Positions 1 to 64,000 of a stretch of DNA of 64,000 nucleotides are shown here, piece by piece (the first letter of the stretch is position 1; every line of letters starts with the position of its first letter). The position numbers and the translations under genes are program-made. The notes under the pieces are model-generated. The model was not told the origin of the DNA and ran no database searches. It saw only the letters and a list, made by a program, of their open reading frames with translations. Origin of the DNA: an uncultured Acidimicrobiaceae bacterium (GTDB lineage Bacteria; Actinomycetota; Acidimicrobiia; Acidimicrobiales; RAAP-2); contig CAIQOJ010000124.1 of NCBI GenBank assembly GCA_903873395.1, positions 1 to 64,000 of the forward strand. Reading direction: 5' to 3'.

Positions 1-2
1 CG

Positions 3-803
3 ACCCTCAATGGCGAAGGACTCCAGCATCAAGATGGGCACTCCCTGCTGCTGGCTGCCACCAATCCTGCCGTAGTGGCCTACGACCCCGCCTTCGCCTA
101 CGAGGTGGCGCTGATTGTCGAAGACGGGATCAGGCGCATGATGGGACCCGATGCCGAAGATCGCTTCTGGTACCTGACCCTCTACAACGAGACCTACCCG
201 ATGCCAGCCCTCCCAGAAGATCCCGCCGAGGCCGAGCGGGTTCGCACGGGCGTGGTGAACGGCCTCTACTGCTTCGCTGCCCAGCCCGAGGGTCTCGACG
301 CACGGGCTCCCGAGGCGACCATTTTGTTCTCCGGAACGGCGTGGCAGGCCGCAGCAGAGGCCCGAGACATCTTGGCCACCGAGTGGGGTGTGGCCGCAGA
401 CGCCTGGTCGGTCACCTCATACCAAGTCCTACGTGACGACGCGCTCGCCACCGAGCGGTGGAACCGGCTTCATCCAGGTGAGCCGCCGCGCGTCCCCCGG
501 GTGACGAGCGCACTGTCCGGCCACACCGCTCCCGTTGTGGCAGTGACCGACTTCATGCGGGCGGTTCCCGACCTGGTGGCTCGATGGGTGGGCCGACCAT
601 GGACATCGCTCGGAACTGATGGGTTCGGACGATCAGACACCCGACAGGCGCTGCGACGATGGTTCGAGACTGACGCCAACCACGTAGTACTGGCGGTCCT
701 CGTCGCCCTGGAAGCCCAAGGAGCCGTCGCCGAGGGAACGGCGGCAACTGCCCTCGGCCGCCTGGGTATCGATCCCGACGGACCCGTGCCCTGGGCTCAC
801 TGA
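3..803 (+). CDS. aceE: Pyruvate dehydrogenase E1 component, C-terminal part (5' truncated by window)
   Basis: Frame open from base 3: TLNGEGLQHQDGHSLLLAATNPAVVAYDPAFAYEVALIVEDGIRRM...YLTLYNETYPMPA, typical AceE C-terminus. The ORF track starts late at 75. Confidence 0.92.
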   Translation, partial: TLNGEGLQHQDGHSLLLAATNPAVVAYDPAFAYEVALIVEDGIRRMMGPDAEDRFWYLTLYNETYPMPALPEDPAEAERVRTGVVNGLYCFAAQPEGLDARAPEATILFSGTAWQAAAEARDILATEWGVAADAWSVTSYQVLRDDALATERWNRLHPGEPPRVPRVTSALSGHTAPVVAVTDFMRAVPDLVARWVGRPWTSLGTDGFGRSDTRQALRRWFETDANHVVLAVLVALEAQGAVAEGTAATALGRLGIDPDGPVPWAH

Positions 804-874
804 CGTCATGACGGGCGTGTGGGTCCTGTTGCCCCGTGAGTGGGGGCAGTGACACGCCCGACTAGCCTGAAAAC

Positions 875-1456
875 ATGTTGTGGCTGACCGGTGACCCCGA
901 GGCCGACACCTTGTTGAGCGAGAACCCCTTGGCCCTCCTTCTCGGCATGGTGCTCGACCAGCAGATCCCCATGGAACGGGCCTTCGCCGCTCCCTTCGCG
1001 CTCAAAGAGCGTCTGGGTGGCACCCTTGACCCCGCCGCCATCAGCGCCATGGACCCTGACGCCCTCGTGGAGGTCTTCTCGGCCAAACCTGCACTCCACC
1101 GCTTTCCCAAGTCCATGAGCGGGCGAGTTCAAGAGGTCTGCACGACGGTTGCCACCGACCACGGTGGAGATGCCGCTGCCATCTGGTCGTCGGCTCCGGA
1201 CGGCAAGGCGCTGTTGAAGAACTTGAAGGCCCTGCCAGGATTCGGTGACCAGAAGGCCAAGATCTTCCTTGCCCTCCTGGGCAAGCAGTTCGGCGTGCGG
1301 CCTCCAGGCTGGGAACAGGCTGCCGGCCCCTATGGCGAACCCGGCTCCTTCCGATCGGTGGCAGACATCGATTCCCCCGAGGCCCTCATCAAGGTTCGCC
1401 AGTTCAAGCAGAAGATGAAGTCCGAAGCCCGGGCAGCCCTGCCTGCCGGCAGCTGA
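875..1456 (+). CDS. HhH-GPD-type base excision repair protein
   Basis: LLGMVLDQQIPMERAF and LKALPGFGDQKAKIFLALLGKQF (helix-hairpin-helix); start 6 nt after a TAGCCT -10 hexamer. Confidence 0.82.
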   Translation: MLWLTGDPEADTLLSENPLALLLGMVLDQQIPMERAFAAPFALKERLGGTLDPAAISAMDPDALVEVFSAKPALHRFPKSMSGRVQEVCTTVATDHGGDAAAIWSSAPDGKALLKNLKALPGFGDQKAKIFLALLGKQFGVRPPGWEQAAGPYGEPGSFRSVADIDSPEALIKVRQFKQKMKSEARAALPAGS

Positions 1457-1469
1457 CGCTGCCGTTCCG

Positions 1470-2195
1470 GTGAACACCACCACGACGGATACGGCCGCCA
1501 GCGCCACGCCCGGTGCACGGTGGGGTCTGGCCCAGCGCCGTCTCTATCTCTGCACACCCGATCGGCCCGACCTCGAAGCGTTCCTCGTGGACTGCATCAG
1601 CGGTGGCGTGGACGTGGTGCAACTGCGTGACAAGCACCTCGACGATGCGACCACCGTGGCTCGAGCTCGGCTCGCACAGCGGGTCTGTGCCGACCACGGC
1701 GTGCCCTTCGTGCTCAACGACCGGCCAGACCTCGCCCTCGAGTCCGGCGCCGATGGGGTCCACGTTGGCCAGGACGACATCGATCCGGTAGCAGCCAGAG
1801 CACTACTCGGCCCGGACGCCCTGCTCGGACTTTCGACCCATCAGCCTCCCGAGCTCGCCGTCGCCATCGGCCATGGGGTGCCCTCGACGTCGCCAGCCCC
1901 GGTCGACTACGTGTCGGCCGGCCCGGTGGTTCCCACGCCGACCAAGCCCGGTCGACCTGGGACCGGCCTCGGCTACGTGACCCACGCGGTAACCCAGTCG
2001 CCTTGGCCGGTATGGGTCACCGGAGGTGCGTCACCGGACTCCGTGGGGGCCTTGGTGACGGCTGGAGCCCGCCACGTGGTCGTGGTGCGATGGATCACCG
2101 AATCCTCGAACCCCGGAGCGGCGGCTCGTGCACTCCGCCAGGCCATCGACGCGGCCCTCGAGGAAGTCGACCGTCGGGACGTCACTGGAGACTGA
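1470..2195 (+). CDS. thiE: Thiamine-phosphate synthase
   Basis: VVQLRDKH, PFVLNDRPDLALESGADGVHVGQDD, YVSAGPVVPTPTKPG motifs; GTG start. Confidence 0.9.
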   Translation: MNTTTTDTAASATPGARWGLAQRRLYLCTPDRPDLEAFLVDCISGGVDVVQLRDKHLDDATTVARARLAQRVCADHGVPFVLNDRPDLALESGADGVHVGQDDIDPVAARALLGPDALLGLSTHQPPELAVAIGHGVPSTSPAPVDYVSAGPVVPTPTKPGRPGTGLGYVTHAVTQSPWPVWVTGGASPDSVGALVTAGARHVVVVRWITESSNPGAAARALRQAIDAALEEVDRRDVTGD

Positions 2196-2286
2196 CTGCC
2201 CCATGAGTCGACAACTTCTTGGGTCGACCGTGTGCTGAGCCGACCGATTCTTGGGTCGACCAACCGGCCAGACGCCGGATCCGACC

Positions 2287-2916
2287 TCAGCCCTGAGGTT
2301 GGAGTCCGGTGGCAGGCTTCGTCTTGACCGTGGCGCCACTAGGCAGGCTCACCGACGGCGAGGTTCCGACTTCGGAGATCTTCAGCACGATGGTGCCGCC
2401 TGGGGTGACAGCGCGGAACGAGGACACGTACTTGCCGTCCACGGTGAAGATCAACTTCTCGGTCTGCCCGCCCTGGGAGAGCGTCACCGTCGTGGTGTTG
2501 CCATCAGTGACAGACGGGCCGCGGTCCCAATAGGCCAGGTAGGTGTGGGCTGGATCGACGGCCTGGGCTCCAGTAGTCGTCTGCTTGTAGAACACCAGGC
2601 TGTGGATGTTGGCCGTCGGTGAGCCACTGACGCTCACATACTCCGTTGTCCCGATGATCACCAGGTGCGTACGACGGCCCGCACTCTGGATCCAACCGCC
2701 CAACCTGTCCGGTGCCTGATAGACGACCTCGGCGACCTGATTGCCCTGAGGGGTGGTCTCGGCGAGATGCTCGGTGTAGCCCGAAGCCGACAGCGTGTTG
2801 TTCACCGCCGTGCCGAGGGAGGTCGACGAGTTGCCCTGGACGAATCCGAGCAGGGCGAACGCTGCGCCGACCAGGGAAAGCAGGCCGAGCAGTAGGAAGG
2901 GAATCAGCTTGCGCAT
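2287..2916 (-). CDS. Secreted/membrane-anchored hypothetical protein
   Basis: 209 aa with N-terminal hydrophobic segment MRKLIPFLLLGLLSLVGAAFALLG; no recognised domain. Confidence 0.65.
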   Translation of the reverse strand: MRKLIPFLLLGLLSLVGAAFALLGFVQGNSSTSLGTAVNNTLSASGYTEHLAETTPQGNQVAEVVYQAPDRLGGWIQSAGRRTHLVIIGTTEYVSVSGSPTANIHSLVFYKQTTTGAQAVDPAHTYLAYWDRGPSVTDGNTTTVTLSQGGQTEKLIFTVDGKYVSSFRAVTPGGTIVLKISEVGTSPSVSLPSGATVKTKPATGLQPQG

Positions 2917-2943
2917 CTACAGGCTCCGAGGTCTAGGACCGGC

Positions 2944-4059
2944 TCAAATGCCGATGCGCTGGGCGAGCAACTCTCGATGGTACGACGGATCGCCCAAGAG
3001 CAGTTCGGAGGACTTGGCCCTCTTGAAGTAGAGATGGGCAGGATGCTCCCACGTGAAGCCGATCCCACCGTGGATCTGGATCGTCTCGGCGGCAGCATGA
3101 AAGTAGGCCTCCGAGCAGTAGGACTTGGCGAGACTGGCCACCACCGGCAACTCCTCGGAGTCCTCGGCCGCAGCCCAACCGGCGTAGTAGGCGGCCGACT
3201 TGGCCGACTCGACTTCCAAGAGCATGTCGGCGCACTTGTGCTTGATCGCCTGGAAACTGCCGATGGGGCGACCGAACTGGATGCGGGTCTTGGCGTACTC
3301 GACCGAGCTGGTCAGGCAACGCTGGGCGCCACCCACTTGCTCGGCGGCCAAGGCCACTGCGGCCAGGTCCAGGGTCTTGGAAAGGCCGGCCTCGGCCCCG
3401 CCGTCGGTCCCGATGAGGGTGGCAGGCGTGCCAGCGAACTCCAAACGAGCCTGCTTGCGGGTCTGATCCATGGTCGGAAGGGCTGTGCGGGTGAGACCAG
3501 CGGCATCGCCAGCCACCTCAAAGAGCGAAAGTCCAGCAGAAGTGCGGGCGATCACGAGGATGACATCGGCGACGTGGCCGTCGATCACGAAGGACTTGAC
3601 GCCATCCAGCGTCCAGCTCGAACCCGAGGGCGTGGCACCCAGAGTGACGCCGTCGGCATCCCACCGGCCCGAATCTTCGGTGAGCGCCAGGGTGGCGATC
3701 GTCTCACCAGCAGCAATACCGGGCAGGAGGCGCTCCATTGCCTGGGTATCACCCGAGGTGAGGATGGCATTGGCACCCAAGGCCACAGTGGAGAAGAACG
3801 GTGCGCAGAGAAGTGATGCACCCATCTCCTCGAGCACGACGACCAACTCGACGTACGTGAAGCCGGCGCCGCCGTACTCCTCGGGGATGATCAGCGACTG
3901 CAGGCCCAACTGCTCGGCCATCTGGGTCCAGACCTCAGGGTCATAGCCCTCGGTCGTCTCCATCAGCCGGCGCACCTCAGTCTCGGGTGACTTGTCGTCC
4001 AAGAACCGGCGAACTGACTTACGCAGCTCGTCCTGCTCCTCGCTGAAGGCGAAGTTCAT
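2944..4059 (-). CDS. Acyl-CoA dehydrogenase family protein
   Basis: MNFAFSEEQDELRKSVRRFL...IQIHGGIGFTWEHPAHLYFKRA; start trimmed from track (4227) to the internal Met. Confidence 0.92.
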   Translation of the reverse strand: MNFAFSEEQDELRKSVRRFLDDKSPETEVRRLMETTEGYDPEVWTQMAEQLGLQSLIIPEEYGGAGFTYVELVVVLEEMGASLLCAPFFSTVALGANAILTSGDTQAMERLLPGIAAGETIATLALTEDSGRWDADGVTLGATPSGSSWTLDGVKSFVIDGHVADVILVIARTSAGLSLFEVAGDAAGLTRTALPTMDQTRKQARLEFAGTPATLIGTDGGAEAGLSKTLDLAAVALAAEQVGGAQRCLTSSVEYAKTRIQFGRPIGSFQAIKHKCADMLLEVESAKSAAYYAGWAAAEDSEELPVVASLAKSYCSEAYFHAAAETIQIHGGIGFTWEHPAHLYFKRAKSSELLLGDPSYHRELLAQRIGI

Positions 4060-4316
4060 GCTGTTTCTCCATCCCAGGGGATCCCCACTCGGGGATACGT
4101 GCCCCGCCGTTCTACCAGAATGGTTCGGCGGTTGACCAACGGGCGTCCTACCGGTACAACCGGAGCAGGCAATACACCTGGCCCTGACGGACTCAACGCC
4201 TGTCGCAATACAGCCCTCTGAGGCCATGGCCCCAGGCTCCCGACAACCTTGGGCGGCCTGCCTTGCTGTGGCAACTGCCTGACCATGACGATGAACCGAC
4301 CGAGAGGACGTGCCCG

Positions 4317-4934
4317 ATGGCTCTGACCGAGATCGACTACCAGGATGCTGCAGTCGAGGTGCACCGAGTCGTCGTCGGCCCTGTGGACAACAACGTCTAC
4401 ATCGTGCGTTGCCGTCAGTCTGGCGATGCCTTCCTGATCGATGCGGCCAACGAGCACGATCTTCTCCTGGAGCTGTGCCGCGACCTCGGCGTACGGCGAG
4501 TGGTGGAGACCCATGGCCATTGGGACCACATCCAGGCGGTCGAGGCCGTGCGCGACGCCGGCTACGACGTGGCTGTCACTGCAGCCGACGCCGAGATGCT
4601 CCCCTCCTATGACCAACTGCTCGAGGATGCTTCGGTTCTCGAAGTCGGCCGCCTACGGATCGCCACGATCGCCACCCCAGGCCACACGCCGGGTTCGATG
4701 TGCTTCGCCATCGAGGGAACGCCTCTCCTCTTCACCGGCGACACGCTCTTCCCGGGAGGCCCGGGCAACACCTCGTTTGAGAACGCTGACTTCGGCACCA
4801 TCATCGAATCCATCGAGGAGCGGCTCTTTGTTCCGTTCGGGCCGGACACCCTGGTCTTGCCCGGTCACGGGGTCAGCACCACCATCGGGGCCGAGTCACC
4901 CCATCTGGCGGAGTGGGTCGAGCGGGGCTGGTAG
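4317..4934 (+). CDS. MBL-fold metallo-hydrolase
   Basis: ETHGHWDHIQAVEA, TPGHTPGSMCF, FTGDTLFPGGPG, LPGHG zinc motifs; start trimmed to MALTEIDY. Confidence 0.9.
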   Translation: MALTEIDYQDAAVEVHRVVVGPVDNNVYIVRCRQSGDAFLIDAANEHDLLLELCRDLGVRRVVETHGHWDHIQAVEAVRDAGYDVAVTAADAEMLPSYDQLLEDASVLEVGRLRIATIATPGHTPGSMCFAIEGTPLLFTGDTLFPGGPGNTSFENADFGTIIESIEERLFVPFGPDTLVLPGHGVSTTIGAESPHLAEWVERGW

Positions 4935-4980
4935 GCAGCGACCGCTAGGTGGCAACGATGCCTGGATCGATGCAATGCCT

Positions 4981-5028
4981 GGGCCGAATCGACGACAGGG
5001 CCGAATCGACGACAGGGCCGAATCGACC
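4981..5028. repeat. 17-bp tandem repeat (gggccgaatcgacgaca), about 2.8 copies
   Basis: Units begin at 4981, 4998 and 5015; convergent 3'-3' intergenic region. Confidence 0.9.
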
Positions 5029-5098
5029 GAGAGCGTTCCACCGTCCTCCCCGGCTCGATTGAGCCGTCCCAGCCCGCCTGAGGCCGACTGGGGTCGGC

Positions 5099-7300
5099 TC
5101 AGTCTTCTGCCGTCGCTGTCAATGGACGGCGAGGAGCGTGGACGATTTCGATCTCGGGCGGCAGTCCCGTGATGGACACGCCACCAGGCACATGGTCACC
5201 CACCTCGATGGTCACGCGTGACCCAGCCAGGGGAATGCCTTCCACCTTCAAGGTGCCGATGCCCTTCGGCAGGTTCGGCGAGAGCCAGATCTTCCCGTAG
5301 GGGATCCAGGGATCCAGCCGGAGGAGGGTCCGCAGGCAGAGGAGTGGCGATGCAGCAGCCCATGCCTGGGGCGAGCATGACGTGGGGTAGCCGACGGGAA
5401 CGTCGAACTCGCTCCTGTCCAGACCGCTGAAGAGCTCGGGCAGTCGACCACCTTGTGCGGCCCCAGCATCAAGTAGACCGAAGATCAATTTCTGTGCGGC
5501 AGCGTCGAATCCGTAGCGAGCGAGGCCAGCAGCAACGATGGCCGTGTCGTGTGGCCACACCGATCCGCAGTGGTAGCTGATCGGGTTGTACCCCCCGTTA
5601 TCGGTAGCCAGGGTTCTCACACCCCAGCCCGAGAACATGGTGGGAGAGAGCAGAGCTTCAGCGACCAAGCCCGCCTTCTCCTCGTCGATGATGCCGGTCC
5701 AGAGGCAGTGTCCGATGTTCGACGTGAGCGAATCGATGGGACGCTTGTCGGCATCGAGTCCGACGGCAAACCAACCCTTGTCCTCCAGCCAGAAGTCCCG
5801 GTTGAACGCCTCCTTCAGGTGCGCTGCCTTGGCCCGGTAGCGGTCATAGGTGGCCATGTCACCCACCTCGTAGGCGAAGTGCGCACTGGCGAGGTAAGCG
5901 CCATAGGTATAGGCCTGCACCTCGGCCAAGGCGATGGGGGCCTGGGCGATCCGGCCGTCCGCATAGCGGATGCCATCCCAACTGTCTTTCCATCCCTGGT
6001 TGGCCAGGCCTCGATCCGTCGCCCGGTGGTACTCGACATATCCGTCGCCATCGCTGTCGCCGAACTGCTCGATCCACTCCATGGCCCGATGAGCGTTGGG
6101 CAACAACTCGTCCACGAGCTCACGAGCTACACCCCAACGGCGTAGTTCGCCCAGGAGCATGACGAACAGCGGCGTGGCATCGGCCGTCCCGTAGTAGATG
6201 CTGCCCCCGCCCAGCGACAGCGATGCCGCATCACCGAAGCGCATCTCGTGCAGGATGCGACCAGGTTCTTCTTCGTGCCGGGGATCGACCTCGCTCCCCT
6301 GGAAGCGCGCCAACGTCTGCAACACGCCCCGAGCCAGGTCTGGGTCGACCAGCAGAGCCATCCAAGCCGTCAGTAGCGAGTCACGACCGAACACCGTCAT
6401 GAACCACGGTGCGCCAGCGGCAACGACCACCCGTTCGGGGAAGTCCGGGTCGAAGATGCGCAACGCGCCCAGATCCTCGGCGCTCTTCGCTACGACTTGC
6501 TTCAGTACCGGATGATCGGTCTCGATCTGGGGGACCTGGCGTCGCCATTCGGCCAATCGCTCGGTCGGCGTGACCTGGTCCTCGGGCCCGCCACACCGAT
6601 ACGTCGGTGGGAAGGCAACTCCGTCGATGACCGGTCCGACTTCGATGCAAACCGACCACTCGCCGCGTGGCGGGACCAGGACCTCATACGAGATCAACCC
6701 TGGCGCCACCGATGTCGCCCCCGCGACACGCACCTCGACGCCGCGGGTGAGATTTCCCCGTCGATAGCCATAGGTGAGCGTGGGTGCTGGCGGTTCGCCG
6801 TCGTCATCGTGCCCCTTGCCCAGATCGACCTCGGCGGTGATGTCCGATCGACCGGTACCCGATCCCGCTCGACCCTCTTTGACTGCAAAAAGGTCGGCGA
6901 AGTCCGTGGCCAAGACCACCTCGACCGTGCACGCCGTCGACTCCTCAGAGAAGTTCCGCACCGTGATCTCTTCACGCATGCCCCGGCCAACATGGCGATG
7001 GCGGAACACCATCAGAGTGGAGTCCGCATGTCCGGGACCGGGCACCGTGCGAGACACGAACGTTGCGCTGAACGGGTCGTCATTCACGGCGGCCAACGGT
7101 TCGGCTCGAACGCCATCAATGAGCACTTCGAAGTGCGACAGGATCCGGGTATCTCGGACGAAGAGCCCTTGAGCCGTGCCTGCGTGCATGTCACCTGCGC
7201 CGGCGCTGATGGCAAAAGTTGACTCGTCAACCAGGGTGACGGAACCACCTCCAGCATCAAGGTGGGTTACGGGGCCATCGAAGTTCCACGGATCCGTCAT
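5099..7300 (-). CDS. Amylo-alpha-1,6-glucosidase / glycogen debranching family
   Basis: 733 aa; TAQGLFVRDTRILSHFEV N-terminal domain and GAH-type catalytic region (GRDSLLTAWMALL, YHCGSVWPHDTAIVAAGLARYG). Confidence 0.9.
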   Translation of the reverse strand: MTDPWNFDGPVTHLDAGGGSVTLVDESTFAISAGAGDMHAGTAQGLFVRDTRILSHFEVLIDGVRAEPLAAVNDDPFSATFVSRTVPGPGHADSTLMVFRHRHVGRGMREEITVRNFSEESTACTVEVVLATDFADLFAVKEGRAGSGTGRSDITAEVDLGKGHDDDGEPPAPTLTYGYRRGNLTRGVEVRVAGATSVAPGLISYEVLVPPRGEWSVCIEVGPVIDGVAFPPTYRCGGPEDQVTPTERLAEWRRQVPQIETDHPVLKQVVAKSAEDLGALRIFDPDFPERVVVAAGAPWFMTVFGRDSLLTAWMALLVDPDLARGVLQTLARFQGSEVDPRHEEEPGRILHEMRFGDAASLSLGGGSIYYGTADATPLFVMLLGELRRWGVARELVDELLPNAHRAMEWIEQFGDSDGDGYVEYHRATDRGLANQGWKDSWDGIRYADGRIAQAPIALAEVQAYTYGAYLASAHFAYEVGDMATYDRYRAKAAHLKEAFNRDFWLEDKGWFAVGLDADKRPIDSLTSNIGHCLWTGIIDEEKAGLVAEALLSPTMFSGWGVRTLATDNGGYNPISYHCGSVWPHDTAIVAAGLARYGFDAAAQKLIFGLLDAGAAQGGRLPELFSGLDRSEFDVPVGYPTSCSPQAWAAASPLLCLRTLLRLDPWIPYGKIWLSPNLPKGIGTLKVEGIPLAGSRVTIEVGDHVPGGVSITGLPPEIEIVHAPRRPLTATAED

Positions 7301-7409
7301 CTACGGATCGTACCGGAGCACCGATGCCTTGGCGACGGCCAGAGAGAGGTACGCCAGCGGTGATCGGAGCGGACAGCACTTATGCCTCACACCTGAGGGC
7401 ATCATTCCC

Positions 7410-7423
7410 CCTACGGCCGTAGG
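7410..7423. promoter_or_regulatory. 14-bp perfect palindrome CCTACGGCCGTAGG upstream of sufC (candidate operator)
   Basis: Perfect palindrome 31 bp before the GTG, overlapping the expected -35 region of the TAGACT (7443-7448) promoter. Confidence 0.5.
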
Positions 7424-7454
7424 AGAAATCCAATCGACGGGATAGACTCAGGCC

Positions 7455-8264
7455 GTGGCCACCTCATCCGATCAGCACACGTCGAGCCAGACCGTTGCCG
7501 AGCATGGAAGCGCGGACTCTGTGCCGCCTCTGCTCCAGATCGTGGGCCTGTGTGCGTCGGTCGAAGGCACCCCGATCCTTCGCGGCGTTGATCTCACCGT
7601 GGAGTCCGGCAAGGTGCACGCCATTATGGGGCCCAACGGATCGGGCAAGTCGACGTTAGCCAACGTACTGCTCGGCAACCCTGCCTACGAGATAACCGAT
7701 GGCTCGATTCTCTACAAAGGCGAGGACATCACTGCCTGGCCTACCGACACCCGAGGCAAGGCCGGCATCTTCTTGGCGTTCCAAGAGCCCGAGGTGATCA
7801 GCGGCGTCCCGGTGATCCAGTTCCTGCGCCAGGCCATGTCGGCACGCCAAGGGATCGACCTCTCCGTCCTCGAGATCCGCCTGCAGATGATGGAGTGGAT
7901 GGACAAGCTCGGCATGGACCCGGCTTTCGGGGAACGTCATCTCAATGAGGGGTTCTCCGGTGGCGAGCGCAAGCGCAACGAGATCCTCCAGATGGCCATG
8001 CTTGACCCCGACCTGGCCGTACTCGACGAGACCGACTCTGGCCTTGACGTCGATGCACTCCGCACCGTGGCACGGGGCGTCCGCACGGTGCGAGAGGCAC
8101 GACCCGACCTCGGCGTCCTCGTGATCAGTCACTACGTGCGGATGCTCGAAGAACTCGACGTCGACCGGATTCACCTCTTGATCGACGGTGTCGTGGCTGC
8201 CGAGGGTGGTCCCGAGTTGGGCGCTCGACTCGAAGCTGAGGGGTACGACGCATGGCGCAACTGA
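7455..8264 (+). CDS. sufC: Fe-S cluster assembly ATPase SufC (copy 1)
   Basis: GPNGSGKST Walker A, SGGERKRNEILQ signature, LDETDSGLDVDAL Walker B, VISHYVRML H-loop; followed by sufS and sufU. Confidence 0.93.
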   Translation: MATSSDQHTSSQTVAEHGSADSVPPLLQIVGLCASVEGTPILRGVDLTVESGKVHAIMGPNGSGKSTLANVLLGNPAYEITDGSILYKGEDITAWPTDTRGKAGIFLAFQEPEVISGVPVIQFLRQAMSARQGIDLSVLEIRLQMMEWMDKLGMDPAFGERHLNEGFSGGERKRNEILQMAMLDPDLAVLDETDSGLDVDALRTVARGVRTVREARPDLGVLVISHYVRMLEELDVDRIHLLIDGVVAAEGGPELGARLEAEGYDAWRN

Positions 8265-9526
8265 CACCGGCGGGCGAGGCCGGTGCTGCCAGCCAGCCGA
8301 TCGATGCCGCCGCTCTGGCCAAGGACTTCCCCCTCCTTTCTCGTGAGATCCACGGCCGTCCCATTACGTTCCTCGACTCTGCCGCCTCGTCCCAGCGGCC
8401 TACGGCCGTGCTCGATGCCATGCGCAACTACGACGAGACGACACACGCCAATGTGCATCGAGGCGTCTACACGATCGCCGAGGAAGCCACTCGGCGGTTC
8501 GAGGGTGCACGCGCAGCAGTAGGGCGATTCATCGGCGCCCCCGTCCCGAGTCGCGAGGTGGTCTTCACCAAGAACGCCACCGAGGCGCTCAACCTGGTCG
8601 TCCACTCATGGGGCCGAGCCAACCTCGGCCCCGGTGATGCCGTCGTCCTGACAGAGATGGAGCACCACGCCAACATCGTGCCGTGGCAGATGCTGGCCGC
8701 CGAACGGGGCATCGAGCTGCGGTGGCTCGACGTGGACGACGAAGGTCAACTCGTCCTCGACAACCTCGACCAGATCCTCGATGGGGCCAAGGCCCTGTCG
8801 GTTACGTGCATGTCCAACGTGCTGGGGACCCTCAACCCGATCCCTCAGTTGGCCGAAGCAGCCCATGCCGCTGGAGCCATCCTCATCGCAGACGCCTGCC
8901 AGTCGGTTCCCCATCTCCCCACGGACGTCACCGCCTTGGGCGCCGATTTCGTGGCCTTCAGTGGGCACAAAATGTGCGGGCCCACCGGCATCGGCGTGCT
9001 GTGGGGCCGAGAGTCTCTCCTCGAGACCCTGCCGCCATTCCTGGGTGGTGGCGAGATGATCCTGGATGTCCGCAGGGACGGATTCACACCCAACGACATC
9101 CCGTGGCGTTTCGAGGCAGGCACACCGCCCATCACCGAGGCCATCGGTCTCGGTGCGGCAGTGACCTACCTCGAGGGCGTGGGCATGGAGGCCATCCGAG
9201 CCCACGACATCGCGCTGACCCGCTATGCACTTGCTGCCTTTGCTCAACGCTTCGGCAGCGCCCTGACCGTATTCGGGCCATCGGATCCCGAAGCCAGGGG
9301 CGGCGTGCTCTCCTTCGCCTTCGGCGATGTCCATCCCCATGACATCTCGCAGATACTCGATGAATACGGGGTGTGCGTGCGCGCCGGTCACCACTGCGCC
9401 AAGCCGCTGATGCGGCGCCTCGGCGTGCCGGCCACAGCCCGGGCGTCCTTTGCGCTCTACAACGATGAGGATGACGTCGATACCCTGGTCGACGCCCTCG
9501 AAGCAGCTGGGCGGTTCTTCGCATGA
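8252..9526 (+). CDS. sufS: Cysteine desulfurase SufS
   Basis: FLDSAASSQRP, SGHKMCGPTGIGVLWG (PLP Lys), VRAGHHCAKPLMRRLG (active Cys loop). Confidence 0.94.
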   Translation: MAQLTPAGEAGAASQPIDAAALAKDFPLLSREIHGRPITFLDSAASSQRPTAVLDAMRNYDETTHANVHRGVYTIAEEATRRFEGARAAVGRFIGAPVPSREVVFTKNATEALNLVVHSWGRANLGPGDAVVLTEMEHHANIVPWQMLAAERGIELRWLDVDDEGQLVLDNLDQILDGAKALSVTCMSNVLGTLNPIPQLAEAAHAAGAILIADACQSVPHLPTDVTALGADFVAFSGHKMCGPTGIGVLWGRESLLETLPPFLGGGEMILDVRRDGFTPNDIPWRFEAGTPPITEAIGLGAAVTYLEGVGMEAIRAHDIALTRYALAAFAQRFGSALTVFGPSDPEARGGVLSFAFGDVHPHDISQILDEYGVCVRAGHHCAKPLMRRLGVPATARASFALYNDEDDVDTLVDALEAAGRFFA

Positions 9527-9557
9527 GACCTGCCTGCCACGAAGGGAGACGACCCTG

Positions 9558-10073
9558 ATGCCCGGCCTCGAAGACCTCTATCGAGAGATCATCCTCGACC
9601 ACTACCGTTCGCCACGGAACCGCGGCGAACTCGAATCTCCTCCGGCCGTTCGGGTTGAGGGATTCAATCCCCTGTGCGGTGACGAGATCGTCGTCACCCT
9701 CGACGTAGACGATGGGATCCTGCAAGACATCAAGATCGGCGGCACGGGCTGCTCGATCAGCCAATCATCGGCGTCCTTGATGTCGGCTGCCGTGAAGGGG
9801 CGACCCCTGGCCGAGGTCTACGAGGTGATCAGCACCTTCAAGCGGATGATGTCGATCCACGAGGCTTCATTGCCTGGCGAAGGCAGCGACCCAGGCGCCA
9901 CCGGTGACGAGGGCGTCGATGAGCCAGAGGCCATCGACGTCGCTGCCCTGGGGGAGCTCGCCGCTCTCCAGGGCGTGGTCAAGTTCCCGGTGCGCATCAA
10001 GTGCGCCACGTTGAGTTGGAACACGCTGACCCAGGGACTCGACGAAGCTGCCTCACCGGCCTCGTCTACCTGA
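9558..10073 (+). CDS. sufU: Fe-S cluster assembly scaffold/sulfur acceptor SufU
   Basis: LYREIILDHYRSPRNRG, NPLCGDEI, GTGCSISQSSASLM, FPVRIKCATLSW; start trimmed to MPGLEDLY. Confidence 0.92.
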   Translation: MPGLEDLYREIILDHYRSPRNRGELESPPAVRVEGFNPLCGDEIVVTLDVDDGILQDIKIGGTGCSISQSSASLMSAAVKGRPLAEVYEVISTFKRMMSIHEASLPGEGSDPGATGDEGVDEPEAIDVAALGELAALQGVVKFPVRIKCATLSWNTLTQGLDEAASPASST

Positions 10074-10175
10074 GCGCTCCCGTTCATGGGCGTCAGACGG
10101 CTCGACGTCGTCATTCCCCTGACGTCCGACCTCCAACCTCCACAGCCCGCCAGGCCTGAGTTCCTCGCGTCCTCC

Positions 10176-10231
10176 GGGTCTGATGAGACGGGTCTGATGT
10201 GACGGGTCTGATGTGACGGGTCTGATCAGAC
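10176..10231. repeat. 14-bp tandem repeat (gggtctgatgtgac) x4
   Basis: Units at 10176, 10190, 10204 and 10218, with minor variation in the first and last; sufU/LCP convergent junction. Confidence 0.92.
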
Positions 10232-10236
10232 CCGTC
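10215..10236. terminator. Perfect 22-bp palindrome GACGGGTCTGATCAGACCCGTC, probable bidirectional terminator
   Basis: 11-bp arms, between convergent sufU and LCP stop codons; no clear U-tract. Confidence 0.5.
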
Positions 10237-10238
10237 GA

Positions 10239-11543
10239 TCAACAGGGAGTGGGGTCGAAGTTGGTGGGAATCGTTGTCGTGGTCGCCGACGGAGCAACAG
10301 TGCCCGGCGTGGTGCCACCTGGCGACGACGTCGGAGCCGGAACGGTCGTAGTGGTGGTCGACACCGTGCCATAGGGCCCAGGAGGGGGCGTGGCCGGGGT
10401 TGGGGCTGTTGGGGTGCCCAGGAACTCGGCGATGACCTGTTGAGCCTGGGGTTGCTGCACATAGAGCAAGGCGCCGAGGTAGGGGTAGTTGGAATAGGAC
10501 GCGGAGTAGGTCGGCAACGTCGAGGTGAGCAGCGAGTCCGAGGCGAACCCATGGAACTGGCGGGCGAGTGACACCAGGTCCTTGACCGAGAGGGTGGAGT
10601 CGACGGTGACACCTTGGACGACTGAACCGACGAAGGCATTCAACGTCAGTGGGTTGTACTGCTTCTCTGACTGGGTGATCAGTGCCTTCAAGAATGCGTT
10701 CTGGCGCTGGATCCTGCCGAAATCGCTGGTCCCGTCATACTGCCAGTAGCCGTTTGCGTAGTACTGGAAATGTCGACTGCGAGCCACCGCCAGTGCGTAG
10801 CCGCCACCGAGATGCTGACAGCCCGTCGAGGTGATGTTGAGGCCCGTGTAGTCGTCACGAGCCGGAGTGGGGAACGAAAGATTGATGCCGCCGATGGCAT
10901 CGACGGCTCCTCGGAACCCGACGAAATTGACCTGCACCACATGCTCGATGGAAATCCCAAAGTTGTTCTGGATGGTCTGCACCAGTTGATCGGGACCACT
11001 GTTGTAGGTGGCGTTGATCCGGTTGACCTTGCCGATCTGCGTCGTGTCTCCAGCCACGGTCACCGCAGTATCTCGTGGGATCGACAGCACGCTCACCCGC
11101 CCGGTCGCTGGCACCACGTGCACGATCTTGATGACGTCGCTGCGCTGGCCTCCGGCCGTCGACGTGTCGCCGAACGACGTCTGATCCTTTGCCGAGATGT
11201 TGGCCCGGGTGTCCGAACCGATGAGAAGCACGTTGAAGGGCGTGCCAGCCGGGGCGACCTGCAGGTGCTTTACGGTGACCTTCGTCACCTGGTTGAAGCG
11301 ATACTGCACGTAGTAGTAGCCGGTCCCTACAGCCACCAAGGCCAACGACACGAGGACGACCCCTGCGATCAGCAGGCGGTCGATCCACGGGTGCTTGGAA
11401 CGCCCACGCCTTCGTGATTCTCGGCGATCACCCTTGGTCGACGTGGCTCCACTATCGGACCCAGCATCTGGCTGAGCCGCCTGGGACGCCTTCTTCCGGC
11501 TCGCACTGTGTGCGCCGCCACGACGTCGTTCGGAGCGTGCCAT
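10239..11543 (-). CDS. LytR-CpsA-Psr (LCP) family protein
   Basis: FNVLLIGSDTR...RSDVIKIVHVVPATGRVSVLSIPRDTAV...KVNRINATY; N-terminal TM helix. Confidence 0.93.
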   Translation of the reverse strand: MARSERRRGGAHSASRKKASQAAQPDAGSDSGATSTKGDRRESRRRGRSKHPWIDRLLIAGVVLVSLALVAVGTGYYYVQYRFNQVTKVTVKHLQVAPAGTPFNVLLIGSDTRANISAKDQTSFGDTSTAGGQRSDVIKIVHVVPATGRVSVLSIPRDTAVTVAGDTTQIGKVNRINATYNSGPDQLVQTIQNNFGISIEHVVQVNFVGFRGAVDAIGGINLSFPTPARDDYTGLNITSTGCQHLGGGYALAVARSRHFQYYANGYWQYDGTSDFGRIQRQNAFLKALITQSEKQYNPLTLNAFVGSVVQGVTVDSTLSVKDLVSLARQFHGFASDSLLTSTLPTYSASYSNYPYLGALLYVQQPQAQQVIAEFLGTPTAPTPATPPPGPYGTVSTTTTTVPAPTSSPGGTTPGTVAPSATTTTIPTNFDPTPC

Positions 11544-11663
11544 TGCGTGAGGCTAGCAAGTTAGGCGGGGACTTCAGTCCCGCCCCACCTGTGAATTCCC
11601 AGAGGTGTTCCTACGGGATCGCTAGGAACATCGTAGGACCAGGCCTAAGAAGACTGGGCTATC

Positions 11664-12410
11664 TCAAACGTATCCGGCGTATCCGGTGCGATCCACGGCT
11701 CGGGCCAACTCGGGTCCACCGGTAGCCACCACCTTGCCGCCAGCGAGCACGTGAACCACATCAGGGACGAGTACGTCGAGCAGTCGGTGGAAGTGCGTGA
11801 TGGCCAAGACGCCAAGGCCCCACTCGTCGGTGGCATCCTGAACCCGTCGGCCCACATCGGCCAGGGCGTCGACGTCGAGTCCGGAGTCGATCTCGTCGAG
11901 CAGGGCGAAACGCGGACGTAGTACGGCAAGCTGCACCGTTTCGTTGCGCTTGCGCTCTCCACCGGACAGGTCCACGTTCAACGGACGGTCCAGCAGACGT
12001 TGGTCCAGGCCGATGCGGTTCGCCTCATCGTGCAACCGGCCCATGATGTCCGGTGTCGACGATGCCGACCCATCGATGGGTACGGCCGCTCGAGCCGAGG
12101 CCAGGGCATCGACAAGGGGTACTCCAGGAACTTCGATCGGGTGCTGCATGGCCAGAAACAGGCCGGCCCGTGCCCGCTGCCACGTCGGCAAGGCCAGGAG
12201 ATCGATGCCGTCGAGTGTGACTGTTCCCCCGAGGACCTCGTAACCGGGGCGACCCATGATCACGTGAGCGAGCGTGCTCTTTCCAGAACCATTGGGTCCC
12301 ATGACCGCGTGCACCTCGCCACTGCGGACGGTCAACGAAATTCCCTGGAGGATCTCCCGTCCTGGAATGCCTGCCCGCAGGTCGTCGATGACCAGTTCAC
12401 CCGTGCTCAT
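11664..12410 (-). CDS. sufC: Fe-S cluster assembly ATPase SufC (copy 2)
   Basis: GPNGSGKST, LSGGERKRNE, LLDEIDSGLDVDAL, AITHFHRLL; downstream of sufD and Rieske genes. Confidence 0.93.
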   Translation of the reverse strand: MSTGELVIDDLRAGIPGREILQGISLTVRSGEVHAVMGPNGSGKSTLAHVIMGRPGYEVLGGTVTLDGIDLLALPTWQRARAGLFLAMQHPIEVPGVPLVDALASARAAVPIDGSASSTPDIMGRLHDEANRIGLDQRLLDRPLNVDLSGGERKRNETVQLAVLRPRFALLDEIDSGLDVDALADVGRRVQDATDEWGLGVLAITHFHRLLDVLVPDVVHVLAGGKVVATGGPELARAVDRTGYAGYV

Positions 12411-12736
12411 GAAACCACCACCGAGATGTCATCGTCAGATACAACGACCTCATAGACAGGTACGGGCTTAGTGGCGGGCAAGGAGCACGGTTCGCCGGTT
12501 CGCAGGTCGAAGGTCGATCCGTGCTTGGCACATTCGAGTTCGCACTCGGCTGCCCACACCTCGCCCTCAGCCAACGACACGTCCTCATGACTGCACCGGT
12601 CGCCGATGGCGTAGTAGTCGTCTTCGATGCGCACCAAGGCCACCCGGAGGCCGGCAACATCGAAACGGCGTGCCTCCCCTGGGACAAGATCACTTCGACC
12701 GCAGAGGCGAACCAACGTCGATGATCCTTCAGTCAC
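12407..12736 (-). CDS. Rieske-type non-haem ferredoxin, SUF-linked
   Basis: CSHEDVSLAEG...CAKHGSTFDLRTGEP gives C-x-H...C-x2-H; overlaps sufD and sufC2. Confidence 0.88.
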   Translation of the reverse strand: MTEGSSTLVRLCGRSDLVPGEARRFDVAGLRVALVRIEDDYYAIGDRCSHEDVSLAEGEVWAAECELECAKHGSTFDLRTGEPCSLPATKPVPVYEVVVSDDDISVVVS

Positions 12737-14063
12737 GGGTCACCCCCGAACGCTCGGCCAGAGCAGCCCCGATCAACGGACGCACACCGGCCAGGGGAAC
12801 TTGCTCGGCGATGGCCTCGAAGAAGCCGGCGACGATGAGCTGTTCGGCCCGACCTGGTTCGATCCCGCGTGATTCCAGGTAGTACCGCTGGTCTTCGTCG
12901 ACAGGGCCAACAGTCGAACCATGACTGCACTGCACATCGTTCTCCTCGATGTCGAGGTTGGGAACCGAGTCGGCCTGAGCGCCCTCGGCCAGAACCAGGT
13001 TGTGGTTCGTCTGGCGCGCATCGGAACGCACGGCACCCTTCTGCATGCGAATCAAACCGCTGTAGACCGAGTGGGCGGTATCGGCCACTGCCCCCATGAA
13101 CAGAAGGTCACTGGTCGTTCGCGGCGCGCAGTGGTCCTGGAGGGTCCGGAAGTCCAGCATCTGGTCGTCTCGCCCGATGAATGCAGCTCGCAGCCGACTT
13201 GATGCTGACTCCCCCATCAATGCCGAGTCGGTGCGCAGCCTTGCGTAAGCCCCACCCAGCGCAACTGCATAACTTGACAACTTCGCTCGTGCAGCCAGCC
13301 GGCTCGTCTGATGAGCTAACTGCCAGGCGGCTGCACCCAGCGCCTGCACGGATACGTAGTCGACGACTGCGGCTTCCCCGAGATCGAGTTCCGTCACAGG
13401 AACGACCAAACGCTCGCACGGCACGGCAGGTGCAAGGCCCCCCAGGACCTGTTCCACAAGTGCCCCTTCATCGGCATCCACCACGACCTCGATGATGCCG
13501 ACGCCAGATTCGGCGCCTGCTCGCACAACGGTACGGGGGAACACGGCAGATCCACCAAGTCCGACCACGGCGTGAATGATCACGATTGGCGCCTCGAGCG
13601 TCACGCCTTCAGGAACGTCGATCACCACCGGGTCGGGGGCAAACGCATCGTTGAGCAGCGGGAAGTCCGTTGGCGTGGCAAGAACTGATCCCAGAAGACT
13701 TGACGATTCGGGATGATCGGTCAGGCGTCCGATGGTCATCGTCGAGGACGCCGCTTCGCCAGACACTGTGGCGAGGACACCATTGATGGTCACCACCAGG
13801 CACGAACGCGGGCCAAGCCGGTCAGCGAGGGCATGGATCCGTTCCGAGGTGGATGCACCTTGGTTCTCCGCCACCACCGGGGTGGTCGCCACCGGGGCAA
13901 AGCGGTCGAGATCGAGGCGATCGATCCGGCTGTATCGCCAGACCTCATCTTTCTCGGTCGGTAGCGCGGAAGCAGCAAAGGCCTCGGCGGCAGCCGTCCT
14001 TCGTGCCTGTAGCCACGCGTCGCCAGGCAGGCTGGCAGCAGTGTCTGGAGCGAAGGTGGGCAA
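12729..14063 (-). CDS. sufD: Fe-S cluster assembly protein SufD
   Basis: KDEVWRYSRIDRLDLDRF; ...NHNLVLAEGAQADSVPNLDIEENDVQCSHGSTVGPVDEDQRYYLESRG. Confidence 0.94.
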   Translation of the reverse strand: MPTFAPDTAASLPGDAWLQARRTAAAEAFAASALPTEKDEVWRYSRIDRLDLDRFAPVATTPVVAENQGASTSERIHALADRLGPRSCLVVTINGVLATVSGEAASSTMTIGRLTDHPESSSLLGSVLATPTDFPLLNDAFAPDPVVIDVPEGVTLEAPIVIIHAVVGLGGSAVFPRTVVRAGAESGVGIIEVVVDADEGALVEQVLGGLAPAVPCERLVVPVTELDLGEAAVVDYVSVQALGAAAWQLAHQTSRLAARAKLSSYAVALGGAYARLRTDSALMGESASSRLRAAFIGRDDQMLDFRTLQDHCAPRTTSDLLFMGAVADTAHSVYSGLIRMQKGAVRSDARQTNHNLVLAEGAQADSVPNLDIEENDVQCSHGSTVGPVDEDQRYYLESRGIEPGRAEQLIVAGFFEAIAEQVPLAGVRPLIGAALAERSGVTRD

Positions 14064-14167
14064 GAGCTGTGGACCTCAGGGGGGGAATTCGGGTGCCGGT
14101 GCGTCCGGCCCTCACCTGCACTCTACCGGGGTCGCAGGACCTACCCGTCGGGACGTACGCTTCTGCC

Positions 14168-15016
14168 ATGCCTGGATCCACTATCAACTCGTTTGCCTCT
14201 GACGTCCTGACTCTCGAGATCGACGGCCACGTGGCCACCTTGTGGCTCGATCGCCCCGAGAAGCGCAACGCCATGGGCCCAGACTTCTGGGACGACCTTC
14301 CCGTTGCCATGGCCGCGATTGCCGCCGAGCCGTCGGTTCGCGCCGTGGTCATCGCAGCCACGGGACCCCATTTCTCGGTCGGCCTCGACCTCGTGGCCAT
14401 GGCCGGACCCGTCATGGGTGGACATGGTGCAGGCACGTCTTCCCCAGCAGCTCGGGCGTGGCGCTCCCGGGCTCAGATCGTGCGCATGCAAGCCTCGGTC
14501 ACGGCAGTTGCGGACTGCAAGGTCCCGGTGATCGCCGCGGTGCAGGGTTACTGCATCGGAGGCGGAGTCGACCTCATCGCCGCTTGTGACATCCGACTGG
14601 CCAGCGCCGACGCCAGCTTCTCAATCCGTGAGGCCAAGGTGGCCATCGTGGCCGACATCGGAAGTCTGCAGCGCCTTCCCGCCATCATCGGACAGGGTCA
14701 CCTGGCTGAACTCGCCTACACCGGCAAGGACATCGATGCAGAGCGAGCCGCCACGATCGGCCTGGTCAACTCGGTCAGTGCCGACCCTGGGGCTGTTGTG
14801 GCCGACGCCCGGGCCATGGCGGCCGAGATCGCTGGCAACTCGCCGATGGCCGTGCAAGGCACCAAGGCCGTCCTCGTGGCTGGCGAAGGTCGGACGGTTG
14901 CCGAGGGGCTCGACTACGTGGCTACGTGGAATGCCGCATTCCTGCCTTCGGACGACCTCACTGAGGCCATGACCGCATTCATGGAGAAGCGACCGGGCAA
15001 CTTCACCGGGGGCTGA
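14168..15016 (+). CDS. Enoyl-CoA hydratase/crotonase family
   Basis: LWLDRPEKRNAMGPDFWDDL, VAAVQGYCIGGGVDLIAACDIRLAS; start trimmed to MPGSTINSF. Confidence 0.9.
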   Translation: MPGSTINSFASDVLTLEIDGHVATLWLDRPEKRNAMGPDFWDDLPVAMAAIAAEPSVRAVVIAATGPHFSVGLDLVAMAGPVMGGHGAGTSSPAARAWRSRAQIVRMQASVTAVADCKVPVIAAVQGYCIGGGVDLIAACDIRLASADASFSIREAKVAIVADIGSLQRLPAIIGQGHLAELAYTGKDIDAERAATIGLVNSVSADPGAVVADARAMAAEIAGNSPMAVQGTKAVLVAGEGRTVAEGLDYVATWNAAFLPSDDLTEAMTAFMEKRPGNFTGG

Positions 15017-15096
15017 TCCGGCCGGAAGAAGCTGACCTCAGCTAGGCGGCAGCCACAACTAGCTGCCTGCCCAGGTCTTGCGCACGCGCAGCTGGC

Positions 15097-15441
15097 TCAG
15101 CCCCTGCGCCACCACCGCTTGCGTTTCTGAACGCTCGGAGGCTGCTCGTCACGTCGCACCTCGGCGAGGAGATCAGGTGCGACGGCATTGACGATGTCCT
15201 CGGCTTGATCGAGCAAGGCCGCTGCTTCGTCACCAGGCACGTTGGGCATGGGTTCGAGCGGCGGCTCTACAAGCGAGCCGTGGACCCAGCCAACGTCGGC
15301 CAAGCGCGGTGCGTACGAGGAGCAGTTCTCAGGACACTTCCACGGAGCCTCGGGCGCCAGGTCCAACGCACAGAACCGAGCCACTTCGCCAGAGTCATAG
15401 GTTCGGCTCTGAAAGTGCTTGCACTCCTCACGCATCGACAT
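15097..15441 (-). CDS. Small four-cysteine protein in SUF locus
   Basis: 114 aa; C7, C24, C36, C40 in EECKHFQSRTYDSGEVARFCALDLAPEAPWKCPENC; same strand, directly downstream of sufB. Confidence 0.72.
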   Translation of the reverse strand: MSMREECKHFQSRTYDSGEVARFCALDLAPEAPWKCPENCSSYAPRLADVGWVHGSLVEPPLEPMPNVPGDEAAALLDQAEDIVNAVAPDLLAEVRRDEQPPSVQKRKRWWRRG

Positions 15442-15540
15442 GGCAGCTCCTTTGTCGTCTTGGGCTCATTCTGCCCCGACCGGCACGCGTGGTGCGCACC
15501 ATGATTCGCTGGGCGGCATCACAGGGCACCGACGTCCGAC

Positions 15541-16941
15541 TCAGCCGATCGAACCTTCCATCTGCAACTCGATCAGGCGACTCCACTCCACCGCATACTC
15601 CATGGGGAGGGTCCGGGTGATGGGTTCGATGAACCCGTTGACGATCATGCCCATGGCTTGGGTCTCCGAAAGCCCGCGACTCATCAGGTAGAAGAGCTGG
15701 TCGTCGCCGACCTTGGACACCGTGGCTTCGTGGCCGATCCGTGCATCACGTTCGCCCACTTCCATGTAGGGCTTGGTCTCCGATACCGACGTGTCGTCGA
15801 GGAGCAGGGCATCACAGCGCACAAAGCTCTTGGCTCCGCGGGCCCCCTCTTCGACCCGGACCAGACCCCGGTAGGTGGTGATGCCGGCATCCTTGGAGAT
15901 GGACTTGGAGACGATGGTTGACGTCGTCTCCGGTGCGGCATGGACCATCTTGGCGCCTGCATCCTGATGCTGGCCGGCACCGGCATATGCCACCGAAAGC
16001 ACCTCGCCGGACGCCTTGGGGCCCATGAGATAGACGGCGGGGTACTTCATGGTCAGACGGGACCCGATGTTGCCGTCGATCCATTCGACATGGGCCTCAG
16101 CCTCTGCCCGTGCCCGCTTGGTGACGAGGTTGTAGACGTTGTTCGACCAGTTCTGGATCGTCGTGTAGGTGATGCGTGAACCCTCGAGAGCGATCAGTTC
16201 GACGACAGCCGAATGCAGAGAGTCGGTCGAGTACACCGGAGCCGAGCAACCCTCGATGTAGTGCACCTGAGAACCGACGTCGGCAATGATCAACGTCCGC
16301 TCGAACTGGCCCATATTTTCGGCATTGATGCGGAAGTAGGCCTGCAGGGGCTGGTCTACCACCACGTTCGGGGGGACGTAGATGAACGAACCACCCGACC
16401 ACACCGCCGAGTTGAGAGCAGCAAACTTGTTGTCGTTGGGAGGAATGACGGTCCCGAAGTACTTGCGCACCAGATCTGGGTGTTCGCGCACGGCGGTGTC
16501 CATGTCGCAGAAGATGATCCCCAGAGCCTCGAGATCCTCACGGTTGCGGTGGAACACGACCTCGGACTCGTACTGAGCGGTCACGCCGGCCAAATACTTG
16601 CGTTCAGCCTCAGGAATGCCCAGCTTCTCGTAGGTCGACTTGATGGCATCGGGCAGGTCGTTCCAGTCCTCGACCTGGCCTGATGTTGGCTTGATGTAAT
16701 AGAAAATGTCGTCGAAGTCGAGATCCGGCATGTTCTTGGCGAACCACTGCGCCATGGGGCGACGCTCGAAGCGCTGCAGGGCCCGAAGACGGAAGTCCCG
16801 CATCCACTCGGGCTCCTTCTTCATGGTGGACATCTCGCGGACGATGTCCTCGCTCAAGCCCTTCTTGGGCTTGAAGACGTAGTCCTCTTCGTCGGACCAT
16901 CCCAGCTGGTACTTGCCGAGGTCGAGATCAGTGGGCGGCAT
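15541..16941 (-). CDS. sufB: Fe-S cluster assembly scaffold SufB
   Basis: [88 protein letters not shown]. Confidence 0.96.
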
Positions 16942-16979
16942 GCGGACTCCTGGTCGGCTGGTGATGTGGGCAATTTCCC

Positions 16980-16991
16980 CTATCTAGATAG
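16980..16991. promoter_or_regulatory. 12-bp perfect palindrome CTATCTAGATAG upstream of sufB
   Basis: Perfect palindrome about 40 bp upstream of sufB start; shares CTA-N6-TAG with the sufC1 palindrome. Confidence 0.45.
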
Positions 16992-17094
16992 TAACAACTC
17001 GCCGAGCCTGGCCGCACGGCCGCACACTCGGCCTGATAAGCACGAAGCCCTCACCTCTGGGTTGTGCACGAGATCCGAGGATTCGACGGGGCAT

Positions 17095-19023
17095 TCAGGT
17101 GGCAGTCACCGTGACCGGAAGACTCTGAGCTGCCAAGACGAGGCCGCTGCCTGAATAGACAGCCCGAAGCACATGTGATCCGGCGGCGAAGGCCAGGATC
17201 ACCTTGATCTTGCCCTTTGCTACCTGCTGAGACGCGATCGGCGTGGCGCCGTCGTAGATGGTGACAGTCCCCACGGATACCTTCGCCCTGCCCGTGACCG
17301 GAGAGGTGACCACCGCGATCACGGGGTTTTTCTTGCCCGCCCGGACTGCGACATGGCCGACGGTCAGGGTCATTGAGGTGGTCGTTGTCACCGTGAGGGT
17401 GGCGGCACTGGTGGTGGCCGACCCGGACGAGTTGGTGAACACGGCCCGGAACTGTGCGCCGGAATCGGTAAGCGCTGCACTGGTCGAATAGGTGGTCGAG
17501 GTGGCGCCGACGATGTCGGCGAACGTCGTGCCGCCGTCATTGGAGCGCTGCCACTGGACCGTCGGAGCAGGAGCGCCCGAACCTGCGGCAGTGAACGAAT
17601 AGGTCGACCCGGCGGCCACCGTCGTCGACGAGGGCGAAGACGTGACGATAGCTGCCGTTGTCGGCACCGTCACCTGGACAAGCGCTGTATAGAGGTCGAA
17701 CGAGGCGTCAGCGCCCGCCGGGTTGTCGCCTGTCGAGTTGGAATTGTCCGCCCAGACCGGGACCATGACGCCCCCATAGAACGCAAGTCCGGTGTAGTCC
17801 CCGAAGTTGGTGTTTCGGATAGACGCCGGTGGCGTGGCATACGTCGCGTTCGACGAGGCTGCTGAGATCGGGAAGTTGGTACTCCAGGTATCCCCACCGT
17901 CGATGCTGACCGAGCCGTAATAGGCGGCATTCACGCGCGTCGAGTCGCCACGGGTGTCGTACCAGGTGGCGCCTACGGCCCCTGTGGTCTGATCCACGGC
18001 GAACCCGGGCATGAAGTGCGATGCAGCAGTGCCATCGTCGTTGACCAGCACCGGGGACGACCACGTCGCTCCACCATCATCGGAGTGCATCACATAGAGC
18101 ATGGTGTTGTTCAGGTCGCTGGCCGGGGCATCCAGAAACGCCAAGTAGACCCGGCCGTCATGGGTTCCGCCGCTCTGGTCCCAGGCCAGATGGGCCTCAG
18201 AGTCGACGCCCCAGTTGGGAGCGGCCGGAATGCGGTCGAAACCGGGCACGTTGGTCGGTGCAACCTCCGTGGCGGCGGTGAACCCCAAGGGGCCGAGTCC
18301 GTCCGGGTCGACACTGACGACGACCCCACCCGTCGAACCGTTGGGACCGAAAGCGACCATCACTTGACCCTGCGGCCCGACGGATATGTCGCCAAACGAA
18401 CTGACGTTTGCGTCGGGGACAGCTTCTGGCGAGCCGAAGGTGCCGATCACTCCGAGTCCAGTGACGGAAGCGCCGACGACCGTGTTCACTCCGCCTCTGT
18501 TGTACGTGACCCACACGCTTCCATTACCCGCCGCCACAACAGGCTGGTCCGTATGGCTGGCCAACGCCTGCTGATGGGAGAACGTGGCCCCCCCGTCAGT
18601 CGACAGGGCGAAGTCGGTATAGATGAAGGCTGAGGTGCTGAGATACACAACGAAAAGGTTGCCGAACTGATCGAACGTGACCGAGGTGTTGCCCCATGCC
18701 GGTGGAAGCTTGTCGGTGGAGCAGACACATGTCGCCACCTTGGAGTGTGTCCAAGAAGCCCCACCATCACTCGAACGTGCCCCGACCAGGTTCCCGGTCT
18801 CGTCCCTGGCCAGGACGAACATCCGATTGGAATTCGAGGGATCGATGGCAACCGATCCCTCGAACTGGTTACCCGTCTGTTGGCTCAGGTTGACCACGGT
18901 GCCGACCGAAGTTGTCGGCCCAGCAGCGGTCGCCACCGCCATGTTCGGCCGGATGACTGCCAAGGCAGTTCCGGCCATGAGGGCCGACACTCCCACTGCT
19001 ACGAAACGCTTCAACGATCCCAT
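17095..19023 (-). CDS. Secreted sialidase/BNR-repeat-like protein with C-terminal Ig-like domains
   Basis: N-terminal signal; SSDGGASWTHSK, SDDGGATWSSPV, SIDGGDTWSTN Asp-box-like motifs; SYSFTAAGSGAPAPTVQWQRSNDGGTTF Ig-like. Confidence 0.8.
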   Translation of the reverse strand: MGSLKRFVAVGVSALMAGTALAVIRPNMAVATAAGPTTSVGTVVNLSQQTGNQFEGSVAIDPSNSNRMFVLARDETGNLVGARSSDGGASWTHSKVATCVCSTDKLPPAWGNTSVTFDQFGNLFVVYLSTSAFIYTDFALSTDGGATFSHQQALASHTDQPVVAAGNGSVWVTYNRGGVNTVVGASVTGLGVIGTFGSPEAVPDANVSSFGDISVGPQGQVMVAFGPNGSTGGVVVSVDPDGLGPLGFTAATEVAPTNVPGFDRIPAAPNWGVDSEAHLAWDQSGGTHDGRVYLAFLDAPASDLNNTMLYVMHSDDGGATWSSPVLVNDDGTAASHFMPGFAVDQTTGAVGATWYDTRGDSTRVNAAYYGSVSIDGGDTWSTNFPISAASSNATYATPPASIRNTNFGDYTGLAFYGGVMVPVWADNSNSTGDNPAGADASFDLYTALVQVTVPTTAAIVTSSPSSTTVAAGSTYSFTAAGSGAPAPTVQWQRSNDGGTTFADIVGATSTTYSTSAALTDSGAQFRAVFTNSSGSATTSAATLTVTTTTSMTLTVGHVAVRAGKKNPVIAVVTSPVTGRAKVSVGTVTIYDGATPIASQQVAKGKIKVILAFAAGSHVLRAVYSGSGLVLAAQSLPVTVTAT

Positions 19024-19254
19024 CGGTGCACATCTTTCTCAACGTCGTACCGCCTGCCCACAAGCACTCCGCGTCCCTCAACCTATCCGGCTTCGCATCT
19101 TCATCACACTGACCGACGGTGCACAACCAGGCGATGGCGTGCCTGGGTGATCTGACGCTGCCCTCCTTCTGCCCGCCCAATGCAGCGGTTGACCCAGCGA
19201 TCGACGCAACGAACCCTGAACCCACATCGAGGACGGCCGTGCCATTGTGTGCCT

Positions 19255-21453
19255 ATGGCCGACTCCACCCCTCAGACCAACGATTCGCCGAGCGTTGTGA
19301 CTCCCCCGATGGCAGAGCGACGCCCGGTGGTGCTCGAAGCCCACGGCGATGTGCGGACCGACGACTGGTTCTGGCTGCGCGACAAGGACGATCCCGAGGT
19401 GATCGCCCACCTCGACGCGGAAAACGCCTGGACGACGGCGGCCATGGCCCACACCAATGCACTCCAGACAGCCCTTTACGAGGAGATGGTGGCCCGGATC
19501 GAGGAGACCGACCTCTCGGTTCCCGTCAAAAAGGGCCCCTGGCTCTACTACGGCCGGACTCAGGAAGGGGCAAACTACGGCATCCACTGTCGTCGCCCTG
19601 TCGATGGATCTGAAGATGACGAGCAGGTGATTCTCGATGAGAACGTGCTGGCTGAGGGATACGACTACTTCGGTCTGGCCAACTTGGCTATCAGTCCGAA
19701 CCATCAGTGGCTCGCATACGCCACCGATGTCACCGGTGGCGAGCGTTACACGCTGACCTTTCGCAATCTCGAGTCCGGGGAACGTTCCGCCGAACAGATC
19801 GAGGACACCTCCTACGGGATCGCCTGGGCCAACGACAACGCCACCGTCTTCTACGTTCGAGTCGACGAAGCCATGCGGCCGTTTCAGCTCTGGAAGCACC
19901 GGGTGGGCACCGATCCGGCCACCGACTCCTTGGTGCGCCAGGAGGACGACGATCGCTTCTACCTCGGCGTAGGGGGCACTCGAGACGATGCCTTCATACT
20001 CTGCAGCTTGGACTCGAAGGTGACATCCGAGGTGTGGGTACTCGATGCTGACGACCCAGACGGAACGTTCCGAGTGATCGAGCCTCGCCGCCAAGGCATC
20101 GAGTACGCCGTCGACCACGTGCGGGCCGAGCCGGCCACGGGTCAGCCCGGTCGGTTCCTGATCGTGACGAACGACGAAGCCGAGGACTTCCGACTCATGG
20201 CCGCCCCCGAGGAAACCCCCGGGCGTGCGCACTGGACCGAAGTCATCCCTTCCCAACCTGGCGTGCGACTCGATGGCGTCGATCCCTTCGCTGGACATCT
20301 GGTGATCTACGAGCGTCACGACGGATCCACCCGGATCCGAGTGGTCGACGACCACGGCAACGACCGGACGATCGAGCAGCCTGAATCCCCCTCCACGGTG
20401 TGGGCTGGGGCCAACCCCGAATACGACACCGAGGTGCTCCGGTACGAGTACACCTCCCTCGCAACACCTCGCTCGGTCTACGACCTGGATCTAGCCGACG
20501 GCAGCCTGACCCTGCGCAAGCGCCAACCCGTCCTCGGCGACTTCGATCCGGCCCATTACCGGACCGAGCGACGCTGGGCCACTGCTCCCGATGGAACCCA
20601 GGTGCCGATCTCCTTGGTGTGGCGACCTGACCTGGTCGATGCCCCCGGACCCGACGGTCAGGGACCGGCAGTCGGTGGTGGCGCCCCGTGTCTCCTCTAC
20701 GGCTACGGGTCCTATGAGGCCTCCATGGACCCGACGTTCTCGTCGCTCCGACTCAGCCTGCTCGACCGGGGTGTGATCTTCGCCATCGCCCACGTGCGCG
20801 GCGGAGGGGAGCTTGGTCGGCAGTGGTACGAGAACGGCAAGTTCGCAGCCAAACCCAACACCTTCACCGACTTCGTAGCCTGCGCTCGCACGTTGATCGA
20901 TGAAGGGTGGACATCGCCCGACCGGCTCGCCGCCCGAGGCGGTAGCGCCGGTGGACTCCTCATGGGGGCCGTGGCCAACCTGGCACCCGAGTTGTTCCGC
21001 GCCGTGATCGCCGAAGTCCCCTTCGTTGACTGCCTCACCACCATCCTTGATGAAACGCTCCCTCTCACCGTTCTCGAGTGGGAGGAGTGGGGAAATCCGG
21101 TGGAGGACCCAGAGATCTATGCAGTCATGAAGTCCTACTCGCCCTACGACAATGTGGCCATCTCGGATGCTGCCGGCCAACCGGTCCGCTACCCGTCGAT
21201 CCTCGCCACCGGAGGTCTCAGCGATCCGCGGGTTGGTTTCTGGGAGCCAGCCAAGTGGGTGACGAAGCTGCGTGCTGCCAACCCCGAGAACGAGATCCTC
21301 CTGAAGATGGAGATGGGGGCCGGACACGGAGGTCCTTCCGGCCGCTATGACGCCTGGAAGGACGAGGCGTTCGTCTACGCCTTCATGCTCGACGCGTTGG
21401 CCATGGCTGATGCTGTGCCTGTTCCCTACCCATCGGACGCATCGTCGACCTGA
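19255..21453 (+). CDS. ptrB: Oligopeptidase B / prolyl oligopeptidase family (S9)
   Basis: PVVLEAHGDVRTDDWFWLRDKDDPEVIAHLDAEN...RGGSAGGLLMGAVANLAPELFRAVIAEVPFVD; start trimmed to MADSTPQ. Confidence 0.9.
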   Translation: MADSTPQTNDSPSVVTPPMAERRPVVLEAHGDVRTDDWFWLRDKDDPEVIAHLDAENAWTTAAMAHTNALQTALYEEMVARIEETDLSVPVKKGPWLYYGRTQEGANYGIHCRRPVDGSEDDEQVILDENVLAEGYDYFGLANLAISPNHQWLAYATDVTGGERYTLTFRNLESGERSAEQIEDTSYGIAWANDNATVFYVRVDEAMRPFQLWKHRVGTDPATDSLVRQEDDDRFYLGVGGTRDDAFILCSLDSKVTSEVWVLDADDPDGTFRVIEPRRQGIEYAVDHVRAEPATGQPGRFLIVTNDEAEDFRLMAAPEETPGRAHWTEVIPSQPGVRLDGVDPFAGHLVIYERHDGSTRIRVVDDHGNDRTIEQPESPSTVWAGANPEYDTEVLRYEYTSLATPRSVYDLDLADGSLTLRKRQPVLGDFDPAHYRTERRWATAPDGTQVPISLVWRPDLVDAPGPDGQGPAVGGGAPCLLYGYGSYEASMDPTFSSLRLSLLDRGVIFAIAHVRGGGELGRQWYENGKFAAKPNTFTDFVACARTLIDEGWTSPDRLAARGGSAGGLLMGAVANLAPELFRAVIAEVPFVDCLTTILDETLPLTVLEWEEWGNPVEDPEIYAVMKSYSPYDNVAISDAAGQPVRYPSILATGGLSDPRVGFWEPAKWVTKLRAANPENEILLKMEMGAGHGGPSGRYDAWKDEAFVYAFMLDALAMADAVPVPYPSDASST

Positions 21454-21467
21454 GTCAACGATGCGTC
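21436..21467. terminator. Inverted repeat GACGCATCGT-N12-ACGATGCGTC spanning the ptrB stop codon
   Basis: Perfect 10-bp arms with 12-nt loop at a convergent junction. Confidence 0.55.
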
Positions 21468-21479
21468 GCGAACCTGCCC

Positions 21480-22523
21480 TCAGGTTCTGCTTGTGACAGC
21501 CGAGGTCGTCGTGGTGGCCGTCGCCCCCGACGATGCGGTGGTAGCAGTCGTTCCCGACGAAGCTCCAGCAACCGTGGTCGTCGTCGTGCCCGGCGTTGCC
21601 GTAGCAGCCGGCTGAATGGTGGCCACGAACGGGGTGTGAAGCGGGCTGGGGAGGACTAGGGGAATGTCGTTGACGGCCAACGTCAGGGTCGGCGTTCCAA
21701 ACTGCACCGTGATGGTGCCCGATGCGCTGACGTTCTGCACGGTGCCGGCCGAAAGTGCGCCCGCCCACAAGGTCGACCCCGAAGCTGACGAGGTCACCTG
21801 GACCCAGCAGGAACCTGTTCCCGTCAAGGTCAACTGGTAGTCCGTAGTCAAGACGGTGTACGTCGCACTCGTTCCGGTTGGCGATGCCGTCGTAGCCACG
21901 AAGGTAGTCGGAAGTGTCGTCGGCGGGGGTTGGGTCGTCGATGGTGGGCGAGTCGTCGATGAAGCGCCCGAAGTCCCCGTCGTTGGGGTGGTTGTTACGA
22001 GCGTGCCGGACGACTTGGTGGAGTGGTGGCTGCCGATGACAGCCAAGACGATGAAGAGGACGACCGCAGCACCGATGGCGATCGGCACCGCGCCCGGTCC
22101 TCGGCGATGGTTCATCGAGCCCAGCGCAATGCGCTGCTCACGGCTGCCCGGCTTTGGTGTGGCGGGCTCGTCGACCCCTGCCACCTGCCCGGCCGGTAGT
22201 CGCCCAGACGGCCGGGCATCGTCGAAGATGATGGGCTCGTCGGGGTCGGGGAACTCATCGGTCCCCCGCACGCGCACAGGCGGTACCGGCAGCCGCACCG
22301 GCTCGTCAGTTCCATCTGTTCGAGGGAGCACTATTGGACGCACGGCCGGACGCGTCGGTGGGCCGATCCGCTCGGACAGATTCTCCAATGTGCCCAGAGC
22401 GTTGTTGTAGCTCTGCACGGAGTAGAGATCGTCACCCGAGGGTCGTCGGATGACGGCGGCGACAATGCCGCCGGCCACCAACACGATCAGAACCAGGATC
22501 ACCAGGACCACGGGACCATTCAA
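21480..22523 (-). CDS. Membrane protein with C-terminal RodZ/DUF4115-like domain
   Basis: N-terminal TM VLVILVLIVLVAGGIVAAVI, second TM AIGAAVVLFIVLAVIG, then SCWVQVTSSASGSTLWAGALSAGTVQNVSASGTITVQFGTPTLTLAVND. Confidence 0.65.
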   Translation of the reverse strand: MNGPVVLVILVLIVLVAGGIVAAVIRRPSGDDLYSVQSYNNALGTLENLSERIGPPTRPAVRPIVLPRTDGTDEPVRLPVPPVRVRGTDEFPDPDEPIIFDDARPSGRLPAGQVAGVDEPATPKPGSREQRIALGSMNHRRGPGAVPIAIGAAVVLFIVLAVIGSHHSTKSSGTLVTTTPTTGTSGASSTTRPPSTTQPPPTTLPTTFVATTASPTGTSATYTVLTTDYQLTLTGTGSCWVQVTSSASGSTLWAGALSAGTVQNVSASGTITVQFGTPTLTLAVNDIPLVLPSPLHTPFVATIQPAATATPGTTTTTVAGASSGTTATTASSGATATTTTSAVTSRT

Positions 22524-22576
22524 CTCCCAATTCAGGGGGTCGGCGGCGCTTACGCGCTCGGCCGTGACCCCGGCGG

Positions 22577-23380
22577 TCAGATCGCGGTCACTGCCGTCAT
22601 CCCACCATCCACCGTGAGGTGGGCACCGGTGATGAACGACGCCTCGTCAGAAAGGAGGAATCTGATGGGTCGGGCAATCTCATCGGGTGTCGACACCCGA
22701 CCGAGTGGCGTGCGGGATTCGACCTGATCACGGAAGCCAGGAAGCAGATCGAATGCCGGAGCGAGCATGGGAGTGTCGACTGCCCCGGGACAGACGGCGT
22801 TGACCCGTACTCCGTCGGTAGCCAAGTGCTGGGCCATCGAGCGCATGAGTCCCAGGACTCCCGCCTTCGACGAACAGTAGGCGGGCAGCATTGCGCTGCC
22901 AAAGTGGCCTTCGATCGACGACACCAACACGGCGGCCGATCCTGGTCCGGCGGCACGGAACGGCGTGACCAGTTCCCGGAAGAGCATGGCCGCTGCTCGA
23001 AGGTTCACATCCAACGTGGCATCCCACGTCGCGTCATCAAGATCCTCGACGATGGCTGCACCTGACACCCCTGCGGCATGGACGAACCCTCCGAGCGAGC
23101 CGAGCGCACCCGCGGTGGCAGCGACATGGTCGGACAGTCCGCTGGTGACAGCCACGTCCACGCACGCGGCGTGGGCTACGACACCGAGTGATCGACACTC
23201 GTCGGCCACCGCTTGGGCTGCGTCACCATCAAGGTCCCACACCGCCACCGGGCGGCCTACTTCTGCCAGGGCCAGTGCGCTAGCCCGGCCGATGCCGGAG
23301 GCACCCCCAGTAACGAGCACTCCTGTCCTCGGCCAGCCGAGACGACTCGGACCCGTTGCCATCGACGTCTCCGTTGTCAT
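22577..23380 (-). CDS. SDR family oxidoreductase
   Basis: VLVTGGASGIGRASALALA, YCSSKAGVLGLMRSMA, VNAVCPGAVDTPM. Confidence 0.92.
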   Translation of the reverse strand: MTTETSMATGPSRLGWPRTGVLVTGGASGIGRASALALAEVGRPVAVWDLDGDAAQAVADECRSLGVVAHAACVDVAVTSGLSDHVAATAGALGSLGGFVHAAGVSGAAIVEDLDDATWDATLDVNLRAAAMLFRELVTPFRAAGPGSAAVLVSSIEGHFGSAMLPAYCSSKAGVLGLMRSMAQHLATDGVRVNAVCPGAVDTPMLAPAFDLLPGFRDQVESRTPLGRVSTPDEIARPIRFLLSDEASFITGAHLTVDGGMTAVTAI

Positions 23381-23430
23381 GGATGCACACTCTCCGAGCC
23401 CAGGAACATAAGTGCGAGGTTCGTCAATGA

Positions 23431-23982
23431 TCAGGTACGCAAGCCCGCGTAGGGCTGGCGGCCGGGCGGCAAGGAGTTGCGGAGGGGATTGGTCTTGTCC
23501 CGATCCGAGAGGACCGGATCGGTCACACCCCAGTCGGCGCCGATGGCCGGGTCGTCCCAGGCCACACCGTTCTCGTCTTCGGCGTTGTAGTAGCCATCCA
23601 CGAGGTACCAGAGCGTCAGGTCGGTCAGTGAGGCAAACCCATGGGCCACGCCGGGCGGGATGTAGAGGCCTCGGTCAACGTCTCCGCTCAGATCCAGAGT
23701 CAGGGTGGCCCCATCGGTCGGCGAGCCCTGTCGCAGATCGTGGAGCACGACTCGTGCCGTGCCGTCGAGCACATACCAATAGTCACTCTGATGCAGGTGG
23801 TAGTGCAGGCCGACCACGGCACCGGCCTGCTTGGTTGAGCGATTGGCCTGGATCATCTCGCGTCCCAACGGGAACCACGACCTCCGATAGGTCTCGACGA
23901 AGCGGCCACGCTCGTCGCCGTGGGCGTCGGGCTCCACGATGATGACATCGGCAATGACATCGGATTCAGTGATCTTGGGCAT
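23431..23982 (-). CDS. dTDP-4-dehydrorhamnose 3,5-epimerase family protein
   Basis: DERGRFVETYRRSWFP, GAVVGLHYHLHQSDYWYVLDGTARVVLHDLRQGSPT, YIPPGVAHGFASL. Confidence 0.82.
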   Translation of the reverse strand: MPKITESDVIADVIIVEPDAHGDERGRFVETYRRSWFPLGREMIQANRSTKQAGAVVGLHYHLHQSDYWYVLDGTARVVLHDLRQGSPTDGATLTLDLSGDVDRGLYIPPGVAHGFASLTDLTLWYLVDGYYNAEDENGVAWDDPAIGADWGVTDPVLSDRDKTNPLRNSLPPGRQPYAGLRT

Positions 23983-23991
23983 GGGTCCCCT

Positions 23992-24522
23992 TCAGCCTTC
24001 GGAACGGTCGTGGGTCAGCGTAGCCAAGCGGCCCTGGTGGTAGATGAGCGGCGAGCCTTCACCCACGCCAAGGGCCAACACGTGGCCGAGGATGATCTCG
24101 TGATCACCGGCATCGTGCACCAGCGAGACGGCGCAATCGATCCAAGCCAGGCTTCCGGCGATCCGAGGTGACCCCGTGGCCGGCGCCTGATCCCACGCGA
24201 CGTCGGCGAACTTCGAACTACCGGAGCGGGCGAACGTCATACAGAGGTCGGCCTGAGTGTCGGCCAGGACGTTCACGCAGAACGTGCCGGCCCGAGCGAT
24301 GCGTGGCCAGGTCGACGACGTCTTGGCGGGAGCCACGGTCACATAGGGAGGATCCAGGGACAACGAGACGAAACTCTGACAGGTGAAGCCGACCGGTTCG
24401 CCATCGTCGATGCCGGCCACGATGGTCACCCCGGTGGCGAACCGGCTCATGACGTCCTTGAAGGTGGAGGTATCGAACGAAGCATCGCCGCCGTCGGTGT
24501 GGAGATGGTCGTCGTGGCTCAT
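23992..24522 (-). CDS. Flavin reductase family protein
   Basis: FKDVMSRFATGVTIVAGIDDGEPVGFTCQSFVSLSLDPPYVTVAPAKTSSTWPRI. Confidence 0.9.
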   Translation of the reverse strand: MSHDDHLHTDGGDASFDTSTFKDVMSRFATGVTIVAGIDDGEPVGFTCQSFVSLSLDPPYVTVAPAKTSSTWPRIARAGTFCVNVLADTQADLCMTFARSGSSKFADVAWDQAPATGSPRIAGSLAWIDCAVSLVHDAGDHEIILGHVLALGVGEGSPLIYHQGRLATLTHDRSEG

Positions 24523-25394
24523 CGGCGGCCGGTCCGATTCCGTCCGTCGATCTCCACGGTTCCACCTTCATGGGCACTGTGCACCTCAGGGCCGCCGATC
24601 ATCTCGCTCACACGGCGAGCTGCTGTCAGCATCTCGTCGAGCTGCTCGTCGGTATGCCCTGGATCGTGATGAAAGAGGTCGAGGCGCCGCACGCCTGCCT
24701 CGGCGGCCACCCGGACGGCATAGGCGGGCGTCGAATGGCCCCAGTCGGCCAACTCGGCGAACTCCTCGTCGGTGTACTGCGCGTCGTGGAGCAAGAGGTC
24801 CGCCCCGTCACAGAGCGCCAGCACCTCGTCTTCGACTTCCGTCCGATCCAGAGGCGCCTGATGGTCAGGAATGTACGCCACGACCGCTCCACCGGCCTCG
24901 ATGCGGAACCCGAAGGTGGTGCCGACATGGTTGACCTGTCTGGCCACCACGGTGACCGATCCAAGGTGCAACTCCGAACCGGGGGCCAGGTCGTGATACA
25001 CGAGTTCGCCTCGGAAGTCGACGATGTCGACTGGGAAGAATGGCGGTCGCACCATGCCAGCCATAGTGGCTTGGAGGGTCGTCCCTTCCTGAGCTGGCCC
25101 GTACACCTCGACCAATGCACCCGGATCGCGCATCGGAGGGAAGAACGGCGTTCCCAGGACATGGTCATAGTGCAGATGGGTCAGAAGGGCCGTGGCTCGC
25201 AGGGGAAGCCCGGTGGCCGCCAGGGACGTCGTGAGGTGGTGTCCCAGAGCCCGCAGCCCAGTGCCCATGTCCAGGATCAGTGGCGGCTCACCTTCGATCT
25301 CGACGAGGACGCATGACGTGTTGCCGCCGTAGCGGCGCTGGCTCTCAGAGGAGCAGGGACAGGACCCTCGGACGCCGAAGTAGGAGATGCGCAC
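24519..25394 (-). CDS. MBL-fold metallo-hydrolase
   Basis: VRISYFGVRGSCPC...LTHLHYDHVLGTPFFPPM...FHHDPGHTDEQLDEML; GTG start proposed; ATGA overlap with flavin reductase. Confidence 0.87.
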   Translation of the reverse strand: MRISYFGVRGSCPCSSESQRRYGGNTSCVLVEIEGEPPLILDMGTGLRALGHHLTTSLAATGLPLRATALLTHLHYDHVLGTPFFPPMRDPGALVEVYGPAQEGTTLQATMAGMVRPPFFPVDIVDFRGELVYHDLAPGSELHLGSVTVVARQVNHVGTTFGFRIEAGGAVVAYIPDHQAPLDRTEVEDEVLALCDGADLLLHDAQYTDEEFAELADWGHSTPAYAVRVAAEAGVRRLDLFHHDPGHTDEQLDEMLTAARRVSEMIGGPEVHSAHEGGTVEIDGRNRTGRR

Positions 25395-25448
25395 CGCCGG
25401 CAAGGCTAGTCGCAGGCGCACGGCCGACCTCCCGGCTACCCTCCGGAC

Positions 25449-26318
25449 ATGGACCTCCAGACCGTCAACGCCCGTGGTCTCGACTTCACCTATCTCGAGA
25501 TGGGTCCGGCCGACGGCCCACTCGCCTTGTGCCTCCACGGGTTCCCGGACACGGCACACACGTGGCGTCATCTCATGCCCCAACTAGCCGACGCCGGCTA
25601 TCGGGCTGTGGCTCCGTTCCTGAGGGGCTACGCCCCCACTTCCGTGCCAACCGATGGCCGCTACGACACCGGAACGCTTGCCCTTGATGCCTGCGCCCTC
25701 CACGAAGCTCTCGGCGGAGGTAGCGACGCAGTGATCATCGGCCACGACTGGGGGGCACTACTGACGTATCCCGCCGCTGCTCACGAGCCAGACCGGTGGC
25801 GCCGAGTGGTGACCGCCGCCGTGCCACCGCCCGCTTCGATGGGATTTGGCTTCTTCGACTACGAACAACTGCGGCGCAGCTGGTACATCTTCTTCTTCCA
25901 GACTCCCCTGGCCGAGTTCGCCGTCAGTCTCGAGGAGTACGCCTTCATCGACAAGCTCTGGGAAGCCTGGTCACCTGGCTACGACGGCTCCTGGGATGCA
26001 GCCCGAGTCAAGGAAGCGCTGGCTGACGAGGCGAACTTGACTGCCGCCATCGGCTACTACCGAGCCATGTTGGGCGACCCCACCGACGACCCGGCGGCTG
26101 CGGCTGCTGCCGCATCGGCCGAGGTCGCCCCACCCCAGCCGACGCTCTACCTGCATGGCGCTCAAGACGGCTGCATGGGGATCGATGTCATCGGGCCGGT
26201 CACCGACCACCTGAGTGCGGGTTCCGAACTCGTGGTGGTCGAGGGAACCGGCCACTTCCTCCACCTGGAGGACCCAGATACCGTCAATGGGCACATCCTG
26301 CGCTTCCTGGCTGACTGA
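25449..26318 (+). CDS. Alpha/beta hydrolase (epoxide hydrolase-like)
   Basis: LALCLHGFPDTAHTWRHLMPQLADAGYRAVAPFLRGY...VIIGHDWGALL...GTGHFLHLEDPD. Confidence 0.92.
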   Translation: MDLQTVNARGLDFTYLEMGPADGPLALCLHGFPDTAHTWRHLMPQLADAGYRAVAPFLRGYAPTSVPTDGRYDTGTLALDACALHEALGGGSDAVIIGHDWGALLTYPAAAHEPDRWRRVVTAAVPPPASMGFGFFDYEQLRRSWYIFFFQTPLAEFAVSLEEYAFIDKLWEAWSPGYDGSWDAARVKEALADEANLTAAIGYYRAMLGDPTDDPAAAAAAASAEVAPPQPTLYLHGAQDGCMGIDVIGPVTDHLSAGSELVVVEGTGHFLHLEDPDTVNGHILRFLAD

Positions 26319-26351
26319 TCGGCGCTCACCCAGACGAGCAAACCGGTGCTC

Positions 26352-27869
26352 TCAACTGGCTGATGCCGTCGGCACCTTTCCCCTCACGACCTTGTCGAGC
26401 CACGGCACGACAGTGGCGAGAAAGTCGTTCTTCTCCGGCGTGGCCATCAGCGGATCGAGGTGACTGGTGGTATCGACCCGACTGACCGACACCACGCTCG
26501 GAATCTTCGACTCGGCCTGATAGGCGTTCGCGCTCCCGACCACTCCGTTCTTTGTGCCACCCAACGACGTCTGGAATGCATAAAGGGGGACGTCGACCTG
26601 GGCCGTGTGGGTGAGGCGAAGCCCCAGCGAGTCAGCCACCGACGTCTGCTGCAAGGCGGCAGACACGCCCGCGTCGATGGACAGTCGCTGTGGGTAGTAC
26701 CACTCGGCTGCAGCCAGCGGCGTCTGGGCAAAGACGTCGATCACGTTGGCCACCGGAGTGATCGAGTCGTCGACCCAGGTTCCCGGCGAGGTCGACGTAT
26801 CGACATGTCCCGAATGGACCTGGATCAACTTGAGACCGGCCGGCGAGGTCCGGTAGTCGAAGGCGTAGCCGAACTGGGCCTCGCTGGTCACGGGGACCGA
26901 CGGCTTGAACGCTGCCGGCAGCAACGGGAAGTTCTGGAAGGTGGTGGCCGCACCCTTGGGGTCCTTGTAGGCCGAGACTGCGCCGATCTCGCTGAAGACA
27001 CCTGTAGCCCAGGGCAGGCCGACCCCCAACAGGTCCAGCCATGGACCCTTGACCTTCAGGGCGGCAAGTTCGGCGTCGACGTTGGCCTGGGTCGGGGCCG
27101 GACCGTAGAAGCCCTGGGCGCCGGCACAGCCATCGATGCACACGATGCCGTTGATGGTCTTGTACCCAGGGGTACCACCAAAGTCCCAAGCCCCATAGGC
27201 AGCAGCCTCGGTGCCGCCCAAGGAGTGACCCCCGAGGGTCACCGTCCTCGTGCCACCATTACGTGCCTTTTCGATGACCGCATGCAAGTCGTTCATGGCC
27301 ACGGCCATGCCCCAGTCGTCGACAAAGCCGTAGTCGGCTGGCTTCAATGGTTGGTAGTGAGCCGTCGTCGAGGGCTTGGCAAGCCAACCCAGGTAGTAGT
27401 CGAACATCTGCTGAGTGGTCGTTGTACCCGCCAGGGTCGACTGCACCACGGACTCGTCCTGCAGCACGCCCTCCCGCCGCATTTCGGCCCAGACCTGCAA
27501 TCCCGGTACGTGGGTAGCGAGGTAGGGAGCGACCAGGTCGAAGTCGCCAGCGCCACCATTGGTCCCGGGGACGAGGACCAGAACATGAGGGGCTGATGAG
27601 GAGCCGAAGGTTCGGACTTGGACCTTGTCGTACTTTGAGGGAGTCCCCGAGACTGATGGCGTCGTGATGGTCAGGACCGATTCGGGCACCGCAGGCGATG
27701 CACCGATGGCCGTTGGCGTACCGGGGATCGTCGTGGTTGTCGTTGACGGGGTTGCAGACGAGCTGCCGCAGCCGGCCATGGCCAGAGACCCAATCGCCAT
27801 GGCGCCGACGCCCAGGGCTGTGCCGCCCCGGACTCGAGCTCCCCGTGCCCAACTGCGCGTGCGTTGCAT
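26352..27869 (-). CDS. Lipoprotein alpha/beta hydrolase (lipase-like)
   Basis: Start trimmed to MQRTRSWARG...SLAMAGCGSSS (lipobox); GGHSLGGTEAAAYG nucleophile elbow. Confidence 0.82.
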   Translation of the reverse strand: MQRTRSWARGARVRGGTALGVGAMAIGSLAMAGCGSSSATPSTTTTTIPGTPTAIGASPAVPESVLTITTPSVSGTPSKYDKVQVRTFGSSSAPHVLVLVPGTNGGAGDFDLVAPYLATHVPGLQVWAEMRREGVLQDESVVQSTLAGTTTTQQMFDYYLGWLAKPSTTAHYQPLKPADYGFVDDWGMAVAMNDLHAVIEKARNGGTRTVTLGGHSLGGTEAAAYGAWDFGGTPGYKTINGIVCIDGCAGAQGFYGPAPTQANVDAELAALKVKGPWLDLLGVGLPWATGVFSEIGAVSAYKDPKGAATTFQNFPLLPAAFKPSVPVTSEAQFGYAFDYRTSPAGLKLIQVHSGHVDTSTSPGTWVDDSITPVANVIDVFAQTPLAAAEWYYPQRLSIDAGVSAALQQTSVADSLGLRLTHTAQVDVPLYAFQTSLGGTKNGVVGSANAYQAESKIPSVVSVSRVDTTSHLDPLMATPEKNDFLATVVPWLDKVVRGKVPTASAS

Positions 27870-28014
27870 TGCTCTCCCCCGGTTGTCGACTCCGGCCGAA
27901 GGGTCGGATTGCTTGTGACGACGTGAGCGTAGCCACCTATCGACCGGCGATCCCAGCCATCGTGCAGGCCCGGCCCATCCACCACCATGCACGAACGTGT
28001 CGATGCCGAGGGGG

Positions 28015-28944
28015 TCAGGGTAGGTGCAGGTCTCCTGAGACCGTCTGCACGACAAGACCGTCGACCACCAGCCCGGCGACCACGGTGTCGGTACGGGCCT
28101 GATCGTCTGGCCAACCCGCCACGTTGGCAATATCGGAGTTCGCCACTGGACCAGACCGTAGGGCTGAGATCAGACGCCCTCGACCTTGGCGGTCCGAGCC
28201 CACGAACCGCGATTGCGTCGCCGACACACCGGCAGATCCCCTGGCCGGATCTGGATCCGGCCAGCCATCGATGGCCCAGAGGCACCGTCTCCGCAGCGGG
28301 CAGCCCTGACAGTCCGGCGTCCGTGCGGTGCACACCGAAGCGCCGAGGTCCAAGAGCGCCTGGCCAAAGGACCAGCCCTGACCCCTTGGCACCATGGCAT
28401 CGACGGTGGCCTGGGCCACTGACGGGGTCAGCCTCCGCCCGCCAACCGCCCGGGCGAGGATTCGGCCGGCGTTGGTGTCCACGACCCCCACGTCTCGCTC
28501 GAAGGCAAACGCCAACACGGCTCGAGCGGTGTAGGGACCAACTCCAGGAAGGGCCAGCAGGTCATCGAGGTCGTCAGGCACCGTTCCGTTGTGGTCGCAG
28601 ACGACGGCAGCCGCAGCCCTCTGGAGGTTGCGAGCCCGGCGGTTGTACCCCATGCCTTCCCACGCCCTCAACACATCCCCCAACGGGGCTGCCGCACAGG
28701 CGGCTGGCGTGGGAAAGGACTCGAGGAAGCGCCGGTAAGCAGGCACCACCCGGGAGAGATGGGTCTGTTGCGCCATGACTTCCGACACCAGAACGGCCCA
28801 GGGGTCCCGGGTGTTGCGCCAGGGAAGATCGTCGCGACGAGTATGCCCACCGGCAGCCGACCCCCACGAGTGGATGGCGGCACCGATGGCCCGAAGTCGG
28901 GCTGGCGCGCTCGCCGGAGCCACCGACAACCGCGGAGGGGTCAC
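28015..28944 (-). CDS. mutY: A/G-specific adenine glycosylase
   Basis: LPWRNTRDPWAVLVSEVMAQQTHLSRVVPAYRRFLE, LLALPGVGPYTARAVLAFAF, C-x6-C-x2-C-x5-C Fe-S loop (CTARTPDCQGCPLRRRC). Confidence 0.93.
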   Translation of the reverse strand: MTPPRLSVAPASAPARLRAIGAAIHSWGSAAGGHTRRDDLPWRNTRDPWAVLVSEVMAQQTHLSRVVPAYRRFLESFPTPAACAAAPLGDVLRAWEGMGYNRRARNLQRAAAAVVCDHNGTVPDDLDDLLALPGVGPYTARAVLAFAFERDVGVVDTNAGRILARAVGGRRLTPSVAQATVDAMVPRGQGWSFGQALLDLGASVCTARTPDCQGCPLRRRCLWAIDGWPDPDPARGSAGVSATQSRFVGSDRQGRGRLISALRSGPVANSDIANVAGWPDDQARTDTVVAGLVVDGLVVQTVSGDLHLP

Positions 28945-29453
28945 CCCCAGACGTCATCCCCGTAGGGACGGCGACGCTCCGGTGCGAACTCTCGCTTCCA
29001 CACCATGACCTTGCGACGGAAGAAGCAGACTTCCTCCCCGCGTTGGTTGAATGCCTTGGTCTCCACGGTGACGATGCCCCGATCGTCACGTGACGATGAC
29101 GGGACGGTGTCGATCACCTTGGTCTCGGCGTAGATGGTGTCACCGTGGAACGTCGGCGCACGATGTAGGAGTGACTCGATCTCGAGGTTGGCGATCGCCG
29201 CACCACTGACATCAGGCACGCTCATACCTAGAACTAGGGAGTAGACGAGGTTCCCCACGACGACGTTCTTCTTCTGGACCGACTCGTTCTCCGCGAACCA
29301 TGCGTTGGTGTGGAGCGGGTGGTGATTCATGGTGATCATGCAAAAGAGATGGTCATCCGCTTCCGTGATCGTCTTACCGGGCCAGTGCCGATAGATGTCG
29401 CCAGGAACGAAGTCCTCGAGGTAGCGGCCGAAGGGACGGTCGTAGGTGGTCAT
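28941..29453 (-). CDS. MaoC family (R)-hydratase-like protein
   Basis: YLEDFVPGDIYRHWPGKTITEADDHLFCMITMNHHPLHTNAWFAE. Confidence 0.9.
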   Translation of the reverse strand: MTTYDRPFGRYLEDFVPGDIYRHWPGKTITEADDHLFCMITMNHHPLHTNAWFAENESVQKKNVVVGNLVYSLVLGMSVPDVSGAAIANLEIESLLHRAPTFHGDTIYAETKVIDTVPSSSRDDRGIVTVETKAFNQRGEEVCFFRRKVMVWKREFAPERRRPYGDDVWG

Positions 29454-29504
29454 GACCGTTGTGTAGTCCGAACAGGTGCTCCTCGTCCAACCGTGCCGAA
29501 GTGC

Positions 29505-29951
29505 CTAGGCGAGCGACTCCGGCGCAGAGGGCTCGGGGGAGCGAGTGGTGAAAGAAAGCCCCCAATCCGGCTCGGACTCGCCGTCGATGACCAGACGCCA
29601 CGAGAAGCGCGAGCCCGTCGGCAACGGGAGCGGGCCGAGATTCACAGCCAACGCCACATCCACAGGGGAACCTTCGGGCACATCGGTCGGACGTCCGGTC
29701 TGAAAGTCACCCATGACCTGGATGGGCTGCTCGCCTTCGGGCGTAGCCACGAGGACGGGGCGTCCATCGGCATCCTCCAGAAAGAGTTCCCAATGGTGGG
29801 CGTCTTCGGCCTCATGCCAACCGACATCGAGCTTCATGGCGATTGCCGAAGGCACGGGGTCGGGGCCAGTCATGCTCCATCCCCCGCCCATGATGAACAG
29901 TTTCCCGTCGGCCACCTGGGCCGAATCGCACAGAATCAGAGTTGCCTTCAC
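29505..29951 (-). CDS. Conserved hypothetical (DUF6941-like)
   Basis: MKATLILCDSAQVADGKLFIMGGGWSMTGPDPVPSAIAMKLDV; 148 aa. Confidence 0.7.
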   Translation of the reverse strand: MKATLILCDSAQVADGKLFIMGGGWSMTGPDPVPSAIAMKLDVGWHEAEDAHHWELFLEDADGRPVLVATPEGEQPIQVMGDFQTGRPTDVPEGSPVDVALAVNLGPLPLPTGSRFSWRLVIDGESEPDWGLSFTTRSPEPSAPESLA

Positions 29952-30076
29952 GGGTCCCGAGGCTACCGGCTCTCGCCATCGCCATCTGCACAGGTAACGA
30001 TGGCGGTGGCTCGATCAGCACAGGGGGCGACCATGCCGGCTCTTCGGGCGTTAGGCACCGTCACTACAGTGCATGT

Positions 30077-30724
30077 ATGGAGCTTCGAACTCTGCGTGAC
30101 GACGTCTACCGCCGGCCCCTGGCCACTGCCCTCGATCGACTGGGCATCGGCCCGGGTTGGACCTGTGTCGACGTTGGCGCAGGCGGAGGTGACGTGTCGG
30201 TGGCCCTCGCTGAGATCGTCGGCCACGAAGGGCGTGTCTACGCGGTGGATAGCGACCCGCTCGCCCGCGACGAGGTTGCCCAGGCTGCAGGATCCCACAG
30301 TCAAGTACTGGGCATCACGCAAGCAGGTGAGGATCTTCGTCTGCCCGAAGAGGTCGATCTTGCCTTCTGCAGGTTCTTGCTCCTCCACGTGGCCGATCCG
30401 TCGCGGGTGCTCAATCGGATGGCATCCGCTGTTCGGCAAGGTGGCTGGGTGGTCGTCCAAGAGCCAGTGACGTCGGCGGGAAGGATCGCCGGCGACCCAT
30501 TTGCCATGCCGATAGCCAAACACCCTGACGTCGGCGCGTTGCTGCCGTCACTCGTGCGTGCCGCCGGACTCGAGATCATCGACGCATGGGCCGAGGCGCC
30601 TGCCGGTGCCGGTCCTGGGCCTGTGGCCGACTACATCGAGTTCCTCACCGAGGTCGACCCCGGCGACGACCCGGTGATTCTCCCTCCCCTCGTCACGGTG
30701 GTCGCCCAGCGACCTCAGAGTTGA
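30077..30724 (+). CDS. Class I SAM-dependent methyltransferase
   Basis: WTCVDVGAGGGDVSVALAEIVGHEGRVYAVDSD; start trimmed to MELRTL, preceded by TACAGT-N6. Confidence 0.87.
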   Translation: MELRTLRDDVYRRPLATALDRLGIGPGWTCVDVGAGGGDVSVALAEIVGHEGRVYAVDSDPLARDEVAQAAGSHSQVLGITQAGEDLRLPEEVDLAFCRFLLLHVADPSRVLNRMASAVRQGGWVVVQEPVTSAGRIAGDPFAMPIAKHPDVGALLPSLVRAAGLEIIDAWAEAPAGAGPGPVADYIEFLTEVDPGDDPVILPPLVTVVAQRPQS

Positions 30725-30841
30725 GGGCCCAAGGACCCATGCGGCGTGACGTCGAGGCTTCGGCACGATGAGGCAATGTTTCTCTCACCCAGCGTGGTCC
30801 GGCCTGTCCGACTGACTGGGTTGCCCGGTAGTCTCTCGGCC

Positions 30842-32461
30842 GTGACAAACAACGCCATCCCCGCCCCTGACCTCCTTGCCGCTACCGATGCCGTGGCCGT
30901 CGCCACCGCTGTCGTCGATGCCGGGATCGAAGCAATGGCCGCCGCCGGCGGACCCGACAACGCCCAGACCCTTGCCTATGACGTTTCCCATGCCGCCGCT
31001 GCCGTGCGCACTGCCCAATCCGTGCTGGCCTACGGAGCCCACGGAGACACCGAGGCACGCATCGCGTGCGCCTTCGTCGCCGATGCGCTGGCCGACCTGG
31101 CTGCGCGCACGATTGGGCGGACAAAGGAGTGGGGCATTGCCAGCGATTGGCTGACACCCGCCGAGGAGTTCGTCGCCACGTACCGAGATCCCGAGTTCCT
31201 GGGCTCCCTGGCAGAGGCGACGGGCGACCGGCATCTCGACCCCGACTTCGAGTTGGTCCAGGAGACGTTCCACAAGTTCGCCGACCAGGTGATCCGGCCG
31301 CGGGCCGAGCACATCCACCGGGACAACACGGACATTCCCGAGGAGATCATCCAGGGAATGGCCGAGATGGGCGGTTTCGGCATGTCGGTACCCGAGGAGT
31401 ACGGCGGCTTCGCCACCGAGGGTGAGGCCGACTACATGAGCATGGTTGTGGCCACCGAGGAGCTGACCTGGGGATCGCTGGGAGCCGGGGGCTCCCTCAT
31501 CACTCGGCCCGAGATCCTCACCCGGGCCATCGTCAAGGGCGGCACCGAGGAGCAGAATCAGTACTGGCTTCCCAAGTTGGCCACCGCCGAAGTCATGGGC
31601 GCAGTCGCCGTCACCGAGCCTGACTTCGGCTCTGACGTCGCTGGCGTCATGCTTCCGGCCACCAAAGTCGATGGAGGTTGGATCCTCAACGGCGTGAAGA
31701 CCTGGTGCACATTCGCAGCACGGGCCAATGTCCTCCTCCTCTTGGCTCGGACCGATCCGGATCGCACCAAGGGGCACAAGGGACTGTCGATCTTCTTGGT
31801 GGAGAAGTCCCAAGCAGACGGTCATGGCTTCGCCTTCACACAAGAGCCTGGAGCTCACGGCCGGCCGGCCGACAGCACTGGAAAAATGGAAGGACGTGCC
31901 ATCGACACCCTGGGTTATCGGGGCATGCACTCCTACGAAGTGTCGCTGGACAACTGGTTCGTACCGGACAACTGCCTCATCGGTGGCGAGGCTGGTCTCG
32001 GTCAAGGCTTCTACCTGCAGATGCAGGGTTTCGAGAACGGCCGACTGCAGACGGCCGCCCGAGCCGTCGGCCTCATGCAGGCCGCCTATGAGGCTGCCTT
32101 GGAGTATGCCCAGAACCGAGTCGTCTTCGGCCATCCGATCGCTGAGTACGAGCTGACAAAAGTGAAGTTGGCCCGCATGGCCGTCCTCATCCAAGCCAGT
32201 CGGCAGTTCTCCTACGAGGTTGCCCGTCTCATGTCCAAGGGTGAAGGCGTCCTTGAAGCTTCGATGATCAAGGCCTATGTATGCCGCACCGCTGAGTGGG
32301 TAACCCGTGAAGCTCTCCAGATCCACGGTGGCATGGGCTACGCCGAGGAGTACCCGGTCAGCCGGTACTTCGTGGATGCCCGAGTGCTGTCGATCTTTGA
32401 GGGTGCCGACGAGACCTTGTGTCTCAAGGTGATCGCCCGGCGCCTCATGGCTGAGCGGTAG
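30842..32461 (+). CDS. Acyl-CoA dehydrogenase with N-terminal extension, resembling (2S)-methylsuccinyl-CoA dehydrogenase (Mcd)
   Basis: About 155-aa N-terminal extension, then ACAD fold; TLGYRGMHSYEVSLDNWFVPDNCLIG, GFENGRLQTAARAVGLMQAAYEAALEYAQNR, ALQIHGGMGYAEEYPVSR; GTG start. Confidence 0.88.
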   Translation: MTNNAIPAPDLLAATDAVAVATAVVDAGIEAMAAAGGPDNAQTLAYDVSHAAAAVRTAQSVLAYGAHGDTEARIACAFVADALADLAARTIGRTKEWGIASDWLTPAEEFVATYRDPEFLGSLAEATGDRHLDPDFELVQETFHKFADQVIRPRAEHIHRDNTDIPEEIIQGMAEMGGFGMSVPEEYGGFATEGEADYMSMVVATEELTWGSLGAGGSLITRPEILTRAIVKGGTEEQNQYWLPKLATAEVMGAVAVTEPDFGSDVAGVMLPATKVDGGWILNGVKTWCTFAARANVLLLLARTDPDRTKGHKGLSIFLVEKSQADGHGFAFTQEPGAHGRPADSTGKMEGRAIDTLGYRGMHSYEVSLDNWFVPDNCLIGGEAGLGQGFYLQMQGFENGRLQTAARAVGLMQAAYEAALEYAQNRVVFGHPIAEYELTKVKLARMAVLIQASRQFSYEVARLMSKGEGVLEASMIKAYVCRTAEWVTREALQIHGGMGYAEEYPVSRYFVDARVLSIFEGADETLCLKVIARRLMAER

Positions 32462-32465
32462 GAAG

Positions 32466-32531
32466 CCTCAGGCCGGCAGGGGTTGCTCGACCTCAGGCCG
32501 GCAGGGGTTGCTCGACCTCAGGCCGGCAGGC
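32466..32531. repeat. 25-bp tandem repeat (cctcaggccggcaggggttgctcga), about 2.6 copies
   Basis: Units start at 32466, 32491 and 32516; the last overlaps the DUF885 stop codon. Confidence 0.93.
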
Positions 32532-33771
32532 CGGACTCACCGTCGATGGCGATCTGGTCCATGAGATCTTGTGGCGTGAGTTGCTCTGACAACAGCCGCT
32601 CGAATCGGGCTGGATCTCCGTTGACGAAGGAGCGGCAGAGAGGCAAACCTTCGACGTAGCACGTGAGGTATGCACGCCACGTCGGATGAGTCAGGAACTC
32701 CACCGCCTTGGCTGCTCGATCGCGAGAGAGCAGACCCCATCGGGCTACCTCGTCGATGACAACGTCCGGATCGGCACCATCCTCGTGGAGTCGGAACGCG
32801 GCATTCTGACGCACCGCTCCGAGCGCCTCACCGGCATCGGATAGCGCGGCAACGACATCTGCGTCGTAGCGGATGCCCAGTGGCTGCAAATGAGCCGCCA
32901 CGTCGGCTTCGGGGTGTCGACCCATGACAACCTCAAGTCCAAGATCCGCCAGACCCTCGGCGAGCAGGCACTGCGGTGTACCCACCAAGAAGATCGACTC
33001 CTCCCACCACTGGCGGCGGCGGACCAGTCCGACTTCTTTGCGGGTGTGTTCGGTGTGATGACCCGGATACGCCTCATGAGCCACCAGATGAGCGAGGCTC
33101 GTCGAAAGCACCGGCAGGTCGGTGTTGATGGCCACCCGGCTCTGCAGGTCACCGAGGTAGTAGTTGAAGCCCGACCAGGGTTCATCCGTCACGAACTCAA
33201 ACTCGATGTGCTCCCCTTCGGGCAGACCGAAGAGTCGATCGGTGCGCTCCCGAAGATCCTCCGCCAGGCTGGACACCGCAGCCTCGAGGCGGTCGACCGG
33301 CACGGCGTGCGATTCCCGCCACTCCACCAAACGCTCAGCAAGAGGGCCTGCACCTGGGAGGACCTCGTCAAGTCGCCGATGGGCTTCGACAAGGACCTCA
33401 TCGTCCACACGGGTCGGTCGCACGCCGTAGCAGGACTCGACCTCATCGGCATAGCCGACCGGGTCTCCGGCCAACTTGGATGCTGTCGTGCGCATCCCCT
33501 CTACCTGTGCAGCCATCCAGTGCCGTCGGGCCGGTGCTGCGCCATCATCACCTCCGGTGCCAAGAGGTGCTCCTGCGGTTAGGTCGGAGAGGAGTTGGCG
33601 AGTATCGTCGACGAGCCGCTCGGGCGATACGACCGGTTCGGCCCCCACGACATCGGCCAGACTGGCCGGGCCGTAGTAGGCATCGACGAATCCATCAATG
33701 TGGCGACCGAGACGAAGCCCCAAGGTCAGGTAGTCCCGAAGGGGACCTACGTCGAGTGCGACCTCCGTCAC
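32518..33771 (-). CDS. DUF885 family protein (metallopeptidase-like)
   Basis: LVAHEAYPGHHTEHTRKEVGLVRRRQWWEESIFLVGTPQCLLAEGLADLG. Confidence 0.85.
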   Translation of the reverse strand: MTEVALDVGPLRDYLTLGLRLGRHIDGFVDAYYGPASLADVVGAEPVVSPERLVDDTRQLLSDLTAGAPLGTGGDDGAAPARRHWMAAQVEGMRTTASKLAGDPVGYADEVESCYGVRPTRVDDEVLVEAHRRLDEVLPGAGPLAERLVEWRESHAVPVDRLEAAVSSLAEDLRERTDRLFGLPEGEHIEFEFVTDEPWSGFNYYLGDLQSRVAINTDLPVLSTSLAHLVAHEAYPGHHTEHTRKEVGLVRRRQWWEESIFLVGTPQCLLAEGLADLGLEVVMGRHPEADVAAHLQPLGIRYDADVVAALSDAGEALGAVRQNAAFRLHEDGADPDVVIDEVARWGLLSRDRAAKAVEFLTHPTWRAYLTCYVEGLPLCRSFVNGDPARFERLLSEQLTPQDLMDQIAIDGESGLPA

Positions 33772-33775
33772 CGGT

Positions 33776-34468
33776 TCAACTCAACTGCTCGCGAAGGAAG
33801 CCCACCGAACGTTCCCACAGCTGGTCAGCCGCATCCTTGTCGTAGACCTCAGATCGGTCGTCGTTGAAGAAGGCGTGGTCTACCCCCGGATACAGGTGGA
33901 ACTCCACCGACTTGCCGAGTCCTTCCAGCTTGGCTCGGAGTTCGTCGGCGGCAGCGGGCGTGAAGAAGTCATCGTTCTCGGCAACATGACCGAGTACCGC
34001 TGCCGACAGTGCGGCGTAATCGGGCTGCGCATCGGGCCATGGGATGACCCCATAGGCGGGTACAACTGCCGCTACGGCATCTGGGCGCTGGCAAGCCAGC
34101 ACGAGAGCCAAACCCCCGCCCATGCAGAAGCCAAGTACACCGATGTGGTCCCGTCCTGTGCGACGACGCAGTTCGTCGACCGCTCCGCTGAGGGATCGTC
34201 CGGCAGCACCCAGCTCGAGGGCCATCATCTCCTTCGCCGCTGCATCCGGTTCGGCCAAAGGCACCGTGGTGCCGCCGTAGAGGTCAACGGCCAGAGCAGT
34301 GAACCCCTCGTCAGCCAGGCGATCGCACGTCCGCTCGATGTGGGGTACAAGACCCCACCACTCCTGGATCACGATCACCCCAGGGCTGTCGGCACCCCCG
34401 CCCGGGGGCTCAGCCAGGTAGCCATGCCCAGAGATTCCATCATTCGGGAATTCGATCCGCTCACCCAT
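33776..34468 (-). CDS. Dienelactone hydrolase family protein
   Basis: VIVIQEWWGLVPHIERTCDRLADEGFTALAVDLYGG, VLGFCMGGGLAL, YPGVDHAFFND; start trimmed to MGERIEF. Confidence 0.93.
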   Translation of the reverse strand: MGERIEFPNDGISGHGYLAEPPGGGADSPGVIVIQEWWGLVPHIERTCDRLADEGFTALAVDLYGGTTVPLAEPDAAAKEMMALELGAAGRSLSGAVDELRRRTGRDHIGVLGFCMGGGLALVLACQRPDAVAAVVPAYGVIPWPDAQPDYAALSAAVLGHVAENDDFFTPAAADELRAKLEGLGKSVEFHLYPGVDHAFFNDDRSEVYDKDAADQLWERSVGFLREQLS

Positions 34469-34744
34469 GCGTGGGACCCTACCCTCGGTCAGTGATGTCC
34501 GCAGAGTCTGCAACCATGCAGTTCATGGTCGGCGCTCTGGCACAGCGCTGGGGAGCCTGGGGTACTGCGCAAACCGTTCCGTGCACCACTTCGGGGCAAC
34601 TTCCCAAGGACCTTTATTTGGCCATCATGACGCGATGTGGCGACCGTTCGGCACCCGAATTACTTAAAGAAATCCCAGGTCAGAGGCCATGCAGCCCACA
34701 ATGGCCTTGATTCCAGAGGCCCACCGACTACCATTGTCAGGGAT

Positions 34745-36004
34745 ATGACTCACGCCGAGCAGTACTCGACGGTCGAGCCAGGAACGTCTTCTGAGCGTCG
34801 TCGCAAGGCTCCATTGCGAGCCACAGCAACGATCGCCCTAGCCTCTGTGCTTGGGGCCTCAGCCTTCGCGCTTTCGAGTGCGACACCTGCCTCCGCTGAC
34901 CAGATTTCCGACGCCCGGGCGCAAGCCTCTGCCATCACGGCAAAGTTGAATGCAGCCCAAGCGCAGATCCAGAGCCTCACCGGGCAGGTGACCGCAGCGG
35001 ACTACAAGCTGTCCCAGCTCCAGGGTCAGATCGACAACACCAAGGCTCAGATCGGCAAAGCTCAAAGCGCCGTGGCCAAGGACCAGCGCCAACTCCGCCA
35101 TCAGGCGATCGCCGACTACACCAACAGCGGCACGTCCAATACGGCAACGCAGTTGTTCACCTCTAACGTGAACACCAGCGGAATTCGCTCCGAGTACTCC
35201 TCGATCGCCACCGGAAACGTGACGGCCACCATCGCTCACCTCCATACGGCCCAAGCCCAACTGCAGGCGACACAGTCCTCACTGCAACAGCAGCAGTCCC
35301 AGGCCCGCTCTACCCGTGACAGCCTCGCGTCGGCCAAGAGCCAGGCGGCATCGCTGGCGGGCCAAGAGCGGTCGATGCTTGCAGGGGTGAACGCCAACAT
35401 CGCCAACTTGGTGGCCCAACAGCGAGCAGCCCAGGCCGCCGCACAGCGAGCCGCCGAAGCAGCCGCCTTCAACCAGAAGCAGCAGCAGGCGCAAGCCGCC
35501 GTGGCCGCGGCCCGTTCCGCCCAGCCGACAACTGTGGCGTCGCGGCCTAGCGGTGGCACCACCGGTGGTTCGGGAACCAGGACCGGATCAGGCTCTAGTA
35601 GTGGCTCGTCGTCAACCACGATCACCTCGTATGCCCCACCTCCGCCGTTGGCTGCTGGTGCTGCCGGTGCCGTGCAGGCCGCAGAGCGTGAGATCGGTGT
35701 CCCCTATGTGTGGGGCGGCTCGTCACCCTCCGGGTTCGACTGCTCGGGTCTCATCGCGTGGGCCTACTCCCAGGTCGGAATCGGGCTCCCCCACTTCTCT
35801 GGCGCACAGTACGCCAGCACCACTCATATCTCGATGGCGGACATCGCCCCCGGCGACCTCCTCTTCTACGGACCGGGTGGTTCAGAGCACGTCGCCATGT
35901 ATGTCGGCGGCGGCTCGATGATCGAGGCGCCCCACTCCGGGGCAACCGTGCACATCTCTGGTGTCCGGACCGGTGGCCTTGCTGGCATCGGTCGGGTTGG
36001 CTGA
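34745..36004 (+). CDS. Secreted NlpC/P60 peptidoglycan endopeptidase with coiled-coil domain
   Basis: Signal peptide; Gln/Ala-rich coiled coil; GVPYVWGGSSPSGFDCSGLIAWAYSQVG and HVAMYVGGGSMIEAPHSG. Confidence 0.94.
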   Translation: MTHAEQYSTVEPGTSSERRRKAPLRATATIALASVLGASAFALSSATPASADQISDARAQASAITAKLNAAQAQIQSLTGQVTAADYKLSQLQGQIDNTKAQIGKAQSAVAKDQRQLRHQAIADYTNSGTSNTATQLFTSNVNTSGIRSEYSSIATGNVTATIAHLHTAQAQLQATQSSLQQQQSQARSTRDSLASAKSQAASLAGQERSMLAGVNANIANLVAQQRAAQAAAQRAAEAAAFNQKQQQAQAAVAAARSAQPTTVASRPSGGTTGGSGTRTGSGSSSGSSSTTITSYAPPPPLAAGAAGAVQAAEREIGVPYVWGGSSPSGFDCSGLIAWAYSQVGIGLPHFSGAQYASTTHISMADIAPGDLLFYGPGGSEHVAMYVGGGSMIEAPHSGATVHISGVRTGGLAGIGRVG

Positions 36005-36136
36005 GTCGGCGCACGTTGCCAGCGGACCCTGAGGTCCGTGACAGCCAGTCGAGGTGGATGCGGCCAGTCAAGGTGCAGGGCATACTGACGTTGCCGACCC
36101 AGTTGGCGCCGTAAGCCCGGATCCAGGAGCGCTCTC

Positions 36137-37165
36137 GTGAGACCTATTCCCGTCGCCTTCCACATCTGGTTCCTTGAGGTCCATACCTACGGGATCGGCC
36201 TGGCCCTGACCTTCTGGTTCGGACTTCGCTACACCGAGCGCAGGCTCCGTAACGCGGGCTACCCGTGGGACTGGGTGACGGGCATGTTCGTCTGGGTGGT
36301 GGTGTCAGCCATCGCAGGCGCCCGTCTCCTCCACGTTCTTTCCCACCCCTCGTACTACTTGGCGCATCCGAGCCAGGTGGCCGCCATCTGGCAGGGTGGC
36401 CTCTCCTCGTTCGGGGGGTTGCTCCTTGCCGTGCCCGTGGCCATCATCAGCTCGCGTCGACGTTGTCCCCAGCTGGCAACCCTCCGTTTTGGCGATCTCC
36501 TGGCTCCCGTGCTCATGGCGTGCTGGGGCATGGGCCGACTGCTGGGCCCCCAGCTCATGGTGAATGGCGGGGGCCATCCGACGAACCAATGGTTCGGCAT
36601 GTACTACGCCGGCAATCATCCCGACGTGAAGGTCCTTCCCGTGCCGTTGTTCCAAGCAGCAGAGGACTTCGCCATCTTCGGCATCCTCCTTCTGGTCGAA
36701 CGATGGCTGCGCAGCGTCGGGCCTGAAGGGTGGGCCACAACACCGGCTGCTGACACCAGCCTCACGGACCGCGCACTTCCTCCTGCTGGCATCGTCCTCA
36801 GCATCGGCATGATCCTCTGGGGCATCGAGCGGTCCCTGGACGAGCATCTGTGGCTGGGTGAGGACGGTCACCTCGGTTCGTTGTTGGTCCAGATCGCCGG
36901 CCTCTCGCTCTCGGTGGCCGGCATCATTCTCCTGGCCACCCGAGTCGGAGCGTTCCAGCGGTGGCGGGTCGGTGGTGCATCGTCGATGAGAGAGCGTCCG
37001 TCCACCGAGTTGACCAACCCCTCGGGCGACGTCGACCTAGGCCGTGACGTCAACGCCGAGCCAGAACGCATCCCTGAAGGCAGCCATCATGATGACGTAC
37101 GCCCGTCGCCGGACCTGGACCCAGCCACGCCCGGTAGCGGAGGCTCACCGCTACCCGACGACTGA
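36137..37165 (+). CDS. lgt: Prolipoprotein diacylglyceryl transferase-like membrane protein
   Basis: VHTYGIGLALTFWFGL..., GARLLHVLSHPSYY, IWQGGLSSFGGLLLA, WGMGRLLGPQLMVNGGGHPTNQWFGMYY; GTG start. Confidence 0.85.
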   Translation: MRPIPVAFHIWFLEVHTYGIGLALTFWFGLRYTERRLRNAGYPWDWVTGMFVWVVVSAIAGARLLHVLSHPSYYLAHPSQVAAIWQGGLSSFGGLLLAVPVAIISSRRRCPQLATLRFGDLLAPVLMACWGMGRLLGPQLMVNGGGHPTNQWFGMYYAGNHPDVKVLPVPLFQAAEDFAIFGILLLVERWLRSVGPEGWATTPAADTSLTDRALPPAGIVLSIGMILWGIERSLDEHLWLGEDGHLGSLLVQIAGLSLSVAGIILLATRVGAFQRWRVGGASSMRERPSTELTNPSGDVDLGRDVNAEPERIPEGSHHDDVRPSPDLDPATPGSGGSPLPDD

Positions 37166-38029
37166 CACCCGATCTGCAGACCGGTCGGCCATCGCTGCAT
37201 CGGCACCGAGGTCCTCGGCTTGCCCTCCCGATGCCGTCGGCACAGCACAGACATCACGGTCGGACTCAGCCGGCCAGGCCACACGCAGGATGCCGGTGAC
37301 CACGGCCACGCCGACCACCACCGCCGAACCGATGACCAGCCCGCCAGTAATCCCAGCCAGGACTACCCAGATGGCTACGGATGACGCCGTCAGGACGGCG
37401 ATGACCAGACGGTGGGCCCAGATCCCGGCGGCGGCAAACCTACGGTGGAAGGCCAGCAGCGCCCCAGGGTCCTCGAGCCTGGCTGTCAGCAGCACGGCCA
37501 GACCACGGATCACGCCGAACCACCCACCGACGGCCAAGGCGACCGGGGGGTTGCCCGTCAGGCCGGCCAGAACAACCAAGAGGTAGACAGACGCGGTGGT
37601 GATGTAGGTGGCCAGACCGCATCCGATCTGCCAGCCGAATCCGGCGCCATAGACCCAGGGCCGGTAGGCGTCGAGCCACCGCTCGTTGACCTGTCGCCGG
37701 TGGAAGGGGAGGCGATGGCGAGCCAGACCGGCATCAGATACCAGGGCGACCAGGATGGCCGTCAGCGCCGCCATGCCGACCACGGTCGCCGACAAGCCCA
37801 GGGAACGGACCCCTACGGCAGCCAGGGCGGCCACACCACCCAAGGTGAGTCCGCCGACCACGGCCCCGCTGATGAACCAGGCCGCCGTCACCCCATAGCG
37901 ATGGCCTTTGCCTCGTTCGCTGAAGGGCGTGATGGTTGACAGCATCGAGAGCCCACACGGGGACCAGGTCGACCGGATGGCCGCGGCCAGGGCGACCGCC
38001 AAGGTAACGATGATGAGGGTGGTGGTCAT
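37151..38029 (-). CDS. Polytopic membrane protein, CcdA/DsbD-like candidate
   Basis: RSTWSPCGLSMLSTITPFSERGKG (SPC in TM1) and GFGWQIGCGLATYITTASVY (second membrane Cys); multiple TM helices. Confidence 0.7.
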   Translation of the reverse strand: MTTTLIIVTLAVALAAAIRSTWSPCGLSMLSTITPFSERGKGHRYGVTAAWFISGAVVGGLTLGGVAALAAVGVRSLGLSATVVGMAALTAILVALVSDAGLARHRLPFHRRQVNERWLDAYRPWVYGAGFGWQIGCGLATYITTASVYLLVVLAGLTGNPPVALAVGGWFGVIRGLAVLLTARLEDPGALLAFHRRFAAAGIWAHRLVIAVLTASSVAIWVVLAGITGGLVIGSAVVVGVAVVTGILRVAWPAESDRDVCAVPTASGGQAEDLGADAAMADRSADRVSVVG

Positions 38030-38113
38030 GGTGCTCCTCGATGCAGGGGAGTTGGGGCGCAGAGAGAGCGCTCGGAATCGTGTTGGCGATGGCGGTGGGT
38101 CCGATCGACCATT

Positions 38114-39529
38114 TCAGACAGGGCTCCCCAGGAAGGGGGCGTCGAAGGCGAAGATCCCGCCATCAGAGGCCACACACCAGTAGCCACCGGTGGCTGTGTC
38201 GCCAGCCAGCCCCACCATCGGCCGGGCCAGGTGCTGGCCACCCATCGAGCCGTAGAAGGCGGCGTCACCGAAGGCGAAGATCCCGCCGTCGGCGGCCACG
38301 AACCAGTAGCCCTTGCCCGATGAGGTGGCCGCCATGCCCACGATGGGCTCGTTGAGGTGCTGGCCACCCATCGAGCCGTAGAAGGCGGCGTCACCGAAGG
38401 CGAAGATCCCGCCGTCGGCGGCACACAGCCAGTAGCCCTTGCCCGACCGGGTGGCCGCCATGCCCACGATGGGCTGGTTCAGGTGCTGGCCACCCATCGA
38501 GCCGTAGAAGGCGGCGTCACCGAAGGCGAAGATCCCGCCGTCGGAGGCCACGAACCAGTAGCCCTTGCCCGACGGGGTGGCCGCCATGCCCACGATGGGC
38601 TGGTTGAGGTGCTGGCCGCCCATCGAGCCGTAGAAGACAGCGTCACCAAAGGTGAAGATTCCGCCGTCGGCGGCACACAGCCAGTAGCCCTTGCCCGAGG
38701 GAGTGGCCGCAATGCCCACGATGGGCTGGTTGAGGTGGGTGGTGGCCAGGTCCCCGACGGCCGGGAACGTCCCATACGAGAACACCTTCCCGAACGAGGT
38801 GACCATGCCGTAGCCGCCGGCTGTCGTGACCGCAGCCAGACTGCGCACCTTGCACTCGGTGATGGGAGCGTTACACGGCGGCGGAGGTGGTGGTGGCGGT
38901 GCGGGAATGGCCGGGGTCCAGCACGGCTCGTTGTGCTCGGCGGTGTGGTTGTCCTTGGCCAACGTGGTGGTGCACGACGGATCCACCGTCCACGGCGGCA
39001 CGCAGGCCACTACCCGGCAGACAATGCGGCCGATGCAGGAGATCTGCTGGTTGCACTGGCCGTAGCGAAACTGGAAACAGCCCGTCACCCACGAGTTGCA
39101 CCCTTGAGGCCCACACCCGCACGTGGTCCCGTCACAGCCGGGTTCGCAGAATCCCCACCCGCCCCCACAGCCGGTGGTGCACCCACACGTGGCGTGGCAG
39201 TCCATGTAGTAGCGGGGTCCGCCGCAGTAGCTCGAGTTGTCCGCCTTCCACCAGCCACCCATGACCGTGTCGGCCGGGCAGTAGTTGTATCCACCGTTGA
39301 TCGAACAGCAGAACTCCGACCAGCCCGCACAACACGTCGTACCGCAGCCGCACGCGCTCGACCCACAGGTGCATACGTACCCGTAGGCCGTGCCCGGACG
39401 CAGCAGGAGGTCGAGGCCCGATCCCACCGTGACTGCACTGCCGGCCAGAGCCGAGCGGTTGATGAAACTGCGCCGCGACACTCGGGCCGCCAGGAAGGTC
39501 GAGGCCCGCTCGACCAGTGCCGTACTCAT
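38114..39529 (-). CDS. Tat-type secreted Cys-rich protein (amine-dehydrogenase-light-chain-like pattern) fused to 42-aa propeller-like repeats
   Basis: [22 protein letters not shown] (Tat-like); I count 28 Cys before the Pro-rich linker and repeats end at about CKVRS; five repeats GYW(L/F/C)(C/V)A(S/A)[35 protein letters not shown]. Confidence 0.85.
   Translation of the reverse strand: [471 protein letters not shown]
38231..38734. repeat. 126-bp in-frame tandem repeats x4 (42 aa each), with divergent flanking units
   Basis: gtgctggcc... recurs at 38231, 38357, 38483 and 38609, with a divergent continuation at 38735; exact 126-bp spacing. Confidence 0.95.
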
Positions 39530-40080
39530 GCCTCACCCCCACGGGTGATGCCGAGTCGCATCCGGATGGCGCCGACCTCGGCCAGCGAGGACAGGGCCAG
39601 GTAGGTCAGATACGCACACAGCCCGCCGAGCAGGGCGAGAGGCACCCCGTGCCAGGGCTGGTGGCTCAGGAGGCTCCCGAGGGAACTGGCCGGCACCTGG
39701 AAGGCCACTACGCCAGCCGATGCAGCCAGCACCAGGTTGATGACGACATGGAGGCGGGTGGCTGGGGTGTCGGGACGACTGAAGCACCCACAGCTGGCCA
39801 AGGGACCGCCGCGGACCAGCACGACGGTGACAAATCCGGAGAACGCGACATACGAGAGCGCCACCAGGCCGGCCGTGATCGGACCAGGGCGAACCAACGC
39901 GACGGCACCAATCACCGCTTCAATCGCAGCGCCCGTCCGCACCAGAGGCCGAAGGACGGCTACGGGAAGAGGAACGGTCTCGGCCAACCCCCGAGCCGTG
40001 TCGGCCGGGCGCCAGGTCTTGGCCGCTCCAGCGGCCACCAACAAGAGGCACGCCGCCAGGTAGATCCCGGTCATCGCCAT
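39526..40080 (-). CDS. MauE/DoxX-like redox-associated membrane protein
   Basis: Four-TM pattern; VLVRGGPLASCGCFSRPDTPATRLHVVINLVLAA (CxCF typical of MauE-like proteins). Confidence 0.82.
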   Translation of the reverse strand: MAMTGIYLAACLLLVAAGAAKTWRPADTARGLAETVPLPVAVLRPLVRTGAAIEAVIGAVALVRPGPITAGLVALSYVAFSGFVTVVLVRGGPLASCGCFSRPDTPATRLHVVINLVLAASAGVVAFQVPASSLGSLLSHQPWHGVPLALLGGLCAYLTYLALSSLAEVGAIRMRLGITRGGEA

Positions 40081-40117
40081 GAGACGACTCCCCTCTCTCG
40101 TGCCAAGGTAGTTGAGC

Positions 40118-40606
40118 TCAGTTCCATCCGGGACCTGCAGGTGCTGGCTGAACGGACACCTCGACGGCGAGCTGGGCCAAGAGGCGGTTGACCACCGACA
40201 CCAGCGCCCGTCTGCGGGCGTAACTGCCCAGGACGATGTAGAGAGTGAACGGCCGGCCGTTTTCGGTGAAGAACCACTGCGTGCCAGCCTGGCCCTTCAA
40301 GCCCCTGCGAAGGACATGAGGGGCAAAGTGCTCGGGACTCAGTTCCTTGGGTATGCCCTCATGAGCAAACAGCGGCGTACCCAGACTTTCCGGCCCGTAC
40401 TCGAAAAGGACGGCAAAGATGTCGGTGTCACGCATCAGCGTCACGGCCCCGCCACCGAAGTCCCCCACCTCGGTGGGCAGAGCGAATGTGGCGAAGTGGG
40501 CAACAGCGTGGGAGCGCTCGGGTCCCTCCGCGTTGTGGCGAAAGATGCGGCCTTCGAATCCCGTGGGCAGATGGGCTCGGATCCCGTGGGCCCGGAGTTG
40601 GGCCAC
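40118..40606 (-). CDS. Conserved hypothetical protein in mau-like cluster
   Basis: 162 aa; 3-bp gap to upstream thioredoxin gene, same strand as cluster. Confidence 0.72.
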   Translation of the reverse strand: MAQLRAHGIRAHLPTGFEGRIFRHNAEGPERSHAVAHFATFALPTEVGDFGGGAVTLMRDTDIFAVLFEYGPESLGTPLFAHEGIPKELSPEHFAPHVLRRGLKGQAGTQWFFTENGRPFTLYIVLGSYARRRALVSVVNRLLAQLAVEVSVQPAPAGPGWN

Positions 40607-40609
40607 CGG

Positions 40610-41458
40610 TCAGCTGGCCTGTCCGAGCCCGGTGCGGCTCAGCGGCATGCGGGCATCGGGTGGGCCGTAGAGGTCCTCGAGCGAGGTGGGATACAAGCTG
40701 GGATCACCCGGAAGGATGCCGGCCTGGCGCAGGACGCTGTCGTTGTCGGACTCCCGTTCGGGTCCATCCATGGCCACCGTCCGATCGGCTCGGGTGCCGG
40801 CGCCAAACGCGGTGGCGTCGATGTCGGCCCGTCGCACCAATTCGGCGACCTGGTCGAAGTGGTTGGCCACGCCCTCGCCGATACGGCGCCCGGCATCACC
40901 ATCGATCAGGACGAAGAACGGTGACCCGGGAACCTCGTAGTCGGTCCAGGCGTCACTGGACATGACCACCGAGAGACCGGGTCCAGCCAGTGCGGCTACC
41001 TCGCCGGGGATCTCCCGATCTGGTCCCTTGGTGACCACCACTAATCGAGCGCCCATCGGCAGACCCAGGTCGGCCGGGCGTCGGAACGCGTCCCAGAACC
41101 CGGCGCACGAGGCACAGCCAGTCGACAAGAAGGCCAGCAGGGTGAACCCTGAGGAACCGGCCGGGCTCACGGCCAGGGCATCGCCTGTCGGAGTGACCCC
41201 TGCGATCGCTGGTGCCGAGGAAGCATCCCGATCAGGAGGAAGTGGGGGCCCCATCGTGAAAGTCACCGGTGCCGGACGAGACCCAGCCCCATGGACACCA
41301 GCGTGCCCCTGGTGTCCAGATCCATCGAGGGGGTCACCTACACCGGCACCGAGGTCGTGCAGCGCCTTGAGGATGTCCGCATGGCTGCGGAGCAACCCGG
41401 CCACCAGAACGGCCAATAGGGCAACCACGGCCCCCAACACCACACAAACTGCCACCAT
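40610..41458 (-). CDS. Membrane-anchored thioredoxin-fold protein (MauD/TlpA-like)
   Basis: N-terminal TM; FTLLAFLSTGCASCAGFWDAF (CxxC) and VPGSPFFVLIDGDAG (cis-Pro); AGGAGG SD directly before MVAVCVV supports this start over 41491. Confidence 0.83.
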   Translation of the reverse strand: MVAVCVVLGAVVALLAVLVAGLLRSHADILKALHDLGAGVGDPLDGSGHQGHAGVHGAGSRPAPVTFTMGPPLPPDRDASSAPAIAGVTPTGDALAVSPAGSSGFTLLAFLSTGCASCAGFWDAFRRPADLGLPMGARLVVVTKGPDREIPGEVAALAGPGLSVVMSSDAWTDYEVPGSPFFVLIDGDAGRRIGEGVANHFDQVAELVRRADIDATAFGAGTRADRTVAMDGPERESDNDSVLRQAGILPGDPSLYPTSLEDLYGPPDARMPLSRTGLGQAS

Positions 41459-41691
41459 CTTCGACCTCCTGGCCCCAAGGACGACGAGCACCGCCGAACC
41501 TGACTTGTTGGCTACTGTAGAGATCAGACCTCAGCGAACGGTGGCAATCGCGGCCCCAAGGGCAAACTATTTTTCCCGCCCTTCGGCCCTGGTCGGGCAA
41601 GGGGCACCCCAGTACGCTTCGGCCACTACTCACGGCCGGACCTGAGCGGCGGGACCGCTATGGCCGGATCGAAGCCGATGCGGAGGTACCC

Positions 41692-42057
41692 ATGGGACTG
41701 AGGATCGAGTGCGTCAGCATCGACGCCGTCGACCCCGAAGCGCTCGGCCGCTTCTGGGCCGAAGCGCTCGGGTGGGAGGACCGGATGGACGAGGACGGGG
41801 ACGTCTGGGTCGAGCCGGGCGAGGGTCACGTACTGCGCGGGCGATGTGCACCGCTCCTCTGTATCGCCGTCCCCGACGACAAGCGGTCAAAGAACCGTCT
41901 TCACCTCGACCTGGTGCCCGACGACCAAGAGGTTGAGGTCGAGCGGTTGCTGGCCCTCGGAGCCTCCAAACCTGACATCGGCCAGTCCGGGACCGAGTCC
42001 TGGGTGGTGTTGGCTGACCCCGAAGGAAACGAGTTCTGCGTCCTCGACGAGATCTAG
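41692..42057 (+). CDS. VOC (glyoxalase-like) family protein
   Basis: DAVDPEALGRFWAEALGW...RLHLDLVPDDQEVEVERLLALGA...WVVLADPEGNEFCVL. Confidence 0.9.
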   Translation: MGLRIECVSIDAVDPEALGRFWAEALGWEDRMDEDGDVWVEPGEGHVLRGRCAPLLCIAVPDDKRSKNRLHLDLVPDDQEVEVERLLALGASKPDIGQSGTESWVVLADPEGNEFCVLDEI

Positions 42058-42178
42058 GCGAAGCGCATCCCCGGGAAACACCCCGAGGACACCTTCTCCT
42101 GCAGGGCTCCCTCAGTATCGAGGATGCGCCTCGTTACCGAGGGTGCGCCCTGGTGCCGAGCGTGCACCTCCGCCGGAT

Positions 42179-43105
42179 TCAGGAAGGGGTGCCGCCCGCA
42201 GCCTCGGCTGCGGCCTTGGCTTCGGCAGCCTTTCGGTACTCCTCGAGCTGATCGATCAGGGGCATCCGCTCTTGACCAACGGTCGAGTCCAACCGAGCGG
42301 CGATCTGCTCAGGAGTCCAGCGACCATCGGCGTAGACGGCCCGCACCTCATGGGGCTGATTCCACACAGCGATCTTCGGGCCCACTGCGGTATAGATCTG
42401 ACCAGTGACGTGCTTGGCCTGATCTGAGAGCAGGTAAACGACCAGCGGGGCCACGTCTTCGGGATCGCCCATCTCAACGAGGTCCATGGGGACGTTCTCC
42501 GACATCCGGGTCCGTGCGACCGGGGCGATGGCATTGGCAGTCACGCCGTAGCGGTGCATGCCGGCGGCCACCGAGCGCACCAGCGAGACGATGCCGCCCT
42601 TAGCCGCCGCATAGTTCGCCTGAGCCACGCTGCCCGAGAATGCTCCCGAGGTGAAGGCGACCAGGGCGCCACCGCCCTCCTGCTTCCGCATGATCCCTGC
42701 GGCTGCCCGGAAGACGGTGAAGTGGCCCTTCATGTGGGTCTCGATGACAGCGTCCCACTCGTCCTCGGACATGTTGAAGAACATGCGCTCACGCAGAATG
42801 CCGGCCACGGCCACCACGCCGTCGATCCGACCCCACCGCTCGACGCCAGCGCCGATGATGGCTTCGCCGCCTTCCATGGTGGTCACGCTCTGCGCCACGG
42901 CGATGGCCTCGCCACCAGCAGCCACGATCTCGGCGACGACGGCTTCGGCCACCTCGCTCTTGGGGTCCTCGCCGGCCATCGACACCCCGATGTCGGCCAC
43001 GACGACCTTGGCACCCTCAGCCGCTGCAGCCAGGGCGACAGCCCGTCCGATGCCGCCGCCGCCGCCAGTGATGGCCACGACCTTGCCGTCCAGGAATCCG
43101 CTCAT
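42179..43105 (-). CDS. SDR family oxidoreductase (lipid/steroid-type 17-beta-HSD-like)
   Basis: VVAITGGGGGIGRAVALAAAAEGAKVVVADIG...VAFTSGAFSGSVAQANYAAAKGGIVSLVRSVA; C-terminal extension. Confidence 0.9.
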   Translation of the reverse strand: MSGFLDGKVVAITGGGGGIGRAVALAAAAEGAKVVVADIGVSMAGEDPKSEVAEAVVAEIVAAGGEAIAVAQSVTTMEGGEAIIGAGVERWGRIDGVVAVAGILRERMFFNMSEDEWDAVIETHMKGHFTVFRAAAGIMRKQEGGGALVAFTSGAFSGSVAQANYAAAKGGIVSLVRSVAAGMHRYGVTANAIAPVARTRMSENVPMDLVEMGDPEDVAPLVVYLLSDQAKHVTGQIYTAVGPKIAVWNQPHEVRAVYADGRWTPEQIAARLDSTVGQERMPLIDQLEEYRKAAEAKAAAEAAGGTPS

Positions 43106-43225
43106 CTACAGGTCACTCCTCTTGGGTGTCATCTCGTGTGATCTCGTCGTCTGCGTGCCACGTGGTGCACTTGTCAACGCCCGACGTGGCCTTGGACTGG
43201 CCTGCCGTTTCTGTTGACCATCGAC

Positions 43226-43239
43226 TGGAACCTGTTCTA
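43226..43239. promoter_or_regulatory. KstR-type operator TGGAACCTGTTCTA
   Basis: Exact match to TnnAACnnGTTnnA in the divergent SDR/acyl-CoA synthetase intergenic region. Confidence 0.72.
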
Positions 43240-43385
43240 GCGTCCCACACTGACACGCGCCACCTGAGGTCGTGGATTACGAACGTCGCATGCCGGCGAA
43301 TCCCGACGGATCGAGCGCCTGACCTGGGGTACTGCGCATCGCAGCGCTTCTCTTTTCGACACTGGCTCTACGACGACTACGGGGG

Positions 43386-44942
43386 ATGAACATGGGCGAT
43401 CTCGGCTTCTGGGCGCTGGCACACGAGGATCCCGAGCATTTGGCGCTCGTGGCTCCCGACGGCACCGAATATTCGGCGGGCGAACTTCTCGGACGGGCCA
43501 ATCAGGTCGTCCACGGCCTACGCGGGCTCAACCTCAAGCCAGGTGACCGAGTGGCCACGCTGCTGCCCAACGGTGTGGAGATGTTCGAGGTCTACCTTGC
43601 TGCGCTCCAGGCCGGTTGGTATCTGGTGCCCATCAACCACCACCTTGTCGGACCCGAAGTGGCTTACATCCTCAAGGACTGCGAAGCCAAAGCATTCATC
43701 GCCCATGAGCGCTTCGTCGACATCGCGCTTGATGCTGCCGAAGAGGCCGAGTTGGCGTCGTCGATCTGCTTCGGCGTTGGCGACATCGTGGGGTTCAGCT
43801 CCTACGCCCGCATGCGGGACACGCAGCCGACCACCGATCCCGAGAACCGGACCATCGGTGACGTGATGAACTACACGTCGGGAACTACCGGCAACCCCAA
43901 GGGTGTCTATCGGGCCCTCAGCGGCCTCTCGCCGGAAGAGGCGGCCCTCAGCCAATCAGGCATTCTCTTCCTCTTCGGGATCCAGCCCCAGGACGACAAC
44001 GTCCACATCGTTGGCTCGCCGCTCTATCACACGGCCGTCATGCGCTTCTCTGGTGCTTCCATCCATCTCGGGCACACCATCGTGGTTATGGACAAGTGGC
44101 TGCCCGAGGAGATGCTGCAGCTCATCGAGAAGTACCGGGTGACCACTTCGCACATGGTGCCCACCCAGTTCCACCGCCTCCTGGCCCTTCCCGAAGACGT
44201 CCGGTCCCCCTACGACGTGTCGTCGCTCCGCCACATGATCCATGCCGCCGCCCCGTGCCCGGTCGACGTGAAGCACCAGATGATCGCCTGGTGGGGGGAT
44301 GCCATCGATGAGTACTACGCCGCATCTGAAGGTGGCGGCACCCTGGTCAGCGCCCAGGAGTGGCTGACCAAGCCCGGCACGGTCGGCAAGGCGTGGCCGA
44401 TCTCCGAGATCGCCATCTTCGACGATGACGACAACCGGGTTGACGAGCCTGGGGTGATCGGCACCGTGTACATGTCGATGCAGACCGGTGACTTCGAGTA
44501 CCACAAGGACGAGAAGAAGACCAAGAGCAACCGGATCGGCAAGTTCTTCACGGTGGGCGACGTCGGGTTCATCGACGAGGACGGCTTCCTCTTCTTGCGG
44601 GACCGCAAGATCGACATGATCATTTCGGGTGGGGCGAACATCTACCCGGCAGAGATTGAGAACGTCTTGCTCGGCCACCCCAAGGTGGGCGATGCCGCAG
44701 TCTTCGGCATCCCCCACGACGACTGGGGCGAAGAGGTCAAGGCCGTCATCGAGCCGGCCGACGGCGTCGAGGCATCTGATGAGTTGGCCACCGAGATCCT
44801 TGAGTTCTGTGCGACGCGGCTGGCCAAGTTCAAGACCCCCAAGTCGATCGACTTCACCACCGACATGCCACGGGATCCCAATGGCAAGCTCTACAAGCGC
44901 AAGTTGCGTGACCCCTATTGGGAAGGTCGCGAAAAGATCTGA
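43386..44942 (+). CDS. Acyl-CoA synthetase (AMP-binding, FadD-like)
   Basis: MNYTSGTTGNPKGVYRAL...DEYYAASEGGGTLVSAQEW...VGDVGFIDEDGFLFLRDRKIDMIISGGANIYPAEIENVL. Confidence 0.94.
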   Translation: MNMGDLGFWALAHEDPEHLALVAPDGTEYSAGELLGRANQVVHGLRGLNLKPGDRVATLLPNGVEMFEVYLAALQAGWYLVPINHHLVGPEVAYILKDCEAKAFIAHERFVDIALDAAEEAELASSICFGVGDIVGFSSYARMRDTQPTTDPENRTIGDVMNYTSGTTGNPKGVYRALSGLSPEEAALSQSGILFLFGIQPQDDNVHIVGSPLYHTAVMRFSGASIHLGHTIVVMDKWLPEEMLQLIEKYRVTTSHMVPTQFHRLLALPEDVRSPYDVSSLRHMIHAAAPCPVDVKHQMIAWWGDAIDEYYAASEGGGTLVSAQEWLTKPGTVGKAWPISEIAIFDDDDNRVDEPGVIGTVYMSMQTGDFEYHKDEKKTKSNRIGKFFTVGDVGFIDEDGFLFLRDRKIDMIISGGANIYPAEIENVLLGHPKVGDAAVFGIPHDDWGEEVKAVIEPADGVEASDELATEILEFCATRLAKFKTPKSIDFTTDMPRDPNGKLYKRKLRDPYWEGREKI

Positions 44943-44972
44943 GGAATGGCCGCCACATTCGCGGCTGCCTCA
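44940..44972. terminator. Hairpin TGAGG-AATG-GCCGC-CACATTC-GCGGC-TG-CCTCA containing both convergent stop codons
   Basis: Two stacked 5-bp stems; TGA of 43386..44942 and antisense TCA of GNAT gene form the outer stem. Confidence 0.6.
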
Positions 44973-45653
44973 GATGCGTTGCACTCCAGAGGAACTGATC
45001 GCGCTGGCATCGCCTGTTTGCAGGTCGAGGCCAGAGCCATCACTGCGGCGTAGATCGATGGCGAACCGGTGGTCGATGACCGTGGCCGTGGCGAACTGCT
45101 GGATGCGGACCTCCTCGAGCCTCGTCCACCCCTGACGAACGTAGAACCGCCGAGCTCGCTCGTTCGTCGAAAGCATCCACACCCGGGCCTCAGTGCACCC
45201 CGCGGCACCCAGATGGACGAGTGCGGTGTCGTGCAGTCGCTGGCCCACACCCGTCCCCCACGTCTCCGGCGTCAGGTAGAGGGTGACCAGTTCACCGCAG
45301 TCGGGAGCATCGGGCGGACCAAGCGCGACGTGCACGAACCCCACCACGACCCCGTCTCGGACCGCCAGCGTGACTCGGTCGCCCCGGGGCGCATCCAGGA
45401 GTCGGCGCCACCATCGACCCCTCCCCTCAACCGACAGCCCGTCCAACAGCGCATCAGGCAGGAGGTGCCGATAGGCCACGCGCCACGAAGCCACATGGAC
45501 CTCGGCGATAGCCACGGCGTCGTCCGGCATGGCGTCGCGAAACTCCATATCCCCAAGACCGTCACCCGCGCCGCCACCCGCGCCGCCACCCACGCCGCAG
45601 TTGTCGCCGGCGCTCGCCTCCGAGCTTGCGTCTGAGGTCGTCAGGGCCGTCAA
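44970..45653 (-). CDS. GNAT family N-acetyltransferase
   Basis: MEFRDAMPDDAVAIAEVHVASWRVAYRHLLPD...YLTPETWGTGVGQRLHDTALVHL...NERARRFYVRQGW. Confidence 0.9.
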   Translation of the reverse strand: MTALTTSDASSEASAGDNCGVGGGAGGGAGDGLGDMEFRDAMPDDAVAIAEVHVASWRVAYRHLLPDALLDGLSVEGRGRWWRRLLDAPRGDRVTLAVRDGVVVGFVHVALGPPDAPDCGELVTLYLTPETWGTGVGQRLHDTALVHLGAAGCTEARVWMLSTNERARRFYVRQGWTRLEEVRIQQFATATVIDHRFAIDLRRSDGSGLDLQTGDASAISSSGVQRI

Positions 45654-46438
45654 CCCTGAGCGGAAGGAGTGCCGTCCTGGGCTGGTTGGACATCGGAAGC
45701 AGCCCCGACTCGTACGGCTTCAGCTCGGATGGCCGCAAGTACGTTCGGATCGGCGTTCTCGGCGTTACCCTCAGCGATGGCCAGGAACTGCGAGGGGACG
45801 ACCTCGATGAAGAGGCCTTCGGCTTCCGCGGTCAACACCTCACCGTTGTACATCCCGGCCCACGAGTGGATCTTGCGGCCCTCACGGTGCTGAAAACGAG
45901 CCTCGATGCGCAGGGTGGTGCGCAGCGGCGTGGGCTTGCGATAGCGCACGGTCAGTGATCCGGTCATGCCCGGGTTGCCTGCGGCGATGTTGGCTGCCCC
46001 GAGCACCTCGTCGAACGTCTCCGCAATCACGCCGCCGTGTACGCAGGTCGGCGGGCCCTCGTAGGCCCAGTCGAACCATGCCTCGGCCCGGACCTCGCGG
46101 CGACCCGGCTCTTCTCCATCGACGGTCCACACCCGCACGGGCGGAGCCAGCGGGTTGAGGGCCCCCATGATGGGGCTGGTCGGAAAGAACTCTTCAGCAT
46201 CGTCATCGGTACTGGGTCCCTGGCGCGCCAACTTGCCCCCGGACCGGGCAGTCAGTGCTGCTGTCGCCCGCTCGATGACATCAGCTGCCTCGGCTAGCGC
46301 ATCGTCGTCGACCTCGGTAGCTGACACCAAGGTGATCAATGGCCGAATGGCCGCAGCCAGACGGCGACGTGGGTCGTCGCTGTGACCAGTCGGCGCCGTG
46401 GCGCCGGTTGGGCCCTGATCCCTAGGAGCGTCGGTCAC
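45650..46438 (-). CDS. PaaI-family hotdog thioesterase
   Basis: [59 protein letters not shown]. Confidence 0.88.
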
Positions 46439-47229
46439 TTCCTCGTGTAGACCGGGGGTCGCTTTTCGGCGAAGGCCTTCATGCCCTCAGCGGCATCCTC
46501 GCTGGCGAAGATGGGCCAACCGAACTCCAGGTCCTTGGCCAGAGCCTCGGCTTCGGACATGCCGTCGGTGGCTTGCAGTGAGGCCTTGATGGCTTCGACG
46601 GCGAGGGGGGCATTGGCCCCGATGACCTCGGCGATCTCCATGGCCTTGTCCAGCGCCGTCCCGTCGGGCACCACGTAGCCGATCAAGCCGACCTCTTTGG
46701 CTTCGATGGCCGGCATGGCCCGGGCTGTCAACAGCAGGTCCATGGCCACCGTGTAGGGAATCTGGCGGACCAGGCGCACGACTGAACCGCCCAGCGGATA
46801 GAGGCCGCGCTTGGCCTCGAAGAGTCCGAAGGTGGCACTCTGACCTGCCACCCGAATGTCTGTTCCCTGAAGGATCTCGGTGCCGCCAGCCACGGCGTAG
46901 CCCTCCACTGCTGCGATCAGCGGCTTCTTCAGCTGGTGGTGGCGGAGCAGTGCCTTCCAGTGGAGGTCAGGATCGTCAGCCATACGGGCGGCGACCTCTT
47001 CGTTTCCGGGACCCGACATCGACTTGAGGTCCATCCCTGAGCAGAAGGTTCCGTTGGCTCCGGTCAAGATGGCGCAGCGGATGTCGTCGTTGCTGTCGAT
47101 CTCCATCCAGGCATCGAGCATGCCGACCAGCATGGGACCGGACAGCGAGTTCTTGGCCTCGGGACGGTTCATGGTGACGATGGCTGTGGTGCCTACCACC
47201 TCGAAATTGAGGTGCTCGGTCTCGATCAT
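46435..47229 (-). CDS. Enoyl-CoA hydratase/crotonase family
   Basis: [60 protein letters not shown]. Confidence 0.92.
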
Positions 47230-47286
47230 GGTGCTCCTCGGGTAGGTCTGGCCGACGCTGCGGCCCAGTAGGTCAGATGCAGGACG

Positions 47287-48549
<1,263 letters not shown>

Positions 48550-48750
48550 GTGGGCACCACCCGTGGCCAGGCGACGACGACATCGGCCATCGCTGGACCT
48601 GACGGCTCCGCAGCGATGACAACCCGGTCAACCTCCAGGATGCTGCGGTACTCTGCCACTGCATGGTTGACCGTGCCGCCCGTGGGGAGGACGGTAGGTC
48701 GTCAGGCAGGCCGGCTCACATCAGACCCCGGCCACCAGGGGGAGGCGACG

Positions 48751-49959
48751 ATGTCCATGTCCATCAGATCAACGTTGAGGACGCCACGATCACCAGCACG
48801 GGCGGCCAGGACAGGTCGACACGTCGTCGTCGGCGCCCTCATTGCCATGGCTGGGCTAGGTGCAGGATGTGCATCCTCGACAACGAGTGCTTCATCGAGT
48901 CAGAGCACCACACCGACCCCTGCCTACCAGAAGGCTGGTCCGAACCCGGTAGGTGTCACCACGCTCGACCTAGGCCCCGCAGGCGCACCCTACGGCGAAC
49001 GGCTCAGCACCGTCTTTTATCCGGCTGACCCCCACGCCCTGAGCGGACATGCTCACTTCAGCTACACCGAAGGATCCACCCTGCCCGCCGCTCTCCAGGG
49101 GATCCTGCCCGCCAAGTACAACACCACGACCACCACTGATGCCTGGGACGGCCCACCGGCTTCGCGTTCGGGGCCCTATCCGGTGGTCCTCTTCAGCCAC
49201 GGCTTCGGGGGCCAGCGTCTCTACTACTCCAAGCTCCTGACCGGCATCGCCTCTTGGGGCTACGTGGTGATCAGCGCCGACTTCCTCGAGCGCGGTCTGG
49301 CCTCTCAGGCACTGCGCACCGGCTCCACTGCCGATCCGGCCCGGGACTCCACGATCATGTCGGCCTCGCTGGATGCCGTCGAACGGGCCTCCACGGATCC
49401 AGCGTCAGTCCTGCACGCCACCGTCGACCCCAAGAAGGTGGCGGCGGTGGGTCATTCGGCTGGAGGCCAAACAGCTTTTGATGCCCTGGACAGTCCCAAG
49501 GTGTCCACCGCTGTCGGCTGGGCTCCGGTCGGGCCCGCCGGTACGCCATCGGCCAAGCCGGTGATGCTCATCGTCGCCCAAGGTGACAGCGCCGTACCTC
49601 CCAGCCGGGTCACGTCGAGCTACCAGGACTTCCCGGGACCCAAGGTCCTCGTCATCATCTCCGGCGAAGGGCACAACACCTACACCGACATCTGCGAGGG
49701 CATCCGTTCGGGTGGTGGGCTCATTTCCTACGCCGTGGCCAACAATTTCACCACTCCCAGCCTCGCCAAGTTGGGCATCAACGGCTGTGAACGCTCGAAC
49801 CTGGCACCGGACCGCTTCTGGCCCATCGTGCAGTACTACACGGTGCTCCAACTCCAGAACCAACTGCGCGGGAACCCTTCGGCTTCCGTCACAGCCCCGC
49901 CCGCAGGTCGCTTCCCCGGCTTCACGGTTACCGTCACCCAGGCGAACGCCAGCACGTGA
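48751..49959 (+). CDS. Lipoprotein alpha/beta hydrolase (PAF-acetylhydrolase/chlorophyllase-like)
   Basis: MAGLGAGCASS lipobox; YPVVLFSHGFGGQRLYYSKLL; VAAVGHSAGGQTAFDAL; start trimmed to MSMSIRS. Confidence 0.85.
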   Translation: MSMSIRSTLRTPRSPARAARTGRHVVVGALIAMAGLGAGCASSTTSASSSQSTTPTPAYQKAGPNPVGVTTLDLGPAGAPYGERLSTVFYPADPHALSGHAHFSYTEGSTLPAALQGILPAKYNTTTTTDAWDGPPASRSGPYPVVLFSHGFGGQRLYYSKLLTGIASWGYVVISADFLERGLASQALRTGSTADPARDSTIMSASLDAVERASTDPASVLHATVDPKKVAAVGHSAGGQTAFDALDSPKVSTAVGWAPVGPAGTPSAKPVMLIVAQGDSAVPPSRVTSSYQDFPGPKVLVIISGEGHNTYTDICEGIRSGGGLISYAVANNFTTPSLAKLGINGCERSNLAPDRFWPIVQYYTVLQLQNQLRGNPSASVTAPPAGRFPGFTVTVTQANAST

Positions 49960-51191
49960 GACAACGGTCCGACACCGGCTCGACTGCGAAGCGCACGCGA
50001 GGGCTCGGAGGAGCCAGCAGCGGAGTCGATCTGACCGTCCTTGCCGTGCCCAGCTACTTCGCAGCCATCGGGGCCGAGGCCCTCTGGCAACGGCGGCGAC
50101 GTGCGGCGGGCGGAGGTCCGACGGCGGGCGAGTACGAGTGGCGCGACACGCTGGCCAGCTTGACGATGGGCAATCTCAGCTTGCTCGCTCCCCTGATCGT
50201 CCCACGACTCGTGCGACCCCTCGCCCCTGGCCGGGGCAGATTCGGTAAGGCCCTCGTCGGCGTAGCCCTCACGGCTGCTGTGGTGACCACCGCTGCGGAC
50301 ATCGTGCGACGTCGCACCTCGGTTGGCCCCACCGCCGTTCCCGGAGCGGCCAGAGCCGGCACCACCCACGTCACTGAGTCCGACTGGGTGGGGCCCGAAG
50401 GCACACGACCCGCTGCTCGCCGAGCGCGGACGGTGGCCGCCGTTGGCGGCGTAGTGGCCATCGCCGCGGGCGGCTTGGCGATCACCACCACATGGGCTCG
50501 CCTCACCAGCGCACAGCGCCTCTGGGCCAGTCGGCGATTGCCATCACTTGGGTCCGGCCCCTTGCCCTTGGCCCTGGCTGTCGTGGGTTGGGACCTCATC
50601 TACTACTGGAACCACCGGTTCATGCATGAAAGTCGGTACATGTGGGCCCTCCACGAGGTCCATCACTCTTCGGAGCGCTACAACCTGTCGACGGCACTCC
50701 GTCAACCGGTGGCCGAGGCGCTGGGCACCACGCTCCCCTACGGGGTGCTCTGCTTGGCCGGCATGTCGCCGGAGCTGGTCGCCACCGCTCGAGGCATCAA
50801 TCTGATCTACCAATTCTGGATCCACACCGAGGCCATCGATCGGATCGGTGGTGCAGAGGAGATGCTCAACTCCCCGTCGCACCACCGCGTCCACCACGGC
50901 TCCAACCGTCAGTATCTCGACCGGAACCATGGTGGCATCTTCATCATCTGGGACCGACTGTTCGGGACATTCGCCCGTGAAGAGGAGCCTGTCGTCTATG
51001 GCCTGACCTCCAACATCGACACGTTCAATCCCGCAGGAATCGCCTCCCATGAGTATGTGCGGATGGCACGGGACGTGGCGGGGGCCGACGGATGGGCGGA
51101 GCGCATCTCCCATGTTGTCCGGGCCCCAGGCTGGTCCGAGCAACACCGTCGTTCGCCTCGAGACGCCGTTGCCGTTCTTTCGGCCTCCTGA
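49956..51191 (+). CDS. Sterol desaturase / fatty acid hydroxylase family
   Basis: WDLIYYWNHRFMHESRYMWALHEVHHSSERYN...SHHRVHHGSNRQYLDRNHGGIFIIWDRLFGTF (His boxes). Confidence 0.92.
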   Translation: MRQRSDTGSTAKRTRGLGGASSGVDLTVLAVPSYFAAIGAEALWQRRRRAAGGGPTAGEYEWRDTLASLTMGNLSLLAPLIVPRLVRPLAPGRGRFGKALVGVALTAAVVTTAADIVRRRTSVGPTAVPGAARAGTTHVTESDWVGPEGTRPAARRARTVAAVGGVVAIAAGGLAITTTWARLTSAQRLWASRRLPSLGSGPLPLALAVVGWDLIYYWNHRFMHESRYMWALHEVHHSSERYNLSTALRQPVAEALGTTLPYGVLCLAGMSPELVATARGINLIYQFWIHTEAIDRIGGAEEMLNSPSHHRVHHGSNRQYLDRNHGGIFIIWDRLFGTFAREEEPVVYGLTSNIDTFNPAGIASHEYVRMARDVAGADGWAERISHVVRAPGWSEQHRRSPRDAVAVLSAS

Positions 51192-51275
51192 AGCGTCCGA
51201 CGACCTGAACTACCTGGCGTCCGGGGGGGGCGGGCGGAAGCCGCTCTAGCGTCTGGTCGCTTCCTCGGCAATGCA

Positions 51276-51323
51276 AAGGACACTCCGATTGAAGGACACT
51301 CCGATAGAAGGACACTCCCATTG
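51276..51323. repeat. 16-bp tandem repeat (aaggacactccgattg) x3
   Basis: Units at 51276, 51292 and 51308, directly upstream of the glycosyltransferase gene. Confidence 0.9.
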
Positions 51324-51334
51324 ATGGAACAGCC

Positions 51335-52234
51335 ATGATCGGAGTCCTCATCCCAGCCGGGCCGGATGATCCTGTCGCCGACACGGTGGAGAGTTGCTTC
51401 ACCTACCTCGATGGACCCCTTTCCATCGTGGTGGTCAACGATGGTGGCGCCAAGGTGGCCGACGAGCTGCGCCCCTTTGGGGATCGCATCACCGTCGTCG
51501 ACGCTCCAGGGACCCAGCCATCAGGGCGACAGGGGAAGTTGTGGTCGAACCTGGCGCTCGGGTTCGCCTGGCTGGCCGACACTGTCGACTGCGACGTCGT
51601 GGTGCGTCTCGATACAGATGCCCTGATCATTGGGTATGGGCTGGTCGAAAAGGCGCGAGCGCGCTTCGCCTCCGAACCCGATGGCGGTCTGCTCGGTGCC
51701 AACAGGTATGGCCCTGATGGTGGAACTCGGGTCTGGTCAGGAGTCGCTCGCACCATCATGCGCGAGACGGGACCCTTTGGACTGCGGGATCCCGGTCTGA
51801 GAAGACAACTGCGATCGCTGGAGCGATCGGCCAAGGCGAACGGCTACCGAAGGGGCGAACATGCGCTCGGCGCCATATCGCTGATGTCGGGACCAGCCCT
51901 TCGGGCTCTTCGCCACACGAACACGTTCGATCTGACGTTCCCGACGAGTCGCCTGGGTGACGACCACCTCCTCGGCCTGGCCACCTACGCCGCCGGATTC
52001 CGGATCGGCGAGTTCTCCCGGCCCGGCGATCCCCTGGCGGTTGTCTGGCGAGGCCTCGCCGAATCACCCGATGCACTCGTCGCCCGTGGCGTTGCTGGCA
52101 TCCACTCGGTGCGGTCCGCACCCGGCTGGGATCACGCAGCAATCCGTGCCTACTTCGCCGAGCGGCGCCAACAGCACAACTCGAACCACGGTCGTGAGGG
52201 CCAGCCTGATCTCGAGCCCCGTCCCGATCTCTAG
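51335..52234 (+). CDS. Glycosyltransferase (GT-A/GT2-like)
   Basis: SIVVVNDGGAKVADEL...CDVVVRLDTDALIIG (DxD); TSRLGDDHLLGLATYAAGF. Confidence 0.78.
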   Translation: MIGVLIPAGPDDPVADTVESCFTYLDGPLSIVVVNDGGAKVADELRPFGDRITVVDAPGTQPSGRQGKLWSNLALGFAWLADTVDCDVVVRLDTDALIIGYGLVEKARARFASEPDGGLLGANRYGPDGGTRVWSGVARTIMRETGPFGLRDPGLRRQLRSLERSAKANGYRRGEHALGAISLMSGPALRALRHTNTFDLTFPTSRLGDDHLLGLATYAAGFRIGEFSRPGDPLAVVWRGLAESPDALVARGVAGIHSVRSAPGWDHAAIRAYFAERRQQHNSNHGREGQPDLEPRPDL

Positions 52235-52253
52235 CCTCGATGAGAGCCGAGAC

Positions 52254-53579
52254 TCAGGCCCGCCACGCCGCACCACTGGCCGGATGCACCATCCGTCGGG
52301 CGGGCGGGTCAGCGTCCCAAGCGGCCTTCCAGACCAAGAAGTCCTCGACGGGCATGGGTTTGGCCACCAGGTAGCCCTGGATCTCGTCACAGCCCAGTGC
52401 CTCGAGGAAGTTCCACTCGGCTTGGGTCTCGACCCCTTCGGCCACCACCGAGAGTTGTAGGGCATGTCCGAGCTCGACACTGCAGCCGAGGATCACCCTC
52501 ATTGCCCGGTCGTACTCGTCGGCCATGACACCGTGCACGAACGAGCGATCAATCTTGAGCTCGGTGAACGGCAGTTGTTTGAGGTTGGCCATCGACGCAT
52601 ATCCGGTACCGAAATCATCAATGGACATGCCAAAGCCCTTCAACCGCAGCCGGCCGATCACCTCGAGACTGGCCGCCAGGTTCTCGAGCAGGCGCTCTTC
52701 AGTGATCTCCAGGATGATGCACCCCGTCTCCAGGCCAGCGGCATGCGCCACCGCACTCAACCGTTCAGGCACGTCAAGCGATGTCAGGTTGAGTGTCGAC
52801 AGGTTGACCGAGATGGTCATGTCATGACCCTGCCGACGCCAGTAGGCCAAGGCATCGACAGCTTGTTGGTAGACAGCAAAGGTAAGTCGGTCGATCAGGG
52901 CGTGCTTCTCGGCTGCCGGGATCACGGCCATGGGGGGCAGGATGCCCCGGACCGGATCGTGCCACCGGAGCAGTGCCTCAGCCCCGACGACCCGCCGGTC
53001 GGACAGGCGGATCTTGGGCTGCACCATGATCCTGGCGCACCCTTGCTCCAACCCCTTGCGGACGGCAGCGGCCGTGAGCTGCTCTCCTTGATAGCGGGCG
53101 GTGAAGAACTCGAGTCCCCCGGTCATCACCGGGGCGAGGCCCTGGACTGACACCGTGGTCACCTTGGCCAAGGCCCGGAACAGACGGGTTGCATCGATGG
53201 GCTTTGCCAGCGTCTCGAGTAGCAACAACTCGTGCTCTCGGACCAGATCGCTCACCGACGCAAGGATCCGGTCATCAGATCCCGACATGACGATGATGGC
53301 TCCACCGTAGGCTCGCTCTGCCAGATGGCGCATGAAGACGATGCCGTCCATGCCGTCCATGTCCAAGTCGCAGAGGATGACATCGGGATGGCGGAGTGGA
53401 TCGTCCACGATGGCCAGTGCCTCGTTGCCGTCGGCGGCACGGTGGACATCCACTGCCCCGGCTTGGCGAAGAAGCTCGTCCATCACGTCGAGCATGAAGT
53501 CGTCATCATCAACCATCAAGACCCGCACGGTGGGGTCCAGCGTGGTCTCGTGGCCCAGTGCGACAACATGATTGGTCAC
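52254..53579 (-). CDS. Response regulator with EAL domain (REC-EAL)
   Basis: VRVLMVDDDDFMLDVMDELL...DVILCDLDMDGMDG (REC); VVGAEALLRWHDP...ILEITEERLLEN...SIDDFGTGYASMANLKQLPFTELKIDRSFV (EAL). Confidence 0.95.
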   Translation of the reverse strand: MTNHVVALGHETTLDPTVRVLMVDDDDFMLDVMDELLRQAGAVDVHRAADGNEALAIVDDPLRHPDVILCDLDMDGMDGIVFMRHLAERAYGGAIIVMSGSDDRILASVSDLVREHELLLLETLAKPIDATRLFRALAKVTTVSVQGLAPVMTGGLEFFTARYQGEQLTAAAVRKGLEQGCARIMVQPKIRLSDRRVVGAEALLRWHDPVRGILPPMAVIPAAEKHALIDRLTFAVYQQAVDALAYWRRQGHDMTISVNLSTLNLTSLDVPERLSAVAHAAGLETGCIILEITEERLLENLAASLEVIGRLRLKGFGMSIDDFGTGYASMANLKQLPFTELKIDRSFVHGVMADEYDRAMRVILGCSVELGHALQLSVVAEGVETQAEWNFLEALGCDEIQGYLVAKPMPVEDFLVWKAAWDADPPARRMVHPASGAAWRA

Positions 53580-56011
53580 GACGGGACCTCCTCGAGGAAT
53601 GCGCGGGCTACGGCGTCGAACATGGGGGGCAGTGCGGCAAGGTACTCGAGGGACCGGCCTAGGTCCCCTTGATGGGAGGCGGTCTCGATCTCCAAGCAGA
53701 GCGACGCCATGGCTGGTGCGCCGACGGTGGCGGCAGCCGACTTCAAGCGATGGGCCAGGCTGCCCAGCTCCGTGAGATTGCGTCGTGCGCCAGCAGATTC
53801 CATGTCGATCAACGTGGATCGGGTCGACTCAACAAACTTCATGGCGAAGAGTCGGATCTTCTCGGGATCGTCGTTCACCAATCGGGCCAGCGCACTCCGG
53901 TCCACCGGATCTGACTCGGGACTCGACATCCGTTCCTCCTCGTTGGGCTCGGCGACCGGTGCTCGCTCGGGGAGCCACGAGGCAAGCGTGGCATAGAGTC
54001 GATCCGGGTCGATGGGCTTGGGTTCGCAGTCGTCCATGCCGGCATCGAGACACTCGGCCAGCTCTGCCTCGGTCGCCCCAGCCGTCATGGCGATGATGAC
54101 CGTTCCTTCGATTCCTGGGGTCGACCGGATGCGTCGGGTCGCCTCGAGGCCGTCGAGTTCGGGCATCTGTACATCCATGAGCACGGCATCGATGACCGAT
54201 CCTTGGAGCAGTGCCTGGATGGCTTCGAATCCGTTTGCCACCACGGTCACCTCGGCACCCATTGCTTCGAGCAGCTCGGCCGCCACCTGTTGGTTGAAGG
54301 TGTTGTCTTCGGCCACCATGATGTGGGAACCAGCCAGACGGGCAACGTCCGATGAGTGCTGCCCCACATCGCCGGCACTGGCGATGGCATCGATGTCCTC
54401 CCCTTCGAGCGGAGCGAACCTCGCCGTGAAGAAGAACGTGCTCCCCACCCCAGGCATGCTCGACACACCGATCCTGCCTCCGAGCTGCTGGACCAGTCGC
54501 TTGGAAATGGCGAGCCCGAGGCCGGTGCCGCCGAAACTACGTGTCGTGGATTCGTCGGCCTGAGTGAAGGCCTGGAACAGCCGGTCGATCTGGACCTGGG
54601 TCAAACCGATGCCGGTGTCATGGACCCTGAACTCCAGGGTCACCTCCCGATCACCGAAGGACTCGATGGCTACTACCACCCGGACCGAACCACGATGGGT
54701 GAACTTGACGGCGTTGCTGATCAAGTTGAGCAGCACCTGCTCCAGGCGAAGCGGATCACCCACAAGGTAGGTCGGGAGTGCCTCGGCGGCATCGATGGCG
54801 AACTCCAAGCCCTTCTCCCGAGCCAGCGTCCCGACAACCGCATCGACGTTACCGAAGACGTTGGCCAGAGCGAAGGGGGCGTGTTCGAGGACGAGCGCAC
54901 CGGCCTCGATCTTCGAGAAGTCGAGAACGTCATCGACGATGCGCAGCAGATTCTTGGCTGCCGCTTCAGTCTTGGAGACGTAATCGAGCTGCTTCTCGTC
55001 GAGATCGGTTCGCAAGCACAGATGAGAGAGTCCGATGATGGCGTTCAGCGGCGTGCGGATCTCATGACTCACGTTGGCCACAAACGCACTCTTGGCCATT
55101 GCCGCGCTTTCGGCTTCATCTTTGGCCTTGCGCAACTCTGCAGTGCGAGCCAGGACTCGGTCCTCAAGGGCAGCCTTTTGCTCCAGGATCTCCCGTTCAT
55201 GGCGCTTGCGCTCGGTGGAGTCGGACTGCACCGACACGAAGTGGTCGAGGCGACCTTCGGAGTCGAAGATTGGGGTGATCTGGATCAGCACCCAGTAGGG
55301 CTCGCCTTCCCGGGTGTAGTTCAACAGCTCCTCACGCACCGAGGTGCGCAGTCGCAGGGCTCGGCTGATGCGAGCCACGGTCTCCGGGTCGGTCCCAGGC
55401 CCCTGGAGAAAGGATCCTGGAGCGCGCCCAGCGATATCTGCGAGGTGGTAGCCGGTGCGAAACTCGAAGGCCGGATTGACCCAGTCGATGCACCCTTCAG
55501 CATCAGTGATGATCACCATGTTGTCGGTGGCACTGGCCACCAACGAGAGCAACGTCAGCTCGTCCTGTGCCTCTTTCTCCGAGGTCACATCGTGGAACAC
55601 GCCAACGGCGCCCCCTGTTGCCATACGGGCTGCCGAGAGTGAGATCCACACGGTTCGGCCGCTCTTGTGCAGCAGGTGAGTCCGGAGCCGCTGCGGCACC
55701 GTGGAGAGCGCACTGAGGACGCCCGACAGTGCAGCCTGATTCTCTTCGGGAAAGAAGTCGATGAGTTGGCTGCCCAAACTGGCCCTGACCTCGTGGCCGG
55801 TCAGGTTGTGCCATGCACCGTTGAGAAAGACCAGTGAACCGTCGTCGTCGGTCTCGAACACGACCTCGCTGAGGAGCTCCACCCGCCGGCGCATCCGATG
55901 CTCTGAGTCGACCAGAGCTTCGGTGAGCCGTTGGGTGGCCTCCACGTGAAGGTCGGTGACATCGATCGCCTCGGGCGATCCGCCCCGGCGACGATAGGGA
56001 GAGGCAGACAT
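53576..56011 (-). CDS. PAS-containing hybrid sensor histidine kinase with REC and HPt domains
   Basis: FVANVSHEIRTPLNAIIGLSHL, GTGLGLAISKRLVQQLGG, IDAVLMDVQMPELDG, LAHRLKSAAATVGA. Confidence 0.95.
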   Translation of the reverse strand: MSASPYRRRGGSPEAIDVTDLHVEATQRLTEALVDSEHRMRRRVELLSEVVFETDDDGSLVFLNGAWHNLTGHEVRASLGSQLIDFFPEENQAALSGVLSALSTVPQRLRTHLLHKSGRTVWISLSAARMATGGAVGVFHDVTSEKEAQDELTLLSLVASATDNMVIITDAEGCIDWVNPAFEFRTGYHLADIAGRAPGSFLQGPGTDPETVARISRALRLRTSVREELLNYTREGEPYWVLIQITPIFDSEGRLDHFVSVQSDSTERKRHEREILEQKAALEDRVLARTAELRKAKDEAESAAMAKSAFVANVSHEIRTPLNAIIGLSHLCLRTDLDEKQLDYVSKTEAAAKNLLRIVDDVLDFSKIEAGALVLEHAPFALANVFGNVDAVVGTLAREKGLEFAIDAAEALPTYLVGDPLRLEQVLLNLISNAVKFTHRGSVRVVVAIESFGDREVTLEFRVHDTGIGLTQVQIDRLFQAFTQADESTTRSFGGTGLGLAISKRLVQQLGGRIGVSSMPGVGSTFFFTARFAPLEGEDIDAIASAGDVGQHSSDVARLAGSHIMVAEDNTFNQQVAAELLEAMGAEVTVVANGFEAIQALLQGSVIDAVLMDVQMPELDGLEATRRIRSTPGIEGTVIIAMTAGATEAELAECLDAGMDDCEPKPIDPDRLYATLASWLPERAPVAEPNEEERMSSPESDPVDRSALARLVNDDPEKIRLFAMKFVESTRSTLIDMESAGARRNLTELGSLAHRLKSAAATVGAPAMASLCLEIETASHQGDLGRSLEYLAALPPMFDAVARAFLEEVPS

Positions 56012-56024
56012 GATGTGCCGCTGA

Positions 56025-56636
56025 TCAGGCGGCGGTCTCCCGCAGTTCGTCGAGGACCTCGGTCGAGGTCATGGCCCGGCCATACAGCGGGAACACGCTC
56101 TCGCAGAAGAACTCCTGCTCGGTAATGGTTCGAGCCGAGGTGCAGTCCGACAGGACCGTGACGTCGTAGCCACGTTCGTAGGCGGCTCGGCCGGTGGAAT
56201 CAATGCACAGGGAGGTGACCATGCCGGCCACCAAGACGTCGCGGACCTCCCGGTCGGCCAGCACGTCACCGAGTGCCGTGTTCGAGAACGCATTGAAGCC
56301 CACCTTGCCGGTCACGTAATCGATGCGATCGCCTAGGGCCAGGATCTCGGGGATGGTGTCTGCACCCGTCGAGCCGGCCTTAAAGGCGCCGGACTCCTTG
56401 ATGGTGTTGAGGATGCCGACCGGGTTGGCCATGGCCCGGTAGTCGGGAGTGAGCACGATCGGCGTCGAGATGATGCTCATGCCGGTGCTCGCCACCTCCT
56501 CGATGAACGAGAGGGTGCTGGCCAGCACCGAGTCCACACTGGTGGGGTCTTCGATCACCCCTCGAAGGATGCCGTCCTGAGCGAAATAGTCGTTTTGATA
56601 GCCGACCAAGATCATCGCTGTCGTGCTGGGATTCAT
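56025..56636 (-). CDS. Isochorismatase/cysteine hydrolase family
   Basis: AMILVGYQNDYFAQDGIL...YVTGKVGFNAFSNT...LVAGMVTSLCIDSTGRAAYERGYDVTVLSD; start trimmed to MNPSTT. Confidence 0.9.
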   Translation of the reverse strand: MNPSTTAMILVGYQNDYFAQDGILRGVIEDPTSVDSVLASTLSFIEEVASTGMSIISTPIVLTPDYRAMANPVGILNTIKESGAFKAGSTGADTIPEILALGDRIDYVTGKVGFNAFSNTALGDVLADREVRDVLVAGMVTSLCIDSTGRAAYERGYDVTVLSDCTSARTITEQEFFCESVFPLYGRAMTSTEVLDELRETAA

Positions 56637-56878
56637 CTTCCACCTCTCGTTGAGCCTGACCACATGGGTTGTTCGTCGTCTTCGCAGCACGTCACCTTGA
56701 GGTGGCCCGAAATTCGCCCCCGTTCTGCAACCGGTGACGCCACTAGCCCGAAATGCTGCATCCCATGTTGGCTGCCGGCGAAGGTCCCGCTCTAGGGCCG
56801 AAGGTCACTTTTGGTGGGGTGTGCCCTCCATGAACAGTGCGCCCTGCCATGTCATCGGAAGAATTGTTTCACGAAGGG

Positions 56879-59800
56879 CTACTTGGTCGTCCACGTAAAG
56901 GTGACAGAACCGGATGCCCCGGAAGTGTCAGTGGCCTTGACCGTTACCGATGCCGTTCCGGCTGCCGTCGGCTTACCGGTGATGAGTCCCGTGCTCGACG
57001 CCATGGCCAGACCAGCCGGCAGGCCAGTGGCCGTCCAGGTGAGTGTCTGGCCGGTAGCCGAGTCGGTGCCCTTGATCTGCAGGCTCACCGAGGTGGCCAG
57101 TGCTGTGGACTGGCTACCCGGACTGGTCACCGTCACCGTGTTGGACACCTTCCACGTGAACGTGGTCGTGCCCTTCGCCCCGGAAGTATCGGTCGCCGTC
57201 AGGATGACAGCACACGAACATGCGGCAGTTGGTGTGCCCGACATGGTTCCCGTGGTGGCTCCGATCGTCAGGCCGGCGGGCAGCCCCGTGGCCGACCAGG
57301 TGAAGGTCTGGCCCGACTGGGAGTCCGTAGCTCGGGCGGTCACACTCGTCACGGCCTTGCCCGACGTCGAGGCCTGAGCAGACACCGACGACACCGTGAC
57401 CCGGTTGTTCACGGTCCAGGTGATGACGGTGGTCCCCGATGCGCCGGTCTTGTCCGTGGCTTTGACGGTTACCGAGCACGAGCACGGTGCCGTTGGGGTG
57501 CCGGTGATGGATCCCGAGGAGGAACTGATCGACAGACCTGTGGGGAGACCGGTGGCCGACCAGGTGAACGTCTGGCCTGACTGGGAGTCCGTGGCCGAGT
57601 TAGTCACGGTGGAGATGGCCGTACCGGTGGTGCTCGTCTGTGCTGCCTTGGCCGTCACCGTCACCGTGTTGGCGATCGTCCACGAGAAGCTGGCCGATCC
57701 AGCAAAGCCGGCACTGTCAGTTGCCTTGATCGTGACCGAGTAGATGCCGGCGGTGGTCGGTGTACCCGTGACGGTCCCGGTGGTGGCGTTGATCGCCAAC
57801 CCCGTGGGCAGGCCGGTGGCCGACCACGAGGCGATGGTGGCAACCGAGGAGCTGTCACTGACCGGCAGAGTGAGGCTGGCGATGGCCGCCCCCGTTGCCG
57901 AGGACTTTGCCCCGGGGCTGGTGACGGACACGGCGTTTGTCACCGTCCAGGTGAAGGTGGCCTTACCGAATGCCGTGGTGGTGTCCGTGGCCGTGAGCGT
58001 GACCGAGCAGGCGCATGCCGTGGTCGGTGTGCCGGAAATGGTTCCGGTTGCCGAGTTGATGACGAGTCCAGCCGGCAAGCCGGTGGCCGACCAGGTGAGG
58101 GTCTGGCCTGCAGCCGAATCGGTGGCTGACGAGACCAGTCCGACCACGGCCGCTCCCGAGATGGACGACTGGGCACCGGGATTCGTCACCACGATCACGT
58201 CGGAGATCGTCCAGGTAAACGAGGCCGATCCCGCGGCACTTGTCGTGTCCGTTGCGGTGACGACCGCCGTTGATGACCCGGCCGATGTCGGGGAGCCCGA
58301 CACGATTCCGGTCGAAGGATCGATGGACAGACCGGAGGGCAGACCGGTGGCTGACCACGTGAACGTCTGACCTGAGGCCGAGTCGCTGGCGACCAACTGG
58401 ATCGGCGTGATGGCCACGCTCGGGGCGGACACCAAGGGCCCCGGATTGGACACGGTGACCTTGTTGTTCACGGTCCAGAGGATCTGTGCCGACCCGGCAA
58501 AGCCCGCAGCATCAGTGGCGGTGACCGTGGCGGTCGTAGACGTGGGAAACGCAGGCACGCCGGAGATCGCCCCCGTGGTCGCATTGATGCTCAGGCCTGA
58601 AGGCAGACCCGAGGCCGACCAGGTGTAGGTCTGCCCGACCTGGGTGTCTGCTGCTGATGGCTGGACCGGGGAGATCGCCATTGCCGTGGACGACGCGACA
58701 CTCGGCGGAGCGACGACTGTCACGGTGTTCCCACCCGGGGATGCCACCGTCCAGGTGAACGATGTCGTCCCTACCGTGCCGAAGCCATCGGTCGACGTCA
58801 CCGTGACCGGAGCATTCCACACGGCTGCCGTCGGCGTCCCCGAGATCAAGCCCGACGACGACCCGATGGTGAGTCCGGCCGGTAGTCCGGTCGCGGCCCA
58901 GGTGAGCGTCTGACCCGAGGCCGAGTCGGATGCCACCATCTGCAGCGAGCTCGACGTTCCTGTGGTGCCCGACTGAGCACCAGGATTGGTGACGGAAACA
59001 ACTGAGGAGGTCACGTAGGCATGGGAAATCTGACAGGCTCCGGCTCCCGAGGCACCGTCGTTGCCCCACGTCGCCTGCATGGCGAACGAACCGGTGGCAA
59101 AGGTCACGTTCTGGGCGCCACCGGTCGCACCGGCGGTGATCCACGAGCACTTGTCGCCGTTCTCGGCACCGGTTGAGTCGGTCCAGCCGCCCGCCGGGAA
59201 CTGGTCGGTCACCGTCTCTGCATACTCGTGACCCTCGACGATGGTCACCCCGTCGAGCGTGCCAGCCGCACCAGCATTGACGAAGTTCTGGCCGCAGCTG
59301 GCTCCCATGTCGGGAATGTAGGGAAGGTTGGTGAATGTTGTCGGGCCGTTGGGCTGGCTGACCACACCGAGCGATGTATCGCCGCTGTAGTCATGCCAGG
59401 CGCAGAAGTTGCCGGCCGTGGTGTTGAACCCATCGGGGTGGGTCCCGGACGGCGACACAATCACGTACTGCACGTTTCGGTTCGACGCAGCAGTGGTGTT
59501 GCCGAAGTGCGCTGCCGCCGTCTGGGACTCGGCAGCCAGTTGCGCGCCGGTGGCCTGAGCAGGTGAGGCCACCGACGAGTCCTCCCACACGCCGCTGAGC
59601 GTGCCGTTGGTCGGGAATCCCACATGGACCGTGCCCGCCGGACACGTCGTTGCTCCAGTCAAACCTCCCTGACAGTACTGAGTCATGACTCCCGACCAGG
59701 TCTCGCCTGCGGTGCCGAGGCCGGCAAAAAACTCTTGGAGGAGAGGTGCCACGCTCTTGGTGTCGCCGGTAAAGGTGGCGTAGGTGCGGCCACCCACAGT

Positions 59801-60184
59801 CGTCGTGCCTTGGGTGCCCCACTGGGAGCCGTAGAAGACGAGGTAGATGCTGGGCGTACCTGTTGTCACCCCGACACCTCCCACACCACCGCGATAGATC
59901 AGAGGGTTCGTCGTTGTGGCTGCACCAGCAGCGGCATGGACGGCAGGGCGTCCGCGCAGGCCGACCCAGCCATGGCGGTAGCGATGCCCAATCGATGGAT
60001 CAACTGCCGAGTTGCCGGAAGCCGGAGCGCTCGCCACGGTAGCCGGACTGGCGGACGAAACAGCAGCCCCTGCCGGCGCCGCTGTGGCCAGTGCCCCGAC
60101 GACGACCACGACCGCAAGGGCGGTCGACCGTGCCACCTTGGCCACGTTCGTCTTCGCTGGGGAGTGCCCTACTCGCATCAACAT
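56879..60184 (-). CDS. Large secreted protein: N-terminal protease-like domain plus eight putative Ig (He_PIG-like) repeats
   Basis: Signal peptide; EGHEYAETVTDQFPAGGWTDSTGAENGDKC; eight copies of TWSATGLPxGLxIxxxTGxIxGTPT...TFTWTVxN. Confidence 0.87.
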   Translation of the reverse strand: MLMRVGHSPAKTNVAKVARSTALAVVVVVGALATAAPAGAAVSSASPATVASAPASGNSAVDPSIGHRYRHGWVGLRGRPAVHAAAGAATTTNPLIYRGGVGGVGVTTGTPSIYLVFYGSQWGTQGTTTVGGRTYATFTGDTKSVAPLLQEFFAGLGTAGETWSGVMTQYCQGGLTGATTCPAGTVHVGFPTNGTLSGVWEDSSVASPAQATGAQLAAESQTAAAHFGNTTAASNRNVQYVIVSPSGTHPDGFNTTAGNFCAWHDYSGDTSLGVVSQPNGPTTFTNLPYIPDMGASCGQNFVNAGAAGTLDGVTIVEGHEYAETVTDQFPAGGWTDSTGAENGDKCSWITAGATGGAQNVTFATGSFAMQATWGNDGASGAGACQISHAYVTSSVVSVTNPGAQSGTTGTSSSLQMVASDSASGQTLTWAATGLPAGLTIGSSSGLISGTPTAAVWNAPVTVTSTDGFGTVGTTSFTWTVASPGGNTVTVVAPPSVASSTAMAISPVQPSAADTQVGQTYTWSASGLPSGLSINATTGAISGVPAFPTSTTATVTATDAAGFAGSAQILWTVNNKVTVSNPGPLVSAPSVAITPIQLVASDSASGQTFTWSATGLPSGLSIDPSTGIVSGSPTSAGSSTAVVTATDTTSAAGSASFTWTISDVIVVTNPGAQSSISGAAVVGLVSSATDSAAGQTLTWSATGLPAGLVINSATGTISGTPTTACACSVTLTATDTTTAFGKATFTWTVTNAVSVTSPGAKSSATGAAIASLTLPVSDSSSVATIASWSATGLPTGLAINATTGTVTGTPTTAGIYSVTIKATDSAGFAGSASFSWTIANTVTVTAKAAQTSTTGTAISTVTNSATDSQSGQTFTWSATGLPTGLSISSSSGSITGTPTAPCSCSVTVKATDKTGASGTTVITWTVNNRVTVSSVSAQASTSGKAVTSVTARATDSQSGQTFTWSATGLPAGLTIGATTGTMSGTPTAACSCAVILTATDTSGAKGTTTFTWKVSNTVTVTSPGSQSTALATSVSLQIKGTDSATGQTLTWTATGLPAGLAMASSTGLITGKPTAAGTASVTVKATDTSGASGSVTFTWTTK

Positions 60185-60418
60185 GCCCTTCTGACTGTCA
60201 TCGCCCTCGGCTCATACACGTCGGACCTGGGAAACTGCGCAGTGCCGGATGGCCTCGGTGCTCGCCTGCTCATCTCATCGTATTCCCGCGAACCCGCTCC
60301 CGAACAGTTGGAACCGAGTTGCGACCGTTCCGCACCGCTCTATGCGTCTGGTTGTTCACCAACCGTGAAAACAACCCGGGAAACGGTTGCGAACGACCCG
60401 CAGAACCAGGTCAGTTGG

Positions 60419-62773
60419 TCAGTTGGCGACCAAGCCGTGGCGCCCGGAGCCCGGAGCGCTCATCGACGTGGATTCGGGCCGGCCGTCGTCGGTCGGACGT
60501 GCACCAGGTCCCCGCTTCACCTGAGCTTCGGGTCGGCCATAGAGGTACCCCTGCGCCAAGGTCCAGCCCGCCTCGACCAGGATCTGCGCCTGATCTTCTG
60601 TTTCGACACCCTCAGCCACCGTCTCGAGTCCCAGTCCGTTAGCCAATCCAGCGAGACCTCGCACCAGGGCCAGTGCTCCCTCGTCACCCGACGACAGAGC
60701 AGTAACGAACGATCGATCGAGCTTCAGTCCGGTGACCGGCAGGTCGCGCAGGTTCGACAGCGAGGAGAAACCAGTTCCGAAGTCGTCTACGTGGATGCCC
60801 ACGCCGAGTTCGTGCAACTCGACCAAGGCTCCTCGGGCCAGGTCGGTGAGCCGGAAAATGGCGGTCTCGGTGAGCTCAAGGATAAGTCTGCTCGGTTCGA
60901 CGCCCGTGGACCGAAGTGCAGCTTTGACCGAAGCGAGCCACGCATCGTGGGCCAGTTGGACCGCCGAAACGTTGACCGACACCGCAGGGATGTCGGGGCG
61001 GGCCACCAGCAGGGCACATGCCTGGTCCAGGACGGCCTGCCCCAGAGGGATGATCAGCCCGGTCCGCTCGGCGGCCGGGATGAACTCGACGGGAGGGACC
61101 AGGCCGCGATCAGGGTGGATCCACCGAACCAGGGCTTCGTATCCACAAATGGCCCCGTCGTACATCTGGACCTGAGGCTGGAAGTAGGCGACAAACTCGT
61201 TGCGTTCCAGGCCGACTCGCATAGCGTGCTCGAGGGTCAACAATCCGCCCTCGTCACCGTCGAGGTCTTCGAAGACCTTCCAGCCCCGACCGCCCTCGGA
61301 AAGCGCAGCCACCAGGGCGAGGTCGGCATCGCGCAGGAGTCCCTCGGCCGTTGTGCCCGCCGACCCGACAGCGACGCCGATCGTCCCGCTGCGTGCCATG
61401 CGTTTGCCACGCACCTCCCGCTCGGCGGCGATCACTGCGGCTACCCGATCTGCCAATTCGCTGAGTTCTACGACCCCGCGCAACCCGGGAACCACCATGA
61501 GCAGTCGCTCACCGTCGAACCTGCCCAGTTCACCTCCGCCAGGAACCAGTTCAGCCACGTCATCAGCGATCTGGGTCATGACCTCGTCCCCCGCTCGGTA
61601 ACCCAGGGAGTGACGAACCAAGGCGAACTGGCTGACATCGATGAAGAGTGCGGCGACAGCGATACCAGGCGAGGAGCCTTCGAGAAGGTTGCGGAGATGG
61701 TCAATCATCCACTCCCGACTGCGCAGGCCGGTGACGGCATCCACGTCGATCTCATCCTGGAGTACCTCGACTGCCTTACGGTTGGCCGCCATGGCGGCCA
61801 CCAAGATCCAGGTGCCCACCGGCAGCGCCACCAAGAACAACTGCACCGTCAAGATGACGTGGAGCATGGTCTCGGTCGATGCGTGAACCACGGCGAACGG
61901 ACCGAGGTCGTGCGTGGTTCCGGCGGCCATCCCCGACACGGCGATGAACAAGGTGACGGCCACGGTCAACTGAGAGAACCGAACGGCAAGAACGACGAAT
62001 GCCGGGATGATCAGGAAACCGAGGCCGAGGTAGAGCAGTCCCGGGGGTTCGAAGAACGTGGCGCCGACAAGTGCAGCCACCGCAAGCGTGGCGGCAACAC
62101 CCGTCTTGATGTTCCGCCGACTGAACAAGGGCCATGACGTCCGATCGACGACCAAGACAATCAATGGCACGACCACTGCTCCACCGATGACGGTCGAGAG
62201 TCCGACACATACCGCAGGCAAGGTTTGAGACCCTCGTGCGAACGAAGACACCGCTGCGAGGCCTGGGCCGACAAGTGAGCGGATCCCTCCCGCAACGTCG
62301 AGAACGGCGACGAACGCTATGGCGTCGCGGATGGCCAGGAAGGGGATGCAGCGGAGCCTTCGGAGGGCAAGAGCGGCCAAGACCACAACAACAAGGTCGC
62401 TGACGGCACGGACCCACGATCCCAATGGAGTCCAACCCCCGTGAATGGAAGCGAAGTACGTGGCGGCCACGAGCGCTACCGAATACGTCCACCACCGCCA
62501 CGGAGAAACGACCACTAGGGCGCCGATCGCAATAGCTCCATACCAAACGGTGAGGTTCCCTTGCGAGCCAAACTCCGGCCAGCCGAGCAGCAGACCGAGA
62601 ACGGCTGCCGTCGACGCGAGCAGGATATCCATGGCCACGATCACCAGTCGGCTCGGGCCCGCCTTCGCAACCTCTGCGGGACCCTCCATCGCGACTGCCA
62701 CCGGTGTGCTGGTCATCGAGTTGTCCAGCGCGTTCTGTCGCATGGACCCAGGGCACACGACCACGACGTCCAC
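60419..62773 (-). CDS. Membrane GGDEF-EAL protein, probably with degenerate GGDEF and active EAL
   Basis: Multiple N-terminal TM helices; DVDAVTGLRSREWMIDHL...GRFDGERLLMVVPG (degenerate signature); GYEALVRWIHPDRG...ILELTETAIF...HVDDFGTGFSSLSNLRDLPVTGLKLDRSFV. Confidence 0.93.
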   Translation of the reverse strand: MDVVVVCPGSMRQNALDNSMTSTPVAVAMEGPAEVAKAGPSRLVIVAMDILLASTAAVLGLLLGWPEFGSQGNLTVWYGAIAIGALVVVSPWRWWTYSVALVAATYFASIHGGWTPLGSWVRAVSDLVVVVLAALALRRLRCIPFLAIRDAIAFVAVLDVAGGIRSLVGPGLAAVSSFARGSQTLPAVCVGLSTVIGGAVVVPLIVLVVDRTSWPLFSRRNIKTGVAATLAVAALVGATFFEPPGLLYLGLGFLIIPAFVVLAVRFSQLTVAVTLFIAVSGMAAGTTHDLGPFAVVHASTETMLHVILTVQLFLVALPVGTWILVAAMAANRKAVEVLQDEIDVDAVTGLRSREWMIDHLRNLLEGSSPGIAVAALFIDVSQFALVRHSLGYRAGDEVMTQIADDVAELVPGGGELGRFDGERLLMVVPGLRGVVELSELADRVAAVIAAEREVRGKRMARSGTIGVAVGSAGTTAEGLLRDADLALVAALSEGGRGWKVFEDLDGDEGGLLTLEHAMRVGLERNEFVAYFQPQVQMYDGAICGYEALVRWIHPDRGLVPPVEFIPAAERTGLIIPLGQAVLDQACALLVARPDIPAVSVNVSAVQLAHDAWLASVKAALRSTGVEPSRLILELTETAIFRLTDLARGALVELHELGVGIHVDDFGTGFSSLSNLRDLPVTGLKLDRSFVTALSSGDEGALALVRGLAGLANGLGLETVAEGVETEDQAQILVEAGWTLAQGYLYGRPEAQVKRGPGARPTDDGRPESTSMSAPGSGRHGLVAN

Positions 62774-63130
62774 TGCTTTCGTTGCACTACGAGCGCCATC
62801 ATGACCCCCCCCCAGGGAGACGACAGCGCTAGCGGGCCCCGTAGCGTTGACGTCTCTTTTCCAAAACTACCGATCTGATGACGCGCTACGCAAGGCTGTT
62901 CTCGGGATAGCCCGAAAGCCCTCGCCGGGTAGTCCCTTACCCTCGATGGCCATGGAACTCGGAGGCCATTCTGGAACACCCCGTCGCCATGCTCGGCAGT
63001 TCATGATCCGCCCCGCCCCCTAATGACCCCCCGCCCGATGACGGAATGACCTGCCCTCACGTCCAGAGGTCATCCCGACACGAAGCACGGCATCACGGTC
63101 GCCTCGACGCTGGATCCTCTCTCTGGTCTC

Positions 63131-63173
63131 ATGAGGTCTAGTCCCACGAGGTCTGGTCCCAGGAGGTCTCGAC
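63131..63173. repeat. 15-bp tandem repeat (acgaggtctggtccc), about 3 imperfect copies
   Basis: atgaggtctagtccc / acgaggtctggtccc / aggaggtctcgac, in a gene-free stretch. Confidence 0.8.
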
Positions 63174-63722
63174 GTCCGTTCCTGGCGCCTGTGCCAAAGC
63201 CCATCGGGCTCTGGCGCATCACTGGGGTCCATGCCCACGTGGGGTCGCTATCCACATGAGGTAACCCGCTGGTGGTTTGCCGCACCAGTGGTTGCATGCG
63301 CCGACATCGCATGGGTCGTCGCAAGGTGAAGCACCTCGCGTTAGGAGACATCACCTGCCTCGTCACCGGATCGTGCAGCAGACCCATTTGATCTCGGTCA
63401 ACCTCGATAGTGCTGGGGCCTAAAGTACGGGTGAGTTGAAAACATCCCCATTGGCCTCTCGGGTCCCGGAGCAGCGTGTGTGCGACAACACTGATGGGCT
63501 CACGACACGCTTCACAAGAGAGGACCGATTGCGCCCAGCCTGTGATCCAGGCGCATGGGGACGAATCGCCAGCCCAGCAGTGGGGCCGACGCTGCGGGGA
63601 ACATGCATTGGCCTGCATCACCGACACACGGCCAGACCGATCCGCCCTGTCGAGAGGCCCGGGCGTGCCATTGGGCGTCGCTACAACTGTGGCTCGGACT
63701 TCCCAACTACCCACGAAGGACT

Positions 63723-64000
63723 ATGAGCACCGAATCCGCACTTCCCGACCACCCAACGACGGACGGTGCATCCGACGACGGACCCGAAGTCCGATCGCAT
63801 CAGGACTTCGGACCCGCCGACCTTTGTGTAGTCGTCTGCACCTACAACGGAGCACAGCGCATCGGGGCATGTCTGGCCGCACTCATGGCTCAAGAAACCT
63901 CCGTGGAGATCGTGGTTGTCGATGACGGATCACATGACGGAGTGGCTGAGGTGGCAGCCGCATTCGACGTCACGGTCGAGGTCTTGTCCGAGAACCAAGG
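63723..64000 (+). CDS. Glycosyltransferase family 2, N-terminal part (truncated by window end)
   Basis: ATG 63723 after a GAAGGA SD: ...DLCVVVCTYNGAQRIGACLAALMAQETSVEIVVVDDGSHDGVAEV...; frame open to window end; absent from ORF track. Confidence 0.88.
   Translation, partial: MSTESALPDHPTTDGASDDGPEVRSHQDFGPADLCVVVCTYNGAQRIGACLAALMAQETSVEIVVVDDGSHDGVAEVAAAFDVTVEVLSENQ

Follow-up and report, generated by a model that had tools for sequence, protein, structure and literature searches.

To our knowledge, the only function in which MauF, MauE and MauD have been characterised is that of assisting methylamine dehydrogenase and related enzymes; how they act chemically is not settled. MauE and MauD are described as essential in methylamine metabolism, and it was proposed that MauE aids the formation of the disulfides of MauA (van der Palen 1997, as cited in PMC7794033). 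In Streptomyces, mauE and mauD homologues adjoin a precursor with at least eight Cys in candidate RiPP families of decRiPPter, in which the other mau genes are absent (PMC7794033). The window analysed here, a stretch of 64,000 nucleotides from an uncultured Acidimicrobiaceae bacterium, had been read as containing a mau-like maturation line for a Cys-rich exported protein. The homology of three of its proteins to MauD, MauE and MauF and the conservation of the neighbourhood support this reading.

Five ORFs were found in tight spacing on the minus strand between 41458 and 37151, exactly where the sequence-only reading had placed them. They encode a MauD-like membrane-anchored thioredoxin (40610..41458), a cassette-specific protein of 162 aa designated U162 (40118..40606), a membrane protein of the MauE family (39526..40080), a Cys-rich, putatively Tat-exported surface protein of 471 aa (38114..39529) and a MauF-like membrane protein in its Cys form (37151..38029). 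The thioredoxin and U162 genes are separated by 3 nt and the U162 and MauE genes by 37 nt; the MauE gene overlaps the Cys-rich gene in an ATGA at 39529-39526, and 84 nt lie between the latter and the MauF-like gene. MauE was the only one of the five that Pfam identified outright. ARAGORN reported a tRNA-Gly at 40717-40804, antisense within the thioredoxin gene, which is probably false.

The relation to MauD and MauE was studied by profile searches of a database of 1865 ORFs that included the Paracoccus denitrificans mau cluster. A profile of the actinobacterial thioredoxins matched MauD with E=6e-10. The window protein has an N-terminal TM segment, and its CxxC (41116-41105) was invariant in 21 sequences including P. 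denitrificans MauD, in agreement with its description as a membrane-anchored CxxC thioredoxin. For its start, the alignment favoured 41458 over a GTG at 41491. TIGR02661 (MauD) matched 8 of the 21 members at E<=0.1, one of them MauD itself, and did not match the window protein. The MauE gene product was recognized by PF07291 with E=4.8e-15 (56.4 bits vs a cut-off of 27) and is a true member of this family, as had been supposed from its MauE-like appearance. Its CxC (CGC at 39792-39784) was invariant in the alignment, and a profile of the actinobacterial copies matched P. denitrificans MauE with E=2e-11.

The Cys-rich protein was described earlier as being of the Tat type, and this is sustained by an RR leader motif that is 99% conserved among 144 Cys-rich sequences; NCBIfam gave a sub-threshold Tat signal for the window protein. 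The description as Cys-rich holds for residues ~50-204 (38918..39382) but not for the rest of the protein, the C-terminal half of which is a repeat array. In the 144 domains W93 and W94 (39253-39248 in the window), D110, FRYG and 10-plus Cys were invariant, as was the motif D110-C111, which can be compared with D76-C77 of MauA. The number of Cys per domain was even in 127/144, with a mode of 26, and Cys75 and Cys203 were present together in 140/144 and both missing in 4/144; relatedness inflates such counts. A joint gain or loss of Cys75 and Cys203 is as expected for a disulfide pair.

Membership of the Me-amine-dh_L family, which had been suggested for this protein, was not upheld. PF02975 did not match the window protein, 28 relatives or the window genome, and in none of the 396 genomes of the phylum was a match over the cut-off obtained, while the profile-profile signal was weak. 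Using hhalign the Tat leader of MauA was found (95.5%), and the mature part gave 20.7 against a MauA set that included two Thermomicrobium sequences (a score reached by 0/100 column shuffles) and 18.0 against the proteobacterial MauA/AauA alone (reached by 6/100 shuffles). The alignable core comprised CPxGT...W and Y..DC. From these comparisons the domain may be a distant relative of MauA that is not a member of its family. A cofactor of the TTQ type had also been considered. Apart from the invariant W93-W94, a second invariant Trp was absent in the Cys-rich domains, W180 being present in 90% of the 144 sequences. By the 12-residue spacing of C159-C171 vs C109-C121 in MauA, read by eye and not from a computed alignment, the position of the second TTQ Trp of MauA corresponds to a near-invariant Gln158. 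In the window genome, which is 94% complete, no match was found to the MauG family PF03150 (controls did match) or to the MauB family PF06433, an absence that is weaker in the latter case because PF06433 matched nowhere. Within the limits of these searches this extends to the genome the earlier observation that mauB and mauG are missing near the locus. With the second Trp missing and no MauB or MauG family match, a TTQ amine dehydrogenase was rejected. The structure model of the Cys-rich domain was poor (pLDDT 65); Foldseek with this model found no fold match in the PDB, and PDB profile searches with the domain gave no meaningful match.

Beyond residue ~205 the sequence is unrelated between lineages. 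In the window protein Tandem Repeats Finder detected an array (38143..38737) of 4.7 copies of a 126-bp (about 42-aa) unit with the consensus GYWxxAxDGGIFxFGDAxFYGSMGGQHLNxP. Besides these FGDAxFYGS repeats, the core was found to be followed by DWNGDG/FG-GAP-like repeats, by GSLDxV..GWAxDPD repeats or by the modules LGFP (E 1e-36), cell-wall-binding 2 (CWB2, E 2.8e-45) and SLH (1.6e-17). In some relatives nothing follows the core, and these standalone versions are still >200 aa. A constant N-terminal Cys-rich core combined with interchangeable outer modules suggests that the protein is a surface platform with swappable modules.

In a sample of 296 genomes of the class, 63 carried the Cys-rich gene and 62 of these also encoded U162, for which there were elsewhere in this sample only two weak and two partial matches. 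U162 is a cassette-specific protein. No Pfam family matched it, a signal peptide or TM segment was not seen by eye, and the protein seems to be cytosolic. Its structure model had a pLDDT of 92. The top PDB matches in Foldseek were MucB, EagT6, Tsi3, LpqN, PA94 and PsbP, with a best E=2e-3, none at E<0.001 and low TM-scores; MucB apart, these weak matches were mostly of the PsbP/DUF1795 type and included several independent members. The protein may have a PsbP/Mog1/DUF1795-like fold, and a chaperone-like role in the cytosol is a guess from the weak fold matches.

The distribution of the cassette was followed with residues 1-204 of the Cys-rich protein. Of the 296 genomes of the class, 63 encode this part, and they belong to many families; of the 396 genomes of the phylum, other classes included, 32 do so. 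Homologues occurred in 235 GTDB stretches, and the titles of the best 80 of these were nearly all Acidimicrobiia/Acidimicrobiales or Actinomycetes MAGs. The phage and plasmid collections contained no match to the Cys-rich domain. Profiles of the five genes were then run over 100-odd loci, of which 65 were well flanked (at least 4.5 kb on each side of the Cys-rich gene). The thioredoxin, U162 and MauE genes lay beside the Cys-rich gene (LC) in 64/65 of these and all five genes were together in 54/65, the commonest orders being MauE-LC-Trx-MauF-U162, Trx-U162-MauE-LC-MauF and Trx-MauF-U162-MauE-LC. A MauF-like gene was present in all 14 cassette genomes that were searched whole, in 8 of them away from the locus. 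A sixth widely recurring neighbour was not seen in the survey, although in GC-rich DNA the selection of ORFs was biased towards long antisense frames. The preserved membership despite the shuffled order argues for a single function, and conservation across the phylum excludes a chance association. The five-gene cassette is a real, conserved unit that is common to many soil and freshwater actinobacteria, and the conservation in Acidimicrobiia and other classes of the phylum answers the question that had been raised about its neighbourhood.

The last gene had been thought to encode a CcdA-like protein with two Cys. A profile of the actinobacterial copies matched P. denitrificans MauF with E=7e-18 over the membrane domain, and the motif STWSPCG is common to MauF and the MauF-like proteins. 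Of the two Cys, the one in SPC (TGT codon at 37957-37955) was invariant and is the only conserved Cys, in 92/92 sequences including MauF, but that in IGC was not conserved, the next-best Cys columns reaching 7-9/92 sequences. DsbD_2 gave weak matches in 6/24 aligned members, possibly including MauF (best E 2e-5), so that a resemblance to this family was found; with just one conserved Cys (TM1) and not two (TM1 + TM4), identity with CcdA/DsbD was nevertheless rejected. In Pfam and NCBIfam no curated MauF model matched, and a PDB profile search with the alignment gave no meaningful match.

In most relatives the MauF-like ORF starts right after a stop, in the context RSTWSP-TGA-GESMLSSIHPLGER. 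Translation with table 11 ends at this TGA, and it could be a true stop, the upstream piece not being translated with the rest (a pseudogene or a separate start). The Cys of the window copy would fit with this. However, the upstream membrane segment is kept in frame and in 54/54 such loci the position of the conserved Cys is an in-frame TGA, never a TAA or TAG, with both flanks conserved; a Cys codon takes this position in 31 loci, window included (TGC 22, TGT 9). The presence of the Sec machinery was determined in 35 cassette genomes. A tRNA-Sec (at least 56 bits) and SelA over the cut-off were found in each of the 24 genomes of the TGA type, and SelB over the cut-off in 21/24. The nine genomes without tRNA-Sec and SelA, including the window genome, all encode Cys, and their tRNA-Sec scores (40-49 bits) do not exceed what other tRNAs give. 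Two genomes with Sec machinery (G285 and G066) encode Cys, which again is in favour of a true stop. On the other hand, TGA tracked tRNA-Sec and SelA (24/24 vs 0/9), and the association with the machinery was strong when relatedness was ignored (Fisher p about 8e-7). In G374 selA, and in G087 both selA and a SelB-like ORF, are located no more than a few kb from the cassette.

Two tandem hairpins, bSECIS-like in character, were present 3' of the TGA in 51/51 distinct Sec sequences vs 5/30 of the Cys ones, and both hairpins were obtained by synonymous resampling in 21%. The loop of the second hairpin begins with G, mostly with GG, and compensatory changes of base pairs were seen (GC/CG/TA and CG/TA). 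MFE z-scores alone were modest (-1.1 vs -0.1), and when RNAalifold was given the full set of Sec sequences the second hairpin was missed, as two register variants were mixed; it was resolved once these were separated. The conserved flanks, the tracking of the Sec machinery and the hairpins with their compensatory changes make a true stop extremely improbable, and the MauF-like protein is probably a selenoprotein in most lineages and the founder of a probable new family. In a FastTree phylogeny the Cys forms were one clade nested within the Sec forms, and most simply the Cys of the window would have originated from one Sec-to-Cys replacement. Among the 119 families of prokaryotic selenoproteins listed in 2026 (PMC13188914) there is no MauF- or CcdA-like entry of this kind, and NCBIfam, which contains many selenoprotein models, gave no match to the Sec forms. 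A literature search for MauF selenoproteins returned unrelated matches only; an earlier description elsewhere is conceivable.

What the cassette as a whole is for can be judged from these data with different degrees of confidence. Its likely client is a surface protein exported by Tat, for which it would be a line dedicated to the maturation of disulfides, no TTQ cofactor being made. A dedicated line is supported by the co-localization of the five genes, by the homology to MauD, MauE and MauF and by the occurrence of the MauF-like gene in each of the whole genomes, and further by the conserved Tat leader, the LGFP, CWB2, SLH and FG-GAP-like C-termini, the lack of another recurrent neighbour and the precedent from Streptomyces (PMC7794033). 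The mostly even Cys totals and the co-occurrence of Cys75 and Cys203 support the disulfides. Against such a line count the normal use of Tat for proteins that are already folded, disulfides being formed outside, and the poor model of the Cys-rich domain without a fold match in the PDB. The target of the cassette is probably not an amine dehydrogenase, but it could be some other enzyme. An amine-dehydrogenase-like enzyme in reduced form, matured by the Mau homologues and bearing a quinone or crosslink of a novel type made from the protein itself (e.g. at W93-W94), would be in line with the invariance of W93-W94 and D110-C111 in 144 sequences, with the MauD, MauE and MauF homologues and with a Tat leader like that of MauA. 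It is unlikely in view of Gln158, which by eye replaces the second Trp of MauA, the lack of MauB and MauG family matches in the genome and a C-terminus that varies freely among wall-binding modules.

A high Cys content could also mean that the domain binds a metal (Zn, Cu, Hg or Fe-S) and that the cassette holds its thiols reduced in the envelope, which would suit the resemblance of MauF to reductant transporters of the CcdA type (in a set including MauF, DsbD_2 matched with a best E of 2e-5); joint gain and loss of Cys pairs with even totals, the lack of any regular metal motif by eye and the disulfides of MauA as precedent argue that this is improbable. Maturation of a ribosomally made natural product, as proposed for the Streptomyces mauE/mauD clusters, where a Cys-rich precursor likewise adjoins MauE/MauD (PMC7794033), is very unlikely for a full protein that carries a Tat leader as well as large repeat domains, of which even standalone versions exceed 200 aa, and which has no recurring protease, transporter or other tailoring gene next to it.

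If disulfide maturation is indeed the function, the Cys-rich protein would be made with its Tat leader and exported, possibly assisted by U162 as a chaperone or in quality control. Its disulfides, presumably about 13 in a typical domain if the Cys pair, would be made or shuffled by the MauD-like thioredoxin on the outer side of the membrane. MauE, through its CxC, and the MauF-like protein, through its one Cys or Sec next to TM1, may serve as electron carriers that link MauD with the membrane or the cytosol, and the single Sec/Cys of MauF may be joined to MauD or MauE in a mixed (selenyl)sulfide. The finished disulfide core would then be a rigid N-terminal platform for interchangeable surface or wall-binding modules with a putative role at the surface. 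The same helpers on a non-TTQ Cys-rich substrate would separate the disulfide role from cofactor synthesis, and the Sec/Cys pair at the sole conserved Cys of MauF marks this residue as a probable catalytic redox centre. The surface biology of the phylum Actinomycetota is little known; if true, our proposal adds to it a folding pathway that is coupled to export and a family of polytopic selenoproteins in the membrane. We lean slightly towards an undescribed envelope disulfide-maturation system, widespread in Actinomycetota and driven by Sec, with its own substrate family, its own soluble partner U162 and an ancestral selenoprotein MauF as a new family.

Among known systems, the CcdA/DsbD transporters resemble the MauF-like protein as small polytopic membrane proteins with a Cys after TM1, but have two conserved Cys where it has one Cys (or Sec). 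With known prokaryotic selenoproteins (PMC13188914) it shares Sec in place of a redox Cys, Sec/Cys orthologue pairs and a stem-loop 3' of the UGA. The Streptomyces decRiPPter families (PMC7794033) are short predicted peptides defined computationally, whereas the cassette has a large modular Tat protein together with MauF and U162. A plasmid cluster of Thermomicrobium roseum (NC_011961) likewise combines MauA-like proteins, MauE, a thioredoxin and a MauF-like protein; unlike the cassette it keeps two Trp and propeller-like proteins, and is probably nearer to a real TTQ system. The mauFEDA module of P. denitrificans has in common with the cassette the MauF, MauE and MauD homologues, a Tat-exported Cys-rich protein and the redox motifs STWSPCG, CxC and CxxC. 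The cassette locus differs in that mauB, mauG, mauJ and the remaining mau genes are absent, that its target is without the second Trp of TTQ and carries fused surface modules, and that it has the extra U162 gene, a shuffled order and, in most lineages, a probable selenoprotein MauF. The mau maturation module probably occurs here as a variant whose substrate family and partner gene are new and which, in relatives, includes what is probably a new selenoprotein.

The codon for the SPC Cys, the sole conserved Cys of MauF-like proteins, was found to be an in-frame TGA in 54 loci (for example L035, L037-L039, L041, L157-L166, L168-L170 and L172), where it is predicted to encode selenocysteine. Unlike these loci, the window copy carries Cys at this position. 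The cassette is adjoined by selA, tRNA-Sec and a SelB-like ORF in genome G087 (contig C12, 193959-204000) and by selA in genome G374 (contig C1, 1777798-1780449).

Divergently split cassettes were observed at L096, L099, L049, L036, L119 and L120, the opposite-strand part being MauF, MauE or three genes. At the window locus, an Lgt-like prolipoprotein diacylglyceryl transferase gene (36137-37165, plus strand) is convergent with the cassette. A tRNA-Gly(ccc) called by ARAGORN antisense inside the Trx gene (40717-40804, plus strand) is probably a false positive.

A mau-like gene group was present on the Thermomicrobium roseum plasmid NC_011961 (L131, 473850-490068). Its MauA-like proteins are divergent with two Trp retained, one of them is without annotation, and MauE carries a fused propeller-like domain. 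Trx, a MauF-like protein and several propeller-like proteins are also encoded there. This group may represent an unusual TTQ-type system in Thermomicrobia.
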